From Pseudomonas fluorescens (GTDB lineage: Bacteria > Pseudomonadota > Gammaproteobacteria > Pseudomonadales > Pseudomonadaceae): a stretch of DNA of 64,000 nt. The notes under the pieces were generated by a model. The model saw only the letters and a list, made by a program, of their open reading frames with translations, was not told where the DNA came from and did no database searches. The stretch spans positions 62,001 through 126,000 of the forward strand of contig NZ_JSAK01000013.1 in assembly GCF_000802965.1 (NCBI RefSeq), in the 5' to 3' direction. Numbering within the stretch: the first letter of the stretch is position 1; each line of letters starts with the position of its first letter. This document shows, in pieces, positions 1 through 64,000 of the stretch. The translations under genes were made by a program, and so were the position numbers.

Positions 1-1704
1 GTGAACGGTGCAGCCGTGCAGTATTTCTGGCCGGACAATCCTTGGTGGGCCAACGCGGCGACGCCATTTTTCATCGGTTGCGCAGGGCTGTTCGGCAGTC
101 AGTTTGCCCGCAGTTTCTTGCAGACGGCTATGCACAGTCGCCGTCTGGATTGGGTGCTTCTGGCGTTGGTAGTGTTCAGCGCAGTCGTGGTTGGTTTGTC
201 GTTGATGACCAGTTACGCCCTGGCCCTGCGCTTGGCCACGGCGCTGGCGCTGACCTTCACGGTGGTGATTTTTGCCGCGGGCATTTTTGCCTGGCTGCGT
301 GGCCTGCGAGTGGCGCGGTATTTCATCATTGCCTGGTCGGCGTTCTTGCTGGGCGGCATCATCAATACGCTCATGGTCCTGGGTTATCTGCCGAACGTTT
401 TCCTCACCATGTATTCCAGTCAAATCGGCTCGGCCATCGAAGTGGCTTTGCTGTCCCTGGCACTGGCCGACCGCATCAACGCCATGCGCGAGCAGCAGGC
501 GCAAACCCTGCTCGACGCCGGGCAAAAGCTTGAGGTGCTGAACCAGCAACTGGCGCGCAGTAACAAGCTCAAGGACGAATTTCTCGCCACCCTGACCCAC
601 GAATTGCGCACCCCCATGAACGGTGTGATCGGTTCATTGGAGCTGATGCAAACCGTCGATATGGACCCGGAGCTGGAGCAATACCAACAAACAGCCGCCG
701 GGTCGGCACGAGACATGATGCGCATGGTCAACGGCATTCTGACCCTGACCGAGTTGCAGGCCGGCAAGCTCAAGGCCGCCCCATCGACCTTCAGCCTGCG
801 CGGTGTGGTCGAGGCATTGCGCGTGCAGTTCGACGGCAATGCGGCGAGCAAGTCGCTGGACTTCAAGGTCGACGTGGCGCCGGGTGTCCCGGATCGCCTG
901 CACGGCGACAGCGCCAAGTTGGCGCAATGCCTCGAATGCCTGTTGGACAACGCCATCAAGTTCACCCGGATTGGCGGGTTGGCGCTGCGAGTGAGCGGGA
1001 AAGCGCTGGATAACGAGCGCATGGCGTTGTCCTTTGCGGTGATCGACACGGGCATCGGGTTCACCGATCTGGGGGAGGCGACGATGTATCAGCGGTTCTT
1101 CCAGCTCGACGGTTCGATGACCCGCGAGTACGGCGGACTGGGTGTCGGCCTGGCGATCTGTCGACAGTTGGTGGAGTTGCTAGGCGGGCGCCTGACGCAC
1201 CGTTCGGAGCCCGGGAGTGGCAGCCGCTTTCAACTCGATGTGGAATTCGATTTGCCAGTGCTGGAGCGTCCGCCGGTGCCCCTGATGGCTGGCGACTTTA
1301 CGCGGCTGCGACTGCCGCAGGATTGCACTGTGTTGCTGGTGGATGAAAACAGCATCAATCAGTTGGTGATGCGCGGCATGTTGCTCAAGCTCGGTTTTCG
1401 GGTGCGCACCGCTGACAGTGGCGCCGCCGCGCTCGATTGCTTGCAGCGTGAAACCTTTGATGCGGTGCTGCTCGACTGTCAGTCGCAGTCATCGGACGGG
1501 GCGTCGGTCTGCTGCCAGATCCGCGCCTTGCCGGGCTGCGCGGACTTGCCCTTGTTCATGATTGCCCAGGGCACTGATCGAGAGCGCTGCCCGACCGGCG
1601 CGCTGATTGATCACCTGAGCAAACCGGTGAAATTCGAGGATTTGCAGGCGGCGCTCTATCGTCGCGTACTCTGCTCGCAACAAGGCGAAAGCGCCGACAG
1701 TTAG
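1..1704 (+). CDS. 7TM-type hybrid sensor histidine kinase, 5'-truncated by the window
   Basis: The reading frame is open from the first base, so the true start lies upstream. About six membrane segments (residues 15-165) look like the 7TMR-DISM sensor module, followed by a short coiled coil. The kinase core follows: H-box HELRTP near residue 200, N-box LLDNAIKFT near 316, then DTGIGF and GLGVGLAIC. A C-terminal receiver starts near 441. The receiver keeps its acidic pair (VDEN), phospho-acceptor Asp (LLDC, about 490) and Lys (SKP). The usual Met-Pro after the acceptor is replaced by Ser-Gln, and the conserved Thr position appears to be Gly in MIAQGT. It probably autophosphorylates at the inner membrane and passes phosphate through a phosphorelay. 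The signal and partner are not visible. It resembles the RetS/LadS class in architecture only. Confidence 0.85.
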   Translation: MNGAAVQYFWPDNPWWANAATPFFIGCAGLFGSQFARSFLQTAMHSRRLDWVLLALVVFSAVVVGLSLMTSYALALRLATALALTFTVVIFAAGIFAWLRGLRVARYFIIAWSAFLLGGIINTLMVLGYLPNVFLTMYSSQIGSAIEVALLSLALADRINAMREQQAQTLLDAGQKLEVLNQQLARSNKLKDEFLATLTHELRTPMNGVIGSLELMQTVDMDPELEQYQQTAAGSARDMMRMVNGILTLTELQAGKLKAAPSTFSLRGVVEALRVQFDGNAASKSLDFKVDVAPGVPDRLHGDSAKLAQCLECLLDNAIKFTRIGGLALRVSGKALDNERMALSFAVIDTGIGFTDLGEATMYQRFFQLDGSMTREYGGLGVGLAICRQLVELLGGRLTHRSEPGSGSRFQLDVEFDLPVLERPPVPLMAGDFTRLRLPQDCTVLLVDENSINQLVMRGMLLKLGFRVRTADSGAAALDCLQRETFDAVLLDCQSQSSDGASVCCQIRALPGCADLPLFMIAQGTDRERCPTGALIDHLSKPVKFEDLQAALYRRVLCSQQGESADS

Positions 1705-1778
1705 GCAGATATGACACTTTGATCGGCCGGGGGGCGGTGCTTAACTGAAATCCCTTGGCTGACCAAAGGAGCCCCGTC

Positions 1779-3428
1779 ATGAACCTGCATCAGTTCGCCG
1801 AAACCCACGAAGTCACCAACCAGCCGCCGTCACTGGATGGTGCCAACCTGTATCGCATCGACTTGCCGCTGCAGGAATGGTCGCGGCGTTTCGGGGCCGG
1901 TTGGGCCGAATCGCGGATCGATGCTTATGGTGCGCTGGCCGGCGGGCCGTTGATGGCAGCGGGGTTTCTGGCCAATCAGAACAAACCGCTGTTCAGCAGT
2001 CACGACCGCTATGGCCACCGTATCGACCTGGTGGAGTTTCACCCGGCCTATCACGAACTGATGCGCACGGCGGTCGAGCACGGTTTGACCTCGTTGCCCT
2101 GGGCGCATCTGCAGGACGGCGCCCACGTCGCCCGCGCCTCCATGACTTATTTGCACAGTCAGGCGGAAGCCGGCAGCGGCTGCCCGTTGACCATGACCTT
2201 CGCCAGTGTCCCCGCGCTGCGCCTGCAACCGGATTTGGCGGATAAATGGCTGCCGAAAGTCCTCAGCACCGAATACGACTCGCGCAACGTCGGCATGGCG
2301 CACAAGGCCGGTGTCACCATCGGCATGGCGATGACCGAGAAACAGGGCGGCACCGACGTGCGGGCCAACACCACCAAGGCGTATCCGGTGGGTGCCAGCG
2401 GTCCCGGCCAGGCTTACGAACTGGTGGGGCACAAGTGGTTCTGTTCGGCGCCGATGTGCGATGCCTTCCTGACCCTGGCACAGACCGACAAGGGACTGAC
2501 CTGCTTCCTGTTGCCGCGCCATCGCCCGGACGACACGCGCAATCAGTTCTACATCCAGCGCCTGAAAAACAAACTCGGCAACTGCTCCAACGCGTCCAGC
2601 GAAGTGGAGTTTCGTGGCGCGTTGGCGTGGATGGTCGGTGAAGAGGGGCGTGGCGTTCCGACCATCATCGAAATGGTGGCGATGACCCGTTTCGATTGCA
2701 TGGTCGGTTCCAGTTCCCTGATGCGCCAAGCGCTGACCCAGGCCAGCCATCACTGCGCTCACCGCTCGGTCGGCGGCAAGTTGCTCAGTGAACAATCCTT
2801 GATGCAAAACGTATTGGCGGACCTGGCGCTGGAGAGCGAAGCGGCGCTGGCGTTGAGTCTGCGCATGGGCCGGGCGCTGGACCATCTGGACGATTCGCAG
2901 GAAGCCAAATTCGCCCGACTTGTCACGGCGGTGGGCAAGTACTGGATCTGCAAACGGGCGCCGGCCATGATCAACGAAGCGGCGGAATGCATGGGCGGTG
3001 CCGGTTATGTCGAAGACAGCATCCTGCCGCGCCTCTACCGCGAGGCGCCGGTCAACTCGACGTGGGAAGGCTCCGGCAACGTGCAGTGTCTCGATGTACT
3101 GCGCGCCCTGTCGAAGGAGCCGGGCGTGCTGGATGCGTTGTTCAGCGAATTGGGCGATGGACATGGCGACAAGCGACTGGCTGCGCACATCAGCCAATTG
3201 CAGGTCGCTTTCAAGGACACCAGCGACATTCAATATCGCGCCCGGCAGTTGACCGAAGACATTGCGTTGGGGCTGCAGGCCAAGCTGTTGCTGGAAGCGG
3301 GGAATACGGCGGTCAGTGATGCTTTTATCGCCAGTCGTCTGAACGGCGGCGGTCGGGTCTATGGTGCGTTGCCGCGGGGGCTGGATGTGGAGGCCATAGT
3401 CGCCCGTTCGACGCCTCAAGGTTTCTAA
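1779..3428 (+). CDS. aidB: AidB-like acyl-CoA dehydrogenase (DNA alkylation response family)
   Basis: A 549-residue FAD acyl-CoA dehydrogenase. The length and unusual N-terminal extension match AidB rather than the 380-residue catabolic enzymes. Visible family features are the FAD-binding EKQGGTD stretch, NKLGNCSNASSEVEF, and the C-terminal MGGAGYVEDS and EGSGNVQ motifs (about residue 430). AidB proteins bind DNA and have weak isovaleryl-CoA dehydrogenase activity, and E. coli AidB belongs to the adaptive response. The ATG at 1779 is chosen because AAAGGAG sits 7 bases upstream. An in-frame TTG at 1755 lies before that site. The gene is followed directly by a palindromic repeat with a T-run that can terminate transcription. 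No ada gene is adjacent. Confidence 0.82.
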   Translation: MNLHQFAETHEVTNQPPSLDGANLYRIDLPLQEWSRRFGAGWAESRIDAYGALAGGPLMAAGFLANQNKPLFSSHDRYGHRIDLVEFHPAYHELMRTAVEHGLTSLPWAHLQDGAHVARASMTYLHSQAEAGSGCPLTMTFASVPALRLQPDLADKWLPKVLSTEYDSRNVGMAHKAGVTIGMAMTEKQGGTDVRANTTKAYPVGASGPGQAYELVGHKWFCSAPMCDAFLTLAQTDKGLTCFLLPRHRPDDTRNQFYIQRLKNKLGNCSNASSEVEFRGALAWMVGEEGRGVPTIIEMVAMTRFDCMVGSSSLMRQALTQASHHCAHRSVGGKLLSEQSLMQNVLADLALESEAALALSLRMGRALDHLDDSQEAKFARLVTAVGKYWICKRAPAMINEAAECMGGAGYVEDSILPRLYREAPVNSTWEGSGNVQCLDVLRALSKEPGVLDALFSELGDGHGDKRLAAHISQLQVAFKDTSDIQYRARQLTEDIALGLQAKLLLEAGNTAVSDAFIASRLNGGGRVYGALPRGLDVEAIVARSTPQGF

Positions 3429-3455
3429 TTAGGTACATTCAAACACTGCATGAAC

Positions 3456-3554
3456 CTGTGGGAGCGGGCTTGCCCGCGATGGCGGTGTATCAGTCAACAA
3501 ATATGTCGATTGATACACCCTCATCGCGGGCAAGCCCGCTCCCACAGTTTTTTT
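3456..3554 (+). repeat. Inverted REP pair acting as terminator after aidB
   Basis: Two arms of the CTGTGGGAGCGGGCTTGCCC class face each other (3456-3480 and 3523-3547). The inner spacer also pairs (GTGTATCA with TGATACAC), giving one long hairpin followed by seven T. The same class recurs at 34162-34253. Confidence 0.85.
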
Positions 3555-3615
3555 GGTGTGTTCAGTATTTTGTACCTGCATGCCACTGTTCCCGTGAAGC
3601 GACGATGCAGGCAAG

Positions 3616-5115
3616 ATGAAGGTCTGCAAGTCAGAACACAGGATGCTGATCGTGACCGAAGCTTTTATTGTCGTTCAAACCGCCGAGCAAGCCGTGGATC
3701 GGCTTGCACTCTTGCACAATCGTGCAACCACAGCGCTCAATCAGGCGCTCAAGCGTTACCTCAAGGATCGAGTTGAGCCGGACGCCGAGCAGCGTGCGTT
3801 GTTTCGTTATCCCGAATTGCGCCTGACCTACCATTGCCATGGCGAAGTCCCGCAGACCACCCGCGCCTACGCCAAGGTCCAGTTGCCGGGCACCTACAGC
3901 GTCACCGTCACCCATCCATCGGCTTTCCGTAAATACCTGCTGGAACAGCTGGTGCCGTTGATGCACGACTTCACCGTGACCGTCGAAGTCGGTGTCAGCC
4001 AGCAGAACATTCCTTATCCGTACGTGGTCGAGCAGGGCGATGAGCTGGCCGGCTCCGGCGTGACCGCTGCCGTGCTGGCGCGGGTGTTCCCAAGTACCGA
4101 CCTTTCGGCGGCGACCGATGGCATCGCCGATGGCCTGTACGATTGGGAAAACACCGATCCGCTGCCGCTGGCGCTGTTTGACGCCGCGCGTGTGGATTTC
4201 TCCCTGCGCCGCTTGGTGCATTACACCGGCAGCGACTGGCGGCATGTGCAGCCGTGGATTCTGCTGACCAACTACCACCGTTACGTCGACCAGTTCATCG
4301 TCCATGGCCTGGAACAACTGCGCAGCGATCCGCGTTTCGTGCGCATGGTGTTGCCGGGCAACGTGATCATCGAAAAGAGCATGGACCACGGCGAAGCCTC
4401 GGCGATTGCCGCGGGCGTGGTCTGGCACCGCTACCAGATGCCGGCCTATCACCTGATCGCCACCGACGGCCACGGCGTGACGCTGGTGAACATCGGCGTC
4501 GGCCCGTCCAACGCCAAGAACATCACCGACCACCTGGCCGTGCTGCGTCCGCATTGCTGGCTGATGATCGGGCACTGCGGCGGCTTGCGTCAGTCCCAGA
4601 CCATCGGCGATTACGTGCTCGCGCATGCTTACATGCGTCGCGACGGGATTCTTGATCGCGTGGTGCCGCCGAACATTCCGATCCCGGCCCTGGCCGAAGT
4701 GCAGATGGCCTTGCAGCAAGCGGCGGCCAACATCACCGGCGAGAAGGGCGATGAGCTGAAGAAACGCCTGCGTACCGGCACCGTGTTGACCTACGATGAC
4801 CGTAACTGGGAACTGCGTTGGGCCCAGGAGCGGCCGTTGATCAACCTGTCTCGCGCCGTGGCGGTGGACATGGAAAGCGGCACGATTGCAGCGCAAGGCT
4901 ATCGCTTGCGCGTGCCCTACGGCACGTTGCTCTGCGTTTCGGACAAGCCGCTGCACAGCGAGATCAAGTTGCCGGGTTCGGCCAACGCGTTTTATGAGCG
5001 TGCGGTCAGCCAGCACTTGAAGATCGGTATCGAGGCGGTGGATCTGCTGCGTACCGAGCTCAACTCTCTGCACTCGCGCAAACTGCGCAGCTTCGACGAG
5101 CCGCCGTTCCGCTAA
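3616..5115 (+). CDS. amn: AMP nucleosidase
   Basis: Hydrolyses AMP to adenine and ribose 5-phosphate in the cytoplasm, lowering adenylate and feeding purine salvage. The 499-residue product matches the family length. The N-terminal AMP-nucleosidase domain (about 20-180) contains LFRYPELRLTY and TTRAYAKVQ. The C-terminal phosphorylase fold contains IGHCGGLR (about 318), the active-site VAVDMESG and LCVSDKP. Three starts are possible: ATG 3616, ATG 3643 and GTG 3652. Only GTG 3652 has an AGGA at a good distance, and family members usually begin close to the TAEQAVDRL segment, so the true protein may be about 12 residues shorter. It stands alone between a REP terminator and rluE. Confidence 0.93.
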   Translation: MKVCKSEHRMLIVTEAFIVVQTAEQAVDRLALLHNRATTALNQALKRYLKDRVEPDAEQRALFRYPELRLTYHCHGEVPQTTRAYAKVQLPGTYSVTVTHPSAFRKYLLEQLVPLMHDFTVTVEVGVSQQNIPYPYVVEQGDELAGSGVTAAVLARVFPSTDLSAATDGIADGLYDWENTDPLPLALFDAARVDFSLRRLVHYTGSDWRHVQPWILLTNYHRYVDQFIVHGLEQLRSDPRFVRMVLPGNVIIEKSMDHGEASAIAAGVVWHRYQMPAYHLIATDGHGVTLVNIGVGPSNAKNITDHLAVLRPHCWLMIGHCGGLRQSQTIGDYVLAHAYMRRDGILDRVVPPNIPIPALAEVQMALQQAAANITGEKGDELKKRLRTGTVLTYDDRNWELRWAQERPLINLSRAVAVDMESGTIAAQGYRLRVPYGTLLCVSDKPLHSEIKLPGSANAFYERAVSQHLKIGIEAVDLLRTELNSLHSRKLRSFDEPPFR

Positions 5116-5186
5116 CGGTTGTCATGGTCATTTGGCGGTCGGGGCACTAGCATTAGCAGCCCTGATCGCTAGATGTTCTCTCTGCC

Positions 5187-5822
5187 ATGTCCCGTCCCCA
5201 ACGTCCCGTTTCCCGCCGCCCTGGCGCGAAGCCAACCCCTTCAGCCCCGCGTCGTGTCGCCAAGGCACCACCGGCGGAGCCGAAACTGATCCTGTTCAAC
5301 AAGCCGTTCGACGTGCTGACGCAATTCAGCGACGGCGAAGGGCGCGCGACGCTCAAGGATTACATCGAGATTCCCGGGATCTACCCGGCAGGACGACTGG
5401 ACCGCGACAGCGAAGGCTTGCTGCTGCTGACCAACGACGGCCAGCTTCAGGCACGCATCGCCGACCCGAAACATAAACTGGCCAAGACTTATTGGGTGCA
5501 GGTAGAAGGCGAACCGAGCGCCGAGCAATTGCAGCGTTTGCGCGATGGCGTGGAGTTGAACGACGGCATGACCTTGCCCGCCGAGGCGCGGCAACTGGAT
5601 GAGCCGGAGCTGTGGCCACGCAACCCGCCGGTACGCTTTCGCAAAAGCGTGCCGACCAGTTGGCTGGAGTTGGTGATTCGCGAGGGCCGTAATCGGCAGG
5701 TGCGGCGCATGACGGCGGCGGTCGGGCTGCCGACATTGCGGCTGGTACGGGTCAGGATCGGCGACTGGACAATCGAAGGGCTCGATCAGGGCCAGTGGAA
5801 AGAAGTGCCGGCGCGCTTATAA
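5187..5822 (+). CDS. rluE: 23S rRNA pseudouridine synthase, RluE type
   Basis: A member of the RsuA/RluE family of stand-alone pseudouridine synthases; RluE converts U2457 of 23S rRNA. The 211-residue protein has a basic, Pro/Ala-rich N-terminal tail (1-30). The catalytic block [17 protein letters not shown] (Asp near residue 72) follows, then the RsuA-family [11 protein letters not shown] motif near 170. There is no S4 domain, as expected for RluE rather than RsuA or RluB. Its last 6 bases overlap the end of the convergent DUF2788 gene. Confidence 0.9.
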
Positions 5823-6026
5823 AGTGCCGGACTCGATCAGGCCGATCACCACGCTCTTGATCACGAATGCGGCCACGCCGAGGCCCAGCACGAAGAACAG
5901 AATGAACGAGCCAAAGCGCCCGGCCTTGGACTTCTTCGCCAGATCCCAGACGATGAAACCCATGAAAATGATCAGGATGCTGACCAGTCCGGTCATCATC
6001 CACTCTTCGAAAACTGCAGGATCCAT
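5817..6026 (-). CDS. DUF2788 small two-helix membrane protein
   Basis: A 69-residue protein with two predicted membrane helices (about 10-28 and 40-62) joined by a basic loop [10 protein letters not shown]. The size and N-terminus ([10 protein letters not shown]) fit the DUF2788 family found next to rluE in pseudomonads. Function is unknown. It is transcribed toward rluE and overlaps it by 6 bases, with a repeat pair upstream. Confidence 0.8.
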
Positions 6027-6120
6027 TGAACATCTCCAGCGCGGACGAGGCTAAAAGGGCGCGGGGAGTATACGCCTCGCAGGTTGCGCGAAGTATTGAC
6101 CTGCGGCAGTGTGTCGCAGC

Positions 6121-6253
6121 TGTGGCGAGGGAGCTTGCTCCCGCCGGGGCGCGGAGCGGCCCTGAAATCTGCAATCGAGTTATCTCAGGCACACCGCATG
6201 TATCGGGCCTGCGACTGCTTCGCAGCCGAGCGGGAGCAAGCTCCCTCGCCACA
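6121..6253. repeat. Inverted REP pair, GTGGCGAGGGAGCTTGCTCC class
   Basis: TGTGGCGAGGGAGCTTGCTCCCG at 6121 is mirrored by its complement ending at 6253, with about 90 bases between the arms. Relatives lie at 28424, 45300 and 60797. It separates two minus-strand genes. Confidence 0.8.
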
Positions 6254-6272
6254 GTCAGCCCCACACCCTCTA

Positions 6273-6752
6273 TCAGCTGCGCAAATGAGTTAAAGGCAGT
6301 TCAGTACTGTTCAGAACCTGGTTCAACACAAAACTCGAACGCACGCTGGTCACGCCTTCAATCCGTGTCAGATGCCCCAGCAGCAATTTCTGATAGTGAT
6401 CCATGTCCGGCACCACCACCTTGAGCTGGTAGTCGGCATCCATCCCGGTCACCAGGCTGCATTCCAACACCTGCGGCAACGTGCGAATCGCCGCTTCGAA
6501 ATTCTCGAATCGCTCCGGGGTGTGTCGATCCATGCCGATCAGCACGTAAGCGGTCAGGCTCAGGCCGAGCATCTTGCGGTCGAGCAGGGCGACCTGGCGG
6601 GAGATGTAGCCGTCGTCTTCCAGTTGTTTGACTCGACGTGAGCAGGGCGAAGGGGACAGGCCGATGCGTTCGGCCAGCTCCTGGTTGGAGATGCGCGCAT
6701 CGCGCTGCAATTCAGCCAAAATGCTCAGGTCGTAACGGTCGAGTTTGCTCAT
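6273..6752 (-). CDS. Lrp/AsnC family transcriptional regulator
   Basis: A 159-residue regulator with an N-terminal winged helix (about 3-60; LQRDARISNQELAERIGLS, then the recognition stretch PCSRRVKQLE). A C-terminal RAM/AsnC ligand-binding domain follows (ECSLVTGMDADYQLKVVV). The ATG at 6752 is preferred to the TTG one codon upstream. It begins at the edge of a 430-base intergenic region and so may control itself. It is not the DadR type, whose N-terminus differs. The effector is unknown. Confidence 0.9.
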   Translation of the reverse strand: MSKLDRYDLSILAELQRDARISNQELAERIGLSPSPCSRRVKQLEDDGYISRQVALLDRKMLGLSLTAYVLIGMDRHTPERFENFEAAIRTLPQVLECSLVTGMDADYQLKVVVPDMDHYQKLLLGHLTRIEGVTSVRSSFVLNQVLNSTELPLTHLRS

Positions 6753-7187
6753 CAAACGGTCCCTTGTCGTAACTATTGCGACAGATTATCTATCCAGGGT
6801 TAAAAATTGCGCAAGTGATGTTTATTTCAGCAATCTTCGCAATCCTCTGCCAGCGCCTCGAGCTTATTCTTATCACCAGAATCACTGCTCGGACAAACAG
6901 TCCAGTGCGACTCGCCCAATCAGGCCAGTCGCGGCCACCACCCCCACCGGGGATGCGCAGGCCCCCGAGCTACACACTGTCCAGAAGACGGCGTGAGGTG
7001 AGCCGACGTCAAAAGCGTCGAGCACGGACGAAGTTCTCAAGGGGAGGCCGACGGGTCTCCCCTTTTCTTTGCCTGGAATTTGACCTCCGGCCTCAATAAA
7101 TAAGTTTCGCGACTGATAACCTGTTGCAGAACCGGCCTGTGCTTTCCAAGTCTTACCTACAGGCCCTAACCCTCAGTGAGGAAAAGC
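6753..7187. other. Intergenic region with terminator and possible small RNA
   Basis: This 435-base gap holds the Lrp promoter side (AT-rich 6770-6880) and, further right, GC-rich sequence with short hairpins that ends in a Rho-independent terminator at 7039-7067 on the plus strand. No protein-coding gene precedes that terminator on this strand, so a short plus-strand RNA starting around 6870-6900 is possible. I see no convincing reading frame. Confidence 0.35.
7039..7070 (+). terminator. Rho-independent terminator
   Basis: The eight-base stem AAGGGGAG (7039-7046) pairs with CTCCCCTT (7057-7064) across a 10-base loop, followed by a TTCTTT tract. It lies upstream of the DUF6515 gene with no plus-strand gene before it. 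Confidence 0.7.
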
Positions 7188-8258
7188 ATGAAGTCGCGCA
7201 TCTGGCGTTTGGCCGGTGTTGGTTTGCTGTGTGTCAGTGTCACTGCGCAATCGTTCGCCGATGAGCCGCAGAACCGGGGTCCCGACGGCGGGCAGCACGG
7301 GGAGGGCGGCCATCAGGGCAACAATAATCAAGGCCATGGCGGCAACAATCAGCCGCACCAGCAGAATGGCCAGCAACAGAATCAGCCGCACCAGCAGAAC
7401 AACGACGTCATTCGTGGCGACAACAGTCGCCAGTTCGAGCACAACGGCCAGAATCAGAACAATGGCCAGCACCCGCCTCGTCAACAGCCAGACTTCAACA
7501 GCCCGGTTCGGTCGCCACCGCCACCCCCACAACTGCCAGCCAATGACTTACCGATCCAGCCGCGGCCCGATGCCGTGCGCCAGACCCAGCCGCCGCAGCG
7601 TGGTTACTATCAGGACGTGCCCCGTCGTAACGATAACAACCAGCACTGGAACGGCTACATCGGCGCGCCGTCGAGTAACAATCAATGGCAAGGCCGCCCA
7701 AGCGGGCATGGCAATGGTTGGGGCCCAGGCCCGCAATATCGCCCGGGGCACGTGATCGATCGCTTCCCGGACCGCGAATACCGCGTGCCTTACCGTGGCA
7801 TGGACTATTTCTATTCCGGCGGTTACTGGTATCGCCCGCTGGGGCCACGCTATGTGGTGGTCGAACCACCGCGCGGAATTCGCGTTCGCTACTTGCCGGA
7901 TTACGCCGAACAAGTCTTGATCGGCGGGTCGGTGTTGTTCCTGGCGGCGGGTTCGTATTACGCCTACCAAGAGAGCACCCAGGATTACGTCGTGGTCGAG
8001 CCGCCGGTGGGCAACCTGCAAGCGCAACAGCCGCCGCAAGCTGCCAGCAACGGTTATGACGTGGAAGCGTATCCGGCCAACGGTCAGTCTCAGGAACAGG
8101 TCAATCAGGACGGTTTCGAGTGCTATCAATACGCGGTGCAACAGAGTGGTTTCGACCCGCGAACCGCGACCTATCAGCCGGACCCTTCGGTGGTGCAGAA
8201 CTATCGCCAGGCCCAGGGCAACTGCCTGAGCAGTCGCGGCTATCAGGTAAGTTTCTGA
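7188..8258 (+). CDS. DUF6515 family secreted/envelope protein
   Basis: A 356-residue protein with a signal peptide (about 1-24, cut near SFADE). Residues 25-110 are an extremely Gln/Asn/His/Gly-rich low-complexity stretch with repeated PHQQN units. The DUF6515 core follows (about 195-270; YFYSGGYWYRPLGPRYVVVEPPRG, then a hydrophobic LIGGSVLFLAAGSYYAY segment). The C-terminal part has two Cys and a Tyr-rich CYQYAVQQSGFDP motif. The ATG at 7188 is preceded by GTGAGGAAA, so the in-frame GTG at 7176 is probably ribosome-binding sequence. Function is unknown, and it is probably periplasmic or membrane-anchored. Its 3' end overlaps the convergent fieF gene by 16 bases. Confidence 0.8.
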   Translation: MKSRIWRLAGVGLLCVSVTAQSFADEPQNRGPDGGQHGEGGHQGNNNQGHGGNNQPHQQNGQQQNQPHQQNNDVIRGDNSRQFEHNGQNQNNGQHPPRQQPDFNSPVRSPPPPPQLPANDLPIQPRPDAVRQTQPPQRGYYQDVPRRNDNNQHWNGYIGAPSSNNQWQGRPSGHGNGWGPGPQYRPGHVIDRFPDREYRVPYRGMDYFYSGGYWYRPLGPRYVVVEPPRGIRVRYLPDYAEQVLIGGSVLFLAAGSYYAYQESTQDYVVVEPPVGNLQAQQPPQAASNGYDVEAYPANGQSQEQVNQDGFECYQYAVQQSGFDPRTATYQPDPSVVQNYRQAQGNCLSSRGYQVSF

Positions 8259-9148
8259 GCCTTGGCGGCTTTCACCACTTCCTGCGGGTCGGCGTGCACC
8301 AGCACTTCGGCTCGCGGATAAGCGGCATGGATCGCATCGGCGGCTTGATCGCTGATGCCGTGGGCGACTGACAAGGTCAATTCCCCCGGCAGTTCCAGGT
8401 GCAACTGCACAAACCACTGATTGCCGGAAATCCGCGTACGCAAATCATGCGCACCCAAGACACCCGGCACACTGCACGCCAGTTCCAGCATGTGCTGGCT
8501 GACGTCCGGCGGCAGCTCTTCATCCATCAACACCGCAAAGCTTTCCCGGGCGATTGTGATTGCGCTCCAGAGGATGTACGCGGCAATGCCCAAGCCGAAC
8601 CAGGCGTCGACCTGATGCCAGCCGAATCCGGCCAATACCAGCGCCACCAGAATACTGCCGTTAAGCAGCATGTCCGAGCGGTAATGCAGGGAGTCGGCGC
8701 GCACCGCGTTGGAGCCAGTGGCCTTGACCACCCGATGTTGCAACATCAGCAGTGCCAAAGTCAGGCCCAGGGAAAACACGATCACCCCGATGCTGATCCA
8801 CGGCGCGCCCACCGGTTCCGGATGCTTGAGTCGGTCGAAGGCCTGCAACGCAATCAGCACCGCACTGCCACCAATGAACAACGCCTGCGCCATGCCAGCC
8901 AGCGATTCGGCCTTGCCATGCCCGTAGCGATGATCGTCATCGGCCGGGCGCAGGGCGTAGTGCACCGCCAGCAGGTTGAGCAGCGCTGTGACGCCGTCGA
9001 GTGTCGAGTCGGTCAACCCGGCGAGCATGCTCACCGAACCGCTCAGCCACCAGGCGATGGCTTTGGCGATGATCAGCGCGCAGGCCACCGCCACCGAGGC
9101 ACGGGTCGCCAGCCGCAGCAGGCGGGCGTGTTCAACGCTTGAGATCAT
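8243..9148 (-). CDS. fieF: Cation diffusion facilitator, FieF/YiiP type
   Basis: A 301-residue proton-coupled divalent metal exporter (Zn/Fe/Cd) of the inner membrane. Six membrane helices span about 15-210. Metal-site residues are visible in TDSTLDG (helix 2, about 46-52) and HYRSDMLLN (helix 5), and the loop DDDHRYGHGKAE has the family's site-B pattern. A cytoplasmic ferredoxin-like domain completes the protein (about 215-290). It is convergent with the DUF6515 gene and upstream of the lipoprotein gene's 3' end. Confidence 0.92.
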   Translation of the reverse strand: MISSVEHARLLRLATRASVAVACALIIAKAIAWWLSGSVSMLAGLTDSTLDGVTALLNLLAVHYALRPADDDHRYGHGKAESLAGMAQALFIGGSAVLIALQAFDRLKHPEPVGAPWISIGVIVFSLGLTLALLMLQHRVVKATGSNAVRADSLHYRSDMLLNGSILVALVLAGFGWHQVDAWFGLGIAAYILWSAITIARESFAVLMDEELPPDVSQHMLELACSVPGVLGAHDLRTRISGNQWFVQLHLELPGELTLSVAHGISDQAADAIHAAYPRAEVLVHADPQEVVKAAKAQKLT

Positions 9149-9177
9149 GGGTGCGGATGTTCCTTGTCGTGCCCCGA

Positions 9178-9597
9178 TTACGCGGCGGGTTGCAGGCCGA
9201 ACATGGCCAGTTGCTGGGTGCTGCCCTTGTGCTGGATCAGACGCGGATCGTCCAGCGGCAGGCTGCGACCCAACTCACGCTCCAGAATAGTCTGCAGCTT
9301 GAGATTATCGACCTTGCCGTCGGCGCCGATGGCGTCCTTGAGTTTTTCCGGGTCGACTTGCGCAGTCTTGCCCGGTTCGAAATAAATTGCGCCAGTGGCG
9401 AAGTCCACGGCGAACGCGATCAGGCCGGGAATGATGTAGAACAGCAGGCCCACGGCGTCGAGCACGGCAATGGCCGGGTCGATCTTGCCATCGATCTGGC
9501 CACGACGATCCGGGTAGAAAATCGAACCGCACGCGGTGACCTGGGTCAGCAGGGTCGCGACCAGAACACCGCCGATCAGGCGAAAGGGAACACGCAT
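9178..9597 (-). CDS. Putative lipoprotein
   Basis: A 139-residue protein with a signal peptide and lipobox (TQVTAC, Cys near 23), so probably lipidated. A hydrophobic segment follows at about 45-70 (LLFYIIPGLIAFAVDFATG), and the C-terminal half is hydrophilic. Such proteins have sometimes been misnamed polyribonucleotide nucleotidyltransferase; nothing here supports that. The hydrophobic middle resembles YceK/YidQ lipoproteins, but I cannot assign a function. It is followed by fieF with a 29-base gap, so they may be co-transcribed. Confidence 0.75.
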   Translation of the reverse strand: MRVPFRLIGGVLVATLLTQVTACGSIFYPDRRGQIDGKIDPAIAVLDAVGLLFYIIPGLIAFAVDFATGAIYFEPGKTAQVDPEKLKDAIGADGKVDNLKLQTILERELGRSLPLDDPRLIQHKGSTQQLAMFGLQPAA

Positions 9598-9660
9598 ATG
9601 AAATCTCCTGAGTAGAACGCTAAGAGCGTTACTGGTTTGAGCTCAGACTACGCCAAACAG

Positions 9661-9778
9661 TTCGCCGTTATACTCGCCCCTCTGTTTGGGAGCCAGCATG
9701 ATTTCTTTGCCGATTGATGAAGTTTTACCCGCCCTGCGTGAAGCCCTCGCTACACGCCATGAAGCTGTGCTCAAGTAA
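9661..9778 (+). pseudogene. Truncated extra copy of the hrpB promoter and first 26 codons
   Basis: This stretch repeats 11191-11306, the promoter and first codons of hrpB. It opens at ATG 9698 and encodes MISLPIDEVLPALREALATR and a few more residues, nearly identical to HrpB, then stops at TAA 9776-9778. The two coding stretches differ only at synonymous third positions (GCC/GCA, ACA/ACG, GCT/GCC) before they diverge, and the promoter parts differ by small indels. It forms the left boundary of the inserted two-gene cassette. Confidence 0.85.
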
Positions 9779-9820
9779 TATCAAGCAAAGCATTTAGGCT
9801 CGTAACGCGATTATTGCACG

Positions 9821-9859
9821 GTAACATCGTCGCTGTTACTGTGCGTAAATCGTGTTACT
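9821..9859. promoter_or_regulatory. Candidate operator: GTAACA/TGTTAC palindrome and half-sites
   Basis: GTAACA (9821-9826) and TGTTAC (9834-9839) form a perfect inverted repeat with a 7-base spacer. Further GTAAC-type half-sites lie at about 9801 and 9854. They lie just upstream of a winged-helix gene in a toxin-antitoxin-like pair, where autorepression is usual. Confidence 0.45.
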
Positions 9860-9869
9860 TGGTGCTGAG

Positions 9870-10871
9870 ATGAAAACCAGTCGGCAAGAAATTCAGAATT
9901 ACTTCGAGCAGATTTTCGGGGCGAAGCCCGAGATCAAACGTTGGGCGAAATCCAAGGGTTTGCCTTTCTATCTCCTGGATGAATACACCTTCGACGTCGT
10001 GATGTTGCATGGCTGCCAATGCCTGCTGCTACTTGCTCACGAACCCTTCGAAAATGCAGCGAAGATTCGCAAGCACATCGACGTACTGAAAAAGACGGTC
10101 GATTACCCGATTCTCTATGCGACCGGCGCACTCCAGTCATTTGAGCGTAAACGTCTCATCGAGTCCGCGATTCAGTTTGTTGTTCCTGGCAACCAGCTGT
10201 TCGCGCCACAACTTGGACTCGATCTGCGTGAGTTCTACCGCAGCAGGCAGATAGAAAAAGAAGCCTTGAGTCCGGCCAGCCAGGCCGTGCTGATCGCAAC
10301 CCTCAATCGAGGATGGGAGGAGAATCAAACCTTTCGGGGTACGGACCTCGCTGACGCAGACCTCTACTCAAAAATGACGATATCCAGGGCGATGAAAGAG
10401 CTTTATTCGTTCGGATTGATAGAGCCAGCATCCAGTGGGAAATCATCGCGTTGGCATTTCGTGGCAGACCCAAAAGCGATATGGGAAAAATCCCTTCCTA
10501 TTCTGCAAAGTCCGGTGAAACGGGTTGTGTACGCAGACTGGCATCCATCGGTGCAACGAGCTGCCGGGTTGTCAGCGCTCAGCAGGGCGTCCTTGCTGGG
10601 CGAGCCATCGATACCCGTTATTGCCTTCACCAAAGAAAGTTGGGATTCGGAAGTCGCTCGCTCAGGTCGTGCGGAAATTGACCCCATCGACGACCCTGTT
10701 GTCGAGGTCGAGATCTGGAGCTATTCCCCTGATCACGTGTCAGGTCGAACCCGGATTCCATTGCCGCCAGAAAGCGTTGATCCCCTGTCTCTCTATCTGA
10801 GCCTGAGGGACAACGTCGACGACAGAGTTCAGTTGAGCCTTGATGAAATGATGGAGAAGATTGAATGGTGA
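9870..10871 (+). CDS. Winged-helix regulator/antitoxin-like partner of an AbiEii-type nucleotidyltransferase
   Basis: A 333-residue protein. The N-terminal half (1-135) has no motif I recognise. The middle (about 140-200) looks like a winged helix (LSPASQAVLIATLN, then KMTISRAMKELYSFGLIE and a basic SSGKSSRWHF wing). The acidic C-terminus ends in LDEMMEKIEW. In accessory DNA, genes like this sit directly before AbiEii-family nucleotidyltransferase toxins, which suggests an antitoxin or repressor role. Its stop overlaps the next start by 7 bases, so translation is coupled. ATG 9870 is chosen over the upstream GTG 9852. Less GC-rich codon use than its neighbours and its place inside a duplicated hrpB end point to acquisition by transfer. 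Confidence 0.65.
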   Translation: MKTSRQEIQNYFEQIFGAKPEIKRWAKSKGLPFYLLDEYTFDVVMLHGCQCLLLLAHEPFENAAKIRKHIDVLKKTVDYPILYATGALQSFERKRLIESAIQFVVPGNQLFAPQLGLDLREFYRSRQIEKEALSPASQAVLIATLNRGWEENQTFRGTDLADADLYSKMTISRAMKELYSFGLIEPASSGKSSRWHFVADPKAIWEKSLPILQSPVKRVVYADWHPSVQRAAGLSALSRASLLGEPSIPVIAFTKESWDSEVARSGRAEIDPIDDPVVEVEIWSYSPDHVSGRTRIPLPPESVDPLSLYLSLRDNVDDRVQLSLDEMMEKIEW

Positions 10872-11185
10872 AGGGATTGGATACTTTCCGCGAAGCTTTT
10901 GCCGGTCACGCGGAGCGTTATGTGCTCATCGGTGGTGTTGCAGCCAGCCTGGCCCTTGAAGAGGCGGGCATTGAGTTCCGTTCCACGCGAGACCTGGACA
11001 TTGTGCTTTTGTCTCGTCTTCTGTCGGCTGATTCAGATATCAGTCTTCCGGAGGACATCGCGACTGACTTGCGCAAATTTCTCGCCGTTATGCCCTCTCT
11101 GGACGTCGACATGAAAGCCTTGGGGCTCCGTGGCGTCACTATCGCTGAAGTCGCAGAGCGCATACGTTCAGCATTCAAGGTATAG
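10865..11185 (+). pseudogene. AbiEii-type nucleotidyltransferase toxin, internally deleted
   Basis: The 106-residue product starts like a nucleotidyltransferase of the AbiEii/AbiGii family: YVLIGGVAASLALEEAG, then FRSTRDLDIVL with the GG and D-x-D metal motifs (about 20-45). Full-length relatives run to about 250-280 residues. Here the sequence goes straight from the D-x-D strand to what looks like the family's C-terminal helices (LPEDIATDLRKFL, then ALGLRGVTIAEVAERI). About 150 residues, including the third catalytic acid and substrate-binding part, seem to be missing in frame. It is probably inactive as a transferase, though a short regulatory protein cannot be excluded. The comparison rests on my memory of the family, not an alignment. 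Confidence 0.6.
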
Positions 11186-11190
11186 GGCTT

Positions 11191-11306
11191 GTTCGCCGTA
11201 TACTCGCGCCCTCTGTTTGGGAGCCAGCATGATTTCTTTGCCGATTGATGAAGTTTTACCCGCCCTGCGTGAAGCACTCGCTACGCGCCATGAAGCCGTG
11301 CTCGAA
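11191..11306 (+). repeat. Right copy of the cassette-flanking direct repeat (hrpB promoter and 5' end)
   Basis: It matches 9661-9775 with a few indels in the promoter part and three synonymous changes in the coding part, and continues into intact hrpB. The two copies enclose about 1.4 kb holding the two-gene cassette. Confidence 0.85.
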
Positions 11307-13745
11307 GCACCGCCTGGCGCCGGTAAGACCACCCGCGTGCCGTTGGCCTTGCTCAATGAGACTTGGCTGGCCGGGCAAACCATTCTGATGCTCGAACCGC
11401 GCCGTTTGGCGGCGCGGGCGGCGGCGGAGCGGTTAGCCAGTGAGCTGGGTGAGAAGGTTGGCGAGACTGTGGGGTATCGCATTCGGCTCGACAGCAAGGT
11501 GGGTCCCAAGACGCGAATTGAAGTGGTCACCGAAGGCATTCTCACCCGGCGCTTGCAAGATGACCCGGCGCTGGAAGGCGTGGGGTTGCTGATCTTCGAT
11601 GAATTTCACGAACGCAGTCTCGACGCCGATCTGGCGTTGGCCCTGAGCCTGAACGGTCGGGAACTGTTCCGTGACGACCAGCCGCTGAAAATCCTCTTGA
11701 TGTCGGCAACGCTCGAAGGCGAACGCTTGGCCGGGCTGCTCGACGACGCGCCGATTTTGCGTAGCGAAGGGCGCATGTACCCGGTGGCGATGCGCTGGGG
11801 CCGACCGTTTCAGGCCGGTGAATTCATCGAGCCGCGACTGGTGCAGACCATTCTCGAAGCCTTGAACGACGAAACCGGCAGCGTGCTGGTGTTCCTGCCG
11901 GGGCAGGCGGAAATACGGCGCGTGCATCAGCAATTGGCCGATGCGCTGGGCGATAACCCTCAGGTTTTACTCTGCCCGTTGCACGGCGAACTGGACCTCG
12001 CCGCGCAACGTGCGGCGATTGATCCGGCGCCACCGGGCAAGCGCAAAGTGGTGCTGGCCACCAACATCGCCGAGACCAGCCTGACCATCGATGGCGTGCG
12101 CGTGGTGATCGACGCCGGGCTGGCGCGGGTGCCGCGATTCGATCCCGGCAGCGGCATGACCCGCCTCGACACCCAGCGCATTTCCAAGGCCAGCGCCACG
12201 CAACGCGCGGGTCGGGCCGGGCGACTGGAGCCGGGTGTGTGTTATCGCTTGTGGTCGCAGGATCAGCACGAGCAACTGGCGGCCTACGGCAGTGCGGAAA
12301 TTCTTTCGGCGGATCTGGCCGGATTGGCCTTGCAACTCGGTCGTTGGGGCGTGACGCCCGGGCAATTGGTGTGGCTCGATGTGCCACCCGCTGCCGCGTA
12401 TGCACAGGCGCAGGACTTGCTGGATCGACTGGGTGCTCTGGAGGGCGAAGCGCTGACCCGTCACGGTCAGGCCATGGCCGAATTGCCGGCGCATCCGCGC
12501 ATCGGCCATTTGTTGTTGCGCGGTCAGGCGCTGGGGTTGGCGGACATGGCTTGCGATGTCGCGGCGTTGCTGGGCGAGCGCGATATCTTGCGCGGCGCTG
12601 GCGCGGATTTGCACAGTCGGCTGGTGCTGTTGTCCGGTGAAGAACGCGCCGCTCGCGGTGCTCAGGGCGGGGTGCAGCGAGCGCGGCAACTGGCGCGGCA
12701 ATATCGCGGTTATCTGCGTGGCAAGGCGTCGGAACCGGTCAGCGATCCGGACCATCCGCGTTGGCTCGGGGCGCTGCTGGCGCTGGCCTATCCCGACCGC
12801 GTTGCCCAGCAACGGCGGGCCGGTGGTGCCGAGTATCGTTTGGCCAACGGTCGCGCGGCGTTGTTCGCTGAAGCAGACAGTTTGATGAAGCAAGCGTGGC
12901 TGGTGATTGCCGATCTGGGCAGTCGTCAGGGGCAGCGTGAAGAGCGGATTTACCTGGCGGCGGATTTCGATCCGGCGCTGTTCGATTCGGTGCTGGCCGA
13001 ACAGGTGCGCGTTGTCGACCAACTGGATTGGGACGAGCGCGAAGGCGTGTTGCGCGCCGAGCGCCAGCGCAAGGTTGGTGAGCTGATCCTCAGCCGCGAA
13101 CCGCTGACCGGGCTCGATGAAACTGCACGCAGTCAGGCGCTGGTCAATTTGGTGCGACGCAAAGGTCTGGAGCTGTTGCCGTGGACACCGGACCTGCGCC
13201 AATGGCAGGCGCGGGTGGCGTTGTTGCGTCAGCTGGATATGGCCGGCAAGGGCGAAAGCGAATGGCCGGACGTCAGCGACGCTGCGCTGCTCAAAAACCT
13301 CGAACACTGGCTGATGCCGTATCTGGGCAAAGTTTCGCGGCTCAGTCATTTCGCCAATCTCGACCTGTCGAGCATCGTCCACAACCTGCTGCCGTGGCCG
13401 CTGCCGCAGCGGCTCGATGAGCAGGCGCCGCATCATTTGAGCGTGCCGTCGGGCTCGTCGATTCGCCTGGATTACAGCGAGCAGCCGCCGATCCTCGCGG
13501 TGCGTTTGCAGGAGTTGTTCGGCCTGGCCGAAACCCCGCGCATCGCCGGTGGCCGGCAAGTGGTCAAGCTGCACCTGCTGTCCCCGGCGCGGCGACCGGT
13601 GCAGGTGACGCAGGATCTGGCGAACTTCTGGCGCAGTACCTACGCCGAGGTGAAGAAGGATTTAAAGGGGCGGTATCCGAAACACTATTGGCCGGATGAT
13701 CCGTTGGTGGCCGAAGCCACGGCACGCATCAAACCGCGCAAATAA
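11229..13745 (+). CDS. hrpB: ATP-dependent helicase HrpB
   Basis: An 838-residue DEAH-type RNA helicase homologue. It carries Walker A PPGAGKTT (about 31), DEFHERS (motif II, about 120), MSATLEG (motif III), TNIAETSLTIDG and QRAGRAGR (motif VI). A helicase-associated domain follows, then the HrpB-specific C-terminus (YPKHYWPDDP). The ATG at 11229 is used because the duplicated copy shares this start and GGGAGCC lies upstream. A longer frame from 11130 only reads back through the cassette. Its cellular substrate is not established. Its natural 5' region has been rebuilt by the insertion, so its promoter is the one within the repeat. Confidence 0.93.
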   Translation: MISLPIDEVLPALREALATRHEAVLEAPPGAGKTTRVPLALLNETWLAGQTILMLEPRRLAARAAAERLASELGEKVGETVGYRIRLDSKVGPKTRIEVVTEGILTRRLQDDPALEGVGLLIFDEFHERSLDADLALALSLNGRELFRDDQPLKILLMSATLEGERLAGLLDDAPILRSEGRMYPVAMRWGRPFQAGEFIEPRLVQTILEALNDETGSVLVFLPGQAEIRRVHQQLADALGDNPQVLLCPLHGELDLAAQRAAIDPAPPGKRKVVLATNIAETSLTIDGVRVVIDAGLARVPRFDPGSGMTRLDTQRISKASATQRAGRAGRLEPGVCYRLWSQDQHEQLAAYGSAEILSADLAGLALQLGRWGVTPGQLVWLDVPPAAAYAQAQDLLDRLGALEGEALTRHGQAMAELPAHPRIGHLLLRGQALGLADMACDVAALLGERDILRGAGADLHSRLVLLSGEERAARGAQGGVQRARQLARQYRGYLRGKASEPVSDPDHPRWLGALLALAYPDRVAQQRRAGGAEYRLANGRAALFAEADSLMKQAWLVIADLGSRQGQREERIYLAADFDPALFDSVLAEQVRVVDQLDWDEREGVLRAERQRKVGELILSREPLTGLDETARSQALVNLVRRKGLELLPWTPDLRQWQARVALLRQLDMAGKGESEWPDVSDAALLKNLEHWLMPYLGKVSRLSHFANLDLSSIVHNLLPWPLPQRLDEQAPHHLSVPSGSSIRLDYSEQPPILAVRLQELFGLAETPRIAGGRQVVKLHLLSPARRPVQVTQDLANFWRSTYAEVKKDLKGRYPKHYWPDDPLVAEATARIKPRK

Positions 13746-13755
13746 TCCCACGTCC

Positions 13756-13858
13756 CCTGTAGGAGCTAGCCTGCTCGCGATGGTCGTGAACGATAACGCG
13801 TAAATCCAGATGCTCAGCGGCGTCCTTGAGCCTTTCGCGAGCAGGCTCGCTCCTACAG
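13756..13858. repeat. Inverted REP pair, GTAGGAGCGAGCCTGCTCGCGAT class
   Basis: CCTGTAGGAGCTAGCCTGC at 13756 faces CGAGCAGGCTCGCTCCTACAGG ending at 13858. It directly follows hrpB and may block 3' decay. The same class recurs at 16529, 23451 and 43195, with a single arm at 63660. Confidence 0.8.
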
Positions 13859-13996
13859 GTTTACCGGCGCAGGGCTCGTGTTTAAAGGCGTTTAAGGATA
13901 CTTCCTGCAAGCTACAAGACCTTGCGCCGTTGCCTACGGGTACGCCAGAATCCGCCGGCTTGTGCGCTTTGGAGGCCATCGGTAACTTGATTCGTG

Positions 13997-14217
13997 TCAC
14001 TGCTCATCAGTGACCGGGTTTAGTCGCCCGGCTATCCATTCACGGTTGCATAAGTGTCATCCAGTCAGGTGTTCACCTGTACTTGATGGTGGCTGTGCGC
14101 ATGGCGCCCTCGGGCGCGCCGGGTTTGGGTGGTTTACCGGTCGACTAACTTGCGCACAGCCGCCTCCCTTTCGTTTAGTCGCGAGATGGTCACGGCCTCA
14201 CTTGAGGTTAATTGCCC
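13997..14217 (+). promoter_or_regulatory. Structured 5' leader of the DUF6124 gene with hidden ribosome-binding site
   Basis: Several perfect hairpins follow one another. TCACTG/CAGTGA is at 13997-14013. CCGGG/CCCGG (14014-14031) has the loop TTTAGTCG. CAGGTG/CACCTG is at 14066-14079. A long-range 11-base stem, GGCTGTGCGCA (14091-14101) with TGCGCACAGCC (14151-14161), encloses GCGCCC/GGGCGC. The last hairpin, CCTCA/TGAGG (14196-14207), contains the GAGG that should serve as the ribosome-binding site of the ATG at 14218. The motif TTTAGTCGC occurs twice (14019 and 14174), and a complementary GTCGACTAA lies at about 14140. This density of structure suggests an RNA-based switch on translation. 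Its ligand or partner is unknown. Confidence 0.6.
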
Positions 14218-14577
14218 ATGTTCAAACCTACACCGAACCCGCCAGACACCGATCCGGCATCCCCATACGACCCCGATTCCAAAAAACTCAACGAGGCCGC
14301 CGAACGCGCCCTCAACTTCCACTTCCCCTCGACCGCCGACATCAAAGCTACACCGCGTACCGTCAGCACCCTGTTCACCGTCGACCCAGAAGCCACGACC
14401 GAAACCCTTATGGTGTATCTGGTCGAAACGCTGGCCTCGGTGGATGTGATGGTCCATCAATTGGTCGATCACCTGGACGGTGGTTCACGCAATGCCCTGC
14501 TAGGGATTTCCAACAGCGTGATGCTGGCGGAGATCACGGCCAATCGCGTGCTGGATCAGATTGATCCGCCTGAATAA
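14218..14577 (+). CDS. DUF6124 (DUF3077-like) small protein
   Basis: A 119-residue acidic protein of a family present in several copies in fluorescens-group genomes. The N-terminal 30 residues are Pro/Asp-rich. Then come NEAAERALNFHF and a helical C-terminus (LMVYLVETLASVDVMVHQLVDHLDGGSRNA..). No membrane segment or catalytic motif is visible and the role is unknown. ATG 14218 is chosen because the product then begins MFKPTPNPP as in relatives, and the only ribosome-binding candidate (14204-14207) is 10 bases upstream. The strongly folded leader implies post-transcriptional control. Confidence 0.8.
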   Translation: MFKPTPNPPDTDPASPYDPDSKKLNEAAERALNFHFPSTADIKATPRTVSTLFTVDPEATTETLMVYLVETLASVDVMVHQLVDHLDGGSRNALLGISNSVMLAEITANRVLDQIDPPE

Positions 14578-14694
14578 CACGACAGGCCTGACCAGTTTTT
14601 TCCTTCCCCAAAGCCACAAAAAACCTGCTTTCTCCCATTCCAGTGCATGCACAGAATGCAGTTGCGCGTGCATTGGAATTTTAAGGAGTGAGTC

Positions 14695-15372
14695 ATGACG
14701 TTCTCGATTATCGGACGCTGCCCTGAAACCGGGCAGCTCGGTATTGCCATCAGCTCTTCAAGCATTGCGGTTGGCGCTCGCTGCCCATGGGCGCGGGCGG
14801 GTGTCGGTGCGGTGTCTACGCAGAACATTACGCTGCCGGCGCTGGGGCCGCAGATCCTGGACTTGCTGGAGCATCAGCATCTGGAACCTGAAGCGGCGCT
14901 GGACAGGGCGCTGACGTCCAACGGCTGGAGTCAGTACCGGCAAGTGACGGTGATCGATGCGTCGGGCCGGATTGCGCTGTTCAGCGGCAAGGAGTCGCTG
15001 GGTGTGCACAACGCGGTGAAAGGCGAGCAGTGTGTCGCGGCGGGTAACCTGCTCAGCGATGTGCGGGTCATCGAGGCCATGGTCGTGGCGTTCGAGGCCG
15101 AGCCGGGTCAGTTGGCGGACCGTTTACTGGCGGCCATGCACGCGGCGATGGCGGCCGGTGGCGAGGCAGGGCCGGTTCATTCCGCCGCGCTGAAAGTGGT
15201 GGGTGACCATACGTGGCCGATCATCGACTTGCGGGTTGACTGGGCCGAGGAAGATCCCATCGGACAGCTTGACGGCCTCTGGCAAGCCTATCAGCCACAA
15301 ATGCAGGACTACCTGACGCGCGCACTCAACCCGACGACGGCGCCGAGCTACGGAGTGCCGGGCGATGAGTGA
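14695..15372 (+). CDS. DUF1028 family protein (Ntn-hydrolase-like)
   Basis: A 225-residue protein beginning MTFSIIGRCPETGQLG, with AISSSSIAVGARCPWARAGVGAVSTQ, the hallmark of DUF1028. The family has an Ntn-hydrolase-like fold and is often found with amidohydrolases and RidA proteins in catabolic clusters. The exact reaction is unknown. GGAGTG precedes the ATG. The stop overlaps the start of the following ArgE-like gene by 8 bases, so the two are translationally coupled and probably act on one N-acylated or amide substrate. Confidence 0.85.
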   Translation: MTFSIIGRCPETGQLGIAISSSSIAVGARCPWARAGVGAVSTQNITLPALGPQILDLLEHQHLEPEAALDRALTSNGWSQYRQVTVIDASGRIALFSGKESLGVHNAVKGEQCVAAGNLLSDVRVIEAMVVAFEAEPGQLADRLLAAMHAAMAAGGEAGPVHSAALKVVGDHTWPIIDLRVDWAEEDPIGQLDGLWQAYQPQMQDYLTRALNPTTAPSYGVPGDE

Positions 15373-16528
15373 GGCGTCCAGCCGCGACCTGCTGGAACGC
15401 CTGATCGGTTTCGCCACCGTCAGCCGCGATTCCAACCTGGAATTGATTCGTTTCATCGAGGCGTATCTGGCCGGGCATGGCGTTCAGAGCGAGCTCTTTT
15501 TCAACGAAGAAGGGACCAAGGCCAATCTGTTCGCGACTATCGGCCCGCTCATTTCCGGTGGCGTGGTGCTCTCCGGTCACACCGATGTGGTGCCGGTTGA
15601 CGGGCAGGCCTGGACGGTCGATCCGTTCCGGCTGACGGAAAAGGATGGACGCCTGTACGGTCGCGGCACGGCGGACATGAAAGGGTTTATTGCCTCGGTG
15701 CTCGCGGCGGTGCCGAGCTTTGTGCAGCGTCCGCTTCTGCGGCCGGTGCACCTGGCGTTTTCCTACGATGAAGAAGTCGGTTGCCTGGGTGTCAGGCCGA
15801 TGCTCGCCGAGCTGGAGAAGCGTCCGTTCAAGCCCCGACTGTGCCTGATCGGCGAGCCGACGGAGCTGAAACCTGTGCTGGGTCACAAGGGCAAGTTGGC
15901 GATGCGCTGCGAGGTGCGCGGTGCCGCGTGCCATTCGGCGTATGCGCCGTACGGGGTGAACGCGATTGAATATGCCGCGCAGTTGATTGGCCAGTTGGGC
16001 GTTATCGGTGCCGGGCTCGCGCATCCTGATCAGCATGACGAACGATTTGATCCACCGTTTTCGACGGTGCAAACGGGTGTGATCAAAGGTGGCCGGGCGT
16101 TGAATATTGTTCCTGCTGAATGCGAGTTCGATTTTGAAGTCAGGGCGCTGCCGGACTTTGATGCTCAAGTCGTTGCGGACCAGCTCCAAACCTACGCCAA
16201 GGAACATGTACTGCCGAAGATGCGCGCGGTGCAGGCGGACACGGATATTCGATTGCGGCCACTGAGCGCTTACCCCGGGCTGGCGACGCCGCCGGAGAGT
16301 GAGGCGGCGCGGCTGCTGGCGCTGTTGAGCAATTCATCAGAGTTTGGAACGGTCGCGTTTGGCACTGAGGGCGGGTTGTTTGATCAGGCCGGGATTCCCA
16401 CGGTGGTGTGTGGGCCGGGGAGCATGGATCAGGGGCATAAGCCCGATGAGTTTATTGCGCTGGAGCAGTTGAGCGGTTGTGATGCGATGCTGGTGCGATT
16501 GGCTGACTACCTGTGTGGCGACATCTAA
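15365..16528 (+). CDS. argE: ArgE-like acetylornithine deacetylase / M20 deacylase
   Basis: A 387-residue zinc amidohydrolase of the M20 family. Metal and catalytic residues are all visible: SGHTDVVPVDG (His and Asp, about 76-80), GRGTADMKG (bridging Asp), SYDEEVGCLG (catalytic Glu-Glu), IGEPTELKPVLGHKG, and the late His in GSMDQGHKPDEF. ArgE proper removes acetyl from N-acetylornithine, but pseudomonads mostly use ArgJ for this. The coupling to a DUF1028 gene and the neighbouring amine-catabolism genes suggest a catabolic N-acyl amino acid deacylase here. The gene symbol is by family only. Confidence 0.85.
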   Translation: MSEASSRDLLERLIGFATVSRDSNLELIRFIEAYLAGHGVQSELFFNEEGTKANLFATIGPLISGGVVLSGHTDVVPVDGQAWTVDPFRLTEKDGRLYGRGTADMKGFIASVLAAVPSFVQRPLLRPVHLAFSYDEEVGCLGVRPMLAELEKRPFKPRLCLIGEPTELKPVLGHKGKLAMRCEVRGAACHSAYAPYGVNAIEYAAQLIGQLGVIGAGLAHPDQHDERFDPPFSTVQTGVIKGGRALNIVPAECEFDFEVRALPDFDAQVVADQLQTYAKEHVLPKMRAVQADTDIRLRPLSAYPGLATPPESEAARLLALLSNSSEFGTVAFGTEGGLFDQAGIPTVVCGPGSMDQGHKPDEFIALEQLSGCDAMLVRLADYLCGDI

Positions 16529-16630
16529 CTGTAGGAGCGAGCTTGCTCGCGATGGGCTCAAGAGCGCCGCGTTTAGCCAGTAAACACGCGTTATCGTTAA
16601 CGACCATCGCGAGCAGGCTCGCTCCTACAG
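16529..16630. repeat. Inverted REP pair overlapping the end of the LysR gene
   Basis: CTGTAGGAGCGAGCTTGCTCGC at 16529 faces its complement ending at 16630. The right arm supplies the last codons and TAG stop (16625-16627) of the minus-strand LysR gene. Confidence 0.85.
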
Positions 16631-17563
16631 GGGTTCTGCTACTTTCTGGGTCAGTTGCTCACGGCAGAAATCCACGAACAACTGCGCAGGCTTGGTCAGT
16701 TGACTGCGTTTGAGGTGGGCGGATGCCAGGCCGGACATTGTCACCGGTTCTTTGATGTTCACCGAGATCACCTTCTTGCCATCGTAGGTGCATTCCGAGT
16801 GCGGGCGGGTGACCAGGATCGAGAAGCCGAAACCCTGGCCGACCATGCCGCGCACCATCTCGATCGAAGGTGAGCTGAACACGATGTTGGGCGTCAGATC
16901 CAGTTCGTGGAACAGGCTCACGAAATAAGTCCGGCTCGGCTGCACATCGAGCAGAATCATCGGCTCGCTGCACAGGTCCCGCAGCGATACTTCTTTCTGG
17001 TCGGCAAAGCGGTGGCCTTCAGGCAGCAGGATGTAAGGCTTTTGCGGTGGCATCAGCGGCGTGGTCTGGATGGTGCCGTCCAGCCCGTGATCGTAGAGGA
17101 AGGCCACGTCGAAAGTGCCTGCGGTCAGGCCTTGCACCAGCTCTTGTTGTTCGCCATCGCGAATGCGGATGTCCACGCCCGGGTACAGCTTGCGAAAACC
17201 GGCGATCAGTTGTGGCAAATACAACGGCGCGACGGTCTCGAAGCAGCCGATGTCGATTTGTCCGGACACCGTGTCGTTATCCGCCAGCGCATTCTGTTCA
17301 AACTCCCGGGCCATCCGCAGCAGTTCCTGCGCCTTGTGGTAGAAGCGCGTGCCGGTGGGCGTCAGGGAAACGCCCTGGGCGTGGTGGCGGATGAACAGTT
17401 GGACGTTGAATGACTCTTCCAGACTCTTGATCGCCGTGGAAACGGAAGGCTGCGCGATGTACAGCTGTCGCGAGGCTTCGGCGACGCTGCCGGCTTCTAC
17501 CGTTGTGACGAAATACTTGAGTTGCCGCAATGTATAGGAAGCCACACGCACCTCGTTTTGCAC
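16625..17563 (-). CDS. LysR family transcriptional regulator
   Basis: A 312-residue LysR protein. The N-terminal helix-turn-helix is at about 10-70 (TLRQLKYFVTTVEAGSVAEASRQL, then SVSTAIKSLEE), and a periplasmic-binding-protein-like effector domain spans about 95-295. The start appears to be GTG. It is divergent from the aldehyde dehydrogenase gene (211-base gap), the usual position for a LysR that controls its neighbour, so it probably regulates the amine-catabolism genes 17775-25525. Its final codons and stop lie in a REP arm. Confidence 0.88.
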   Translation of the reverse strand: MQNEVRVASYTLRQLKYFVTTVEAGSVAEASRQLYIAQPSVSTAIKSLEESFNVQLFIRHHAQGVSLTPTGTRFYHKAQELLRMAREFEQNALADNDTVSGQIDIGCFETVAPLYLPQLIAGFRKLYPGVDIRIRDGEQQELVQGLTAGTFDVAFLYDHGLDGTIQTTPLMPPQKPYILLPEGHRFADQKEVSLRDLCSEPMILLDVQPSRTYFVSLFHELDLTPNIVFSSPSIEMVRGMVGQGFGFSILVTRPHSECTYDGKKVISVNIKEPVTMSGLASAHLKRSQLTKPAQLFVDFCREQLTQKVAEPL

Positions 17564-17774
17564 TGTTTTGCGCTGAAAGACCGGATGGCCGTCGCACAGA
17601 TTGTTGACTGAACCTTACCCTATGCGGGTTCTGGACTGGGGCAGCGCTTACCCAGTTTTTTCTTATACCCCGAGCACATTTTTAATAATTTTCCTCTGCG
17701 TACGGTTGCCGCACTATCTCTCCAACCTCTGATAACAACCCCGACCACCCAGGCGGTCGTAAAGGGAGCGTAGC

Positions 17775-19265
17775 GTGTTCGACCTCGACTATTGGCAGCA
17801 ACGAGCTGCCCGGCAAACCTTCTCTGATAAAGCCTTGATCGATGGCCGGCAGGTCGCTGCCGCTTCAGGCGCGACCTTCGATTCGATCAACCCGGCGACC
17901 CATCAGTTGCTTGCCCGTGTCGCCGCGTGTGGCGAAGTGGAAGTGGAACTGGCCGTGCGCAGTGCGCGTCGCGCTTTCAACGAAGGCCCGTGGGCACGGA
18001 TGGCACCGGTCGAGCGCAAGCGGGTGATGCTGCGTCTGTCCGAGCTGGTGCTGGCTCACCGCGAAGAGCTCGCGCTGCTGGATTCGCTGAACATGGGTAA
18101 GCCAGTGATGGACGCCTACAACATCGACGTCCCCGGTGCCGCCCATGTGTTCGCCTGGTACGGCGAGTCGCTGGACAAGCTGTACGACCAGGTCGCCCCG
18201 ACCGCGTCATCGGCACTGGCGACCATCACCCGTGAAGCGCTGGGCGTTGTTGCGGCCGTCGTGCCGTGGAACTTCCCGCTCGACATGGCTGCCTGGAAAC
18301 TTGCCCCGGCGCTGGCGGCCGGCAACAGCGTGGTGCTCAAGCCTGCCGAGCAATCACCGTTCTCGGCGCTGCGTCTGGCCGAACTGGCGCTGGAAGCCGG
18401 TTTGCCGCCGGGCGTGCTGAACGTGCTGCCGGGGCTGGGCGAATCCGCCGGCAAGGCGCTGGGCTTGCATCCTGACGTCGACTGCCTGGTGTTCACCGGG
18501 TCGACTCAGGTGGGCAAATACTTCATGCAGTACGCCGCGCAATCGAACCTCAAACAGGTGTGGCTGGAGTGTGGCGGCAAGAGCCCGAGCCTGGTGTTCG
18601 ATGATTGCCGTGATCTTGATCTGGCGGCGGAGAAAGCGGCGTTCGGCATCTTCTTCAATCAGGGCGAGGTGTGCTCGGCCAACTCGCGGCTGTATGTGCA
18701 GAACTCGGTCAAAGATGAGTTTATCGAGCGTCTGTTGGAGAAAGCCAAAGCCTGGATGCCCGGCGATCCACTTAACCCTGCAAGCCCGGCTGGCGCGATC
18801 GTCGATTCGACCCAGGCGTCGTGCGTGATGAGTGCGATCGAACGCGCCCACGAAGACGGCGCCCGACTGCTTACCGGTGGCCGTCGCTTGAGCTTCAACG
18901 GCTCCGACAACTTTATCGAGCCGACCATTTTTGCCGACGTTGATCATGACTCGCACCTGTCCCGTGAAGAAGTGTTCGGGCCGGTGCTGGCGATTTCCAC
19001 CTTCGACAGCGAAGAACAAGCGGTGCGCCTGGCCAACGACAGCATCTATGGCCTGGCCGCTTCGGTGTGGAGCGACGATCTGAATCGCGCACACCGAGTG
19101 GCGCGTGCACTGAAGGCCGGCACGGTTTCGGTGAATACCGTGGACGCCCTCGATGTCAGCGTGCCGTTCGGTGGTGGCAAGCAATCGGGTTTCGGCCGGG
19201 ACCTGTCGTTGCACTCGTTTGATAAATACACCCAGTTGAAAACCACCTGGTTTCAATTGCGTTGA
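17775..19265 (+). CDS. Aldehyde dehydrogenase, PuuC/KauB type
   Basis: A 496-residue NAD(P)-dependent aldehyde dehydrogenase. It shows PWNFPLDMAAWKLAPALAAGN (about 168), FTGSTQVGKYF, the catalytic Glu in LECGGKSPSLVFDD (about 267) and catalytic Cys in NQGEVCSANSR (about 301), and the C-terminal FGGGKQSGFGRD. The closest functional group is gamma-(glutamylamino)butyraldehyde/4-aminobutyraldehyde dehydrogenases of polyamine breakdown. The GTG start is well placed behind AAAGGGAG (17761-17768). The downstream transporter and transaminase genes fit an amine substrate that is transaminated to an aldehyde and oxidised here. Confidence 0.88.
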   Translation: MFDLDYWQQRAARQTFSDKALIDGRQVAAASGATFDSINPATHQLLARVAACGEVEVELAVRSARRAFNEGPWARMAPVERKRVMLRLSELVLAHREELALLDSLNMGKPVMDAYNIDVPGAAHVFAWYGESLDKLYDQVAPTASSALATITREALGVVAAVVPWNFPLDMAAWKLAPALAAGNSVVLKPAEQSPFSALRLAELALEAGLPPGVLNVLPGLGESAGKALGLHPDVDCLVFTGSTQVGKYFMQYAAQSNLKQVWLECGGKSPSLVFDDCRDLDLAAEKAAFGIFFNQGEVCSANSRLYVQNSVKDEFIERLLEKAKAWMPGDPLNPASPAGAIVDSTQASCVMSAIERAHEDGARLLTGGRRLSFNGSDNFIEPTIFADVDHDSHLSREEVFGPVLAISTFDSEEQAVRLANDSIYGLAASVWSDDLNRAHRVARALKAGTVSVNTVDALDVSVPFGGGKQSGFGRDLSLHSFDKYTQLKTTWFQLR

Positions 19266-19284
19266 GTGTTTCCTGAGTGAATAG

Positions 19285-19305
19285 CCGCACGTTATTTGCG
19301 TGCGG
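19285..19305 (+). terminator. Hairpin after the aldehyde dehydrogenase gene
   Basis: CCGCACG and CGTGCGG form a perfect seven-base stem across a short AT-rich loop. No T-run follows, so it may be an RNA-stabilising element or weak attenuator between the dehydrogenase and the binding-protein gene. Confidence 0.35.
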
Positions 19306-19413
19306 TTAAAGAATAAAAAGATGTTCTCGCGCGGCTTGTAGTGCGCGTACTTGCGGCCGCGTGGTCGTGACTGCCTCAGTAACTAATCACAATTAAAAAG
19401 TGAGGGAGCTTCC

Positions 19414-20469
19414 ATGTTCAAATATTCAACTTCGAGTGTTACAGCAGCGGCTGGTTTAACTGCGCTACTGGTCGGTACGGTGCCGGTTATTGCACAGGCC
19501 GAAAGTCTCACGGTTATTTCGTTCGGTGGTGCGACCAAGGCGGCGCAGGAGGGGGCTTACTTCAAACCCTTCGAACAAAGTGGTGCTGGCAAAGTGGTGG
19601 TCGGCGAGTACAGCGGAGAACTGTCCAAAGTCAAAGCCATGGTCGATGTCGGCCAGGTCAGCTGGGACGTGGTCGAAGTGGAAAGCCCTGAGCTGCTGCG
19701 TGGCTGTGAAGAGGGATTGTTTGAGCGGCTGGACCCGGCGCTGATCGGCGATTCAAAAAACTATTTGCCGGGCGCGGTCAGCGAGTGCGGCGTGGCCAGT
19801 TACGTGTGGTCGATGGTGCTCGCCTACAACTCGAACAAGGTCAGCGCAGCGCCCACGTCCTGGGCGGACATGTGGAACCTGCAGCAATTCCCCGGCAAGC
19901 GCGGCCTGCGCAAAGGCGCCAAATACACGCTGGAAGTGGCGCTGCTCGCCGACGGGGTCAAACAGGATGACCTGTACAAAGTGCTGGGCACCAAGGAAGG
20001 CGTGGACCGGGCGTTTCACAAGCTCGACCAGATCAAGCCATCGATCCAGTGGTGGGAAGCCGGCGCCCAGCCGCCGCAATGGCTCGCGGCCGGTGACGTC
20101 GTGATGTCGGCCGCCTACAACGGCCGGATTGCCGTGGCGCAAAAGGAAGGTTCGAAACTGGCCATCTCTTGGAACGGTCACCTCTACGATCCTGATCACT
20201 GGGCCATCGTGCGCGGCAGTCCGAACAAGGCGCTGGCCGAGCGTTTCATCGTGTTTGCCAGCCAGGCGAGCGGCCAGAAATCTTTCTCCACGCAGATTCC
20301 TTACGGTCCGATCCGCAAGGACGTGCTGGCGCAACTACCGGCCGACACGCTCGCCCAACTGCCCACGGCTCAAGCCAATTTGTCTGAAGGCCAACTGGTG
20401 GATGCCACGTTCTGGGTCGATCACGGCGAAGAGTTGGAGGAACGTTTCAACGCCTGGGCGGCCCGCTAA
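19414..20469 (+). CDS. ABC transporter substrate-binding protein, polyamine (PotD/PotF) family
   Basis: A 351-residue periplasmic protein with a signal peptide (about 1-29, cut after AQA) and a type II periplasmic-binding fold (SLTVISFGGATKAAQ at the mature N-terminus; SWDVVEVESPELLRGCEEGL; VMSAAYNGRIAVAQKEG). Relatives bind putrescine or spermidine. No ABC permease or ATPase gene lies nearby, and the next gene encodes a secondary permease. The protein therefore works with distant membrane partners or acts as a sensor or scavenger. GGGAG precedes the ATG. Confidence 0.85.
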   Translation: MFKYSTSSVTAAAGLTALLVGTVPVIAQAESLTVISFGGATKAAQEGAYFKPFEQSGAGKVVVGEYSGELSKVKAMVDVGQVSWDVVEVESPELLRGCEEGLFERLDPALIGDSKNYLPGAVSECGVASYVWSMVLAYNSNKVSAAPTSWADMWNLQQFPGKRGLRKGAKYTLEVALLADGVKQDDLYKVLGTKEGVDRAFHKLDQIKPSIQWWEAGAQPPQWLAAGDVVMSAAYNGRIAVAQKEGSKLAISWNGHLYDPDHWAIVRGSPNKALAERFIVFASQASGQKSFSTQIPYGPIRKDVLAQLPADTLAQLPTAQANLSEGQLVDATFWVDHGEELEERFNAWAAR

Positions 20470-20542
20470 GCCGCTGCTCTCATCAATCGCCACTCAAGGA
20501 TGAGTCGCGATGTTTATCCCTGCCTTCCACGCGAAGGCGATC

Positions 20543-20553
20543 AACAACAAGAA
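20543..20553 (+). promoter_or_regulatory. Candidate Hfq/Crc catabolite-repression site before the permease start
   Basis: AACAACAAGAA fits the A-rich AANAANAA motif bound by Hfq with Crc in Pseudomonas. It lies 18 bases before the ATG and just upstream of the GGGGAG ribosome-binding site, where binding would block translation. Confidence 0.5.
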
Positions 20554-20570
20554 AACACGGGGAGTTTGTC

Positions 20571-22016
20571 ATGAGTTCAAGTACAACCGCGTCCATCCAG
20601 GCGCCGTCCGGTGGTTTGCGCCGGGTCCTGGGGCTGGGCTCGTTGCTGGCCGTTGCGGTGGGCGTCGTGGTGTCGCAAGGCGTGATGGTGCTGATGCTGC
20701 AAGGCGCGGGCATCGCCGGTTTCGGTTTTATCATTCCGCTGGCCATCGCCTATGTGTTGGCGATCACTTATGCCTGGTCGTTTTCCGAGCTGGCCTTGAT
20801 GATCCCGCGGGCGGGCAGCCTCAGCAGTTACACCGAAGTGGCGATCGGGCATTTCCCGGCGATTCTCGCGACCTTCTCGGGCTACATGGTGGTGGCGATG
20901 TTTGCGCTGTCCGCCGAACTGCTGTTGCTGGATCTGGTGATCAGCAAGGTCTATCCCGATGTCATTCCGCACATGGTGGTGGCCTACGGCTTGCTGGGGT
21001 TGTTCACCGTTTTGAACCTGTTCGGCATTGATGTCTTCGCCAAACTGCAGAATGTGCTGGCGCTGGTGATGGTGGTGATACTCGTCGCCATGGGCCTGGC
21101 GTCACTGAGTAACGGCCAGGCGAGTTTGCAACTGCCGCTGGATCAGGGCTGGAACCCGCTGGAGTTCGGCGCAATCACCTTGGCGGCCATGGCTGTCTGG
21201 GGTTTTGTCGGGGCGGAATTCGTCTGCCCGCTGGTGGAAGAAACCCGCAATCCGGAGCGCAATATTCCACGCTCGATGACCATTGGCTTGACGGTGATTT
21301 TCGGCGTGATTGCCTTGTATTGCTTCGGCGCTTTGCTGTGCATCCCGCGTGAGCAATTGGCCAGTGATGCCTTGCCTCATTACCTGCTGGCCACCACGGT
21401 TTTCGGTGAGGCCGGCAAGTTGTTCCTGGTGGTAGCGGCCATTACCGCGACTTGCAGCACCGTGAATTCGTCCTTGGCGGCCTTGCCGCGCATGCTCTAC
21501 GGCATGGCGCAAAATGGTCAGGCATTTCCGCAATTCAAGAAGCTTACGGCGCGTGGTCGTACGCCGTGGGTGGCGGTGTTGTTCGTTGCAGCGATCACCG
21601 GCCTGCCGATCCTCATTCTGGGGCACGACGCTGCCGCGATCAGCTTGCTGCTGTTAGCCGCCGCGCTCGCCTGGTTACTGGCCTACATCATCGTGCACAT
21701 CGATGTAATCGCCTTGCGCCGGCGCTATCCCCATCTGGCCCGTCCATTCCGCTCACCGTTTTATCCATGGCCACAGGTCGTCGGCATTCTGGGCATGCTG
21801 TTTGCGATCTACCACGTGTCGCCAACGCCAGAGATGACCGCCAGCATTTTCGGTTGCGCCGGTGTGGTGCTGGGCGTGATATCGGTGATTGCCGTGGTGT
21901 GGGTCAAGTTCGTGATGCGCAAACCACTGTTCACGCCAGAGCCACTCATTCAAAACCAATCCCAGGGCAACGACGTGCCGAAGATGACACCGATCGCCAC
22001 GGTGTCCGGGAACTGA
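20571..22016 (+). CDS. APC-superfamily amino acid/amine permease
   Basis: A 481-residue inner-membrane transporter with about 12 helices. The N-terminal motif (GLGSLLAVAVGVVVSQGVMV) and WGFVGAEFVCPLVEETRNPERNIPRSM (about 205-235) are typical of APC permeases for amino acids or ethanolamine-like amines. The C-terminus is a hydrophilic tail. Its place between a polyamine-type binding protein and an aminotransferase suggests it imports the substrate of the pathway. An Hfq/Crc-type motif in its leader suggests it is shut off on preferred carbon sources. Confidence 0.87.
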   Translation: MSSSTTASIQAPSGGLRRVLGLGSLLAVAVGVVVSQGVMVLMLQGAGIAGFGFIIPLAIAYVLAITYAWSFSELALMIPRAGSLSSYTEVAIGHFPAILATFSGYMVVAMFALSAELLLLDLVISKVYPDVIPHMVVAYGLLGLFTVLNLFGIDVFAKLQNVLALVMVVILVAMGLASLSNGQASLQLPLDQGWNPLEFGAITLAAMAVWGFVGAEFVCPLVEETRNPERNIPRSMTIGLTVIFGVIALYCFGALLCIPREQLASDALPHYLLATTVFGEAGKLFLVVAAITATCSTVNSSLAALPRMLYGMAQNGQAFPQFKKLTARGRTPWVAVLFVAAITGLPILILGHDAAAISLLLLAAALAWLLAYIIVHIDVIALRRRYPHLARPFRSPFYPWPQVVGILGMLFAIYHVSPTPEMTASIFGCAGVVLGVISVIAVVWVKFVMRKPLFTPEPLIQNQSQGNDVPKMTPIATVSGN

Positions 22017-22044
22017 ACCTTTATTCAATTCAGGAGAATAAGAG

Positions 22045-23427
22045 ATGACAACTGACTACAAACCCCAGCGCGAAACCAAGGACTATCAAGCGGCCGACGC
22101 CGCCCACCACATTCACGCATTCCTCGATCAGAAGGCGTTGAACGAAGAGGGGCCGCGCGTGATCGTCGGTGGCGACCGTCTGCATCTGTGGGACAACGAC
22201 GGCAATCGTTACCTCGATGGCATGTCCGGTTTGTGGTGCACCAACCTCGGTTATGGGCGCAAGGATCTCGCCGCAGCGGCGACCCGTCAGCTGGAACAGT
22301 TGCCGTACTACAACATGTTCTTCCACACCACTCACCCGGCCGTGGTCGAGCTTTCCGAACTGCTGTTCAGCTTGCTGCCCAAGCACTACAGCCACGCGAT
22401 CTACACCAACTCCGGCTCCGAGGCCAACGAGGTGCTGATCCGCACTGTGCGCCGTTACTGGCAGGTGCTCGGCAAGCCGCAGAAGAAGGTCATGATCGGT
22501 CGCTGGAACGGATACCACGGCTCTACCCTGGCGGCCAGCGCGATGGGCGGGATGAAGTTCATGCACGAAATGGGCGGGGTGATTCCTGACGTCGCGCACA
22601 TCGATGAACCCTACTGGTTCGGCCATGAAGGTGATCTGACGCCCGCCGAATTCGGCCTGCGCGCCGCTCAACAACTGGAAAGCAAGATTCTCGAACTGGG
22701 CGCGGAGAACGTCGCTGCCTTCATCGCCGAACCGTTCCAGGGCGCTGGCGGCATGATCTTCCCGCCAGAGAGCTACTGGCCGGAAATCCAGCGAATCTGC
22801 CGCAAGTATGACGTGCTGTTGTGTGCTGACGAAGTGATCGGTGGCTTCGGACGCACCGGCGAGTGGTTCGCGCACCAGCACTTTGATTTCGAGCCGGACA
22901 CCCTGTCGATCGCCAAGGGCCTGACGTCGGGTTACATCCCCATGGGCGGACTGATTCTGAGTCGGCGCATGGCCGAAGTGCTGGTCGAGCAGGGCGGTGT
23001 GTTTGCCCACGGCCTGACCTATTCCGGTCACCCGGTGGCGGCGGCCGTGGCGATTGCCAACCTCACGGCGTTGCGCGATGAGGGCGTGGTCAGCCAAGTG
23101 AAGAGCGACACTGGCCCGTACTTTCAGCAGTGCCTGCGCGAGGTGTTTGGCAATCACCCGCTGGTGGGTGAGATTCAGGGTGTCGGCCTGGTCGCGGCGT
23201 TGCAGTTTGCCGAGGACAAGGCGACCCGCAAGCGCTTCGCCAACGAAGGCGACATCGCCTGGCGTTGCCGCACGATTGGCTTTGAAGAGGGCGTGATTAT
23301 TCGCTCGACGCTTGGCCGCATGATCATGGCACCGGCATTGATCGCGACCCGCGCTGAAATTGATGAATTGGTTGGTAAGACTAAAATTGCCGTCGATAGA
23401 ACCGCTAAAGAAATCGACGTGCTCTAA
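22045..23427 (+). CDS. Class III PLP aminotransferase (omega-amine/putrescine-pyruvate type)
   Basis: A 460-residue aminotransferase. Visible are LWDNDGNRYLDGMSGLWC near the N-terminus, NSGSEANEVLIR (phosphate binding, about 128), WNGYHGSTLAA, CADEVIGGFGRTGEWF (PLP-ring Asp, about 259) and the Schiff-base Lys in SIAKGLTSGYIPMGG (about 290). The group includes SpuC-like putrescine-pyruvate and beta-alanine/taurine-pyruvate aminotransferases. The start ATG at 22045 follows CAGGAGAA. It is 28 bases after the permease and so probably in the same operon. The aldehyde formed would go to the aldehyde dehydrogenase at 17775. Confidence 0.88.
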   Translation: MTTDYKPQRETKDYQAADAAHHIHAFLDQKALNEEGPRVIVGGDRLHLWDNDGNRYLDGMSGLWCTNLGYGRKDLAAAATRQLEQLPYYNMFFHTTHPAVVELSELLFSLLPKHYSHAIYTNSGSEANEVLIRTVRRYWQVLGKPQKKVMIGRWNGYHGSTLAASAMGGMKFMHEMGGVIPDVAHIDEPYWFGHEGDLTPAEFGLRAAQQLESKILELGAENVAAFIAEPFQGAGGMIFPPESYWPEIQRICRKYDVLLCADEVIGGFGRTGEWFAHQHFDFEPDTLSIAKGLTSGYIPMGGLILSRRMAEVLVEQGGVFAHGLTYSGHPVAAAVAIANLTALRDEGVVSQVKSDTGPYFQQCLREVFGNHPLVGEIQGVGLVAALQFAEDKATRKRFANEGDIAWRCRTIGFEEGVIIRSTLGRMIMAPALIATRAEIDELVGKTKIAVDRTAKEIDVL

Positions 23428-23430
23428 ATA

Positions 23431-23554
23431 ACGAGCAGGCTCGCTCCATTACTGTAGGAGCGAGCCTGCTCGCGATGGTCGTTAACGATAATGCGTATTG
23501 CATGAATGAATGCGGTGCTTTCAAGTTCATCGCGAGCAGGCTCGCTCCTACAGT
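23431..23554. repeat. REP pair plus an extra partial arm
   Basis: A partial arm (ACGAGCAGGCTCGCTCC, 23431-23447) is followed by a complete inverted pair, ACTGTAGGAGCGAGCCTGC at 23449 and its complement ending at 23554. The spacer resembles those at 13756 and 16529 (GGTCGTTAACGATAA). The rest of this 335-base gap up to 23762 is AT-rich and probably holds the promoter of the next gene. Confidence 0.8.
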
Positions 23555-23762
23555 GACTGTGTTTATCCAGAAAGTACCGAACTTAGTTGTTGGTTAGTTT
23601 TTTCATGGGCAGCAACTACAAAAATCATAATTTCGTTCTTGGCATTCGCTAAGCACAATAAAACTACCCCGCCTGCAAAGTTGTTTACGCGGAATTAATT
23701 ATTCAAACAGCAGAACTGTCGCGACATGTCGCGCCATAGTCGCCTCTCTGAAGGACACAAGC

Positions 23763-25028
23763 ATGAATGATAAAAAGATAGAAATAGATACGCTTGTTGT
23801 CGGTGCCGGCCAGGCTGGCGTCGCCATGAGCGAGCACCTGAGCAAACTCGGTGTGCCGCATCTCGTCCTTGAGCGTAACCGCATCGCAGAAGCGTGGCGC
23901 ACCGGGCGCTGGGATTCGTTGGTTGCCAACGGCCCGGTCTGGCACGACCGCTTTCCCGGATTGTCTTTCGAAGACCTGGAACCGGATGCCTTCGCCTCAA
24001 AAGATCAGGTGGCGGCTTATTTCGAAGCCTATGCCGAGAAATTCGAAGCGCCGATTCGTACCGGTGTAGAAGTCAAAAAGGTTGTACGCAACGCCGATCG
24101 CCCAGGCTTCACCATCGAAACCTCCGAAGGCGTGATTCAGGCCAATCGCGTGGTGGCCGCGACCGGCCCTTTCCAGCGCCCGGTCATCCCACCGATTGCG
24201 CCGAAAGACAGCACGATCACGCAGATTCACTCGGCTCAATATTTCAACCCGCAGCAACTGCCCGAGGGCGGCGTGCTGGTGGTAGGCGCAGGCTCTTCCG
24301 GGGTGCAGATCGCTGATGAGTTACAGCGCGCCGGTAAACAGGTTTATCTTTCGGTCGGCCAGCATGACCGTCCGCCTCGCGCCTATCGCAACCGTGACTT
24401 CTGCTGGTGGCTCGGGGTTCTGGGGCTGTGGGATCTGGAAACCATGGAGCCGGGTCGTGAGCACGTCACTATTGCGGTGAGCGGCGCGCGTGGCGGGCAG
24501 ACCGTGGATTTCAGAGTGCTGGCCCAGCAAGGCGTCAAACTGGTGGGGCTGACCCAGTCGTTCAACGACGGCGTGGTGACGTTCCAGCAGGACCTCGCGC
24601 GCAACATCGCTGCCGGAGACGAGAATTACCTGTCGCTGCTGGATGCCGCAGATGCCTACGTGGCGCGCAACGGCCTCGACCTGCCGGAAGAGCCCGAAGC
24701 TCGCTTCACCCTTCCTGATCCTGACTGCGTTACAAACCCGATTCTTGAACTGGATCTGGCGGAAGCGGGTATCACCTCGATCATTTGGGCCACCGGCTAT
24801 GCAGTCGATTACAGCTGGCTACAAGTCGACGCCTTCGACGACAAGGGTAAGCCTCGTCATCAACGTGGCGTGTCGAGCGAGCCCGGGGTTTATTTCGTCG
24901 GTCTGCCGTGGCTGTCGCGCCGGGGTTCGAGCTTTATCTGGGGCGTTTGGCACGACGCCAAACACGTCGCCGGGCACATCGCGACCCAGCGCCAGTACCT
25001 GGAATACCGCGACCCATCGCAGCGCTGA
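23763..25028 (+). CDS. FAD-dependent monooxygenase-like oxidoreductase (CzcO/YUCCA family)
   Basis: A 421-residue flavoprotein. The FAD-binding VVGAGQAGVAMSEHL (about 12) and the second nucleotide motif VVGAGSSGVQIADEL (about 175) both have the GxGxxG/S pattern. WRTGRWDSL and IIWATGYAVDYSWL are typical of flavin monooxygenase-like proteins sometimes labelled CzcO or putative potassium-transport flavoproteins. Substrates in this class are often amines or N-hydroxylated compounds. The RidA gene follows after 71 bases, a recurrent pairing that suggests an imine/enamine product. The ATG is preceded by GGACACAAGC. Confidence 0.85.
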   Translation: MNDKKIEIDTLVVGAGQAGVAMSEHLSKLGVPHLVLERNRIAEAWRTGRWDSLVANGPVWHDRFPGLSFEDLEPDAFASKDQVAAYFEAYAEKFEAPIRTGVEVKKVVRNADRPGFTIETSEGVIQANRVVAATGPFQRPVIPPIAPKDSTITQIHSAQYFNPQQLPEGGVLVVGAGSSGVQIADELQRAGKQVYLSVGQHDRPPRAYRNRDFCWWLGVLGLWDLETMEPGREHVTIAVSGARGGQTVDFRVLAQQGVKLVGLTQSFNDGVVTFQQDLARNIAAGDENYLSLLDAADAYVARNGLDLPEEPEARFTLPDPDCVTNPILELDLAEAGITSIIWATGYAVDYSWLQVDAFDDKGKPRHQRGVSSEPGVYFVGLPWLSRRGSSFIWGVWHDAKHVAGHIATQRQYLEYRDPSQR

Positions 25029-25099
25029 GAATCGATCGAAGGAATGGCCTGCCGGCCATTCCCATAACCTTATCAATCAAGTTTCAGGGGAGTCAGTTG

Positions 25100-25525
25100 A
25101 TGCCTACTCACACGCGAATTCGCATGTTCAATACCAAAGACACCTATCCCAATCAGTCGCTTGATAACGATCTTTGCCAAGCCGTACGCGCTGGCAACAC
25201 GGTGTATGTACGCGGCCAGATCGGCACCGATTTCGACGGCAACCTGGTGGGCCTTGGTGATCCGGGCGCGCAAGCGGAACAGGCGATGAAAAACGTCAAA
25301 CAGCTTCTGGAAGAGGCGGGCAGCGATCTGTCCCATATCGTCAAAACCACCACCTACATCATTGACCCGCGCTACCGCGAGCCGGTGTATCAAGTGGTGG
25401 GCAAGTGGTTGAAGGGCGTGTTCCCGATCTCCACCGGCCTGGTCATCTCCGGGCTCGGCCAACCGCAATGGCTGATGGAAATCGACGTGATCGCGGTCAT
25501 CCCGGACGACTGGAAAAAAGACTGA
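25100..25525 (+). CDS. RidA family enamine/imine deaminase
   Basis: A 141-residue member of the YjgF/YER057c/UK114 family, which hydrolyses reactive enamines and imines. Visible features are NTVYVRGQIGTDFDG, GDPGAQAEQAMKNVKQLLEEAG, TTYIIDPRYREPVYQ and STGLVISGL. The conserved Arg of RidA proper (in TRVAVEV-type C-termini) is not obvious, so it may belong to the Rid4-7 groups. ATG 25100 is chosen because AGGGGAG lies 8 bases upstream; the frame open to 24908 overlaps the previous gene. It probably detoxifies a product of the flavoprotein before it. Confidence 0.88.
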   Translation: MPTHTRIRMFNTKDTYPNQSLDNDLCQAVRAGNTVYVRGQIGTDFDGNLVGLGDPGAQAEQAMKNVKQLLEEAGSDLSHIVKTTTYIIDPRYREPVYQVVGKWLKGVFPISTGLVISGLGQPQWLMEIDVIAVIPDDWKKD

Positions 25526-25527
25526 CT

Positions 25528-25628
25528 TGTAGGAGCTGTCTCGCGAAGCGAGGCTGCGATCTTTTGACTTTGATTATTAAGATCAAGATCAAAAGATCGC
25601 AGCCTCGTTTCACTCGACAGCTCCTACA
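25528..25628. repeat. Inverted repeat, AAAAGATCGCAGCCT/AGCTCCTACA class
   Basis: TGTAGGAGCTGTC..GGCTGCGATCTTTTGA at 25528-25568 faces its complement ending at 25628, with an AT-rich spacer. Relatives lie at 37534, 54296 and 55622. It lies between convergent genes and can act as a two-way terminator. Confidence 0.8.
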
Positions 25629-25646
25629 GGTTTTGTGTCCGGCGGG

Positions 25647-26726
25647 TTATGGCGCGGCGGGCAGGAGGAACCGCGCAATCACCGGCAGATGATCGGAGAT
25701 GCGCAAGGTATCGTCCTGTCTCACCGTTGCCTCGACCCGTTTGATGCGCGGGCTGTAGAACAGGTAGTCGACCGTGCGGTCCGGGCCGCTCACACCCGGA
25801 TCGTTCGGGTAATGGGTCAGCCAGCGCGCGCGGTCGGCTCCGCCGGCTTCGTTGTTGGTGGGGATCATCGGGTATTTGTCCCACAGCAGATGCAGCGCGC
25901 TGTCGGCGGAGTAGGGCGTGCGTTGTTCGTCGGGCAGGCGCTGAAATTGCCCCAGCGGCAGCAAATTGAAATCGCCGCCGATCAACCACTGCGTGCCACG
26001 GCTTTCAAATTTGTCGAGGAACCTGGCCACGGCCGAGATTTGCCTGTTCACGCTATCGTCAGGTTGCGCTACGCGGTCCAGATGGGTGTTGAGAATGGCC
26101 ATCTGGCCGCCGTCGCTCAATGGCAGGTAAGTGACCAGCAAGGCGTTTCTCGGGCTGAACTGGCGGCTGACGAGGTTGCCCTGGATGACTGGCAGTTGCA
26201 GGCGTTCGGCGTGTTCGATCTGGTAGCGGCTGAGGGTCGCCAGTTGCCGGCCGACGCTGCCGAAGATGTGCAGGTCAGGGACGAAGTCGGCTTTCCAGTC
26301 GAAGGCATGGGTGCTGCAGGGGTAAAGATCGGCGACCCGTTCCTGGAGCAATTTGAGCTGGTTCTGATAAGCGCTGGCCTTGGCGCCGTCATCGAGCTCC
26401 TGCAACAGCACGACGTCCGGCTCCTCATCGCGAATCACGCGCGCCACTTCATCGAGGCTGAAAGCCATGTCTTCCGTCGTGGGGGATTCATCGGTTCCGG
26501 CCGCCAGGTCATTCCAGAACACGTAACGCTTGCCCGCCAGGTACTGGACGTTCCAGGTCATGACTTTCAGCGCCTGGCCGGGAGCCAGGGTCGGTGCCTG
26601 AGTGCTGCAACTGACCGGCAACACTTCCTTGGCGTCGGGGCGCCAGGTCAGGCTGTAGATCATCACGACGATCAGGCCGATGACGATCAACGATCCCAGC
26701 AGGGTGTAGCGCAGTAGTCGGGTCAT
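25647..26726 (-). CDS. Endonuclease/exonuclease/phosphatase family protein, membrane-anchored
   Basis: A 359-residue protein with an N-terminal signal anchor (MTRLLRYTLLGSLIVIGLIV). The EEP fold shows KVMTWNVQYLAG (metal-site Asn), DVVLLQELDDG (catalytic Glu), TYLPLSDGGQMAILNTHLD, GGDFNLLPLGQ and the C-terminal SDHLPVIARF (catalytic His). Family members cleave nucleic acids, phospholipids or phosphoinositide-like substrates; the substrate here cannot be read from sequence. ATG 26726 places the anchor at the N-terminus, and an in-frame ATG at 26765 is the alternative. It is probably periplasmic-facing. Confidence 0.85.
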   Translation of the reverse strand: MTRLLRYTLLGSLIVIGLIVVMIYSLTWRPDAKEVLPVSCSTQAPTLAPGQALKVMTWNVQYLAGKRYVFWNDLAAGTDESPTTEDMAFSLDEVARVIRDEEPDVVLLQELDDGAKASAYQNQLKLLQERVADLYPCSTHAFDWKADFVPDLHIFGSVGRQLATLSRYQIEHAERLQLPVIQGNLVSRQFSPRNALLVTYLPLSDGGQMAILNTHLDRVAQPDDSVNRQISAVARFLDKFESRGTQWLIGGDFNLLPLGQFQRLPDEQRTPYSADSALHLLWDKYPMIPTNNEAGGADRARWLTHYPNDPGVSGPDRTVDYLFYSPRIKRVEATVRQDDTLRISDHLPVIARFLLPAAP

Positions 26727-26792
26727 GGCTCGGCTTATAGCGTTACGAAAGTTGACCCCGAGCATACCCGACTGACGGGCGGTCGCCCACGG

Positions 26793-27467
26793 TCAACGTG
26801 GCCCATCGATTTTTTCCGGTACTTCGCTGATCAGCATGAACAGCCGGAACAGCACCACGCTGGTGAACAGTTGCAGGAAGCTGTGGGCACTGTCGATCAA
26901 CAGCGAGACCACCGGGTTTTGCGGCTCGGGGTAGACCGCCAGCGTCGCGCCCTTGAGCAGCCACAAAGGCGCCATCACACACAGGATGCACACCAGGATG
27001 CGCAGGAAATGCCCACGGGTCAGGCGCAGGCTTTCCTTCATTGCCGCCAGCGGGGCTAGGCCACGCAACACCAACAGGTATTCGCCGAACGCCAGGGTCA
27101 CCATCAGGTAGATACCCGGCAGGAAGTACAGCGACAGGCCGAGCAGAATCAGCAAGGTATTGAGCGCCGTCAGCACGGCGAAGCGCGGCCACAGGTAAGC
27201 GGACCTCGACAGCAGGGCGCGAGTGCTCGGCGATTCGCCACGGCTGCGGGCGTCGAGAAACAGAATCAGCGCGGCGGTGTACAGCGGATAAACCAGCAGG
27301 CCGACCATCACGCTGATACCGGGAAAACTGTCCGGCTCGGTGGAGCGGTCGACCACTAGCTGCAACAGCGCCTCGAAAATCACCAGCGGCAGGCACAGCT
27401 GCACGATCTGGCCCAGATTGCGCTTGAAGAAATAAAGGGAGTCACGCAGCACATCTAACGGATTCAT
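26793..27467 (-). CDS. YciC-like polytopic membrane protein
   Basis: A 224-residue protein with about six membrane helices. The opening NPLDVLRDSLYFFKRNLGQI is typical of the YciC/UPF0259 family. ATG 27467 fits relatives; the frame open to 27554 adds a basic, non-hydrophobic stretch unlike the family. Function is unknown. It is upstream of the EEP gene in the same direction with a 66-base gap. Confidence 0.8.
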   Translation of the reverse strand: MNPLDVLRDSLYFFKRNLGQIVQLCLPLVIFEALLQLVVDRSTEPDSFPGISVMVGLLVYPLYTAALILFLDARSRGESPSTRALLSRSAYLWPRFAVLTALNTLLILLGLSLYFLPGIYLMVTLAFGEYLLVLRGLAPLAAMKESLRLTRGHFLRILVCILCVMAPLWLLKGATLAVYPEPQNPVVSLLIDSAHSFLQLFTSVVLFRLFMLISEVPEKIDGPR

Positions 27468-27645
27468 CAGTCGGTATCGCAGGTGGAAAGCAGTGGCCCA
27501 CTTTAACCGATGATGTGAGGGAGGGCGCAAACGTAAACGTTCGGTAAAGGACATTGAAACGACTTGTTTCAGCCTCCATTAAGGTCGGGCACCTTATCCT
27601 CTGTGGATAAAGGCAACGATTTCCCCGGCAATCTACGAGGTCGCC

Positions 27646-28413
27646 ATGAACAGCGAAGAACAAACCCTGATCGATGGACTGTTTTCCCGGCTGCAACAGG
27701 CCGAAACGGACTCAGCCCCGCGCGACGCCCAGGCCGAGGCGCGGATCAAGGAACACCTGACACGCCAGCCGGCGGCAGGTTATTTCATGACCCAGGCGAT
27801 TCTGGTGCAAGAGGCGGCGATCAAGAGCCTTGATGAACAGAACAAGCAACTGACCGCGCAAGTCCGGCAATTGCAGGCCGACCTGCAACAGGCCAAGGCG
27901 CAAGCGGCGCCGGCTCCGGCGCCGAGTGGCGGTGGTTTCCTGTCGAGCATCTTTGGTGGCGGCAATCGTGATCCGCAACCTGCGCCCGCGCAAAGTGCGC
28001 CGGTGTCGAGCGGTGGCGGCTGGCGTGAGCCGGCGCGTCCGGCATTCAACTCGCAGCCGCCCCAGCAAAACTTCGGCACGCCGCAGCAAAACTACGCACC
28101 GCAACAGCAGGCAGCGGCGGGCAGCAGTTTCCTCGGTGGCGCGCTGAAAACCGCGGCCGGCGTCGCGGGTGGCGTGATGCTGGCACAAGGCATCAGCAGC
28201 CTGTTCCATCACAATCAGCAACCGGAAGAAATCGTCGAAGTCATCAAGGAAGAACCGGCCCAGGTCAACGACCAGAGCAACAACGGCTGGGGCGACGACC
28301 AGCGCATGGCCGGTAACGATTCCTACGGCAATGACCAGGGCGGTTTTGCTGACGCCAACTACAGCGATGACAGCTCATCGTTCTTTGGCGGAGACGACGA
28401 CTCCTACGTCTGA
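27646..28413 (+). CDS. DUF2076 domain protein
   Basis: A 255-residue protein opening with MNSEEQTLIDGLFSRLQQAE. A coiled coil at about 60-90 (QNKQLTAQVRQLQADLQQAK) is followed by a Gly/Pro/Gln-rich linker (SGGGFLSSIFGGG). A short hydrophobic GALKTAAGVAGGVMLAQGIS segment (about 163-182) precedes a strongly acidic Asp/Ser-rich tail. These are DUF2076 features. Function is unknown, and it may be a periplasmic or ABC-substrate-like accessory protein. ATG follows a GAGG-containing site. Confidence 0.85.
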   Translation: MNSEEQTLIDGLFSRLQQAETDSAPRDAQAEARIKEHLTRQPAAGYFMTQAILVQEAAIKSLDEQNKQLTAQVRQLQADLQQAKAQAAPAPAPSGGGFLSSIFGGGNRDPQPAPAQSAPVSSGGGWREPARPAFNSQPPQQNFGTPQQNYAPQQQAAAGSSFLGGALKTAAGVAGGVMLAQGISSLFHHNQQPEEIVEVIKEEPAQVNDQSNNGWGDDQRMAGNDSYGNDQGGFADANYSDDSSSFFGGDDDSYV

Positions 28414-28423
28414 AAACCCCGAA

Positions 28424-28536
28424 CCTGTGGCGAGCGAGCTTGTTCGCGCTGGGTCGCGAAGCGGCATCCTGCTCTGTGTTTAGAAAGAAGCGGGTCTGCT
28501 ACGCAGCCCAGCGGGAGCAAGCTCCCTCGCCACGGG
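28424..28536. repeat. Inverted REP pair, GTGGCGAG..GAGCTTG class
   Basis: CCTGTGGCGAGCGAGCTTG faces CAAGCTCCCTCGCCACGG; the spacer has a GGGTCGCGAAGCGG segment as in the sister copies at 6121 and 60797. The remaining bases to 28668 hold the promoter of the NYN gene, with no further gene visible. Confidence 0.75.
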
Positions 28537-28668
28537 TTTTCATTTCATAGTGCCATTCGTCTGGGCTGCCCAAGCGCTTGCGGCCGATTATTCGCGGAAC
28601 CCTCCTTCAGGCTGGCATACTGGGCGACTTTTCGGGCCTGGTGCCTGAGTCAGCCTTGAGGAACTCCG

Positions 28669-29148
28669 GTGAAAAAAATCGCAGTGTTCGCCGATGTCCA
28701 GAACCTCTATTACACCGTGCGTCAGGCCTATGGTTGTCACTTCAACTACGCCGCGCTGTGGGCTGATGTCAGCAAACAGGGCGAGATCGTCGAGGCCTAC
28801 GCCTACGCGATCGACCGTGGTGACAGCAAGCAGCAGCAGTTCCAGCAGATCCTGCGCAACCTCGGTTTCACCGTGAAGCTCAAACCGTACATCCAGCGCA
28901 GCGACGGCTCGGCCAAGGGCGACTGGGACGTGGGCATCACCCTCGACATCATGGACGCCGCCGACCACGTCGACGAAGTGGTGTTGGCTTCCGGTGACGG
29001 TGATTTCGACATGCTGCTGGAACGCATCATCAGCAAGCACGGCGTACAAGCGGTGGCCTATGGCGTACCGGGCCTGACCGCCAATTCGCTGATCCGCGCC
29101 GCCAGCCGCTACGTGCCGATCGAAGGCGCCTTGCTGCTCAAGAATTGA
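28669..29148 (+). CDS. NYN domain protein (LabA/DUF88 family)
   Basis: A 159-residue PIN-like NYN nuclease. The catalytic acids are in VFADVQNLYY (Asp near residue 7), KGDWDVGITLDIM and ASGDGDFDML. Family members are thought to be RNases. The start is GTG with GAGGAA upstream. It is 22 bases ahead of the DnaQ-like exonuclease gene, so the two nucleases are probably co-transcribed. Confidence 0.88.
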   Translation: MKKIAVFADVQNLYYTVRQAYGCHFNYAALWADVSKQGEIVEAYAYAIDRGDSKQQQFQQILRNLGFTVKLKPYIQRSDGSAKGDWDVGITLDIMDAADHVDEVVLASGDGDFDMLLERIISKHGVQAVAYGVPGLTANSLIRAASRYVPIEGALLLKN

Positions 29149-29170
29149 TTTTTACGGAGTTGAAACAGGT

Positions 29171-29776
29171 TTGGAACGCATCGCAGTCATCGACTTTGAA
29201 ACCACCGGGATCTCCCCGAGCAGCAGCTGCCGGGCCACGGAAATTGCCGTGGTGATCCTTGAACAGGGGCGCATCGTCGAGCGTTACCAGAGCCTGATGA
29301 ACGCCGGCGTGCGCGTCCCGGCCTTCATCGAACAACTCACCGGCATCAGCAACGCCATGTTGCGCACCGCACCGTCGGCGGAGCAGGTGATGAACGAAGT
29401 GAATGAGTTCGTCGGCATCACGCCGTTGCTGGCGCATAACGCTGCGTTCGACCAGAAGTTCTGGGACTTCGAACTCGGCCGGATCAAACGCACCCGCCTG
29501 CAAAACTTTGCCTGTTCGCTACTGTTGGCCCGCCGCCTGATGCCTGCGGCGCCGAACCACAAACTCGGCACCCTCACCACGTTTGCCAACTTGCCGCACA
29601 CCGGCAAGGCTCACCGGGCGATGGCGGATGCCGAGATGGCAGCCAACCTGACGGCGCATCTGGCTGAAGAGCTGCGGCACAAACATGGCTTGCGCGAGCT
29701 GTCCCATGATTTGCTGTGCAAGCTGCAGAAAGTGCCGGCGGCCAAAGTAACCGAGCACCTCCAGCGCTATCGCTAA
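29171..29776 (+). CDS. DnaQ-like 3'-5' exonuclease
   Basis: A 201-residue DEDDh exonuclease: Exo I VIDFETTGIS (about 6-15), Exo II LAHNAAFDQKFWDFEL, and Exo III HRAMADAEMAANL with the His-x4-Asp spacing. The length matches single-domain epsilon-like or RNase T-like enzymes. The start is TTG, as no ATG or GTG precedes the Exo I motif. It probably trims nucleic acid 3' ends with the NYN protein upstream, but the substrate is unknown. Confidence 0.88.
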   Translation: MERIAVIDFETTGISPSSSCRATEIAVVILEQGRIVERYQSLMNAGVRVPAFIEQLTGISNAMLRTAPSAEQVMNEVNEFVGITPLLAHNAAFDQKFWDFELGRIKRTRLQNFACSLLLARRLMPAAPNHKLGTLTTFANLPHTGKAHRAMADAEMAANLTAHLAEELRHKHGLRELSHDLLCKLQKVPAAKVTEHLQRYR

Positions 29777-29788
29777 TCCTGTAGGACG

Positions 29789-30241
29789 TTATTTGCCGTT
29801 GCTTTCGATGTGGCCCAACGGCACGCGCTTTTCGATGGCGCTAGACAACACAATCGACGTCTTGCTGAACCCAAACGTGGCAATCCGGTTGATCAACTCT
29901 TCCAGCTCCGGCATCGAACCCACCGCCGCCTGCATGATCACGCACGGATCGCCGGTCACCCGGTGGCATTCGGTCAGCTGCGGGATTTTGATCAGGTCGT
30001 CGTAGGCTTTCTGATTGCCGTGCTGGTTCAGGCGCAGTTCGATGACGCACTGGATCGGCAGTCCGAGCTTGGCCATGTCGACTTTTGCCTGATAACCGGT
30101 GATCACGCCGCTGGCTTCGAGCTTGGCCACGCGTTCGGCCACGGCCGGGGCGGACAGGTTGACCTTGCGCGCGAGGTCGGCGTAGGACGCGCGACCGTTT
30201 TCCAGCAGGGCGCTGAGCAGCATGCGGTCGTACTTATCCAT
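29789..30241 (-). CDS. Lrp/AsnC family transcriptional regulator
   Basis: A 150-residue regulator beginning MDKYDRMLLSALLENGRASYADLARKVNLS with the winged helix at 4-60. The RAM domain follows (VTGDPCVIMQAAVGSMPELEELINRI). It is divergent from the EamA transporter gene with a 165-base gap that includes an AT-rich promoter-like stretch (30300-30370). It may control that exporter, a common arrangement for amino acid efflux. Confidence 0.9.
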   Translation of the reverse strand: MDKYDRMLLSALLENGRASYADLARKVNLSAPAVAERVAKLEASGVITGYQAKVDMAKLGLPIQCVIELRLNQHGNQKAYDDLIKIPQLTECHRVTGDPCVIMQAAVGSMPELEELINRIATFGFSKTSIVLSSAIEKRVPLGHIESNGK

Positions 30242-30406
30242 CGGGGGAACTCCTGAAAATGGCCGACTTTCGAAAACACGGTATATAGCGCTGAACTCCG
30301 TGCTTTGAAAAGTGTACTGGCGGTTTAAACAGGTTTTGTAACTTATTTTCCGGCGCTGGCCTTTCTAGAATAGCCGTTCACTTGTACTTGCCTGTGAGCT
30401 GCCCCC

Positions 30407-31336
30407 ATGTCCGGCCTTCGTCGCTTTCCCTTGCCCTTGATCGCTGCCTTCTTCGCCTTGTATGTGATTTGGGGGTCGACTTACCTAGTGATCCGTATCG
30501 GCGTGGAGTACTGGCCGCCGTTGCTGCTGGCGGGCATCCGTTTCGTGATTGCCGGGACCTTGATGTACGCCTTCCTGCGCTGGCGTGGCGCGCCGGCACC
30601 GACCTGGGCGCAGTGGAAAGCCGCCGGGATCATCGGGATTTTGTTGCTGGCCTGTGGCAACGGTGCGGTCAGCGTGGCTGAGCACACCGGTGTGGCTTCT
30701 GGAGTGGCGGCGTTGGCCGTGGCGACGGTGCCGTTGTTTACCTTGCTCTGCGGATATTTCTGGGGTGCGCGTAATACTCGTCTCGAATGGGCGGGGATTG
30801 TGCTCGGGTTGATCGGCATTGCCATGCTCAACCTCGGCTCCAACCTGCAATCGAGCCCGTTGGGGGCGGCGTTGCTGATTTTTGCGGCGGCCACCTGGGC
30901 GTTCGGTTCTGTGTGGAGCAAACACTTGCCGCTGCCCCAAGGGGCAATGGCCAGTGCCGTGGAGATGCTGGTGGGCGGCGTCGTGTTGCTGATTGCCAGC
31001 GCGGTCAGCGGTGAACACCTGGAAAAGGTGCCGCCGATCGAAGGCTGGGCCGCACTCGCGTACCTGACCGTGTTCGGTTCGATCATCGCCTTCAACGCCT
31101 ACATGTACTTGTTGAAACACGTGCGCCCGGCGGCGGCCACCAGTTATGCCTACGTCAACCCGGCGGTGGCGGTGTTGCTGGGGATCGCGTTCGTCGGCGA
31201 GACCATCGGTATCGAAGAAGCTTTGGCGATGGCGGTGATCATCAGCGCCGTGGTGTTGATCGGCCTGCCGCAGTGGCGCCGTGCTCCGGCGCTACCGACG
31301 GTGAAGGTGGTGCCGACAGAATCCCGTGTGAATTAG
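30407..31336 (+). CDS. EamA/DMT family transporter (YedA-like)
   Basis: A 309-residue inner-membrane protein with ten helices in two EamA repeats. It opens with LIAAFFALYVIWGSTYLVIRIGVE and has a second-repeat FGSIIAFNAYMYLLKHVRPAAATSYAYVNP motif typical of YedA/RhtA-type exporters. It probably exports an amino acid or metabolite. The adjacent divergent Lrp gene supports an amino acid signal. RhlE starts 76 bases downstream. Confidence 0.88.
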   Translation: MSGLRRFPLPLIAAFFALYVIWGSTYLVIRIGVEYWPPLLLAGIRFVIAGTLMYAFLRWRGAPAPTWAQWKAAGIIGILLLACGNGAVSVAEHTGVASGVAALAVATVPLFTLLCGYFWGARNTRLEWAGIVLGLIGIAMLNLGSNLQSSPLGAALLIFAAATWAFGSVWSKHLPLPQGAMASAVEMLVGGVVLLIASAVSGEHLEKVPPIEGWAALAYLTVFGSIIAFNAYMYLLKHVRPAAATSYAYVNPAVAVLLGIAFVGETIGIEEALAMAVIISAVVLIGLPQWRRAPALPTVKVVPTESRVN

Positions 31337-31412
31337 GGTAAACTGCGCGGCATTGCATCTTTTTTGCACACTTGCTTCGCACAACCGCGCTGAATTTTCC
31401 TACGGTATTCCC

Positions 31413-32750
31413 ATGACTTTCGCCACCCTTGGCCTGATCGAACCCTTGCTGCGCTCCCTCGAGACGCTCGGCTACCAGACTCCGACGCCGGTTCAGGCGC
31501 AAGCCATTCCCGCGGTGCTGGCCGGTCGCGACCTGATGGCCGCCGCCCAGACCGGCACCGGCAAGACCGCCGGTTTCGCCCTGCCGCTTCTGCAATTGCT
31601 GGCGATGGAAGGGCCGAAAGTCACCGCCAACTCGGTGCGTGCGCTGATCCTGGTGCCGACCCGTGAACTGGCCGAGCAGGTTCACGAAGCCGTGCGCCAG
31701 TACGCCGAGAACCTGCCGTTGCGCACGTACGCGGTGTACGGCGGCGTCAGCATCAACCCGCAAATGATGAAGCTGCGCAGCGGCGTCGATTTGCTGGTGG
31801 CGACCCCGGGCCGTTTGCTCGATCTGTTCCGCCAGAACGCGCTGAAGTTCAACCAGTTGCAAACCCTGGTGCTGGACGAAGCCGACCGCATGCTCGACCT
31901 GGGTTTTTCCGAGGAGCTGGCGAACATTTACCGCGCGCTGCCGAAGAAACGTCAGACGCTGCTGTTCTCCGCGACCTTCTCCGACGAGATCCGCCTGCTG
32001 GCCGGGCAGATGCTCAACGACCCGCTGACAGTCGAAGTCAGCCCGCGCAACGTCGCTGCCAACACCGTCAAGCAATGGATCGTGACGGTGGACAAGAAGC
32101 GCAAGCCGGAACTGTTCGTGCACCTGATGCGCAAGGGCAAGTGGAAGCAGGTGCTGGTGTTCGCCAAAACCCGCAACGGCGTGGATGCGCTGGTGGAAAA
32201 ACTTCAGGGCCTGGGCATCAATGCCGACGGCATCCACGGCGACAAACCGCAGGCGACCCGTCAGCGTGCGCTGGACCGTTTCAAGGCGAGTGAAGTGCAG
32301 ATCCTGGTCGCCACTGACGTGGCGGCTCGTGGCCTGGACATCGAAGACTTGCCGCTGGTGGTCAATTTCGACTTGCCGATCGTGGCCGAGGACTACATCC
32401 ACCGCATCGGTCGTACCGGCCGTGCGGGCTCGACCGGCGAGGCCATTTCGCTGGTTTGCGCGGATGAAGTGAATCTTCTGTCGGCCATCGAGATGTTGAC
32501 CCGTCAGACGTTGAAGCGTCAGAACGAACCTGACTTCGAGCCTGAGCACCGAGTGCCGGATACCGATGCCAGTGGGCAGGTCGTCAAGAAGCCGAAAAAA
32601 CCGAAGAAGCCGAAGGCTTCGGGTGGTGGCGGCAAACGCAATCTGGGTAAATGGGTTGATAGCGGTGAAGTTGCGCCGGCGGAACCTTCGGTCAAGCCTG
32701 TGCGAAAAGTGCCGGTGTTCAATACTGGGCCGCGTAAGCGCAAACCTTGA
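31413..32750 (+). CDS. rhlE: DEAD-box RNA helicase RhlE
   Basis: A 445-residue RNA helicase. Motifs in order: Q motif (TPTPVQAQAIP), AAQTGTGKTA (motif I, about 44), PTRELAEQV, TPGRLLD, VLDEADRML (DEAD, about 155), LFSATFS (III), ATDVAARGLD and HRIGRTGRAG (VI). The C-terminal tail (from about 375) is Lys/Pro-rich (KKPKKPKKPK) and basic, as in RhlE proteins that act in ribosome maturation and RNA decay. ATG 31413 is chosen since the Q-motif region then begins as usual. Confidence 0.92.
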   Translation: MTFATLGLIEPLLRSLETLGYQTPTPVQAQAIPAVLAGRDLMAAAQTGTGKTAGFALPLLQLLAMEGPKVTANSVRALILVPTRELAEQVHEAVRQYAENLPLRTYAVYGGVSINPQMMKLRSGVDLLVATPGRLLDLFRQNALKFNQLQTLVLDEADRMLDLGFSEELANIYRALPKKRQTLLFSATFSDEIRLLAGQMLNDPLTVEVSPRNVAANTVKQWIVTVDKKRKPELFVHLMRKGKWKQVLVFAKTRNGVDALVEKLQGLGINADGIHGDKPQATRQRALDRFKASEVQILVATDVAARGLDIEDLPLVVNFDLPIVAEDYIHRIGRTGRAGSTGEAISLVCADEVNLLSAIEMLTRQTLKRQNEPDFEPEHRVPDTDASGQVVKKPKKPKKPKASGGGGKRNLGKWVDSGEVAPAEPSVKPVRKVPVFNTGPRKRKP

Positions 32751-32775
32751 TTAGCGGCGGCGTCTAGTAGGTCGT

Positions 32776-32851
32776 CATCGCCAGCAGGCTGGCTCCCACA
32801 GGTTTTTGTGAACGACGCAAATCCCCTGTGGGAGCTAGCCTGCTGGCGATG
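32776..32851. repeat. Inverted REP pair, CATCGCCAGCAGGCTGGCTCC class
   Basis: CATCGCCAGCAGGCTGGC at 32776 faces TAGCCTGCTGGCGATG ending near 32851, with the outer arms pointing away from each other. It lies between convergent rhlE and the flavoprotein gene. Related arms are at 49963 and 52789. Confidence 0.75.
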
Positions 32852-32866
32852 GGGACGACTCGGTTT

Positions 32867-34108
32867 TCAGCCCTTGCGTCGCAACCACTCCACCATCCCC
32901 ATTCCCGCCGCACGCCCACTGGCAAAACACGCGGTCAGCAGATAGCCGCCCGTTGGCGCCTCCCAATCAAGCATTTCCCCTGCGCAGAAAACCCCCGGCA
33001 ATTGCTTGAGCATCAAGCGCTCATCCATTGCTTCGAACAACACACCGCCAGCGCTGCTGATGGCCTCGTCCAGTGGACGGGTTTTCACCAGTGTCAGGGG
33101 CAGCGCCTTGATCGCCTTGGCCAGCAATGACAGGTCGCTAAAGGTCTCGGCCGATGTCAGCTCTCGCAACAGCGCCGCTTTCACCCCGTCTATCCCCAAC
33201 TGACTGTGCAGATGCTTGGCCATCGAACGTGAACCGCGCGGTTTGCTCAATGCAGCCTGGATTTTATCCACAGGCCGGCCCGGCAGCAGGTCCAGGTGAA
33301 TGGTTGCCGAACCGTGCTGGTTGATCGCCTCGCGGATGGGTGCCGACAGCGCGTAGATCAAACTGCCTTCAATACCCGTGGCAGTGATCACGCATTCACC
33401 GAGTCGCGGCACGTCGTCGTTGAGGCCGATGGCGATGTTTTTCAGCGGTGCTCCGGCGAATTTGCTGACCATCAATTCGCTCCAGGCCTGCACCTCGAAG
33501 CCGCAATTACTTGGTTGCAAGGGAGCAAGTCCTACGCCGCGTTGCTCCAGTGGCAACATCCACGCGCCGTCCGAACCCAGACGCGCCCAACTACCGCCGC
33601 CGAGGGCGAGCAAGGTTGCGTCAGGCGTCAAGGTTTTTTCACCTTCGGGACTCGACACTTTCAAGCTGCCATCGGCATTCCAGCCGAGCCAGCGGTGGCG
33701 GGTGTGGATAACTACGCCACTGTCGCGCAAGCGCTTGAGCCAGGCGCGCAACAGTGGCGCGGCTTTCATGTCGGTGGGAAACACCCGGCCGGAGCTGCCG
33801 ACAAAGGTTTCAATGCCCAGGTCGTGTATCCACTGGCACAACGCATCGGCGCCGAAGCTACGCAGCAGCGGCGCAATCTGCGGTGCGCGTTCGGCGTAGC
33901 GCGAGAGGAACGCCGGGTAGGCTTCGGAGTGGGTGATATTCATGCCGCCGACGCCGGCGAGCAGAAACTTCCGACCAACCGAGGGCATGCCGTCGTACAG
34001 GTCGACCTTGATCCCGGCCCGGCTCAACACTTCAGCCGCCATCAGCCCGGCGGGGCCGCCGCCGATGATGGCGACTTGGGAGGAGGGAGAAGTGCTGGCC
34101 TGAGTCAT
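32867..34108 (-). CDS. HI0933-type NAD(P)/FAD-dependent flavoprotein (TIGR03862 group)
   Basis: A 413-residue flavoprotein. The dinucleotide motif VAIIGGGPAGLMAAEVLSRAG is at the N-terminus. GRKFLLAGVGGMNITHSE is typical of the HI0933/BaiN-like group. LLALGGGSWARLGSDG, then GVFCAGEMLDWEAPTGGYLLTACFASG near the C-terminus, complete the FAD-binding domain. The biological reaction is unknown. It is upstream of no obvious partner, and its 281-base upstream gap contains a repeat pair and two DnaA-box-like sequences. Confidence 0.88.
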   Translation of the reverse strand: MTQASTSPSSQVAIIGGGPAGLMAAEVLSRAGIKVDLYDGMPSVGRKFLLAGVGGMNITHSEAYPAFLSRYAERAPQIAPLLRSFGADALCQWIHDLGIETFVGSSGRVFPTDMKAAPLLRAWLKRLRDSGVVIHTRHRWLGWNADGSLKVSSPEGEKTLTPDATLLALGGGSWARLGSDGAWMLPLEQRGVGLAPLQPSNCGFEVQAWSELMVSKFAGAPLKNIAIGLNDDVPRLGECVITATGIEGSLIYALSAPIREAINQHGSATIHLDLLPGRPVDKIQAALSKPRGSRSMAKHLHSQLGIDGVKAALLRELTSAETFSDLSLLAKAIKALPLTLVKTRPLDEAISSAGGVLFEAMDERLMLKQLPGVFCAGEMLDWEAPTGGYLLTACFASGRAAGMGMVEWLRRKG

Positions 34109-34161
34109 GATGAGAGCTGCGGTGTGGCGGAGTAGCCGCGCATTCTAGCAGTACGCGATAA

Positions 34162-34253
34162 CTGTGGGAGCGGGCTTGCCCGCGATTGCGGATTATCAGT
34201 CAATGAGGATGTTGAACGTGCCGGCCTCATCGCGGGCAAGCCCGCTCCCACAG
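34162..34253. repeat. Inverted REP pair, CTGTGGGAGCGGGCTTGCCC class
   Basis: CTGTGGGAGCGGGCTTGCCC at 34162 faces its complement ending at 34253, almost identical in arms to the pair at 3456. The rest of the gap up to 34389 holds no gene. Confidence 0.85.
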
Positions 34254-34389
34254 GGGGTTGAAGATGATTTAAAAGGTGATTAAAAAATGATCACTGTTCT
34301 GTAGCCCAAGCTCCGCGTGGCTTGTAGTCCCTTTCACTCAGGTTATCCACAGGCAGTTCCACAGGCATTGTGGGTAAAGCATCCACGAC

Positions 34390-35310
34390 TCAATGACAGC
34401 CTGATGACTGCCAGACGCGCTGCGCACTGTGATGAAGGATGCCGTGGCGGCGGGCGAGGGCCTTGCGATCCTTGCTGTAGCCGCCGCCGATCACGCCGAC
34501 TACCGGTATGTCGCGACCCAGGCAATGACGCATGACGGCTTCATCGCGGGCGGCGACGCCTTCGTCTGTCAGCTTCAGGTAACCGAGGGCGTCGTCCTTA
34601 TGCACATCGACACCGGCGTCGTAGAGCACCAGATCCGGTTGATAGAGCGGCAGCAAATAATTGAGCGCGTCATCCACCACCTTCAGGTAATCGGCATCGC
34701 CCATGCCATTGGGGAGCGGAATGTCCCAATCGCTTTCGGCTTTGCGTGCGGGAAAATTCTTCTCGCAATGCAGGGAAACGGTCACCGCCTCCGGTGTGTT
34801 GTGCAGGATGCGTGCAGTCCCGTCGCCCTGATGCACATCGCAGTCGAAAATCAGCACTCGGTTGACCCGACCGCTTTCCAGCAGGAAATGACTGATCACC
34901 GCCAAGTCATTGAAGATGCAGAACCCGGCCGGGTGGTCGTAGTGGGCGTGATGGGTGCCGCCGGCCAAGTGACAGGCAAGGCCATGCTCCAGCGCCTGCT
35001 CGGCCGCCAGCAACGAGCCACCGACTGCCCGCACCGTACGCCGGGCAAGCGCTTCGCTCCAGGGCAGGCCGAGGCGTCGTTGATCCTCGCGTGACAATTC
35101 GCCGCCCATGTAGCGTTCGATATACGAAGGGTCATGGGCGAGGGCGAGAATCTCTGGCGGGCAAAGCTGTGGGCGCAGCAGGTCGGCGTCGCGGGTCAAG
35201 CCACTGTCCACCAGGTGGTCACGCAGCAGGCGGAACTTGTCCATGGGGAAGCGGTGATCCGCCGGGAACTCGGGGCTGTAGTCTTCGTGATAAATCAGCG
35301 GCAGCGGCAT
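34390..35310 (-). CDS. Histone deacetylase-like amidohydrolase
   Basis: A 306-residue zinc hydrolase of the arginase/deacetylase superfamily (class II HDAC-like, AcuC-like). Visible are YHEDYSPEFPADHRFPMDK at the N-terminus, GGTHHAHYDHPAGFCIFND (catalytic His pair and Asn-Asp), FDCDVHQGDGTA (zinc Asp-x-His) and LYDAGVDVHKDDALG (second zinc Asp). Bacterial members deacetylate polyamines or acetylated proteins. ATG 35310 is chosen; the frame open to 35367 precedes the family's MPLPLIYH-like start. It is divergent from the GNAT acetyltransferase, so an acetylase and a deacetylase share a promoter region. Confidence 0.87.
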   Translation of the reverse strand: MPLPLIYHEDYSPEFPADHRFPMDKFRLLRDHLVDSGLTRDADLLRPQLCPPEILALAHDPSYIERYMGGELSREDQRRLGLPWSEALARRTVRAVGGSLLAAEQALEHGLACHLAGGTHHAHYDHPAGFCIFNDLAVISHFLLESGRVNRVLIFDCDVHQGDGTARILHNTPEAVTVSLHCEKNFPARKAESDWDIPLPNGMGDADYLKVVDDALNYLLPLYQPDLVLYDAGVDVHKDDALGYLKLTDEGVAARDEAVMRHCLGRDIPVVGVIGGGYSKDRKALARRHGILHHSAQRVWQSSGCH

Positions 35311-35384
35311 GATGATTTCATACGGGAATGAGTGAAGGATCCTACCAGCGATGTAGACTTGCGGCACGGAAACGGGGGAACACG

Positions 35385-35954
35385 ATGGAGCCGATACTGG
35401 AACTTGCTAGCGCGCGATTGCTGTTGCGCCAGTGGCGCGATGAGGATTTGCCGGAGTTTGCGGCGATGTGCGCCGATCCACAGGTCATGCGCTATTTTCC
35501 GGCACCCTTGAGCCGACTGGAAAGCGCTTCGCTGATCGGGCGGGTTCGCGGTCATTTTGCCGAGCATGGCTTTGGCCTGTGGGCGCTGGAACGCAAGGAC
35601 ACCGGGCAGTTCATCGGATTTACCGGGCTCGGCGTGGTTGGTTTCGATGCGCCTTTTACCCCTGCCATCGAAATCGGTTGGCGGCTGGCGCGCGAGCATT
35701 GGGGCCTGGGTTACGCCAGCGAAGCGGCCTGGACCGCTCTGCGCTGCGGGTTTGATCGTTTGGCTCTGAATGAAGTCGTGTCCTTCACCGCTGACAGCAA
35801 TTTGCCGTCGCAGAAAGTCATGCAGGCCATCGGCATGCACCATGACCCGGTTGATGATTTCGAACACCCGAAGCTTGCCGTCGGTCATCCCCTGCGCCAT
35901 CACGTGCTGTATCGCATCAATCGCGAACAATGGCTGCAAACCTTGCATGGATAA
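35385..35954 (+). CDS. GNAT family N-acetyltransferase (RimJ/RimL-like)
   Basis: A 189-residue acetyltransferase with the RimJ-like N-terminus LASARLLLRQWRDEDLPEFAAM. The acetyl-CoA-binding region contains WRLAREHWGLGYASEAAWTAL, and ALNEVVSFTADSNLPSQKVMQAIGM completes the fold. Substrate may be a ribosomal protein N-terminus or small molecule. ATG 35385 has GGGGGAACACG upstream; the frame from 35328 overlaps the divergent deacetylase promoter. It is followed by tesB after 106 bases. Confidence 0.88.
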   Translation: MEPILELASARLLLRQWRDEDLPEFAAMCADPQVMRYFPAPLSRLESASLIGRVRGHFAEHGFGLWALERKDTGQFIGFTGLGVVGFDAPFTPAIEIGWRLAREHWGLGYASEAAWTALRCGFDRLALNEVVSFTADSNLPSQKVMQAIGMHHDPVDDFEHPKLAVGHPLRHHVLYRINREQWLQTLHG

Positions 35955-36060
35955 CCTGTCACGGACGTTTACAATGGCCCTCATGATGGCCCGGGCCAGA
36001 AACTGAATCGACCGACGCAGCCAAGACTGCGCGGCATTGCGTTGTGTGAGGAGAGTCTGA

Positions 36061-36930
36061 ATGAGCCAAGTGTTGGAAGATCTGGTAGACCTGCTGACCC
36101 TGGAGCCGATCGAAGAAAACCTCTTCCGTGGTCGCAGTCAGGACCTGGGTTTTCGGCAGTTGTTCGGTGGTCAGGTATTGGGCCAGTCCTTGTCGGCAGC
36201 CAGTCAGACCGTCGAAGAGACGCGCCATGTGCACTCGATGCACGGTTATTTCCTGCGTCCGGGCGATGCCGGGTTGCCGGTGGTGTATCAGGTTGACCGG
36301 GTGCGTGACGGCGGCAGTTTCAGCACGCGCCGCGTGACGGCCATCCAGAAGGGCCACCCGATCTTCACGTGCAGCGCTTCGTTCCAGTACGACGAAGTCG
36401 GCTTCCAGCATCAGAGCGAAATGCCGCAAGTGGTCGGCCCGGAGAATCTGCCGTCGGAGCTGGAATTGACTCAGCAACGCGCGCACCTGATCCCCGAGAA
36501 AATGCGCGAAAAGCTACTGTGCCCGAAGCCGATCGAGTTCCGGCCGATCACTGAAAAAGATCCCTACAACCCACAGCCGTCCGACCCGATCAAGTACGTG
36601 TGGTTTCGCGCCGACGGTGCGTTGGCCGACTCGCCGGCGCTGCACAAATACCTGCTGGCGTACGCGTCGGATTTCGGTCTGCTGACCACCTCGATGCAGC
36701 CTCACGGCAAATCGGTCTGGCATAAGGACATGCAGGTCGCCAGCCTCGATCACTCGTTGTGGTTCCACGCTGATCTGCGCGCCGATGACTGGTTGCTGTA
36801 CGCGATGGACAGTCCTTGGGCCGGTAACTCTCGTGGTTTCTCCCGTGGCAGCGTGTTCAACCGCGCCGGGCAACTGGTGGCGTCGGTGACGCAGGAAGGC
36901 TTGATTCGTCATCGCAAGGATTGGGCATGA
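36061..36930 (+). CDS. tesB: Acyl-CoA thioesterase II
   Basis: A 289-residue double hot-dog thioesterase hydrolysing medium to long acyl-CoA. Family landmarks are NLFRGRSQDLGFRQLFGGQVLGQSL (about 20-45), VHSMHGYFLRPGD and the second-repeat SLDHSLWFHADLRADDWLLY with the active-site Asp region, then SRGSVFNRAGQLVASVTQEGLIR. The ATG is preceded by GAGGAGAGTCTGA. Its stop overlaps the HAD phosphatase start (ATGA), so the two are translationally coupled. Confidence 0.93.
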   Translation: MSQVLEDLVDLLTLEPIEENLFRGRSQDLGFRQLFGGQVLGQSLSAASQTVEETRHVHSMHGYFLRPGDAGLPVVYQVDRVRDGGSFSTRRVTAIQKGHPIFTCSASFQYDEVGFQHQSEMPQVVGPENLPSELELTQQRAHLIPEKMREKLLCPKPIEFRPITEKDPYNPQPSDPIKYVWFRADGALADSPALHKYLLAYASDFGLLTTSMQPHGKSVWHKDMQVASLDHSLWFHADLRADDWLLYAMDSPWAGNSRGFSRGSVFNRAGQLVASVTQEGLIRHRKDWA

Positions 36931-37520
36931 GTCTGGCCGACGTGCGCCACTGGGTGTTCGACATGGACGGCACCCTGACGGTGGCCGTGCATGATTTCGC
37001 CGCGATTCGCGTGGCGTTGGCGATCCCCGCCGAAGACGACATCCTGACTCACCTCGCTGCGCTGCCGCCCGATGAAGCGGCGGCCAAGCATGCCTGGTTG
37101 CTGGAGCATGAACGGGATTTGGCGCTTGGTTCGAAACCGGCACCGGGCGCCGTGGAATTGGTGCGTGACCTGGCCGGGCGCGGTTATCGCCTGGGGATTC
37201 TCACGCGCAATGCCCGCGAGCTGGCGCATGTCACGCTGGAGGCGATTGGCCTGGCCGATTGCTTCGCGGTTGACGATGTATTGGGTCGCGACGAAGCACC
37301 GCCAAAACCGCATCCCGGTGGTTTGCTGAAACTGGCACAAGCCTGGAACGTGCCGGCGAGCGAACTGGTGATGGTCGGTGATTACCGCTTTGATCTGGAT
37401 TGCGGGCGAGCGGCGGGGGCGCGGACGGTGTTGGTGAATTTGCCGGATAACCCGTGGCCGGAATTGACCGATTGGCATGCGGCGGATTGTGTCGAGTTGC
37501 GGCAGATGTTGTCGGCTTGA
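36927..37520 (+). CDS. HAD-IA family phosphatase
   Basis: A 197-residue hydrolase. HAD motif I is VFDMDGTLT (nucleophile Asp near 12), motif II ILTRNAREL, motif III Lys in PPKPHPGGLL, and motif IV MVGDYRFDLDCGRAAGA. The alpha-helical cap between motifs I and II is short, as in Gph-like phosphatases of small phosphorylated metabolites. It begins within the tesB stop codon. Substrate is unknown. Confidence 0.88.
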   Translation: MSLADVRHWVFDMDGTLTVAVHDFAAIRVALAIPAEDDILTHLAALPPDEAAAKHAWLLEHERDLALGSKPAPGAVELVRDLAGRGYRLGILTRNARELAHVTLEAIGLADCFAVDDVLGRDEAPPKPHPGGLLKLAQAWNVPASELVMVGDYRFDLDCGRAAGARTVLVNLPDNPWPELTDWHAADCVELRQMLSA

Positions 37521-37533
37521 TTTTTTAAAGTCA

Positions 37534-37610
37534 AAAGATCGCAGCCTTCGGCAGCTCCTACATGGGAATCGCGTACCCCTGTAGGCGCTGCCGAAGGCTG
37601 CGATCTTTTT
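37534..37610. repeat. Inverted repeat, AAAAGATCGCAGCCTTCGGCAG class
   Basis: AAAAGATCGCAGCCTTCGGC at 37534 faces GCCGAAGGCTGCGATCTTTT ending at 37610. It lies between convergent genes and has T-runs on both strands, so it can terminate both. Confidence 0.85.
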
Positions 37611-37614
37611 GCGG

Positions 37615-38571
37615 TTACTGAAACAACGCCTTCTGTCCCTCCGGCGATGTAAACATCCCATCCCCGTTATGCCCGACACCGGGCACCTCGATCAGTTGCT
37701 GATTCAGCCCCTGCGGTTGCAGGCGCTTCAGATAATCGAAGTAAAAACGCCCACGGGCCAATCGATTCGGGCCCTGAGCCTTGGCTTCGCAACTTTTATC
37801 CAGCGCCGGATGGTTCGGGTCGTTGTCCTGCTGCCCCAACAGATAAACGATGTCGCGCTTGAGGTATTTTTCCTGCAATTGCGCGGGCGTTTGTCCTTCA
37901 GCGTAGGCAGGCAAGTCTGTCAGCCCGTACTTCCAGCGATTGAACTGCGGACATCCGGCGTGGTTGAAGGCCACCGGCCGGCGCTCATCGAAATAGGCGT
38001 ATGAAGACGGATTGGCGATCACGTAGCGCACCTTCACTCCAGCGGCTTCGAGGGCCGACAGATCGCGGCCGAGCATGGCGTAGCGCTGCACCACCTGAGC
38101 GCCGCCGGAGTGCCCGGCGATGACGATTTGCTTCACGTCCGAGAACTGCTGGCGATCACTCAGTCGGGCGATGATTTCGTCCAGCGCCTCATAAGAACTC
38201 ATACGAAACGGCGCGGTAGATTCGCCCCCGGCCATCCACTCATTGCCCTGCCAGCGCAAAACCGTGTCAGACACGGGATGCAGCGCGACGTCGGTTTCAT
38301 TGAGAAATTGCGGAGCGATCACCAGGGTCGTCGCACTTTGTCCGGCCAGTTCGGCCGCGTGTTCGCCCGTTTTCAGGTAGGTTTGTGCATTGCGCGGGCG
38401 ACCGTGGACGATGATCAGCACGCGTTCGATTTTCGCCGGGGCGGGACTGATGCCCACCGCCATTTCACCTGATTTCAACAACAGGCGACCGGGGCTTAGT
38501 TCCTTGACCCCCAACTCGGCAGCCTGAGTACTTGCGCAAGTGACCAGCAGCGCCAACAACCATTTTTTCAT
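37615..38571 (-). CDS. Secreted alpha/beta hydrolase
   Basis: A 318-residue protein with a signal peptide (MKKWLLALLVTCASTQA). The fold shows VLIIVHGRPRNAQTYL, the nucleophile elbow IVIAGHSGGAQVV (Ser near 160), a likely acid in LLGQQDNDPNH, and the catalytic His in VPGVGHNGDGMF near the C-terminus. It is probably a periplasmic esterase or lipase-like enzyme. Its start abuts the stop of the zinc metallopeptidase gene (38572), so the two form an operon. Confidence 0.86.
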   Translation of the reverse strand: MKKWLLALLVTCASTQAAELGVKELSPGRLLLKSGEMAVGISPAPAKIERVLIIVHGRPRNAQTYLKTGEHAAELAGQSATTLVIAPQFLNETDVALHPVSDTVLRWQGNEWMAGGESTAPFRMSSYEALDEIIARLSDRQQFSDVKQIVIAGHSGGAQVVQRYAMLGRDLSALEAAGVKVRYVIANPSSYAYFDERRPVAFNHAGCPQFNRWKYGLTDLPAYAEGQTPAQLQEKYLKRDIVYLLGQQDNDPNHPALDKSCEAKAQGPNRLARGRFYFDYLKRLQPQGLNQQLIEVPGVGHNGDGMFTSPEGQKALFQ

Positions 38572-39465
38572 CTACAGATTTTTCGCCGAAAAGGTATCGC
38601 ACTGGCCAACCTGGCCTTGGGCGAAACCGGTTTTGAACCAGCGCACCCGTTGCGCTGACGTACCATGGGTAAACGAGTCCGGCACCACGCGGCCCTGACC
38701 CTGTTGCTGCAAACGATCGTCGCCAATGGCATTGGCGGCGTTCAGCGCTTCTTCGATGTCGCCCGGTTCCAGCCAGTTCAACCGCTGCTGGGCATTGTTG
38801 GCCCAGACCCCGGCCAGGCAATCGGCCTGCAATTCCTGACGCACCAGCAAACCGCCATCGCCTTCCATCTGCCGGCCTTGCTGGCGGGCTGTCTGAATTT
38901 TCGCGGAAACGCCGAGCAACGTCTGAACGTGGTGTCCGACTTCGTGAGCGATCACGTAGGCCTGGGCGAAGTCGCCGGCGGCGGCAAAGCGTTGTGACAT
39001 CTCCTGAAAGAAACTCGTGTCCAGATAGACCTTCTGGTCTGCCGGGCAATAGAACGGGCCGGTCGCCGACGTCGCCAGGCCGCAAGCCGAGTTCACGCGG
39101 TTGCTGAACAACACCAGGGTCGGATCTTTGTATTGCTTGCCGGCCTGCTGGAAAATCTGCCGCCAGGTGTCTTCGGTGTCGCCGAGGATCGAGCGCACGA
39201 ACTCGGCGCCCTCATCATTGGCCGGTGGCGCCTTGCGGGTCTGGTTAGTGGCAGGCGCCGATTGCTCGCTCATCTGGCCCGTCAACTGACCGAGGATTTG
39301 CATCGGGTCCTGGCCGGTGATCCAGCCGATCCCGACAATCAGGATGATCGCGGTCAGGCTCAGGCCCTTGCCGCCACCAAAGCGCATCCCGCCGCCACCG
39401 CCGCCGACATCATCGCCACGGGCATCGACCACGTTGTCGCTGCGTCGGCCTTTTTTCCATAGCAT
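38572..39465 (-). CDS. Neutral zinc metallopeptidase, YpfJ/KPN_02809 family
   Basis: A 297-residue membrane-anchored protein. It has a Gly-rich cytoplasmic N-terminus (GGGGGGMRFGGGKG), one membrane helix (about 33-49, LTAIILIVGIGWITGQ) and a long extracytoplasmic domain with the zinc-binding HEVGHHVQ (about 175-182). CPADQKVYLDTSFFQE and the C-terminal GTSAQRVRWFKTGF segment are shared with the family. Function is unknown. It is followed immediately by the alpha/beta hydrolase gene. Confidence 0.9.
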   Translation of the reverse strand: MLWKKGRRSDNVVDARGDDVGGGGGGMRFGGGKGLSLTAIILIVGIGWITGQDPMQILGQLTGQMSEQSAPATNQTRKAPPANDEGAEFVRSILGDTEDTWRQIFQQAGKQYKDPTLVLFSNRVNSACGLATSATGPFYCPADQKVYLDTSFFQEMSQRFAAAGDFAQAYVIAHEVGHHVQTLLGVSAKIQTARQQGRQMEGDGGLLVRQELQADCLAGVWANNAQQRLNWLEPGDIEEALNAANAIGDDRLQQQGQGRVVPDSFTHGTSAQRVRWFKTGFAQGQVGQCDTFSAKNL

Positions 39466-39499
39466 GTGGGAATCCTCAGGTTGTCCGTGCGATGAGTGT

Positions 39500-39650
39500 T
39501 GCTGCTGAGTGGGAGCGGCGCCAGTCCGGTCGTCCGGCTTTTCCTGCGCACGCGGCTATTCTCGGCAACCCCAAGGAGGGCTACCGAGAACATTCAGGCT
39601 TGTATTGAACACGGATCCCCCATCGAATTCCGTCGGACGATGGGTTTTTA
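39500..39650 (+). ncRNA. Candidate small RNA with terminator
   Basis: Between two minus-strand genes the plus strand carries a hairpin TTCTCGG (39559-39565) with CCGAGAA (39584-39590), whose loop includes AAGGAGGG. A Rho-independent terminator follows: CCCATCG (39619-39625) with CGATGGG (39638-39644), then TTTTT. No plus-strand protein gene precedes it. The 5' end is a guess, and the GGA-bearing loop is the kind of site RsmA-type proteins bind. Confidence 0.4.
39619..39649 (+). terminator. Rho-independent terminator on the plus strand
   Basis: CCCATCG pairs with CGATGGG around a 12-base loop and is followed by TTTTT. It lies just beyond the 3' end of the minus-strand aldo/keto reductase gene, but the T-run is only on the plus strand. 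Confidence 0.6.
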
Positions 39651-39659
39651 TGTGGGGTC

Positions 39660-40493
39660 TTACTTGTCGAACGCATCCCACACCGGCGCAAAGTCCGGGC
39701 TGACCTGACGCTCGCGCTTTGACAACCCGGCGATCAACGCACGGTCGTCTTCGTCCAGTTGCACTTGCAGCGCCGCCAGGTTGGCCAGTTGATTGGCCTC
39801 ACTGCTGGCCTTGGGAATGGCGGCCACGTTCGGTTGATCCAGCAGCCATTTAAGCGCGACCTGAGTCGGCAAAACGCCGTGTATGGTGGCGATCTGCTGG
39901 ATCACCGGGATGTCCGAAACCTTGTTGCGTGCCAGCGGCGTGTAGGCCGTCAGCGCCAGATCGTGTTGATGGGCGTAATCGAGCAAGGCGTTTTGTCCGA
40001 GCAGCACGTGGTATTCGACCTGAATGGCTGACAGCGGCGCGCCCAGTTCCTCGACGACTTTGCGCAGCAGCGGCAGTGGGAAATTCGCCACGCCAATGTT
40101 GCGCGCCAGTCCTTGCTCCTTGAACGAGACCAGGGTTTCGATGGTTTTCGGCAGGTCCCAATCGGTGGTCGGCCAATGGATCATGAACAGATCGACGTAA
40201 TCGCTGCGCAACGCCTTGAGGCTGCGCTCCATGGAATGGCGCATGGCGTCGGGGTGCAACTGGTCCCACCAGACCTTGGTGGTGACGTGAATTTGCTCTC
40301 GCGGCGTAGGACTGCTCACCAGCGCCTGACCGACAGCGTCTTCGTTGTTGTAGGCCGCCGCCGTATCGATGTGCCGATAACCCAGCGCCAGGGCCTGTTC
40401 CACGGCCCGAGTGCATTCCTCACCCAGCATCGGCCAGGTGCCGAGGCCCAGCTTGGGCATGTTCAAACCCTGTGCATTAACGATGTGCTGCAT
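39660..40493 (-). CDS. Aldo/keto reductase
   Basis: A 277-residue NADPH-dependent reductase of the DkgB/2,5-diketogluconate reductase type. Landmarks are KLGLGTWPMLGEECTRAVEQALALGYRHIDTAAAYNN (catalytic Asp and Tyr at about 40-45), VTTKVW (catalytic Lys), VDLFMIHWP (catalytic His), GVANFPLP and PNVAAIPKASS for NADPH. The C-terminus is complete. ATG 40493 lies inside the end of the upstream flavoprotein gene (17-base overlap), so the two are one operon. It probably reduces an aldehyde or keto-sugar. Confidence 0.9.
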   Translation of the reverse strand: MQHIVNAQGLNMPKLGLGTWPMLGEECTRAVEQALALGYRHIDTAAAYNNEDAVGQALVSSPTPREQIHVTTKVWWDQLHPDAMRHSMERSLKALRSDYVDLFMIHWPTTDWDLPKTIETLVSFKEQGLARNIGVANFPLPLLRKVVEELGAPLSAIQVEYHVLLGQNALLDYAHQHDLALTAYTPLARNKVSDIPVIQQIATIHGVLPTQVALKWLLDQPNVAAIPKASSEANQLANLAALQVQLDEDDRALIAGLSKRERQVSPDFAPVWDAFDK

Positions 40494-42225
40494 GGTCGAT
40501 CTCCTTTTCATAAGCGGTGATGCCTGCGATATGGCGCGCGGCGATGTAGCCGAAGGTAAGCGCCGGGCCAATGTTGATGCCGCCAGCGGGGTAGTGCCCG
40601 CCCATGATGCTGGCCATGTCGCCGCCCGCCGCATACAGCCCGGCGATGGCCTGACCTGTGTCGTCGAGGACTTGGGCGTGGGCATTGACCTTGAGCCCGG
40701 CGAAGGTGCCGAAGCAGCCGGGCTGGACCTTCACGGCATAAAACGGACCGTGCTCGATCGGCGCGACGCAGGGGTTGGGTTGCTGCAACGCGTCCCCTTG
40801 TTTGCGGTTGTAGGGCGTTGAGCCGCGACCGAACTGCGGATCTTCACCGTTGCTTGCGTGGCGGTTGTAGTTCGTCACGGTGGTGCGCAAGCCGATGGGG
40901 TCGATACCGCAGGCCGAGGCCAATTCCTCAAGGGTCTTGCCGGTTTTCAGATAGCCGCTGCGGACAAAGGACGACACCGGTAGCGGAAACGGCCGAGAGA
41001 TGCCCAGGCCATAACGACGCTGAAACCCATGGCTGCAAATCAGCCACGAGGCGACTTCTTCGCCCGGCGGGGCGGCGGCGACCATGGCCGTGACGTAGTC
41101 GTAGTAGCCGTTGGCTTCGTTGACGAAGCGCTGGCCGTTGCTCAGTACGCCGATGATGCCTGGCTTGCCGCGTTCGATGATGTGCGGGAAATGGCCCGTG
41201 CTGCCATCACCGTGTGGCACCTGCGAAACCGGTGCCCAGGCGACCGGTGACGCCATGTCGGTGTTCACTTTGGCGCCTGCGCTTTCGCCCAGGCGCAACC
41301 CGTCGCCGGACACCGCCAGCGGCGGCAAGGCCAGGTGTTCATGCCCGGTGGGCGTGCGCGGGAACAGGGCTTTTCGTCGCTCGATGTCATTGGCGAAACC
41401 GCCAGCCGCGAGCACCACGGCTTTGCGGGCCTTGATGCGCACCGGACCTTTGGCGGTGCTGACTATCGCGCCGCGCACCTGATTGTTCTCGCGCAGTAAT
41501 TCGGTGACCGGCGCCGATTCCCAAAGCAAGACGCCGAGGTCTTCGGCGGATTTCGCCAGGCGTGCCACCAGCGCCACGCCGTTGACCAATTGCATCGCCC
41601 GGCCATGGACGGCGAGGTCGAGCAGGTGCCGGGTAAAACGCCGGGTGACGTGCCAGGCCGCCGACACTGAGCGAGTCAGGTTGAGAAACGCCGTGAGGTC
41701 GGCGCCCGCCATAATCGGCATGCCCATGAAGGACGTTTCCCGCATGGTTTTGCGAAGACGCTTAAGCAGTTTGCCGACTTTTCGCCCGTCGTAAGGCGCG
41801 GCGATCACCGACCGTCCGCCAGTGCCGGCACCGGGCGTGTCGCCATGAATGTCGGCAATGGCGTTGCCGTCGGCGAATTGCAGCGACGTGTACTTCTCGA
41901 AGAACGCGACCATATGCGGGCCGGCCTCGAGGAATGCGTCGATCATCGCCGGTTCATAGCGCTCGCCCAATTCGTGTTTCAGGTAAGTACGCGGTAGCTC
42001 CACGTCTTCGACGATGCCGGCGCGGCGGGCCAAGGGGTTGCACGGTACCCATGCCCAGCCACCGGACCAGGCTGTTGCACCACCAAACACCGGGTCCTTT
42101 TCTACAACAATGACTTTCAAGCCATGCCACGCCGCGGTAACCGCGGCGGACAGCCCGGCCGCACCGGAACCGACGATCAGCACATCGCAGTCGACGTCGG
42201 GAAGAAAGTGCGGTTCATCAGGCAT
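40477..42225 (-). CDS. KstD/fumarate-reductase-type FAD-dependent oxidoreductase
   Basis: A 582-residue flavoprotein. The FAD motif VLIVGSGAAGLSAAVTAAWHGL is followed by EKDPVFGGATAWSGGWAWVP, as in 3-ketosteroid delta-1-dehydrogenases and fumarate reductase relatives. VVLAAGGFAND, the long insert and the C-terminal GLYAAGGDMASIMGGHYPAGGINIGPALTFG complete the fold. It is unlikely to act on steroids, since no steroid genes are near. It probably oxidises a cyclic or branched keto-compound. A perfect IclR-type palindrome lies 27-45 bases before its start (42252-42270). Confidence 0.87.
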   Translation of the reverse strand: MPDEPHFLPDVDCDVLIVGSGAAGLSAAVTAAWHGLKVIVVEKDPVFGGATAWSGGWAWVPCNPLARRAGIVEDVELPRTYLKHELGERYEPAMIDAFLEAGPHMVAFFEKYTSLQFADGNAIADIHGDTPGAGTGGRSVIAAPYDGRKVGKLLKRLRKTMRETSFMGMPIMAGADLTAFLNLTRSVSAAWHVTRRFTRHLLDLAVHGRAMQLVNGVALVARLAKSAEDLGVLLWESAPVTELLRENNQVRGAIVSTAKGPVRIKARKAVVLAAGGFANDIERRKALFPRTPTGHEHLALPPLAVSGDGLRLGESAGAKVNTDMASPVAWAPVSQVPHGDGSTGHFPHIIERGKPGIIGVLSNGQRFVNEANGYYDYVTAMVAAAPPGEEVASWLICSHGFQRRYGLGISRPFPLPVSSFVRSGYLKTGKTLEELASACGIDPIGLRTTVTNYNRHASNGEDPQFGRGSTPYNRKQGDALQQPNPCVAPIEHGPFYAVKVQPGCFGTFAGLKVNAHAQVLDDTGQAIAGLYAAGGDMASIMGGHYPAGGINIGPALTFGYIAARHIAGITAYEKEIDHAAHR

Positions 42226-42251
42226 TTGTGTGTGCTCCAGCGGTTTATTGT

Positions 42252-42270
42252 TTTGGAATCATGTTCCAAA
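42252..42270. promoter_or_regulatory. Candidate IclR operator, TTTGGAA-N5-TTCCAAA
   Basis: A perfect inverted repeat (arms 42252-42258 and 42264-42270, five-base spacer) between the flavoprotein and IclR genes. The core TGGAA-N5-TTCCA is the pattern known for IclR family operators. Related sites precede the Gfo/Idh gene. Confidence 0.6.
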
Positions 42271-42401
42271 AAATATAAGAGTCCGTCTGTAACGGGCAAG
42301 CTTAAGCGGGATAAAATGGGCGGTTATCGGACATTCAGTTCCACATTTCGCATTTGGCCGCTTGTCTTCTAGAATCGAGAAAATTTTGCGTGGAAATACC
42401 C

Positions 42402-43178
42402 ATGGCCGGCAGTCAGATCGAACGTGTTTTCAGTGTGCTCGAAAGCCTCACCAGCGACCCGCGTGGCCTGCCGATGCAGGCTTTGGCGGAGCAACTGGAC
42501 ATCCCCAAAAGTGCGACCCATCGCCTGCTCGCCGAGCTGATCCGGCTGGGTTATGTGCGGCAGAATCCAGAGAACCTGCGCTACCACTTGTCGACCAAGC
42601 TGGTGGCGATGGGGTTCCGTTATCTGTCGAGCAGCGGCGCCGATATCGTGCAGCCGGTGCTTGATCGCCTGGCTCAGGAGACCGGCGAATTGGTGCGCCT
42701 CGGGGTAATCGAAGGCGAGCGGCAGACCTGGATCGCCAAGTCCCAAGGTGCCCGATCCGGCCTGCGTTACGACCCGGACATGGGCCGTGACGCGCCGTTG
42801 TTTTACACCGCTTCGGGCCATGCGTGGCTGGCGTGCATGAGTGACGCCGAGGCCTTGTCGCTGGTCGAACGTCAGGCGGAAGACCGGCCGCTGGAGCTGG
42901 GGCCAAATGCGCCGCGCTCCAACATTGAACTGCTTGAGCGTCTGCGCCTGGCCCGGGAACAGGGCTACGCCTGTGTCGAAGAAAGTTCGGCGGTCGGCAC
43001 TTCGGCGATTGCTGCGGTGGTGCGTCATCCGGGCGATGGGCGGGTGATTGGTGTACTGAGCATCGCGGGACCGAGCGCACGGATGCCGGGGGCGCGGCTG
43101 CATGAATTGGCGCCGTTGTTGTTGGCGTTTACTGACGAGTTGTCGGCGGCGAGTCTGGCTTCGGAGCTATTCAGTTGA
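42402..43178 (+). CDS. IclR family transcriptional regulator
   Basis: A 258-residue regulator: winged helix at about 8-65 (IERVFSVLESLTSDPRGLPMQALAEQL, then PKSATHRLLAELIRLGYV) and the IclR effector domain with RDAPLFYTASGHAWLA and GYACVEESSAVGTSAIAAVV. ATG 42402 gives the family's normal N-terminus; the frame open from 42354 adds an unlike stretch. It is divergent from the flavoprotein operon and precedes the Gfo/Idh dehydrogenase pair. Palindromes in both flanking regions suggest it regulates itself and both sides. Confidence 0.9.
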   Translation: MAGSQIERVFSVLESLTSDPRGLPMQALAEQLDIPKSATHRLLAELIRLGYVRQNPENLRYHLSTKLVAMGFRYLSSSGADIVQPVLDRLAQETGELVRLGVIEGERQTWIAKSQGARSGLRYDPDMGRDAPLFYTASGHAWLACMSDAEALSLVERQAEDRPLELGPNAPRSNIELLERLRLAREQGYACVEESSAVGTSAIAAVVRHPGDGRVIGVLSIAGPSARMPGARLHELAPLLLAFTDELSAASLASELFS

Positions 43179-43194
43179 GGCCTGCGTAAGTCCC

Positions 43195-43286
43195 CTGTAG
43201 GAGTGAGCCTGTTCGCGATAGCGATGTGTCAGTCAATGACTATGTTGAATTCAAATTCCTCATCGCGAGCAGGCTCGCTCCTACAG
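43195..43286. repeat. Inverted REP pair, GTAGGAGTGAGCCTG class
   Basis: CTGTAGGAGTGAGCCTGTTCGC at 43195 faces GCGAGCAGGCTCGCTCCTACAG ending at 43286. It separates the IclR gene from the operators and promoter of the next gene. Confidence 0.8.
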
Positions 43287-43355
43287 TTTCAATCGCGCAG
43301 GTCCGAGAAGCTGTGCGCTATTCGAACACTTTCAATTCGCGCCTGTGTAAGAATC

Positions 43356-43394
43356 TGGAACCAGGTTCTAAATTGTTGGAAAAAACCTTCCAAC
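43356..43394. promoter_or_regulatory. Two candidate IclR operators before the Gfo/Idh gene
   Basis: TGGAA-N5-TTCTA (43356-43370) matches the left arm of the 42252 site with one change in the right arm. GTTGGAA-N6-TTCCAAC (43375-43394) is a perfect inverted repeat. Both lie within 65 bases of the ATG at 43418, so they probably overlap the promoter. Confidence 0.55.
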
Positions 43395-43399
43395 AATAA
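43392..43399 (+). promoter_or_regulatory. Candidate Hfq/Crc motif before the Gfo/Idh gene
   Basis: AACAATAA fits AANAANAA and lies 18 bases before the ATG at 43418, just ahead of the AGAGGA ribosome-binding site. It overlaps the edge of the IclR palindrome. Confidence 0.4.
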
Positions 43400-43417
43400 T
43401 CACAAGAGGACCGCGAC

Positions 43418-44473
43418 ATGAGTTCGCCCCTTCGCATCGCTCTGATCGGTGCTGGCAACATGGGTCAGCAGCATTACCGGCATTTGATAACCCTGACCGA
43501 AGCGACCCTGTGCGCAGTGGCCGATCCCGGGCCGCAAGCGGCAAGTCTCGCGGCTGATTGGGGCGTGGCGTATTTCGCCGATCACCGTCAGATGCTGGAG
43601 CAGGCGAGGCCGGACGCCGTCATCGTCGCCAATCCAAACACGCTCCACGTCAGCACCGCCCTCGACTGCCTCGCTGCGGGCGTGCCGGTGCTTCTGGAGA
43701 AACCGGTGGGCGTGCACATGGATGAAGTCCGCGAGCTGGTGGCGGCTTCGAAGGCCACGGGTGTGCCGGTGCTGGTGGGCCATCATCGACGCCATAATCC
43801 GTTGATCGTCCGCGCCCATGAACTGGTCCACAGCGGTGCCCTGGGACGACTGACCACGGTCACGGCGCTCTGGCAATTGCGCAAGCCCGACAGCTATTTT
43901 GAAATTCCCTGGCGCCGCGAGGCCGGTGCGGGAATGTTGCTCACCAACCTGATCCACGACCTCGACCTGCTGCGGCATTTGTGCGGCGAAGTGCGTCAGG
44001 TTCAGGCCATCACCAGTAACGCGATTCGCGGGTTTGCCAATGAAGACTGTGCGGCGGTGTTGCTGCAATTCGATAGCGGCGCGCTGGGCAGCCTGACCGG
44101 TTCCGACGCGGTGGCGGCACCCTGGAGTTGGGAGCTGGATTCCGGGGAAAACCCCGTCTATCCGCGTCAGGCTGACCAGCCTTGCTACTTGCTGGCCGGG
44201 ACGGGCGGGGCGCTGAGCATTCCGCAACTCAAGCGCTGGCATTACACGGAAGCTGACGGTGGATGGCATGAGTCGTTGCTGCAGACGGAGGAAACGTTCA
44301 GTGCCGATGAAGCCTTGCGTTTGCAGTTGCAGCACTTCGTGCGCGTCGCGCGTCGGGAAGTCGAGCCGTTGGTGAGTGTCGCTGATGCCGCCCGCACGCT
44401 GGCATTGATCGAAGCCATCCGCGAGGCCGCCGAAACTGGCCGCGCTTGCGCACCATCCTTGATCGAGGGCTGA
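43418..44473 (+). CDS. Gfo/Idh/MocA family NAD(P)-dependent dehydrogenase
   Basis: A 351-residue oxidoreductase. The Rossmann N-terminus RIALIGAGNMGQQHYRHL is followed by VANPNTLH, the active-site VLLEKPVGVHMDEV (Lys near 97), and LIHDLDLLRHLCGE with the catalytic Asp/His pattern. It probably oxidises a cyclitol or sugar acid, as do many members next to TIM-barrel isomerases. The following isomerase gene starts 3 bases after its stop. Two palindromes precede it. Confidence 0.9.
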   Translation: MSSPLRIALIGAGNMGQQHYRHLITLTEATLCAVADPGPQAASLAADWGVAYFADHRQMLEQARPDAVIVANPNTLHVSTALDCLAAGVPVLLEKPVGVHMDEVRELVAASKATGVPVLVGHHRRHNPLIVRAHELVHSGALGRLTTVTALWQLRKPDSYFEIPWRREAGAGMLLTNLIHDLDLLRHLCGEVRQVQAITSNAIRGFANEDCAAVLLQFDSGALGSLTGSDAVAAPWSWELDSGENPVYPRQADQPCYLLAGTGGALSIPQLKRWHYTEADGGWHESLLQTEETFSADEALRLQLQHFVRVARREVEPLVSVADAARTLALIEAIREAAETGRACAPSLIEG

Positions 44474-44475
44474 CC

Positions 44476-45291
44476 ATGAGCGAACGCATCTTTTCCCTGG
44501 CCAGTCTGACTGTGCTGGAGCTTTCACCACCGGACATGGTCGAAGTCGCGGCACGGGCCGGTTACAGCCATGTCGGTTTGCGCCTGGTGCCGGCGACAGC
44601 GGAGGAACACCATTTTGCGTTGGTGGCCGATGGCGAACTGCGCCGTCAGACCCTGGCGCGTTTGCGCGATACCGGCATACGCGTTCTGGATGTTGAAATC
44701 CTGCGTCTGAAACCGGACACCGTCGTCGCCGACTTCGAGAAAATTCTGGCTGTCGGCGCGGAATTCGGTGCCACTGAATTGCTCGTGGCCGGTAACGATT
44801 CTGACGAACAGCGCATGACGGAAAACTTTGCCGCGCTCTGTGATTTGGCAGCGCATTATGGGTTGCATCCGCATCTGGAGTTCATGCCCTGGACCGATGC
44901 TCGCGATCTTGTGCAAGCCGAGCGCATCGTCGAAAACGCCGGGCGCGAAAATGGTGCGGTGCTGGTTGACGCGTTTCACTTTGACCGTTCGGGTTCACGG
45001 CTGGAAGATCTGGCCAGGGTTGCCCCTTCACGGTTACGGTATGCGCAGTTGTGTGATGTTGCCGGGCCAAAGCCTGCGGATATGGCCGAGATCTTGCGTC
45101 AGGCTCGTAACGAGCGACGTTTTCCGGGCGACGGTGATTGCGATCTGTCGGGACTGTTGCGCTGTTTGCCAGCTAACATTCCCCTGAGCCTGGAGATTCC
45201 CACTGTGCGATTGCTGGAGCAGGGTGTGAGTGGGTTGGATCGGGCGCAGATGGCGTTGGATAAGACGCGGGAATTGTTGGCGCGGCGTTGA
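44476..45291 (+). CDS. Sugar phosphate isomerase/epimerase-like TIM-barrel protein
   Basis: A 271-residue xylose-isomerase-like TIM barrel. The barrel strands show AGYSHVGLRLVPAT, GIRVLDVEILRL, LHPHLEFMPWTDA (metal Glu), VLVDAFHFDRSG (metal Asp/His) and PLSLEIPTVRL (last metal Glu). Relatives include inosose dehydratases and tagatose/hydroxypyruvate isomerases; the substrate cannot be fixed from sequence. ATG 44476 is chosen; the frame open to 44446 overlaps the preceding gene. Confidence 0.85.
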   Translation: MSERIFSLASLTVLELSPPDMVEVAARAGYSHVGLRLVPATAEEHHFALVADGELRRQTLARLRDTGIRVLDVEILRLKPDTVVADFEKILAVGAEFGATELLVAGNDSDEQRMTENFAALCDLAAHYGLHPHLEFMPWTDARDLVQAERIVENAGRENGAVLVDAFHFDRSGSRLEDLARVAPSRLRYAQLCDVAGPKPADMAEILRQARNERRFPGDGDCDLSGLLRCLPANIPLSLEIPTVRLLEQGVSGLDRAQMALDKTRELLARR

Positions 45292-45299
45292 CCTGATGT

Positions 45300-45537
45300 T
45301 GTGGCGAGGGAGCTTGATCCCGTTCGACCGCAGCTTTCGTGTGCGCTGCGGGCACCTGTAGGAGCAAGCTTGCTCGCGATGAGGTCGGCACATCCAACAT
45401 CACTGGTGACTGAAACGCCGCCATCGCTGGCAAGCCAACTCCTACAGGGGATTTATGGCCGTACACAGCTTTCGTGTCGTTGCGGGCATGCTTTGGGACT
45501 GCCGCGCAGTCCAGCGGGAGCAAGCTCCCTCGCCACA
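45300..45537. repeat. Nested REP pairs of two classes
   Basis: An outer pair of the TGTGGCGAGGGAGCTTG class (arms at 45300 and ending 45537) encloses an inner pair of the CCTGTAGGAGCAAGC class (45355-45448). The sequence CAGCTTTCGTGT occurs on both sides of the inner pair (about 45331 and 45467), like a target duplication left when the inner pair inserted. Confidence 0.7.
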
Positions 45538-45561
45538 TATTGATTTCACTCAGAGGCTTTC

Positions 45562-46440
45562 ATGACCGTCAGCACCCCGCTATCCGGCGTCAACAAACCC
45601 TTCAAGGGGATCCTGCTGATCGTTGTTGCGACCTTCCTGTTTTCCAGTCATGACGCGTTGTCGAAATACCTTTCCGGGTTCTATCCGATCGTCATGGTGG
45701 TGTGGGCGCGGTACGTGGTGCACACCTTGTTGATGGCCGGGATTTTCCTGCCGCAATCCGGGCTGCGAGTGTTGCGGACCAAACGGCCAATGCTTCAGCT
45801 GATCCGGGCGTTATGCCTGCTGGGCACCAGCCTGTTTTTCACAACAGGATTGATGTACATCCCATTGGCCGAGGCGACGTCGGTCAACTTCCTCGCGCCG
45901 GTGCTGGTCACGGCGTTGTCGGTGCCGCTGCTCAAGGAGCGGGTGACCCGTGGGCAATGGCTGGCGGTGATTTTCGGTTTTATCGGGGTTTTGATCATCG
46001 TGCATCCCGGCGGTGATTTGTTCACGCCGGCGGTGTTGCTGCCGTTCTGCTCGGCGCTGTTTTTCTGCTTCTATCAACTGCTGACGCGCAAGCTCAGCGA
46101 GATCGACAGCCCGACCACCAGCAACTTCTTCGCCGGGCTGTGCAATACCTTGGTGATGAGTGCGCTGGTGCCGTTCTTCTGGCAGGTGCCGACCCTGGGG
46201 CATGGCGCGATGATGTTGGCGCTGGGCGCCTGCGGGATGACTGCACACCTGTTTCTGACCCAGGCTTTTCGCCTTGCGGCGCCAGCCTTGTTGGCGCCGT
46301 TCAGCTATTGCCAGATCGTGTTTGCGGGTCTGCTGGGCTGGCTGCTGTTTTCCCACACGCCAACCCTGACCACCGTCGTCGGGATCGCCGTGATTTGCTG
46401 CAGTGGCCTGGCGGCGGCATGGCAACAAAGCCGCCGCTGA
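45562..46440 (+). CDS. EamA/DMT family transporter
   Basis: A 292-residue inner-membrane protein with ten helices in two EamA repeats. It opens FKGILLIVVATFLFSSHDALSKYL, and TTGLMYIPLAEATSVNFLAPVLVTALSVPLLKERVT is typical of the family. Substrate is unknown. It is convergent with the chemoreceptor gene (6-base gap) and lies at the edge of the shikimate island, so it may export or import a related carboxylate. Confidence 0.86.
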   Translation: MTVSTPLSGVNKPFKGILLIVVATFLFSSHDALSKYLSGFYPIVMVVWARYVVHTLLMAGIFLPQSGLRVLRTKRPMLQLIRALCLLGTSLFFTTGLMYIPLAEATSVNFLAPVLVTALSVPLLKERVTRGQWLAVIFGFIGVLIIVHPGGDLFTPAVLLPFCSALFFCFYQLLTRKLSEIDSPTTSNFFAGLCNTLVMSALVPFFWQVPTLGHGAMMLALGACGMTAHLFLTQAFRLAAPALLAPFSYCQIVFAGLLGWLLFSHTPTLTTVVGIAVICCSGLAAAWQQSRR

Positions 46441-46446
46441 GCGCAC

Positions 46447-48069
46447 TCAAAACCTGAAACGTACCACCAGGTTTTGCAGGCCCGCGGCCAATTGCGAGAG
46501 TTCCTGGCTGGTGGCACTGGTGCGGGTCGAAGCATCGGCGCTTTGCAGCGACAGATCGCGGATGTTCAGCAGATTCCTGTCGACTTCGCGGGCCACGGCG
46601 GCTTGCTCTTCCGAGGCACTGGCAATCACCAGATTGCGCTCGTGGATCTGCTCCATGGCCCGGGTGATTTCCGCCAACGCGATGCCGGCCTGCTCGGCGA
46701 TCGACAGGGTTTCGGCAACGCGCTGGCTGTTGCCGTGCATCGACAGCACCACACTCTCGGTATCGCCCTGAACCCGGCCGATCATCTGTTCGATTTCCCG
46801 GGTCGATTGCTGGGTGCGATGGGCCAGTGCACGCACTTCATCGGCGACCACCGCAAAACCCCGCCCGGCTTCCCCGGCCCGGGCCGCTTCGATGGCGGCA
46901 TTGAGCGCCAGCAGGTTGGTCTGCTCGGCGATGGCGCGAATCACGTCCAGTACCTTGCCGATTTCCCGGGATTGCTCGGCCAGGGTTTGAACTTGTTGCA
47001 GGGCCGTGCCGGCGTCGGCGCTCATGGCCTGGATCGAATCAAGTGTTTCGATGACTCGCGCCTGGCCCTGACTGGCTTGCTGCGTCGATTGGCGCGTGCT
47101 GTCAGACGTCGAGACGGCATTGCGTGCGACTTCTTCCACGGCAACCGTCATCTCATTCACGGCGGTGGCGGCTTGTTCGATTTCATTGTGTTGCTGTTGC
47201 AGGCGCCCGGAATCCTGATGGGTGCTGTGATTCATTTGCTCGGCGGCTGCGCCCAGTTGCGTGGAAGCGGCGCTGATCCGTTGCAGGGTTTCGCGCAGGC
47301 TGGTTTGCATGACCGACAGGGCAGTGAGCAGGCGCGCGGTTTCGTCGGCGCCGTGGCTCTGGATCGGCGTGCCGAGATCGCCAGCGGCCACTTGCTCGGC
47401 CACCGCCACGGCCTGGCGGATCGGCACCACGATGCTGCGAATCAACAGCCAAGCGAGGAGAGCGGTCAGCAACGACACGGCGATCAAGGCGCCGATGACC
47501 GTGACCTTCACCTGGGTATAGAGTGCGTCGGCCTGCTGTGCCGACTGACTGACCTGGTTGGCGGTGAGCGTCACCAGTTCGGCGAACTGGTCACCGGTCT
47601 GGGTCGAGTACTCCTGGATCTTGCCGTTGAGCAGCGCGGTCATTTCGTCCAGGCGATTGGCCTGCGACAGGGTCTCGTATTGCGCCAGCGCCTGACGGTA
47701 ACTGCTGACTGTCGCGACGAATTTTTCGTACGGCACGCGGTTGTAGTCACCTACGAGCGGGGTGAATTTTTCCAGGGCTTGTTCGAGCCAGCCTTGCACT
47801 TGATGCAGGCGCGTGACGGTGGCGTCTAGCACTTTTGGCTCGCGGTTCAGCGCCATGCGCAAACTGAGCACACGGATGCTCAGGACGTAGTCGCGGATTT
47901 CCCCGAGATAGCGGGTGCTGGGCAGGGAAACGTTCTCGGTGTGTTGGCCGGTGGCGCGCACTTGGGCGACTTGCTTGAGGGCGAACAAGCCTTGCAACAG
48001 AACCAGCAGGGCGATGAGGCCGAAGCTGATCACGGCGCGTTTGGCGATGCTCAGGTGACCTGGCGACAT
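46447..48069 (-). CDS. Methyl-accepting chemotaxis protein with four-helix ligand domain
   Basis: A 540-residue chemoreceptor. TM1 is at about 12-32, and the periplasmic helical ligand domain at about 33-188 has a 4HB-MCP-like size. TM2 is at about 190-213. A HAMP domain ([20 protein letters not shown]) and a cytoplasmic hairpin follow, with the tip [40 protein letters not shown]. The C-terminus has no pentapeptide. It lies beside a quinate/shikimate-type catabolic cluster, as do PcaY receptors for C6-ring carboxylates in P. putida, so quinate, shikimate or dehydroshikimate are plausible ligands. That assignment rests on context and domain size only. Confidence 0.9.
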
Positions 48070-48122
48070 GGTTTGACTTCCTTGGCATTGAGCGAAAGGG
48101 TGAATTCATAAAACGCAGGCAC

Positions 48123-48155
48123 AAAAAAAGCGCAGGCCCGAAACCGGGCCTGCGC
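48123..48155 (-). terminator. Rho-independent terminator of the MFS gene
   Basis: GCGCAGGCCCG (48130-48140) pairs with CGGGCCTGCGC (48145-48155) across a four-base loop. The run of seven A at 48123-48129 becomes the T-tract on the minus strand. Confidence 0.85.
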
Positions 48156-48165
48156 CGAGGGAACA

Positions 48166-49503
48166 TCAGTCTTCGATTTTCGGAATCTTGCGCGGTGCCA
48201 TGAAGTACATCCAGGTCAGCGCAATGAAGTACATCGCCGGAATCATGGTGAACAGCACGGTGTAGTTGTTGTTGGTGATTGTCAGGATGTGGCCGACCAG
48301 TTGGGTCATGAACATCCCGCCAATCGCGGCACACATGCCGCCGAAGCCGAACACCGTACTCATCATGTGCTTGGGCGTGTAGTCCATCACCAGGCTCCAG
48401 ATGTTCGCGGTCCAGGCCTGGTGCGCACCGATGGCCAGGGAGATGGCGGCCACTGCGACCCACAGGTTGCTGGAGCCGGCCGCCATGATCACGCCGATGA
48501 TGCAGCAGGCGAACAGGAACATGGACATCAGTCGCGCCTTGATCGGGTTGACACCGCGGCCGATCAGGAACGAGGACAGAATCCCGCCACCGACACTGCC
48601 GAAGTCGGCGGTGAGGTAGATGATGATCAGCGGGATACCCATTTGGGTCACGTTGATGCCCAGGTTGTATTGCTGATTGAGGAACGGTGGCAGCCAGTAC
48701 AGGTAGAACCAGAACACCGGCGCGGTGATCGAGTAGGCGAGGGCAAAGGCCCAGGTGCCGCGCATGCGCAGGATTTTCGAGAACGGTACGCGGGTTTGTT
48801 CCGGTTCGACTTCGTTCTGGATGTAGTCCAGTTCCGACTGTTTGACGCTTGGGTGATCTTCCGGGTTGAAGTACTTCAGGCCCCAGAACAGCAACCAGAT
48901 CCCGCCCAGTGCCGACATGCACAGGAACGCGGCCTGCCAGCCCCACACGTGGAGGATCAGCGGCAGCAGCATCGGGGTGAACATTGCGCCGACGTTGGTC
49001 CCGGCGTTGAAAATACCGGTGGCCACCGCACGTTCACCGGCCGGGAACCACAGACGAGTGGTTTTCACACAGGCCGGGTAGTTGGCGGCTTCGGTCAGGC
49101 CGAGGATGAAGCGGCAGACCATGAAGCCAACCGCCGAAGTAGCCAGGCCATGGGCGCCAGTCGCCAGGCTCCAGAGCAGCACGGCGCAGAAGAACACGCG
49201 CTTGACGCCGACCCGGTCGATCAAGCGGCCCTGTAGCACGAAACCAATGGCGTAACCGACCTGGAACCAGAAGTTGATGTTGGCGTAGTCCATCGCCGTC
49301 CAGCTCATTTCCTTGGCCAGGATGGGCTGCATGACGCCGAGGGCGGCGCGGTCGATGTAGTTCAGGGTGGTGGCGAAAAACACCAGTGCCAGCATGCCCC
49401 AACGGGTCTTGCCGACCGCCATGGCGCCGCGGATTTTGTCGCCGATGCCGCCAGTGGCAGCGCTCATGGCCGGAGCCATGCGTGAGCTATGTGTAGGATT
49501 CAT
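48166..49503 (-). CDS. MFS transporter, anion:cation symporter type
   Basis: A 445-residue, 12-helix major facilitator of the ACS family (relatives: ExuT, tartrate and quinate/phthalate carriers). Landmarks are LNYIDRAALGVMQP in helix 1, GRLIDRVGVKRVF (motif A), CRFILGLTEAANYPACVKTTRLWFP and FNAGTNVGAMFTP. ATG 49503 is chosen (alternatives at 49512 and 49530). It is divergent from quiC across a 583-base gap with a candidate PcaR site, so it probably imports quinate, shikimate, dehydroshikimate or protocatechuate. A strong terminator follows. Confidence 0.87.
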   Translation of the reverse strand: MNPTHSSRMAPAMSAATGGIGDKIRGAMAVGKTRWGMLALVFFATTLNYIDRAALGVMQPILAKEMSWTAMDYANINFWFQVGYAIGFVLQGRLIDRVGVKRVFFCAVLLWSLATGAHGLATSAVGFMVCRFILGLTEAANYPACVKTTRLWFPAGERAVATGIFNAGTNVGAMFTPMLLPLILHVWGWQAAFLCMSALGGIWLLFWGLKYFNPEDHPSVKQSELDYIQNEVEPEQTRVPFSKILRMRGTWAFALAYSITAPVFWFYLYWLPPFLNQQYNLGINVTQMGIPLIIIYLTADFGSVGGGILSSFLIGRGVNPIKARLMSMFLFACCIIGVIMAAGSSNLWVAVAAISLAIGAHQAWTANIWSLVMDYTPKHMMSTVFGFGGMCAAIGGMFMTQLVGHILTITNNNYTVLFTMIPAMYFIALTWMYFMAPRKIPKIED

Positions 49504-49866
49504 GTGTGCCATCCGTTCAATGACTGACAAGCGAAGCTCGTCGGGACTTCAAGGGCGCGTGATCAATCGATGGCGACAGGCGCGGCTGGACTGATCGACT
49601 GTGTTCGTCGGCTGACGAGTTATTCAGCGAGCGGCACGTGGGTGCCATCGGTGCGCGGGATTCGGATGGACGCCAGGCAAGGCGTAATGACGGTGGTGCA
49701 ATCGAGCAAGGCGTTGAAGGAGCGCATGAGCGTATACCCGTTTTTTGAAATTTTTATGTGGTGTTCTGGGTCTTGTTAACTGGAACCGATGATTCATGAC
49801 CGGACCCAATGTGGTGTTGATGTTGCGCAGTGGACGAAAAATCGTCAATTCGCCAAAGGGCATTTT

Positions 49867-49881
49867 GTTCGATAATCGCAC
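49867..49881. promoter_or_regulatory. Candidate PcaR operator GTTCGATAATCGCAC
   Basis: This 15-base sequence matches, as I recall it, the site bound by the IclR-family activator PcaR at P. putida pca promoters. Here it sits between genes that would import and produce protocatechuate. Confidence 0.6.
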
Positions 49882-49962
49882 GCAAAACTAACCGGGTAGT
49901 ACACTTTGAATTGCCGTGAGAGATTGCCAGGCCAATAATTCCTTCAAAGCTAAACGCAATTC

Positions 49963-50030
49963 TTGTAGGAGCCGGCTTGCTGGCGATGGCGCCCGCGAAA
50001 TCGCCATCGCCAGCAAGCCGGTTCCTACAA
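49963..50030. repeat. Inverted REP pair, GTAGGAGCCGGCTTGCTGGCGAT class
   Basis: TTGTAGGAGCCGGCTTGC at 49963 faces GCAAGCCGGTTCCTACAA ending at 50030 with only about 15 bases between the inner arms. A sister pair is at 52789, beyond the TetR gene. Confidence 0.85.
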
Positions 50031-50086
50031 AGAGCCAAGCGTGCGATGTCCCTAACAAGATTGCCTCCATCACCGGGAGTCGAAAT

Positions 50087-51988
50087 ATGCAGCGTTCCAT
50101 TGCCACCGTATCCTTGAGCGGTACCCTGCCGGAAAAACTCGAAGCCATTGCCGCCGCCGGTTTCGACGGTGTCGAGATTTTCGAAAACGACCTTCTCTAC
50201 TACGACGGTAGCCCGCGGGAAATTAAACAGATGTGCGCCGATCTCGGGATCGCCATCACCCTCTTTCAACCGTTCCGGGATTTCGAAGGCTGCCGCCGTG
50301 ACCGTCTGTCGCGCAACCTGGAGCGCGCCGAGCGCAAGTTCGACCTGATGCAGGAGCTGGGCACCGACCTGGTGCTGGTGTGCAGCAACGCCTCAGCCGA
50401 TTCCATCGGTGATGAACAGATTCTGGTCGACGACTTGCGCCTGCTGGCAGAACGCGCCGGCGCGCGAGGCCTGCGCATTGGTTACGAAGCGCTGGCCTGG
50501 GGCCGTCACGTAAACACCTATCAACAGGTGTGGAACATCGTCCGTCAGGCCGATCACCCGAGCCTGGGCGTGTTGCTCGACAGCTTCCACACCTTGTCGC
50601 TCAAGGGCGACCCGAGCGCTATCGCCGACATTCCTGGCGACAAGATCTTCTTCGTGCAAATGGCCGACGCGCCGATCCTGGCTATGGACGTGCTGGAGTG
50701 GAGCCGGCATTTCCGCTGCTTCCCGGGTCAGGGCGAGTTCGATTTGCCGGGTTTCCTCGCGCCGATCATCAAGAGTGGCTATACCGGGCCGCTGTCGCTG
50801 GAAATCTTCAACGACGGCTTCCGCGCCGCACCGCCACGGGCCAACGCCGCCGACGGTTTGCGTTCGTTGCTGTACCTCGAAGAGAAAACCCGCGAGCGTC
50901 TGGCGCAGGAAGCCAAGCCTGCCGGCCATCCGGAAATTCTGTTCGAGACGCCCAAAGCCAGCGAATACAACGGCATCGAGTTTCTCGAATTTGCCGTGGA
51001 CGAAAGCCTCGGTGCCAAACTCTCCCATTGGCTGGAACGCCTGGGCTTCGTCAAGGCCGGCCAGCATCGCTCCAAGAGCGTCAGCCTGTTGCGTCAGGGC
51101 GATATCAACCTGATTCTCAACTCCGAGCCTTATTCATTCGGCCACAGCTTTTTCGAGGCGCACGGTCCATCGCTGTGCGCCACGGCCGTGCGGGTCAAGG
51201 ACAGCGCCAGTGCCTTGGCTCGGGCCGTGGCCTACAAAGGTCAGCCGTATCGCGGATTGGTCGGCCCCAATGAACTGGAACTCGCCGCTGTACGCGCGCC
51301 GGATGGCAGCCTGATTTACCTGGTGGATCAGGACGCCGACGTCTACGGCACCGACTTCAATCTGCAGCCGAACGCAGTGAGCACTGGCGGCCTCAAGCGC
51401 ATCGACCACATGGCCATGGCGCTGCCGGCCGACAGCCTCGACAGTTGGGTGCTGTTCTACAAGAGCCTGCTGGATTTCGAGGCCGACGACGAAGTGGTGT
51501 TGCCCGACCCGTATGGTCTGGTGAAGAGCCGTGCACTGCGCAGTCGAGACAGCTCGATTCGCCTGCCACTGAACATTTCCGAGAACCGCAACACCGCGAT
51601 CTCACACGCGCTGTCGAGTTATCGCGGTTCCGGCGTGCATCACATCGCCTTCGATTGCGACGATATCTTTGCCGAAGTCAGTCGTGCGAAAGAGGCGGGC
51701 GTACCGCTGCTGGATATCCCGCTCAATTACTACGACGACCTGGCCGCGCGCTTCGATTTCGACGACGAGTTCCTCAGCGAACTGGCTTATTACAACGTGC
51801 TGTACGACCGCGATGCCCAGGGTGGCGAACTGTTCCACGTTTACACCGAGCCGTTTGAAGGGCGATTCTTCTTCGAGATCATCCAGCGCAAGAGCGGCTA
51901 TGCCGGTTACGGTGCGGCCAACGTCGCGGTACGACTGGCGGCCATGGCCAAATCCCGCAGTGGTGCCGTCCGTCAGGCAAAGTTGTAG
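50087..51988 (+). CDS. quiC: 3-dehydroshikimate dehydratase, two-domain (TIM barrel + HPPD-like)
   Basis: A 633-residue fusion. Residues 1-285 form a xylose-isomerase-like barrel (GTLPEKLEAIAAAGFDGVEIFENDLL, LRIGYEALAWGRH, HPSLGVLLDSFHTL, FFVQMADAP, GYTGPLSLEIFNDGFR). Residues 310-620 form two VOC modules like hydroxyphenylpyruvate dioxygenase (RIDHMAMALPADSLDSWVLFYKSLLDF, GVHHIAFDCDDIF, FFEIIQRK). This architecture is that of Pseudomonas QuiC, which dehydrates 3-dehydroshikimate to protocatechuate; the barrel carries the activity. ATG 50087 follows GGGAG; the frame from 49916 runs through the REP pair. A TetR gene follows. Confidence 0.9.
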   Translation: MQRSIATVSLSGTLPEKLEAIAAAGFDGVEIFENDLLYYDGSPREIKQMCADLGIAITLFQPFRDFEGCRRDRLSRNLERAERKFDLMQELGTDLVLVCSNASADSIGDEQILVDDLRLLAERAGARGLRIGYEALAWGRHVNTYQQVWNIVRQADHPSLGVLLDSFHTLSLKGDPSAIADIPGDKIFFVQMADAPILAMDVLEWSRHFRCFPGQGEFDLPGFLAPIIKSGYTGPLSLEIFNDGFRAAPPRANAADGLRSLLYLEEKTRERLAQEAKPAGHPEILFETPKASEYNGIEFLEFAVDESLGAKLSHWLERLGFVKAGQHRSKSVSLLRQGDINLILNSEPYSFGHSFFEAHGPSLCATAVRVKDSASALARAVAYKGQPYRGLVGPNELELAAVRAPDGSLIYLVDQDADVYGTDFNLQPNAVSTGGLKRIDHMAMALPADSLDSWVLFYKSLLDFEADDEVVLPDPYGLVKSRALRSRDSSIRLPLNISENRNTAISHALSSYRGSGVHHIAFDCDDIFAEVSRAKEAGVPLLDIPLNYYDDLAARFDFDDEFLSELAYYNVLYDRDAQGGELFHVYTEPFEGRFFFEIIQRKSGYAGYGAANVAVRLAAMAKSRSGAVRQAKL

Positions 51989-52090
51989 GAAATTCGTAAC
52001 CGCGGGGGTAATCCGCTGCCGCACGGCTTCCTTCAGTGTGCGGCGCAGCCCATAATCGCCAGCCTGTGCAGTGACGGCCGTGAGCCCGCA

Positions 52091-52768
52091 ATGACGATAA
52101 TTCCAGAACTCTCCGTAACGCCCGACCAGCCGCTTGCCGAGCCGCGCAAGAGTCGCAAGAACAACCCGGAAAAGACCCGCGAAAATATCCTGCAAGAGGC
52201 TATTGTCGAGTTTGTGCAGCAGGGGCTTTCCGGCGCTCGCGTCGATGCGATCGCCGAGCGCATCCACACCTCCAAACGCATGATCTATTACTACTTCGGC
52301 AGCAAGGAACAGCTCTACGTCGAGGTGCTTGAGAAACTCTACGGCGACATCCGCAATACCGAAAACCGCCTGCATCTGGCCGAACTGGCACCGGTAGACG
52401 CGATTCGTCGGCTGGTGGAATTTACCTTCGATCACCATGATCGCAATGTCGATTTCGTGCGTATCGTCAGCATCGAGAACATTCACAATGCTGAATTTGT
52501 GAAGCGCTCCGATGCAATCAAGGCGATGAACAACACCATCCTCGATTCACTGGGCGAAATTTTGCGTCGCGGTGCCGAGGAAGGGTTGTTCCGCACCGGG
52601 CTTGATCCGTTGGACGTGCATTTGCTGATCAGCTCGTTCTGCTTCTATCGCGTCTCGAACCGCCATACCTTTGGTGAGATTTTTCAGATCGACTTGCCGG
52701 ACGAAAGCATCAAGCAGCGTCATCGGGAGATGATTTGCGAGTCCGTTCTGCGATATCTACAGGCCTGA
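52091..52768 (+). CDS. TetR family transcriptional regulator
   Basis: A 225-residue regulator. The helix-turn-helix lies at about 28-75 (RENILQEAIVEFVQQGLSGARVDAIAERIHTSKRMIYYYFGSKEQL), with a helical ligand domain after it. It lies 102 bases after quiC and before the shikimate dehydrogenase operon. It is probably the local regulator of these genes; the ligand is likely a pathway intermediate. Confidence 0.88.
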   Translation: MTIIPELSVTPDQPLAEPRKSRKNNPEKTRENILQEAIVEFVQQGLSGARVDAIAERIHTSKRMIYYYFGSKEQLYVEVLEKLYGDIRNTENRLHLAELAPVDAIRRLVEFTFDHHDRNVDFVRIVSIENIHNAEFVKRSDAIKAMNNTILDSLGEILRRGAEEGLFRTGLDPLDVHLLISSFCFYRVSNRHTFGEIFQIDLPDESIKQRHREMICESVLRYLQA

Positions 52769-52788
52769 TTCAGCTGTGTGAAGCGCCT

Positions 52789-52857
52789 TTGTAGGAGTCG
52801 GCTTGCTGGCGATTGCGTCTGTACGATCGCCATCGCCAGCGAGCCGGCTCCTACAGG
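52789..52857. repeat. Inverted REP pair, GTAGGAGTCGGCTTGCTGGCGAT class
   Basis: TTGTAGGAGTCGGCTTGC at 52789 faces CGAGCCGGCTCCTACAG ending at 52857. It lies between convergent TetR and shikimate dehydrogenase genes. Confidence 0.85.
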
Positions 52858-52862
52858 TTACG

Positions 52863-53717
52863 TCAGCCATTCATGCTCTGAAAATGCGCCAGCATCCGCT
52901 GAACATCCGGCACCACGCCGCTGAACAATTCGAACGCCTTCACCGCCTGAAACACCGCCATGTTGCCGCCATCCAGGGTGCGGCAGCCCAGGGCGCGGGC
53001 GTTGCGCAGCAGTTCGGTTTCCAGCGGAAAGTAAACAATCTCCGCCACCCACAACTCCGCCCGCAGCAACTCCACCGGCACGGGCATGCCCGGCAGTTTT
53101 TTCATGCCCATGGGCGTGGTGTTCACCAGGCCGTCAGCCTCGGCCAGCGTCAGTGCCAGGTCGTGACCGGCCACTGCGCGGCCGCTGCCGAAATGCTGAT
53201 TCAGATTGTCCGCCAGGCTCTGCGCACGGCTGATTTCCACGTCGAAAATGCTCAGCTGTTGTACGCCTTCGCTCAATAACGCGTGGGCCACTGCCGCACC
53301 AGCGCCACCGGCGCCCATTTGGACGACGCGCTCAACGGCAGCGCCCTGCAAGCCACGGCGAAAACCTTCGGCAAAGCCCAGGCAATCGGTGTTGTGGCCG
53401 ATGCGTTTGCCGTCCTTCAGCACCACGGTGTTTACCGCACCAATACCCCGGGCTTCTGGCGACAATTCGTCGAGCAGCGGGATGATCGCCTGCTTGCACG
53501 GAAACGTAATGTTCAGGCCGGTGAAATTCATGCGTTCGGCAGCCATCAGCAGGTCGGGCAGGGCGTTGCAGTCGAGTTTCAGTTGATCGAGGTCGATCAG
53601 GCGATAGAGGTAACGCAAACCCTGGGCATCGCCTTCATGCTCGTGCAACGCCGGGGTGCGAGAAGCCTGGATGCCGGCGCCGATCAGTCCGGCCAATACC
53701 GTTTGGTTCTGATTCAT
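52863..53717 (-). CDS. Shikimate/quinate dehydrogenase, AroE-like
   Basis: A 284-residue NAD(P)-dependent shikimate dehydrogenase homologue. It opens GLIGAGIQASRTPALHEHEG. The catalytic Lys is in LNITFPCKQAIIPLLDEL (about 73) and the Asp in GHNTDCLGFAEGF (about 108), with nucleotide binding at QMGAGGAGAAVAHAL. The N-terminus differs from biosynthetic AroE and matches catabolic paralogues that oxidise shikimate to dehydroshikimate. ATG 53717 is chosen over the TTG at 53726. It begins 5 bases after aroQ, so the two form one transcript feeding QuiC. Confidence 0.86.
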   Translation of the reverse strand: MNQNQTVLAGLIGAGIQASRTPALHEHEGDAQGLRYLYRLIDLDQLKLDCNALPDLLMAAERMNFTGLNITFPCKQAIIPLLDELSPEARGIGAVNTVVLKDGKRIGHNTDCLGFAEGFRRGLQGAAVERVVQMGAGGAGAAVAHALLSEGVQQLSIFDVEISRAQSLADNLNQHFGSGRAVAGHDLALTLAEADGLVNTTPMGMKKLPGMPVPVELLRAELWVAEIVYFPLETELLRNARALGCRTLDGGNMAVFQAVKAFELFSGVVPDVQRMLAHFQSMNG

Positions 53718-53722
53718 GACGT

Positions 53723-54163
53723 TCAACCCTTCAGACGTTGGCTGAAATGCTCCAGTGCCAGGCGATAGCCATGGCTGCCGAAACCGGCCAGTACCGCGGT
53801 GGCAATGCCCGAGACGAAGGAGTGATGACGGAACGGTTCGCGGGCGTGGACGTTGGACAGGTGCACTTCGATCACCGGCAATTCGCTGGCAACCAGCGCA
53901 TCACGGATCGCCACCGAGGTGTGGGTCCAGGCTGCCGGGTTGATCACGATCCCGGCGCAACGCTTGCGGGCGGCGTGAATCCAGTCGAGCAATTCGCCTT
54001 CGTGGTTGGTCTGGCGAAACTCCACTGCCAGGCCGAACTCTTCAGCGGCGCGGCCGCACATGGCGGAAATATCAGCCAGGGTTTCGTGGCCGTAAGTCGC
54101 CGGTTCACGGGTGCCCAGCAGATTCAGATTCGGGCCGTTGAGCACCAGAATGATGGGGGACAT
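53723..54163 (-). CDS. aroQ: Type II 3-dehydroquinate dehydratase
   Basis: A 146-residue dodecamer-forming dehydratase interconverting 3-dehydroquinate and 3-dehydroshikimate. Landmarks are [20 protein letters not shown] (catalytic Arg and Tyr), [33 protein letters not shown] (catalytic His near 100) and [17 protein letters not shown]. Together with QuiC and the dehydrogenase downstream it completes a dehydroquinate/shikimate to protocatechuate route. A second, housekeeping aroQ is expected elsewhere. Confidence 0.93.
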
Positions 54164-54295
54164 CGAACTTTCTCCACTTATTATTTTTGGCGTTGGCCGA
54201 GGTTTTCAGCCTGTGGAGATAAATTGTACTAGCTAGTTAGTTTGGTCAATTGAAGAGGCGGTTAGTGGGCGTATTGTGTGCGGTGATCGGACATA

Positions 54296-54372
54296 AAAAG
54301 ATCGCAGCCTACGGCAGCTCCTACATTTGAAACGCGTTCCCCTGTAGGAGCTTTCGCAGGCTGCGATCTTTT
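54296..54372. repeat. Inverted repeat, AAAAGATCGCAGCCTACGGCAG class
   Basis: AAAAGATCGCAGCCTACGGC at 54296 faces GCAGGCTGCGATCTTTT ending at 54372. It lies after the LysR gene's stop and upstream of aroQ, and both strands have T-runs, so it can terminate the LysR transcript. Confidence 0.8.
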
Positions 54373-55282
54373 AACGAGGCAAATGCTCAACCAAAAAATC
54401 AATGAAGGCCCGCAATCGCAGAGGCATATGCCGGCTCTGCGGATAAAGCAAAGTAAACGGCCGCGAGCGCCCGCCATAAGGCTTTAGCACTTCCACCAGC
54501 GAACCATCGGCCAATTCCTTCTCGACGATAAAGCGATAGGTTTGAAACAACCCCGCCCCGTGTTTCGCCAGGGTCACGCCACCCAATACATCGTCGGAGC
54601 AGCTGAAGTTGCCCTCGGCCAGAATCTCCCTCTCAACGCCGTTGTCATTGAACAACCAGGCAATGCGCCGGCCGCTGCTGGGCAGTTCGTACTGAATGCA
54701 TTCGTGCTGTTGCAAGTCGTCGAGGGTTTGCGGCGTGCCGGCACGCTTGAGGTAGTCCGGGCTGGCAATCATCACCAGCACGCCGTCTTCGAGTTGCCGC
54801 GCGATCAGGCCGGAATCCGGAATCGCGCGGACGCGAATGGCCATGTCATAGCCTTCACCGACGAAATCGATATTGCGGTTGCTGATGTGCGACTCGACCT
54901 TCACCGCCGGAAACCGCGCACGAAACGCTGGCAGCAACGGCAGGATTCGATGGTGGGCGTAGGTGGTCGGAATACTGATACGCAAGGTCCCGGAAGGCAC
55001 TTGCTGCTGACCCATGACTTCGCGCTGGGCTTCGACCAGTTGCGCCAGTGCCTGTCGGCATTCCTCGTAATAGCGACGACCGCTGTCAGTCAATTTGACG
55101 CTGCGGGTGGTACGGGCGAACAATCGCACGCCCAGGCGTTCTTCCATGCGTGACACCGAACGGCTCACCGCGGCCGGGGTGACACCCGCTACCAGCGCCG
55201 CCGCGGTGAAGCTGCCAGCTTCTGCGGCCAGGCAGAACAGTTCGATGCTGCCCAGCTGAAGATCGTCAAATTGTCGCTGCAT
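54371..55282 (-). CDS. LysR family transcriptional regulator
   Basis: A 303-residue LysR protein of the CrgA/DsdC-like class. The helix-turn-helix is at about 12-65 (IELFCLAAEAGSFTAAALVAGVTPAAVSRSVSRMEERLG, ARTTRSVKLTDSGRRYYEECRQAL), and the effector domain begins near 95. It is divergent from the small tautomerase gene (119-base gap), which is its most likely target. Confidence 0.9.
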   Translation of the reverse strand: MQRQFDDLQLGSIELFCLAAEAGSFTAAALVAGVTPAAVSRSVSRMEERLGVRLFARTTRSVKLTDSGRRYYEECRQALAQLVEAQREVMGQQQVPSGTLRISIPTTYAHHRILPLLPAFRARFPAVKVESHISNRNIDFVGEGYDMAIRVRAIPDSGLIARQLEDGVLVMIASPDYLKRAGTPQTLDDLQQHECIQYELPSSGRRIAWLFNDNGVEREILAEGNFSCSDDVLGGVTLAKHGAGLFQTYRFIVEKELADGSLVEVLKPYGGRSRPFTLLYPQSRHMPLRLRAFIDFLVEHLPR

Positions 55283-55401
55283 GATTGATTACACCGGGGA
55301 TCAAATGAAGTGTCTGAATCAGTATTTATCAGATGCCGGCATACAGATACAGTGAGTTCACGTGGTAAGCCTTTCTTAATCAGCCGAGCAGGAGAAGCAG
55401 C

Positions 55402-55608
55402 ATGCCTTTCGTCAGCGTACGTATCACCCGTGACGGCGTTACCCGGGAGCAGAAAGCCCAGGTCATCGCTGAAATCACCGAGACTTTGCAACGCGTCCTC
55501 GGCAAGCCGCCGGAACTGACCCACATCGTGATCGAGGAAATCGATACGGATAACTGGGGATACAAGGGCATTACCACGACCGAGTTTCGAAAAAATCAGC
55601 CGGGGTGA
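55402..55608 (+). CDS. 4-oxalocrotonate tautomerase family protein
   Basis: A 68-residue tautomerase with the catalytic Pro after the initiator Met (MPFVSVRITRDG). The rest (REQKAQVIAEITETLQRVLGKPPELTHIVIEEIDTDNWGYKG) is a single beta-alpha-beta unit of the family, with the expected hydrophobic pattern. The second typical Arg pair is partly present (RITR). It isomerises a small unsaturated keto-acid or has an unrelated promiscuous role. GCAGGAGAAGC precedes the ATG. It is divergent from a LysR gene. Confidence 0.88.
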   Translation: MPFVSVRITRDGVTREQKAQVIAEITETLQRVLGKPPELTHIVIEEIDTDNWGYKGITTTEFRKNQPG

Positions 55609-55621
55609 TCCGATAAAGCAA

Positions 55622-55710
55622 CCTGTAGGAGCTGCCGCAGGCTGCGATCTTTTGACTTTGATTTTTTAAAGCAAGATCAAAAGATCGCAGCCTGCGGCAG
55701 CTCCTACAGG
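55622..55710. repeat. Inverted repeat, CCTGTAGGAGCTGCCGCAGGC class
   Basis: CCTGTAGGAGCTGCCGCAGG at 55622 is mirrored by a near-perfect complement ending at 55710, with an AT-rich spacer. The most complete example of this class in the window. Confidence 0.85.
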
Positions 55711-55739
55711 GATTGGATCGTTTTTCGGGATTACGCCGA

Positions 55740-55773
55740 CAAAAAAGCCGTCGTGATGACGGCTTTTTTTTTT
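55740..55773. terminator. Bidirectional Rho-independent terminator
   Basis: AGCCGTC (55746-55752) pairs with GACGGCT (55758-55764), flanked by an A-run on the left and ten T on the right. It can stop both the tautomerase transcript and the trmA transcript. Confidence 0.85.
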
Positions 55774-55786
55774 CTGGCATCTGCAA

Positions 55787-56866
55787 TCAGCGCCGGGTCA
55801 ACAACACCCCGGATTCCATGTGATGGGTCCACGGGAACTGGTCGAACATCGCGCATTGGGTGATGCGGTGGGTGTCGTGCAGTTGGGCGATGTTGGCCGC
55901 CAGGGTTTCCGGGTTGCAGGAAATGTACAGGATGTTGTCGAAGCGACGAGTCAGCTCGCAGGTGTCCGGGTCCATGCCGGCGCGGGGCGGGTCGACGAAG
56001 ACGCTGCCGAATTCGTAGCTCTTGAGATCGATGCCGTGCAGGCGGCGGAACGGCCGCACTTCGTTCAGCGCTTCGGTCAGTTCCTCGGCGGACAGTCGGA
56101 CCAGCGTGACGTTATCCACAGCGTTTTCGCTGAGGTTGCTCAAGGCTGCGTTGACCGAAGTCTTGCTGATTTCGGTGGCCAGCACTTTGCGCACACGGGT
56201 GGCGAGCGGCAGGGTGAAGTTGCCGTTGCCGCAATACAACTCCAGCAAATCGTCCGGGCGATCGCCGAGCGCGTCGTACGCCCAATTGAGCATCTTCTGG
56301 TTCACCGTGCCGTTGGGCTGGGTGAACGCGCCTTCCGGCTGGCGGTAGCTGAAGGTGCGGCCGCCGACTTCCAGCTTCTCGACCACATAATCATGACCGA
56401 TGACTTCGCGCTTGCCCTTGGAGCGGCCGATGATGCTGACGTTCAGGTCCGTCGCCAGCTTCGAGGCTGCTGCATGCCAGTGCTCATCCAGCGGACGGTG
56501 ATAACACAGGGTAATCATCGCATCGCCGGCCAGGGTGGTCAGGAACTCCACCTGAAACAGCTTGTGGCTCAACGCCGAACTGGCTTGCCATGCGGCCTTG
56601 AGCTGCGGCATCAACTGGTTGATGCGCAGGCTGGCGATCGGGAATTCTTCGATCAGGATCGGCGTGCGTTTGTCTTCCTGGGAAAACATCGCGTAGTGAC
56701 GCTCGCCGGCTTCGCGCCACAGGCGGAATTCGGCGCGCAGACGGAAGTTCTGCAGCGGCGAATCAAAGACGCTCGGCTGCGGTGCATCGAACGGGGCCAG
56801 CAGGTCACGCAAACGCGTGACCTTTTCTTCGAGCTGAACGGCGTAGGCCTGGGAATCAAAAGTCAT
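55787..56866 (-). CDS. trmA: tRNA (uracil-54-C5)-methyltransferase TrmA
   Basis: A 359-residue SAM-dependent methyltransferase forming ribothymidine at tRNA position 54. Features are [39 protein letters not shown] (SAM site, about 210), [17 protein letters not shown] and the catalytic Cys in [15 protein letters not shown] (about 318). ATG 56866 is chosen; it overlaps the stop of the upstream permease by ATGA, which couples them. A strong bidirectional terminator follows. Confidence 0.94.
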
Positions 56867-58158
56867 GCGTTGAACCAACCCAGTTTGATCACGAACAGAA
56901 TCGACAGGATCACCAGCGCCGGGTTCAGCTCACGGCCGCGACCGGACATCAACTTGATGGCGGTCCAGGCAATGAAACCGAAAGCGATGCCATTGGCGAT
57001 GGAGTAAGTGAACGGCATCGCCAGGGCGGTGATCACCACCGGCGCGGCAACGGTGATGTCGTCCCAGTCTATTTCGGCCAGACCGGATGTCATCAGCACG
57101 GCGACGAACAGCAGGGCCGGTGCAGTGGCGAAAGCAGGAACGCTGGCGGCCAGTGGCGAGAAGAACAGCGCCAGCAGGAACAGGAACGCAACGACAACGG
57201 CGGTCAGGCCGGTGCGGCCACCGGCACTCACGCCGGCGGCGGATTCGATGTAGCTAGTGGTGGTCGAGGTGCCCAGCAGGGAACCGGCCATGGCGGCAGT
57301 GCTGTCGGCGATCAGCGCACGGCCCATTTTCGGCATGTGGCCGTCCTTGCCCATCAGGCCGGCGCGCTTGGCGACGCCGATCAGGGTGCCGGAGTTGTCG
57401 AACAGGTCAACGAACAGGAAGGCGAAGATCACGCTGACCAGACCGATGTCCAGTGCGCCCTTGATGTCCAGTTGCAGGAAGGTCGGGGCCAGCGAAGGCG
57501 GCATCGACATCACGCCACCGAATGGAGTGAAGCCCAAGGCGATGGAAGCGATGGTCACCACCAGAATGCCGATCAGCACCGCACCGCGCACGGCAAGGGC
57601 TTCAAGCGCGACAATCAGGGCAAAGCCGAGGGTGGCGAGAATCGGAGCCGGTTGTTTCAGGTCGCCGAGGCCAACCATGGTCGCCGGGTTGCTGACCACG
57701 ATACCGGCGTTGTGCAGGGCAATCAGTGCCAGAAACAAACCGATACCGGCAGCAATCGCCGAGCGCAGCGGCAGCGGGATGCTGTTGATGATCCATTCAC
57801 GGATGCGGAAGATCGACAGCAGGAAGAAGCACACGGCCGAGATGAACACCGCACCCAGCGCCACTTGCCAAGTGTGGCCCATGTGCAGGACCACGGTGTA
57901 GGTGAAGAAGGCGTTCAGGCCCATGCCCGGTGCGAGGGCGATCGGGTAGTTGGCGATCAGGCCCATGACCGTCGAGCCGATGGCGGCTGCCAGGCAGGTG
58001 GCGACGAACACCGCGCCCTTGTCCATGCCGGTCTCGCCGAGGATGCTCGGGTTGACGAACAAAATGTAGGCCATGGCCAAAAAGGTCGTGACGCCCGCCA
58101 GAATCTCGGTGCGTACGTTGGTGTTGTGTGCCTTGAGTTGAAACAGCCTTTCCAGCAT
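56863..58158 (-). CDS. NCS2 purine permease, AzgA-like
   Basis: A 431-residue transporter with about 13 helices. It opens [37 protein letters not shown], as in AzgA adenine/guanine/hypoxanthine carriers. [40 protein letters not shown] and [23 protein letters not shown] are family blocks. It is coupled to trmA by a four-base overlap. The purine substrate fits the wider presence of amn, but the two are far apart. Confidence 0.9.
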
Positions 58159-58378
58159 GTCTGCTCCCCGTGGCGCGCCCGGCGCCGTGAATGTATCGAC
58201 CTCAACAGCAAAGCACAGACCACTGCAGGCGCCCGGGAATTTTCTGTGGGTCGGAAAAAGCCGCGCATCATACCAGTAGCACAGGGTTATGGCTGCTTAT
58301 GGCGGTGATCGTCGTCGATGTTTTGCGTTTAACCCAAACCGGCCATACTGCGCGCTGGTTTTGGGGATGGGTTTTTGC

Positions 58379-58819
58379 ATGAAAAAGCGTCTGTTGATCA
58401 GCTTGGCGATTTTGATGGCCTTGGGGACTCAGTCAGCCCTGGCGGCATCTGCTGCGCCATTGACCCAAGTGAAAGTGCTCAAGGTTGAATCGCCGGCCTG
58501 TGGCTATGAAGACATTGCCGAAGGGCAGGAACAGACGCGCTGCAATCACACCGGCCCGAACATCCGGATTTTCGTGCTGGAAGTTGGCTACGGTCGCAAG
58601 GCGCACGTTGCCCTGGATGGTTTTGACGTCAACGGAACACGTACGCCGGTCTGTGCTTTTGATAACGGCAACCTGACCGAATGCAGCGTCGGTAAAAAAA
58701 CCGTCGGCTATCTCTATATCTTCGATCTGGCGGGCAAGCAGGAAGGCACCTTTACCTTCAGCAACACGTCGATCAACGCGCCGGGCAACACCATGTCGAC
58801 GCAGCTTTACATCAAGTAA
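58379..58819 (+). CDS. DUF4879 secreted protein (YolA-like)
   Basis: A 146-residue protein with a signal peptide (MKKRLLISLAILMALG to about ALAA). The mature part contains VLKVESPACGYEDIAEGQEQTRC and CAFDNGNLTECSVGKKTVGYLYIFDL, with four Cys that could form two disulphides. This is the DUF4879 family, known from B. subtilis YolA; function is unknown. ATG 58379 gives the signal peptide; the frame from 58289 adds a non-signal stretch. Confidence 0.82.
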   Translation: MKKRLLISLAILMALGTQSALAASAAPLTQVKVLKVESPACGYEDIAEGQEQTRCNHTGPNIRIFVLEVGYGRKAHVALDGFDVNGTRTPVCAFDNGNLTECSVGKKTVGYLYIFDLAGKQEGTFTFSNTSINAPGNTMSTQLYIK

Positions 58820-58886
58820 CGGCTGGGCTCGAACAAGGGCAGGGAAAGCTGACTACGCTTTAAAGATTATTCCGTGGATTGCACTC

Positions 58887-59438
58887 ATGACCTTTAGAGC
58901 TTTGATTACCCTCGCCGAGGGCATCGATGACCTGCAAGCAGTGACCCTGGTCGATGTGCTACGCCGCGCCAAAGTGGAAGTGGTAGTGGCCAGCATCGAA
59001 GGGCGACGCATGCTCACCTGCGCCCGCGGCACTCGCCTGACGACCGATGCGATGCTGGTGGATTTGCTGGCCCAGCCATTCGACCTGATCGTTCTGCCCG
59101 GCGGTGCCGTCGGGGCGCAGCATTTGGCAGCCCATCAACCCTTGCAACAACTGATCAAGGATCAGGCCGCAGCCGGTCGCCTGTTCGCCGGCATCGCCGA
59201 AGCCCCGGCACTGGCGCTGCAAGCCTTTGGCGTATTGCGCCAGCGACGCATGACGTGCCTGCCGTCGGCCAGCCATCAACTGTCTGGCTGCAACTTTGTC
59301 GACCAACCGGTGGTGGTCGATGGCAACTGCATCACCGCCCAAGGCTCGGGCGCCGCGCTGGCGTTTGCCCTGACGCTGGTGGAACAGCTCTGCGGCAAAG
59401 CCGCGCGGGCGGCGGTGGCGGGGGAGTTGGTGGTTTAG
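58887..59438 (+). CDS. DJ-1/PfpI family protein lacking the catalytic Cys
   Basis: A 183-residue protein of the DJ-1/YajL/ThiJ subfamily (ALITLAEGIDDLQAVTLVDVLRRA with the conserved Glu; LIVLPGGAVGAQHL; MTCLPSASHQLSG; AQGSGAALAFALTLVEQLCG). The nucleophile elbow reads FAGIAEAP instead of AAICAxP, so the reactive Cys at about residue 104 is Ala and the next residue is Glu. The adjacent His of the HP pair is Leu (about 125). Glyoxalase, deglycase or oxidative-sensor chemistry that needs this Cys should be lost. The frame is intact, so a structural or chaperone-like role may remain. Confidence 0.85.
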   Translation: MTFRALITLAEGIDDLQAVTLVDVLRRAKVEVVVASIEGRRMLTCARGTRLTTDAMLVDLLAQPFDLIVLPGGAVGAQHLAAHQPLQQLIKDQAAAGRLFAGIAEAPALALQAFGVLRQRRMTCLPSASHQLSGCNFVDQPVVVDGNCITAQGSGAALAFALTLVEQLCGKAARAAVAGELVV

Positions 59439-60682
59439 ACGGCGTCAGCCTTCACCTCTTCCTTCGGCACATGCATCCGGTCGCGGTTGGCCAGGGTCGG
59501 GAAGAGTTTGATCCAGGTTCCGGTCACCACCAGCGTACCGATGCCGCCCATGACCACCGCCGGCACGGTGCCGAACCAGTGGGCGGTCAGGCCGGATTCG
59601 AATTCGCCTAACTGGTTGGAAGCGCCGATGAACAGACCGTTGACGGCGCTGACCCGACCGCGCATTTCGTCCGGGGTTTCCAGTTGTACGAAGGACGCAC
59701 GGATCACCATGCTGATCATGTCTGCCGCGCCCAGCACCACCAGCACGGCCAGGGAGAACCAGAACGAGGTCGACAGACCGAAGGCGATAGTCGCCACGCC
59801 GAACACACCCACGGCGGTGAACATCACCCGCCCGACGTTGCGTTCCACGGCAAATCGCGCGAGGAACAGCGACATCAATAGCGCCCCCACCGCCGGTGCC
59901 GATCGTAGCAGCCCCAGGCCCCACGGGCCGGTCAGCAGAATGTCCTTCGCGAATACCGGCAGCAACGCCGTCGCGCCACCGAGCAGGACGGCGAACAGAT
60001 CGAGGGAAATCGCCCCGAGGATGTCCGGACGGCTGCGAATGAAGCGAATGCCGGCCAGCAGCGAATCCAGAGTGGCCTTGCCCTTGTTCAGCGGCGTTTG
60101 CCGGGCGGGCAGGTTGAGCATCAGCGAACAAGCAATGATGTACAGGATCACCGTCGGGCCGTAGACCCAGACGCTGCCGAAGGCATAGAGCAAACCGCCG
60201 AGGGCCGGGGCGACGATGGTCGCCGATTGCTGGGCCGATTGCGCGGCGGCAACGGCGCGGGGGAACAGCGCGCTGGGGACGATGCTCGGCAGCAGGGCCT
60301 GAGTGGTCGGCATTTCGAAGGAGCGGGCGGCGCCCAGCAGGAATGCGAGGATAAAGATCATTTCCCGAGTGACATGGTCGGTCGCGCTGCCAATGGCCAG
60401 CGACAGGGCGATCAGTGCCTGCACGGACTGGCAGATCGCCGCGACCTTGCGCCGGTCATAGCGGTCGGCGACATGCCCGGTGTGCAGCATGAACAGCACC
60501 CGCGGCGCGAACTCCACCAGCCCGACCAGGCCCAGATCCAGCACGTTGCCGGTCAGCTGGTAGAGGTTCCAGCCAATGGCCACGGTGAGCATCTGAAAAC
60601 CGCTGGCGGTAAATACCCGTGCCAGCCAAAACGCGATGAAAGGGCGGTGATGACGTAACAGCAAGGGCTCTTGGCTGGGCAT
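59435..60682 (-). CDS. MFS transporter, EntS-like (MFS_3)
   Basis: A 415-residue major facilitator with 12 helices. It opens PFIAFWLARVFTASGFQMLTVAIGWNLYQLTG, and HTGHVADRYDRRKVAA is motif A. ARSFEMPTTQALLPSIVP and QLETPDEMRGRVSAVNGLFIGASNQLGEFESG are typical of the EntS/MFS_3 group of drug or siderophore exporters. It is convergent with the DJ-1-like gene, overlapping by four bases. Substrate is unknown. Confidence 0.88.
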   Translation of the reverse strand: MPSQEPLLLRHHRPFIAFWLARVFTASGFQMLTVAIGWNLYQLTGNVLDLGLVGLVEFAPRVLFMLHTGHVADRYDRRKVAAICQSVQALIALSLAIGSATDHVTREMIFILAFLLGAARSFEMPTTQALLPSIVPSALFPRAVAAAQSAQQSATIVAPALGGLLYAFGSVWVYGPTVILYIIACSLMLNLPARQTPLNKGKATLDSLLAGIRFIRSRPDILGAISLDLFAVLLGGATALLPVFAKDILLTGPWGLGLLRSAPAVGALLMSLFLARFAVERNVGRVMFTAVGVFGVATIAFGLSTSFWFSLAVLVVLGAADMISMVIRASFVQLETPDEMRGRVSAVNGLFIGASNQLGEFESGLTAHWFGTVPAVVMGGIGTLVVTGTWIKLFPTLANRDRMHVPKEEVKADAV

Positions 60683-60796
60683 TTGAGGGCAGATCTGCGG
60701 GAGGGGAAGGGCGAGATTATCACCAACCTGTAACAGGAAGTTGCGGTGATGGAAAATTTAGTTAGCTAGGTACCGATCATCTGCTGGGCCAGATTC

Positions 60797-60931
60797 CTGT
60801 GGCGAGGGCGCTTGCTCCCGTCAGGGCGCGAAGCGGCCTCAAACCCTGACATTTCGGCGCTTCAGGTAAACCGCATTTATCGATATGACGACTGCTGCGC
60901 AGTCGAGCACGAGCAAGCTCGCTCGCCACAG
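60797..60931. repeat. Inverted REP pair, CTGTGGCGAGGGCGCTTGC class
   Basis: CTGTGGCGAGGGCGCTTGC at 60797 faces GCAAGCTCGCTCGCCACAG ending at 60931, with the same GCGCGAAGCGGCC spacer motif as the copies at 6121 and 28424. Confidence 0.78.
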
Positions 60932-61020
60932 TAAATACCACAGCCCTATGAGGCAACTTGTCACGCGGCAAAAGACCACGCGGTTCATCCCCGGAAATGG
61001 GACTACTCTTTCAACGTTGC

Positions 61021-61034
61021 TTGATCCAGATCAA
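61021..61034. promoter_or_regulatory. Anr/FNR box TTGATCCAGATCAA upstream of cioAB
   Basis: A perfect TTGAT-N4-ATCAA palindrome 161 bases before the cioA start. Anr is the oxygen-responsive FNR homologue of Pseudomonas and represses cioAB at low oxygen in P. aeruginosa. The region from 60932 to 61194 has no gene. Confidence 0.75.
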
Positions 61035-61194
61035 AACCCTCCGCAGGAATTGGTTTGGTGGCCGTAAGGCCAGACTCCCTGCGTTGTGATGCGTAGAAAA
61101 AAAGAACAAATAGAGATTCGCCGCACTCCATATTCGTGGGGCCGAGGATGCAGGCCTCCAGCCGGCAGCCGTACTACCTGACAGAGGAAGACTT

Positions 61195-62631
61195 ATGTTC
61201 GGTTTAGAGGCACTTGATCTCGCCCGAATTCAGTTCGCGTTCACCATCTCATTCCACATCCTGTTCCCTGCCATCACCATTGGCCTGGCGAGTTACCTGG
61301 CGGTACTTGAAGGCTTGTGGCTGAAAACCCATAACGATACTTACCGTGACCTCTACCATTTCTGGTCGAAGATCTTTGCCGTCAACTTCGGCATGGGTGT
61401 GGTGTCCGGTCTGGTCATGGCCTATCAATTCGGCACCAACTGGAGCCGCTTCTCCGACTTCGCCGGTTCCGTGACCGGGCCGCTGCTGACATACGAAGTG
61501 CTGACTGCTTTCTTCCTGGAGGCCGGTTTCCTCGGCGTCATGTTGTTTGGCTGGAACAAGGTCGGGCGCGGCTTGCACTTCTTCGCCACGGTCATGGTCG
61601 CCATCGGCACGCTGATCTCGACCTTCTGGATTCTCGCGTCCAACAGCTGGATGCAGACCCCGCAAGGCTTCGAAATCATCAACGGTCAGGTCATCCCCAC
61701 CGACTGGCTCGCAGTGATCTTCAACCCGTCGTTCCCGTATCGCCTGATGCACATGGCCACGGCGGCGTTCGTCGCGACCGCATTCTTCGTCGGGTCCTCG
61801 GCGGCCTGGCATTTGCTGCGCGGCAAGGACAACCCGGCGATCCGCACCATGCTCTCGATGGCGATGTGGATGGCGCTGATCGTGGCGCCGATTCAGGCGG
61901 TCATCGGTGACTTCCACGGCCTCAATACACTCGAGCACCAACCGGCAAAAATCGCCGCGATCGAAGGCCACTGGGAAAACAAGGGCAACGAAGCGACTCC
62001 ACTGATCCTGTTCGGCTGGCCGGACATGAAAGAAGAGAGAACCAAATTCGCCGTCGAGATCCCGTACCTGGGCAGCTTGATCCTGACCCACTCGCTGGAC
62101 AAACAGGTGCCGGCGCTCAAGGAGTTCCCGCCGGAGGACCGTCCGAATTCGACCATCGTGTTCTGGTCGTTCCGGATCATGGTCGGGCTCGGTTTCCTGA
62201 TGATCTTCACCGGGTTGTGGAGCCTGTGGCTGCGCAAGCGCGACAAGCTGTATACCTCGCGCCCGTTCCTGTACCTGGCGTTGTGGATGGGGCCGTCCGG
62301 CCTGGTTGCGATTCTCGCCGGCTGGTTCACCACTGAAATCGGTCGTCAGCCGTGGGTGGTCTACGGATTGATGCGCACGGCGGATGCGTCGTCCAACCAC
62401 AGCTTCATGCAGATGAGCATCACCTTGATCCTGTTTGTGGTGGTGTATTTCGCGCTGTTCGGTGCCGGTCTGGGCTACATGATGCGTCTGGTGCGCAAAG
62501 GGCCGAAGATCGACGAAGGCAAGGAAACTAACGACGGTGGCCCCGGCCAGAAACGTACCCCGGCGCGTCCGCTCTCCGCAGCCGATGACGAGCATGCCGA
62601 TACCGACCACGTCGTGACCAAGGAGATTTGA
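61195..62631 (+). CDS. cioA: Cyanide-insensitive quinol oxidase subunit I
   Basis: A 478-residue CydA homologue, the haem-bearing subunit of a bd-type terminal oxidase. Nine or so membrane helices are present. Haem ligands fit SFHILFPAITIG (His near 22) and YRLMHMATAAF (His near 186). The Q-loop region LEHQPAKIAAIEGHWENKG is short, and WVVYGLMRTADASSNHS contains a conserved Arg. Short Q-loops and the lack of haem b595-like CydX partners are typical of CIO rather than E. coli cytochrome bd-I. The acidic C-terminal tail (from about 455) is hydrophilic. cioB follows after 3 bases. Confidence 0.93.
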   Translation: MFGLEALDLARIQFAFTISFHILFPAITIGLASYLAVLEGLWLKTHNDTYRDLYHFWSKIFAVNFGMGVVSGLVMAYQFGTNWSRFSDFAGSVTGPLLTYEVLTAFFLEAGFLGVMLFGWNKVGRGLHFFATVMVAIGTLISTFWILASNSWMQTPQGFEIINGQVIPTDWLAVIFNPSFPYRLMHMATAAFVATAFFVGSSAAWHLLRGKDNPAIRTMLSMAMWMALIVAPIQAVIGDFHGLNTLEHQPAKIAAIEGHWENKGNEATPLILFGWPDMKEERTKFAVEIPYLGSLILTHSLDKQVPALKEFPPEDRPNSTIVFWSFRIMVGLGFLMIFTGLWSLWLRKRDKLYTSRPFLYLALWMGPSGLVAILAGWFTTEIGRQPWVVYGLMRTADASSNHSFMQMSITLILFVVVYFALFGAGLGYMMRLVRKGPKIDEGKETNDGGPGQKRTPARPLSAADDEHADTDHVVTKEI

Positions 62632-62634
62632 ATC

Positions 62635-63642
62635 ATGGGTATTGATCTTCCGCTGATCTGGGCCGTGATCATCATCTTCGGCATCATGATGTACGTCGTC
62701 ATGGACGGATTCGACCTGGGCATCGGGATTCTTTTCCCGTTCATCCCCGGCAAGACCGATCGCGACGTGATGATGAACACCGTCGCCCCGGTCTGGGACG
62801 GCAATGAAACCTGGCTGGTATTGGGCGGAGCGGCATTATTCGGCGCTTTCCCGCTGGCCTATTCGGTGGTGCTCTCGGCGTTGTACCTGCCGCTGATTTT
62901 CATGCTGATCGGGCTGATCTTCCGCGGTGTGGCGTTCGAGTTCCGCTTCAAGGCCAAGGACGACAAGCGCCACCTCTGGGACAAGGCGTTCATCGGTGGT
63001 TCGGTGGCCGCAACGTTCTTCCAGGGTGTGGCACTGGGCGCTTTCATTGATGGCTTGCCGGTGGTCAATCGCCAGTTCGCCGGTGGCTCACTCGACTGGT
63101 TGACGCCGTTCACCATGTTCTGCGGTGCCGCGCTGGTGGTGGCCTATGCGCTGCTTGGCTGCACCTGGCTGATCATGAAAACCGAAGGCAAATTGCAGGA
63201 GCAGATGCACGACCTGGCGCGGCCACTGGCGTTTGTTCTGTTGGCGGTGATTGGCGTCGTCAGCATCTGGACCCCACTGGCCCACGCCGAAATCGCCGCT
63301 CGCTGGTTCACCCTGCCAAACCTGTTCTGGTTCCTGCCTGTACCGATTCTGGTGTTGGTGACCTTGTACGGCCTGATCCGCGCAGTGGCTCGCAACGCGA
63401 ATTACACGCCGTTCCTGCTGACGCTGGTGCTGATCTTCCTCGGCTATAGCGGATTGGGAATCAGCCTGTGGCCGAACATCGTGCCGCCGTCGATCTCGAT
63501 CTGGGACGCCGCCGCGCCGCCACAAAGCCAGGGCTTCATGCTGGTGGGCACGCTGTTCATCATCCCGTTCATCCTGGGCTACACCTTCTGGAGCTACTAC
63601 GTGTTCCGCGGCAAGGTCACCCACGAAGACGGCTACCACTAG
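62635..63642 (+). CDS. cioB: Cyanide-insensitive quinol oxidase subunit II
   Basis: A 335-residue CydB homologue with eight or nine helices. MYVVMDGFDLGIGILFPF is the hallmark N-terminal motif, and VWDGNETWLVLGGAALFGAFPLAY and GLIFRGVAFEFRFK are family blocks. It forms the heterodimer with CioA. AGGAG precedes the ATG, and the 3-base gap means coupled translation. A REP arm lies between it and the small DUF2474 gene. Confidence 0.93.
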   Translation: MGIDLPLIWAVIIIFGIMMYVVMDGFDLGIGILFPFIPGKTDRDVMMNTVAPVWDGNETWLVLGGAALFGAFPLAYSVVLSALYLPLIFMLIGLIFRGVAFEFRFKAKDDKRHLWDKAFIGGSVAATFFQGVALGAFIDGLPVVNRQFAGGSLDWLTPFTMFCGAALVVAYALLGCTWLIMKTEGKLQEQMHDLARPLAFVLLAVIGVVSIWTPLAHAEIAARWFTLPNLFWFLPVPILVLVTLYGLIRAVARNANYTPFLLTLVLIFLGYSGLGISLWPNIVPPSISIWDAAAPPQSQGFMLVGTLFIIPFILGYTFWSYYVFRGKVTHEDGYH

Positions 63643-63659
63643 GCTGCAGCGCAAGAAAA

Positions 63660-63705
63660 TGTGGGAGCGAGCCTGCTCGCGATGGCGTCCTCAAAGGCGC
63701 CATCG
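63660..63705 (+). repeat. Single REP arm with short hairpin between cioB and DUF2474
   Basis: TGTGGGAGCGAGCCTGCTCG at 63660-63679 is a lone arm, and the adjacent GATGGCG/CGCCATC (about 63681-63704) folds into a hairpin. It lies inside the operon and could lower expression of the small downstream subunit relative to cioAB. Confidence 0.65.
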
Positions 63706-63728
63706 ATCCTTACTGGAGGATTGAAGCA

Positions 63729-63896
63729 ATGACCAACAAACCATCCCTGCACGACATTCAACAAGCCGAAAAAAAACCGCTGTGGCAGCGGCTCGGCTGG
63801 CTGGCCATGATCTGGGCTGGCAGCGTCGGTGCACTGTTCATCGTCGCCAGCCTGATGCGCATGTTCATGAACGCTGCTGGCCTGACGACTCACTGA
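63729..63896 (+). CDS. DUF2474 small membrane protein, likely CIO oxidase subunit
   Basis: A 55-residue protein with a hydrophilic N-terminus (KPSLHDIQQAEKKPLWQRLGW) and one membrane helix (about 25-47, AMIWAGSVGALFIVASLMRMF). DUF2474 proteins follow cioAB genes in pseudomonads and resemble CydX-type single-helix subunits that stabilise the oxidase. ACTGGAGGATTGAAGC precedes the ATG. A terminator follows 43 bases later. Confidence 0.82.
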   Translation: MTNKPSLHDIQQAEKKPLWQRLGWLAMIWAGSVGALFIVASLMRMFMNAAGLTTH

Positions 63897-63939
63897 TAGA
63901 CCTGACATCCCATCCCGTTGCCTTGCAGCACGGATTGAC

Positions 63940-63964
63940 AACCCTCCTGACGGAGGGTTTTTTT
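63940..63964 (+). terminator. Rho-independent terminator of the cio operon
   Basis: AACCCTCC (63940-63947) pairs with GGAGGGTT (63952-63959) across TGAC, followed by a T-run. Confidence 0.88.
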
Positions 63965-63968
63965 GTCG

Positions 63969-64000
63969 TTATTTGCGGGCTTTGAGAATCACGAATTTCG
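63969..64000 (-). CDS. C-terminal end of an unidentified minus-strand gene
   Basis: The minus strand reads KFVILKARK followed by TAA (complement of 63969-63971), right after the cio terminator, so a convergent gene probably ends here. Only nine codons are visible, so no function can be given. Confidence 0.4.
   Translation of the reverse strand, partial: KFVILKARK

Follow-up and report, generated by a model that had tools for sequence, protein, structure and literature searches.

A C4 antisense-RNA module of the phage P1/P7 type probably controls a chromosomal DUF6124 gene in Pseudomonas fluorescens

We found that the leader of a DUF6124 gene of Pseudomonas fluorescens, studied in a window of 64,000 nucleotides (the whole stretch of DNA that was analysed, to which the coordinates below refer), is very probably a module of C4 antisense RNA, like that of phages P1 and P7, placed on a chromosomal small-protein gene. 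A family match, the fold, covariation among the a', a1 and a2 elements, the architecture, the spacing and a genus-wide link between C4 and DUF6124 were observed directly and form the basis of this reading.

The gene codes for 119 amino acids on the forward strand (14218-14577; Pfam PF19619, 81.3 bits with a cut-off of 27). The sequence-only reading had described multiple hairpins upstream of it, including a long stem enclosing a hairpin, and these were present at the claimed places. Read directly on the forward strand, they were GTCACTG/CAGTGAC (13996-14014), CCGGG-TTTAGTCG-CCCGG (14014-14031), which holds a repeat inside its loop, and CAGGT-GTTC-ACCTG (14066-14079), as well as a long stem, GGUGGCUGUGCGC / GCGCACAGCCGCC, with one G-U pair, which lies within 14082-14170 and surrounds two inner hairpins. 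The same reading had noted that TTTAGTCGC occurs twice, once in a hairpin loop, with its complement nearby, and this was confirmed, the copies being at 14019 and 14174 and the complement CGACTAA at 14142-14148. The minimum free energy of the leader (13991-14223) was -94 kcal/mol against -78.6 (sd 4.5) in 200 dinucleotide shuffles, none of which was equally stable (z = -3.46), showing that the leader is more structured than chance. The match to the RF01695 family and the covariation are stronger evidence than the folding energy.

An Rfam scan of the whole window located RF01695, the C4 antisense RNA, at 14082-14170 of the forward strand with 67.7 bits, above the gathering score of 45, and the long stem with its two inner hairpins is P1, P2 and P3 of C4. 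The P3 loop (GTTTGGGTGGTTTA, 14123-14136) is b', whose predicted partner is b2, and CGACTAA (14142-14148) is a', an exact 7-nt complement of both a1 and a2. The first copy of TTTAGTCGC contains a1 (TTAGTCG, 14020-14026) in a hairpin loop, and the second contains a2 (TTAGTCG, 14175-14181), the first half of the antisense target. The second half, b2 (GGTTAATTGCCC, 14206-14217), located from its RNAduplex pairing with b', lies between the ribosome-binding site and the ATG. The hairpin at 13996-14014 and the a1 hairpin fall in a match to RF03163 (c4-a1b1) at 13983-14034, whose 31.6 bits (E 3.7e-6 in 551 bp) missed the gathering score of 46.7, so that the segment is called a1b1-like and not a member of RF03163; just past it, CCATTCA (14036-14042) is a weak b1 candidate chosen by eye. 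By analogy with the phage RNAs, RNase P-type cleavage would be expected at GGT 14088-14090 of C4. Neither the whole-window scan nor a focused scan of the leader (E up to 1) matched a riboswitch or thermosensor family of Rfam 15; the third match of the focused scan was a ribosomal-protein leader at chance level (15.8 vs 33.2 bits).

Covariation among DUF6124 leaders, the check proposed in the sequence-only reading, was positive for the C4 fold as well as for a'-a2 and a1-a'. The homologues were the best 80 of at least 490 DUF6124 relatives in named Pseudomonas genomes, near relatives only, and they were scanned with a covariance model of C4 trained on the 19 copies in the genome to which the window belongs. 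The model detected C4 in 79 of these 80 loci, 44-54 nt upstream of the ATG, and the sole locus lacking a match (L084) had only 50 bases of upstream DNA. In 76 distinct DUF6124-linked rows, 97.8% of the cells of the C4 fold were paired, with two-sided change in 13 of 27 pairs (73 cells); four measures of covariation were reached in 0/500 shuffles and a fifth in 2/500.

Pairing with the target was evaluated in an alignment of the window locus and 39 of the 79 relatives, hand-picked for diversity, where related sequences are not independent events. For a'-a2 and for a1-a' alike, 99.6% of the cells were paired, leaving one unpaired cell, and 46 two-sided and no one-sided changes were seen in these chosen loci. 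The covariation score was 0.457 against 0.14 in shuffled alignments, and pairing fell to at most 46.1% when the partner was shifted by 1-3 columns, a control that preserves relatedness. The measure of further standard pair types was not above shuffles, 315/500 being as high for a'-a2 and 311/500 for a1-a'. In L029, which like the window locus has DUF1028 downstream, a' is CTACTAA instead of CGACTAA, and a1 and a2 differ accordingly; outside the alignment, L055 showed a one-sided change in a2 that retained a G-U pair.

The pairing was also scored in a pooled set of 155 unique C4 loci from the same genome, the named loci and 60 further genomes, after removal of three identical rows out of 158. 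An exact a' complement of at least 7 nt was present in the locus's own target in 149/155 and in its upstream region in 151/155. With like-for-like scoring, foreign targets with a different heptamer contained an a' complement in 762 of 20,734 cases, which is the comparable control (a less generous scoring gave 63/19,226), and all foreign targets, many with a shared heptamer, in 3,617 of 23,870. The 60 further genomes contributed the best-scoring listed C4 from 60 of 92 C4-bearing genomes, a choice biased to good matches, and in these a complement of at least 6 nt was found in a2 in 60/60 and in a1 in 59/60, against 791 (a2) and 837 (a1) of 3,540 foreign pairs. Over the 155 loci, b' paired with its own target region at a mean of -15.3 kcal/mol, compared with -9.3 (sd 2.8) for foreign regions, and the own pairing came within the top 5% of the foreign distribution in 89/155 loci and within its top 20% in 136/155. 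The split of C4 into a' and b' by position is out of register in some loci (for instance L020, L021, L026 and L027), and start codons were picked by rule for the 60 genus loci and by eye for the 19 loci of the same genome.

When a' and b' were scored together against these 19 targets, the own target ranked first in 16/19, the exceptions being L014, L015 and L022, and it ranked first for the window locus. The b'-b2 duplex of the window locus, at -10.4 or -11.4 kcal/mol with G-U pairs included, was weak, about 21% of foreign targets equalling it (21st percentile); by b' alone, the own target ranked 11th of 19 and the upstream region (b1) 12th of 19. Across the family, the b'-b1 mean was -12.6 against -10.3 for foreign regions.

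The last hairpin of the leader had been read as CCTCA/TGAGG, containing the ribosome-binding site. GAGG (14204-14207) does lie inside it, but the realistic form is CCTC-ACTT-GAGG (14196-14207, forward strand), with 4 bp and a 4-nt loop, because the 5-bp version leaves a 2-nt loop. In 84 of 137 loci, an upstream arm could pair with the ribosome-binding site over at least 4 nt, where shuffled arms gave 27.7 (sd 4.6); because the loci are related, the 84 are not independent events. The 137 are the C4-linked loci with a recognisable ribosome-binding site, the 18 of 155 that had no clear one being left out. The hairpin recurs in differing letters (CTCC/GGAG, CCTC/GAGG) and is not universal. We propose that it is a second layer next to the antisense pairing of b', whose duplex overlapped the ribosome-binding site in 131/137 loci (a raw count without a control).

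Upstream of the first hairpin, TTGTGC (13960-13965) and TAACTT (13983-13988), with a 17-nt spacer, make up a sigma-70-type promoter on the forward strand, which is putative because a generic consensus scan called no promoter at the window leader. The pattern T-A-N3-T was conserved at -37 to -32 from a1 in 149 C4 loci, mostly DUF6124 loci, and TATAGT and TATCGT occupied the same position relative to a1 at other loci of this genome. The putative promoter would start an RNA at about 13995, immediately before the first hairpin.

The genome to which the window belongs had 19 C4 matches above the cut-off, 11 DUF6124 genes and three DUF3077 matches. By coordinates, eight of the 11 DUF6124 genes were directly downstream of a C4, as were two of the three DUF3077 matches, one of them as a second frame; the third DUF3077 match was a DUF6124 gene without C4. 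The remaining nine C4s were upstream of other small frames, and a start codon, identified by eye, was found 45-56 nt past C4 in 19/19. Three of the 11 DUF6124 genes (L001, L005 and L008) had no upstream C4 at E up to 10, implying that the DUF6124 protein can exist without C4. At that limit L001 and L008 were empty, and L005 contained only the C4 of a neighbouring cassette, matched on either strand, and an additional weak match on the opposite strand (11.6 bits). At L005 the C4-less gene (L005:1501-1689, reverse strand) is divergent from this C4-DUF6124 cassette of the same genome, whose C4 is at L005:2213-2301 on the forward strand.

C4 is expanded in the genus Pseudomonas. It was detected in 92 of 99 Pseudomonas genomes, the present one included, and was above the Rfam cut-off in 91, with a median of 13 copies per genome and at least 39 in the richest, where the count reached the scoring cap. 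DUF6124 was found in 78 of the 99, one genome having as many as 43 matches, and the two copy numbers were correlated (rho 0.89 over the 99 genomes); 14 genomes had C4 only, seven had neither and none had DUF6124 only. In a sample of 185 gammaproteobacterial genomes, C4 was present in seven including the present one, that is, in six of 184 others, with at most three copies. Eight C4s taken from those six genomes were all followed by a frame beginning 48-113 nt after C4, and an exact a' complement of at least 7 nt was found in a1 in 8/8 and in a2 in 7/8, L198 being the exception. By eye, the product at L204 is Bro-N antirepressor-like, and that at L198 lies beside a primase-like frame.

Of the 60 Pseudomonas loci, 59 gave a C4-linked product. 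At E up to 0.01, 22 of these 59 products were assigned to DUF6124, nine to DUF3077 and six to Bro-N; one product, at L122, belongs to a Bro-N-type frame that is broken. At L119, L120, L123, L126 and L151, C4 is followed by a frame of 175 amino acids that resembles Bro-N antirepressors. One Bro-N protein tested matched several PHROG families of 'anti-repressor Ant', and one DUF3077 protein tested matched a phage family of unknown function, matches that point back to a phage origin. Many other products were frames of about 52 amino acids whose stop overlapped the start of a second frame by 4 nt; at L112:437-873 and like loci this first frame is conserved, often ends in GG-x-Q and is arranged as if translationally coupled. 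The predicted structure of DUF6124 was a helical hairpin of modest confidence (mean pLDDT 70.8, pTM 0.44), and a PDB search gave no match at E <= 0.001, so no function is claimed for DUF6124. PADLOC and NCBIfam gave no defence or named-family match for the five proteins tested.

A single superfamily for all C4-linked products was also considered and was not established. An initial profile link of 97.5% between DUF6124 and DUF3077 was rejected, since the two alignments had row L137 in common and the first contained further DUF3077-like rows, and the clean comparison after removal of these rows was weak (14%, E 0.002). Two other product groups compared by profile showed no link, the first two of the three comparisons having used a mixed alignment. 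One gene of the same genome (C34) passed the cut-offs of both Pfam families.

The cassette of the window lies between the gene of the HrpB helicase and a DUF1028 gene, beyond which are genes for an M20 peptidase, a LysR regulator and an aldehyde dehydrogenase. In L030, from another species, hrpB and DUF1028 flank the cassette as well, and one of these neighbours is shared by L029 and L038 (DUF1028) and by L041 (hrpB). Seven other genomes were examined at the position preceding DUF1028; the stretches covered contained no C4, and blastn gave no match there to hrpB, the leader or DUF6124. A search for a mobile origin yielded no plasmid match, one match among 50,697 phage records and matches in 27 viral contigs, many of them near contig ends, so that host flanks are possible; C4 was directly upstream in 24 of these contigs and about 550 nt upstream in two, and in one the gene was at the start of the contig. 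Elsewhere in the window, 6807-7062 matched the Rfam family of the Pseudomonas sRNA P24 (253 bits). Between hrpB and the leader, an inverted pair of GTAGGAGC / GCTCCTAC-type sequences was seen by eye at 13759-13860, which we take to resemble a Pseudomonas REP element. At 9852-11185, a frame of 339 amino acids is followed by one of 106, with no Pfam match at E 1e-5; by eye this looks like a candidate AbiE-type pair.

The order a1b1 - C4 - a2b2 - small gene is that of the immI region of P1 and P7 (c4 - icd - ant; RF01695, RF03163), whose C4 likewise has a three-stem fold and antisense elements a' and b', with b' over the region of the ribosome-binding site, a position that is predicted for the window locus. 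Unlike the phage C4, that of the window is chromosomal, between hrpB and DUF1028, and belongs to a family with many copies per genome; the gene presumed to be controlled is DUF6124 and not icd/ant, and since this is no phage antirepressor the window locus is not an immI operon. In a type I toxin-antitoxin pair, the mRNA of a small protein is repressed by its own antisense RNA; in contrast to such pairs, the predicted antisense RNA of the window is on the same strand, upstream and non-overlapping, and DUF6124 is a protein of about 120 amino acids, predicted to be helical.

According to the literature, c4 RNA acts in trans to repress the P1 antirepressor Ant (PMC8546580), Icd and ant lie in immI (PMC8201110), and the C4 of P1/P7 is processed by RNase P to a separate RNA of about 77 nt (PMC5320573). 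The same sources describe c4 from Proteobacteria and phages and c4-a1b1 from Gammaproteobacteria and phages (PMC2864571), with a C4 motif predicted in Pseudomonadales too (PMC5320573), and a review (PMC12197685) forms part of the C4 literature. C4 in this order of elements is thus not new. The chromosome of Acinetobacter baumannii encodes a group of C4-like RNAs, the Group 1 sRNAs (PMC5320573); as in Pseudomonas, they are many and differ in a', and RNA-seq showed that they are expressed and apparently processed. The accessible text of that paper names no cognate downstream gene, whereas here a target region and a small frame follow each C4 examined. No link of C4 to DUF6124 or DUF3077 was found in the open-access literature searched, where a single paper, on furfural tolerance, came up for these two families. 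What appears to be new is which gene family C4 is partnered with, that a1, a' and a2 change together, and how large the expansion is.

From this arrangement we infer where transcription starts, that C4 is processed and acts as a separate RNA, that translation is repressed and what role a1/b1 has. A single transcript from about 13995 would carry a1b1, C4, a2b2 and DUF6124, and its C4 part would be excised, by RNase P in P1/P7, to give a short antisense RNA. Its a' would then pair with a2 and its b' with b2, over the region of the ribosome-binding site and the start codon, blocking the translation of DUF6124, and the local hairpin over the ribosome-binding site may add basal repression. In the precursor, a1/b1 would probably pair with a'/b' and so time or tune the release of C4. 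The suggestion of the sequence-only reading that the leader is a riboswitch, a thermosensor or an sRNA-controlled switch was right in kind as to sRNA control, with the regulator, C4, encoded within the leader itself, but no family of the other two sorts was matched.

The same elements could be read as a switch working in cis, in which a' stays in the transcript and chooses a1 or a2 like an attenuator, the winner setting translation. That a' complements both a1 and a2, which change jointly in the 40 loci, and that all parts lie within about 210 nt of one predicted transcript are consistent with this idea. It is nevertheless unlikely, since the founding members of C4 are described as processed or trans-acting (PMC5320573; PMC8546580) and the a'-a2 pairing in cis would presumably have to form a pseudoknot with P1, a stem of 17 bp. 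A riboswitch for a metabolite, or a thermosensor, working through the CCTC/GAGG hairpin would account for the recurrence of an arm complementary to the ribosome-binding site, yet we consider it scarcely credible, because that hairpin has 4 bp, no such family of Rfam matched and the conservation sits in C4 and its target pairing.

The locus might also be the decayed remnant of a phage, with no present function, as the knowledge of C4 from phages P1 and P7 and the weak b' pairing at the window locus could suggest. This explanation is very improbable, because the window locus has kept a', a1 and a2 intact, these elements covary in its relatives, DUF6124 has an open frame, the Pfam-matched neighbours are ordinary chromosomal genes and the same neighbours occur on both sides in another species (L030) and on one side in L029, L038 and L041.

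If the leader is the C4 antisense module that we favour, DUF6124 genes, for which there has so far been no control mechanism, gain a testable one whose target bases can now be predicted; the predictions are at the level of single bases and can be checked by matched mutations. A phage immunity RNA amplified across a genus is also a natural set in which to follow how antisense specificity diverges and yet remains private. Tentatively, and as a possibility that we regard as well short of probable, Pseudomonas may have made the phage C4 switch into many private, largely insulated antisense controls, normally silent and released under a specific condition. If so, some genomes would have at least 39 such switches, over DUF6124, DUF3077 and other small proteins, and release when a phage enters, under stress or when the locus is lost would make them a system resembling toxin-antitoxin pairs or responding to phages.
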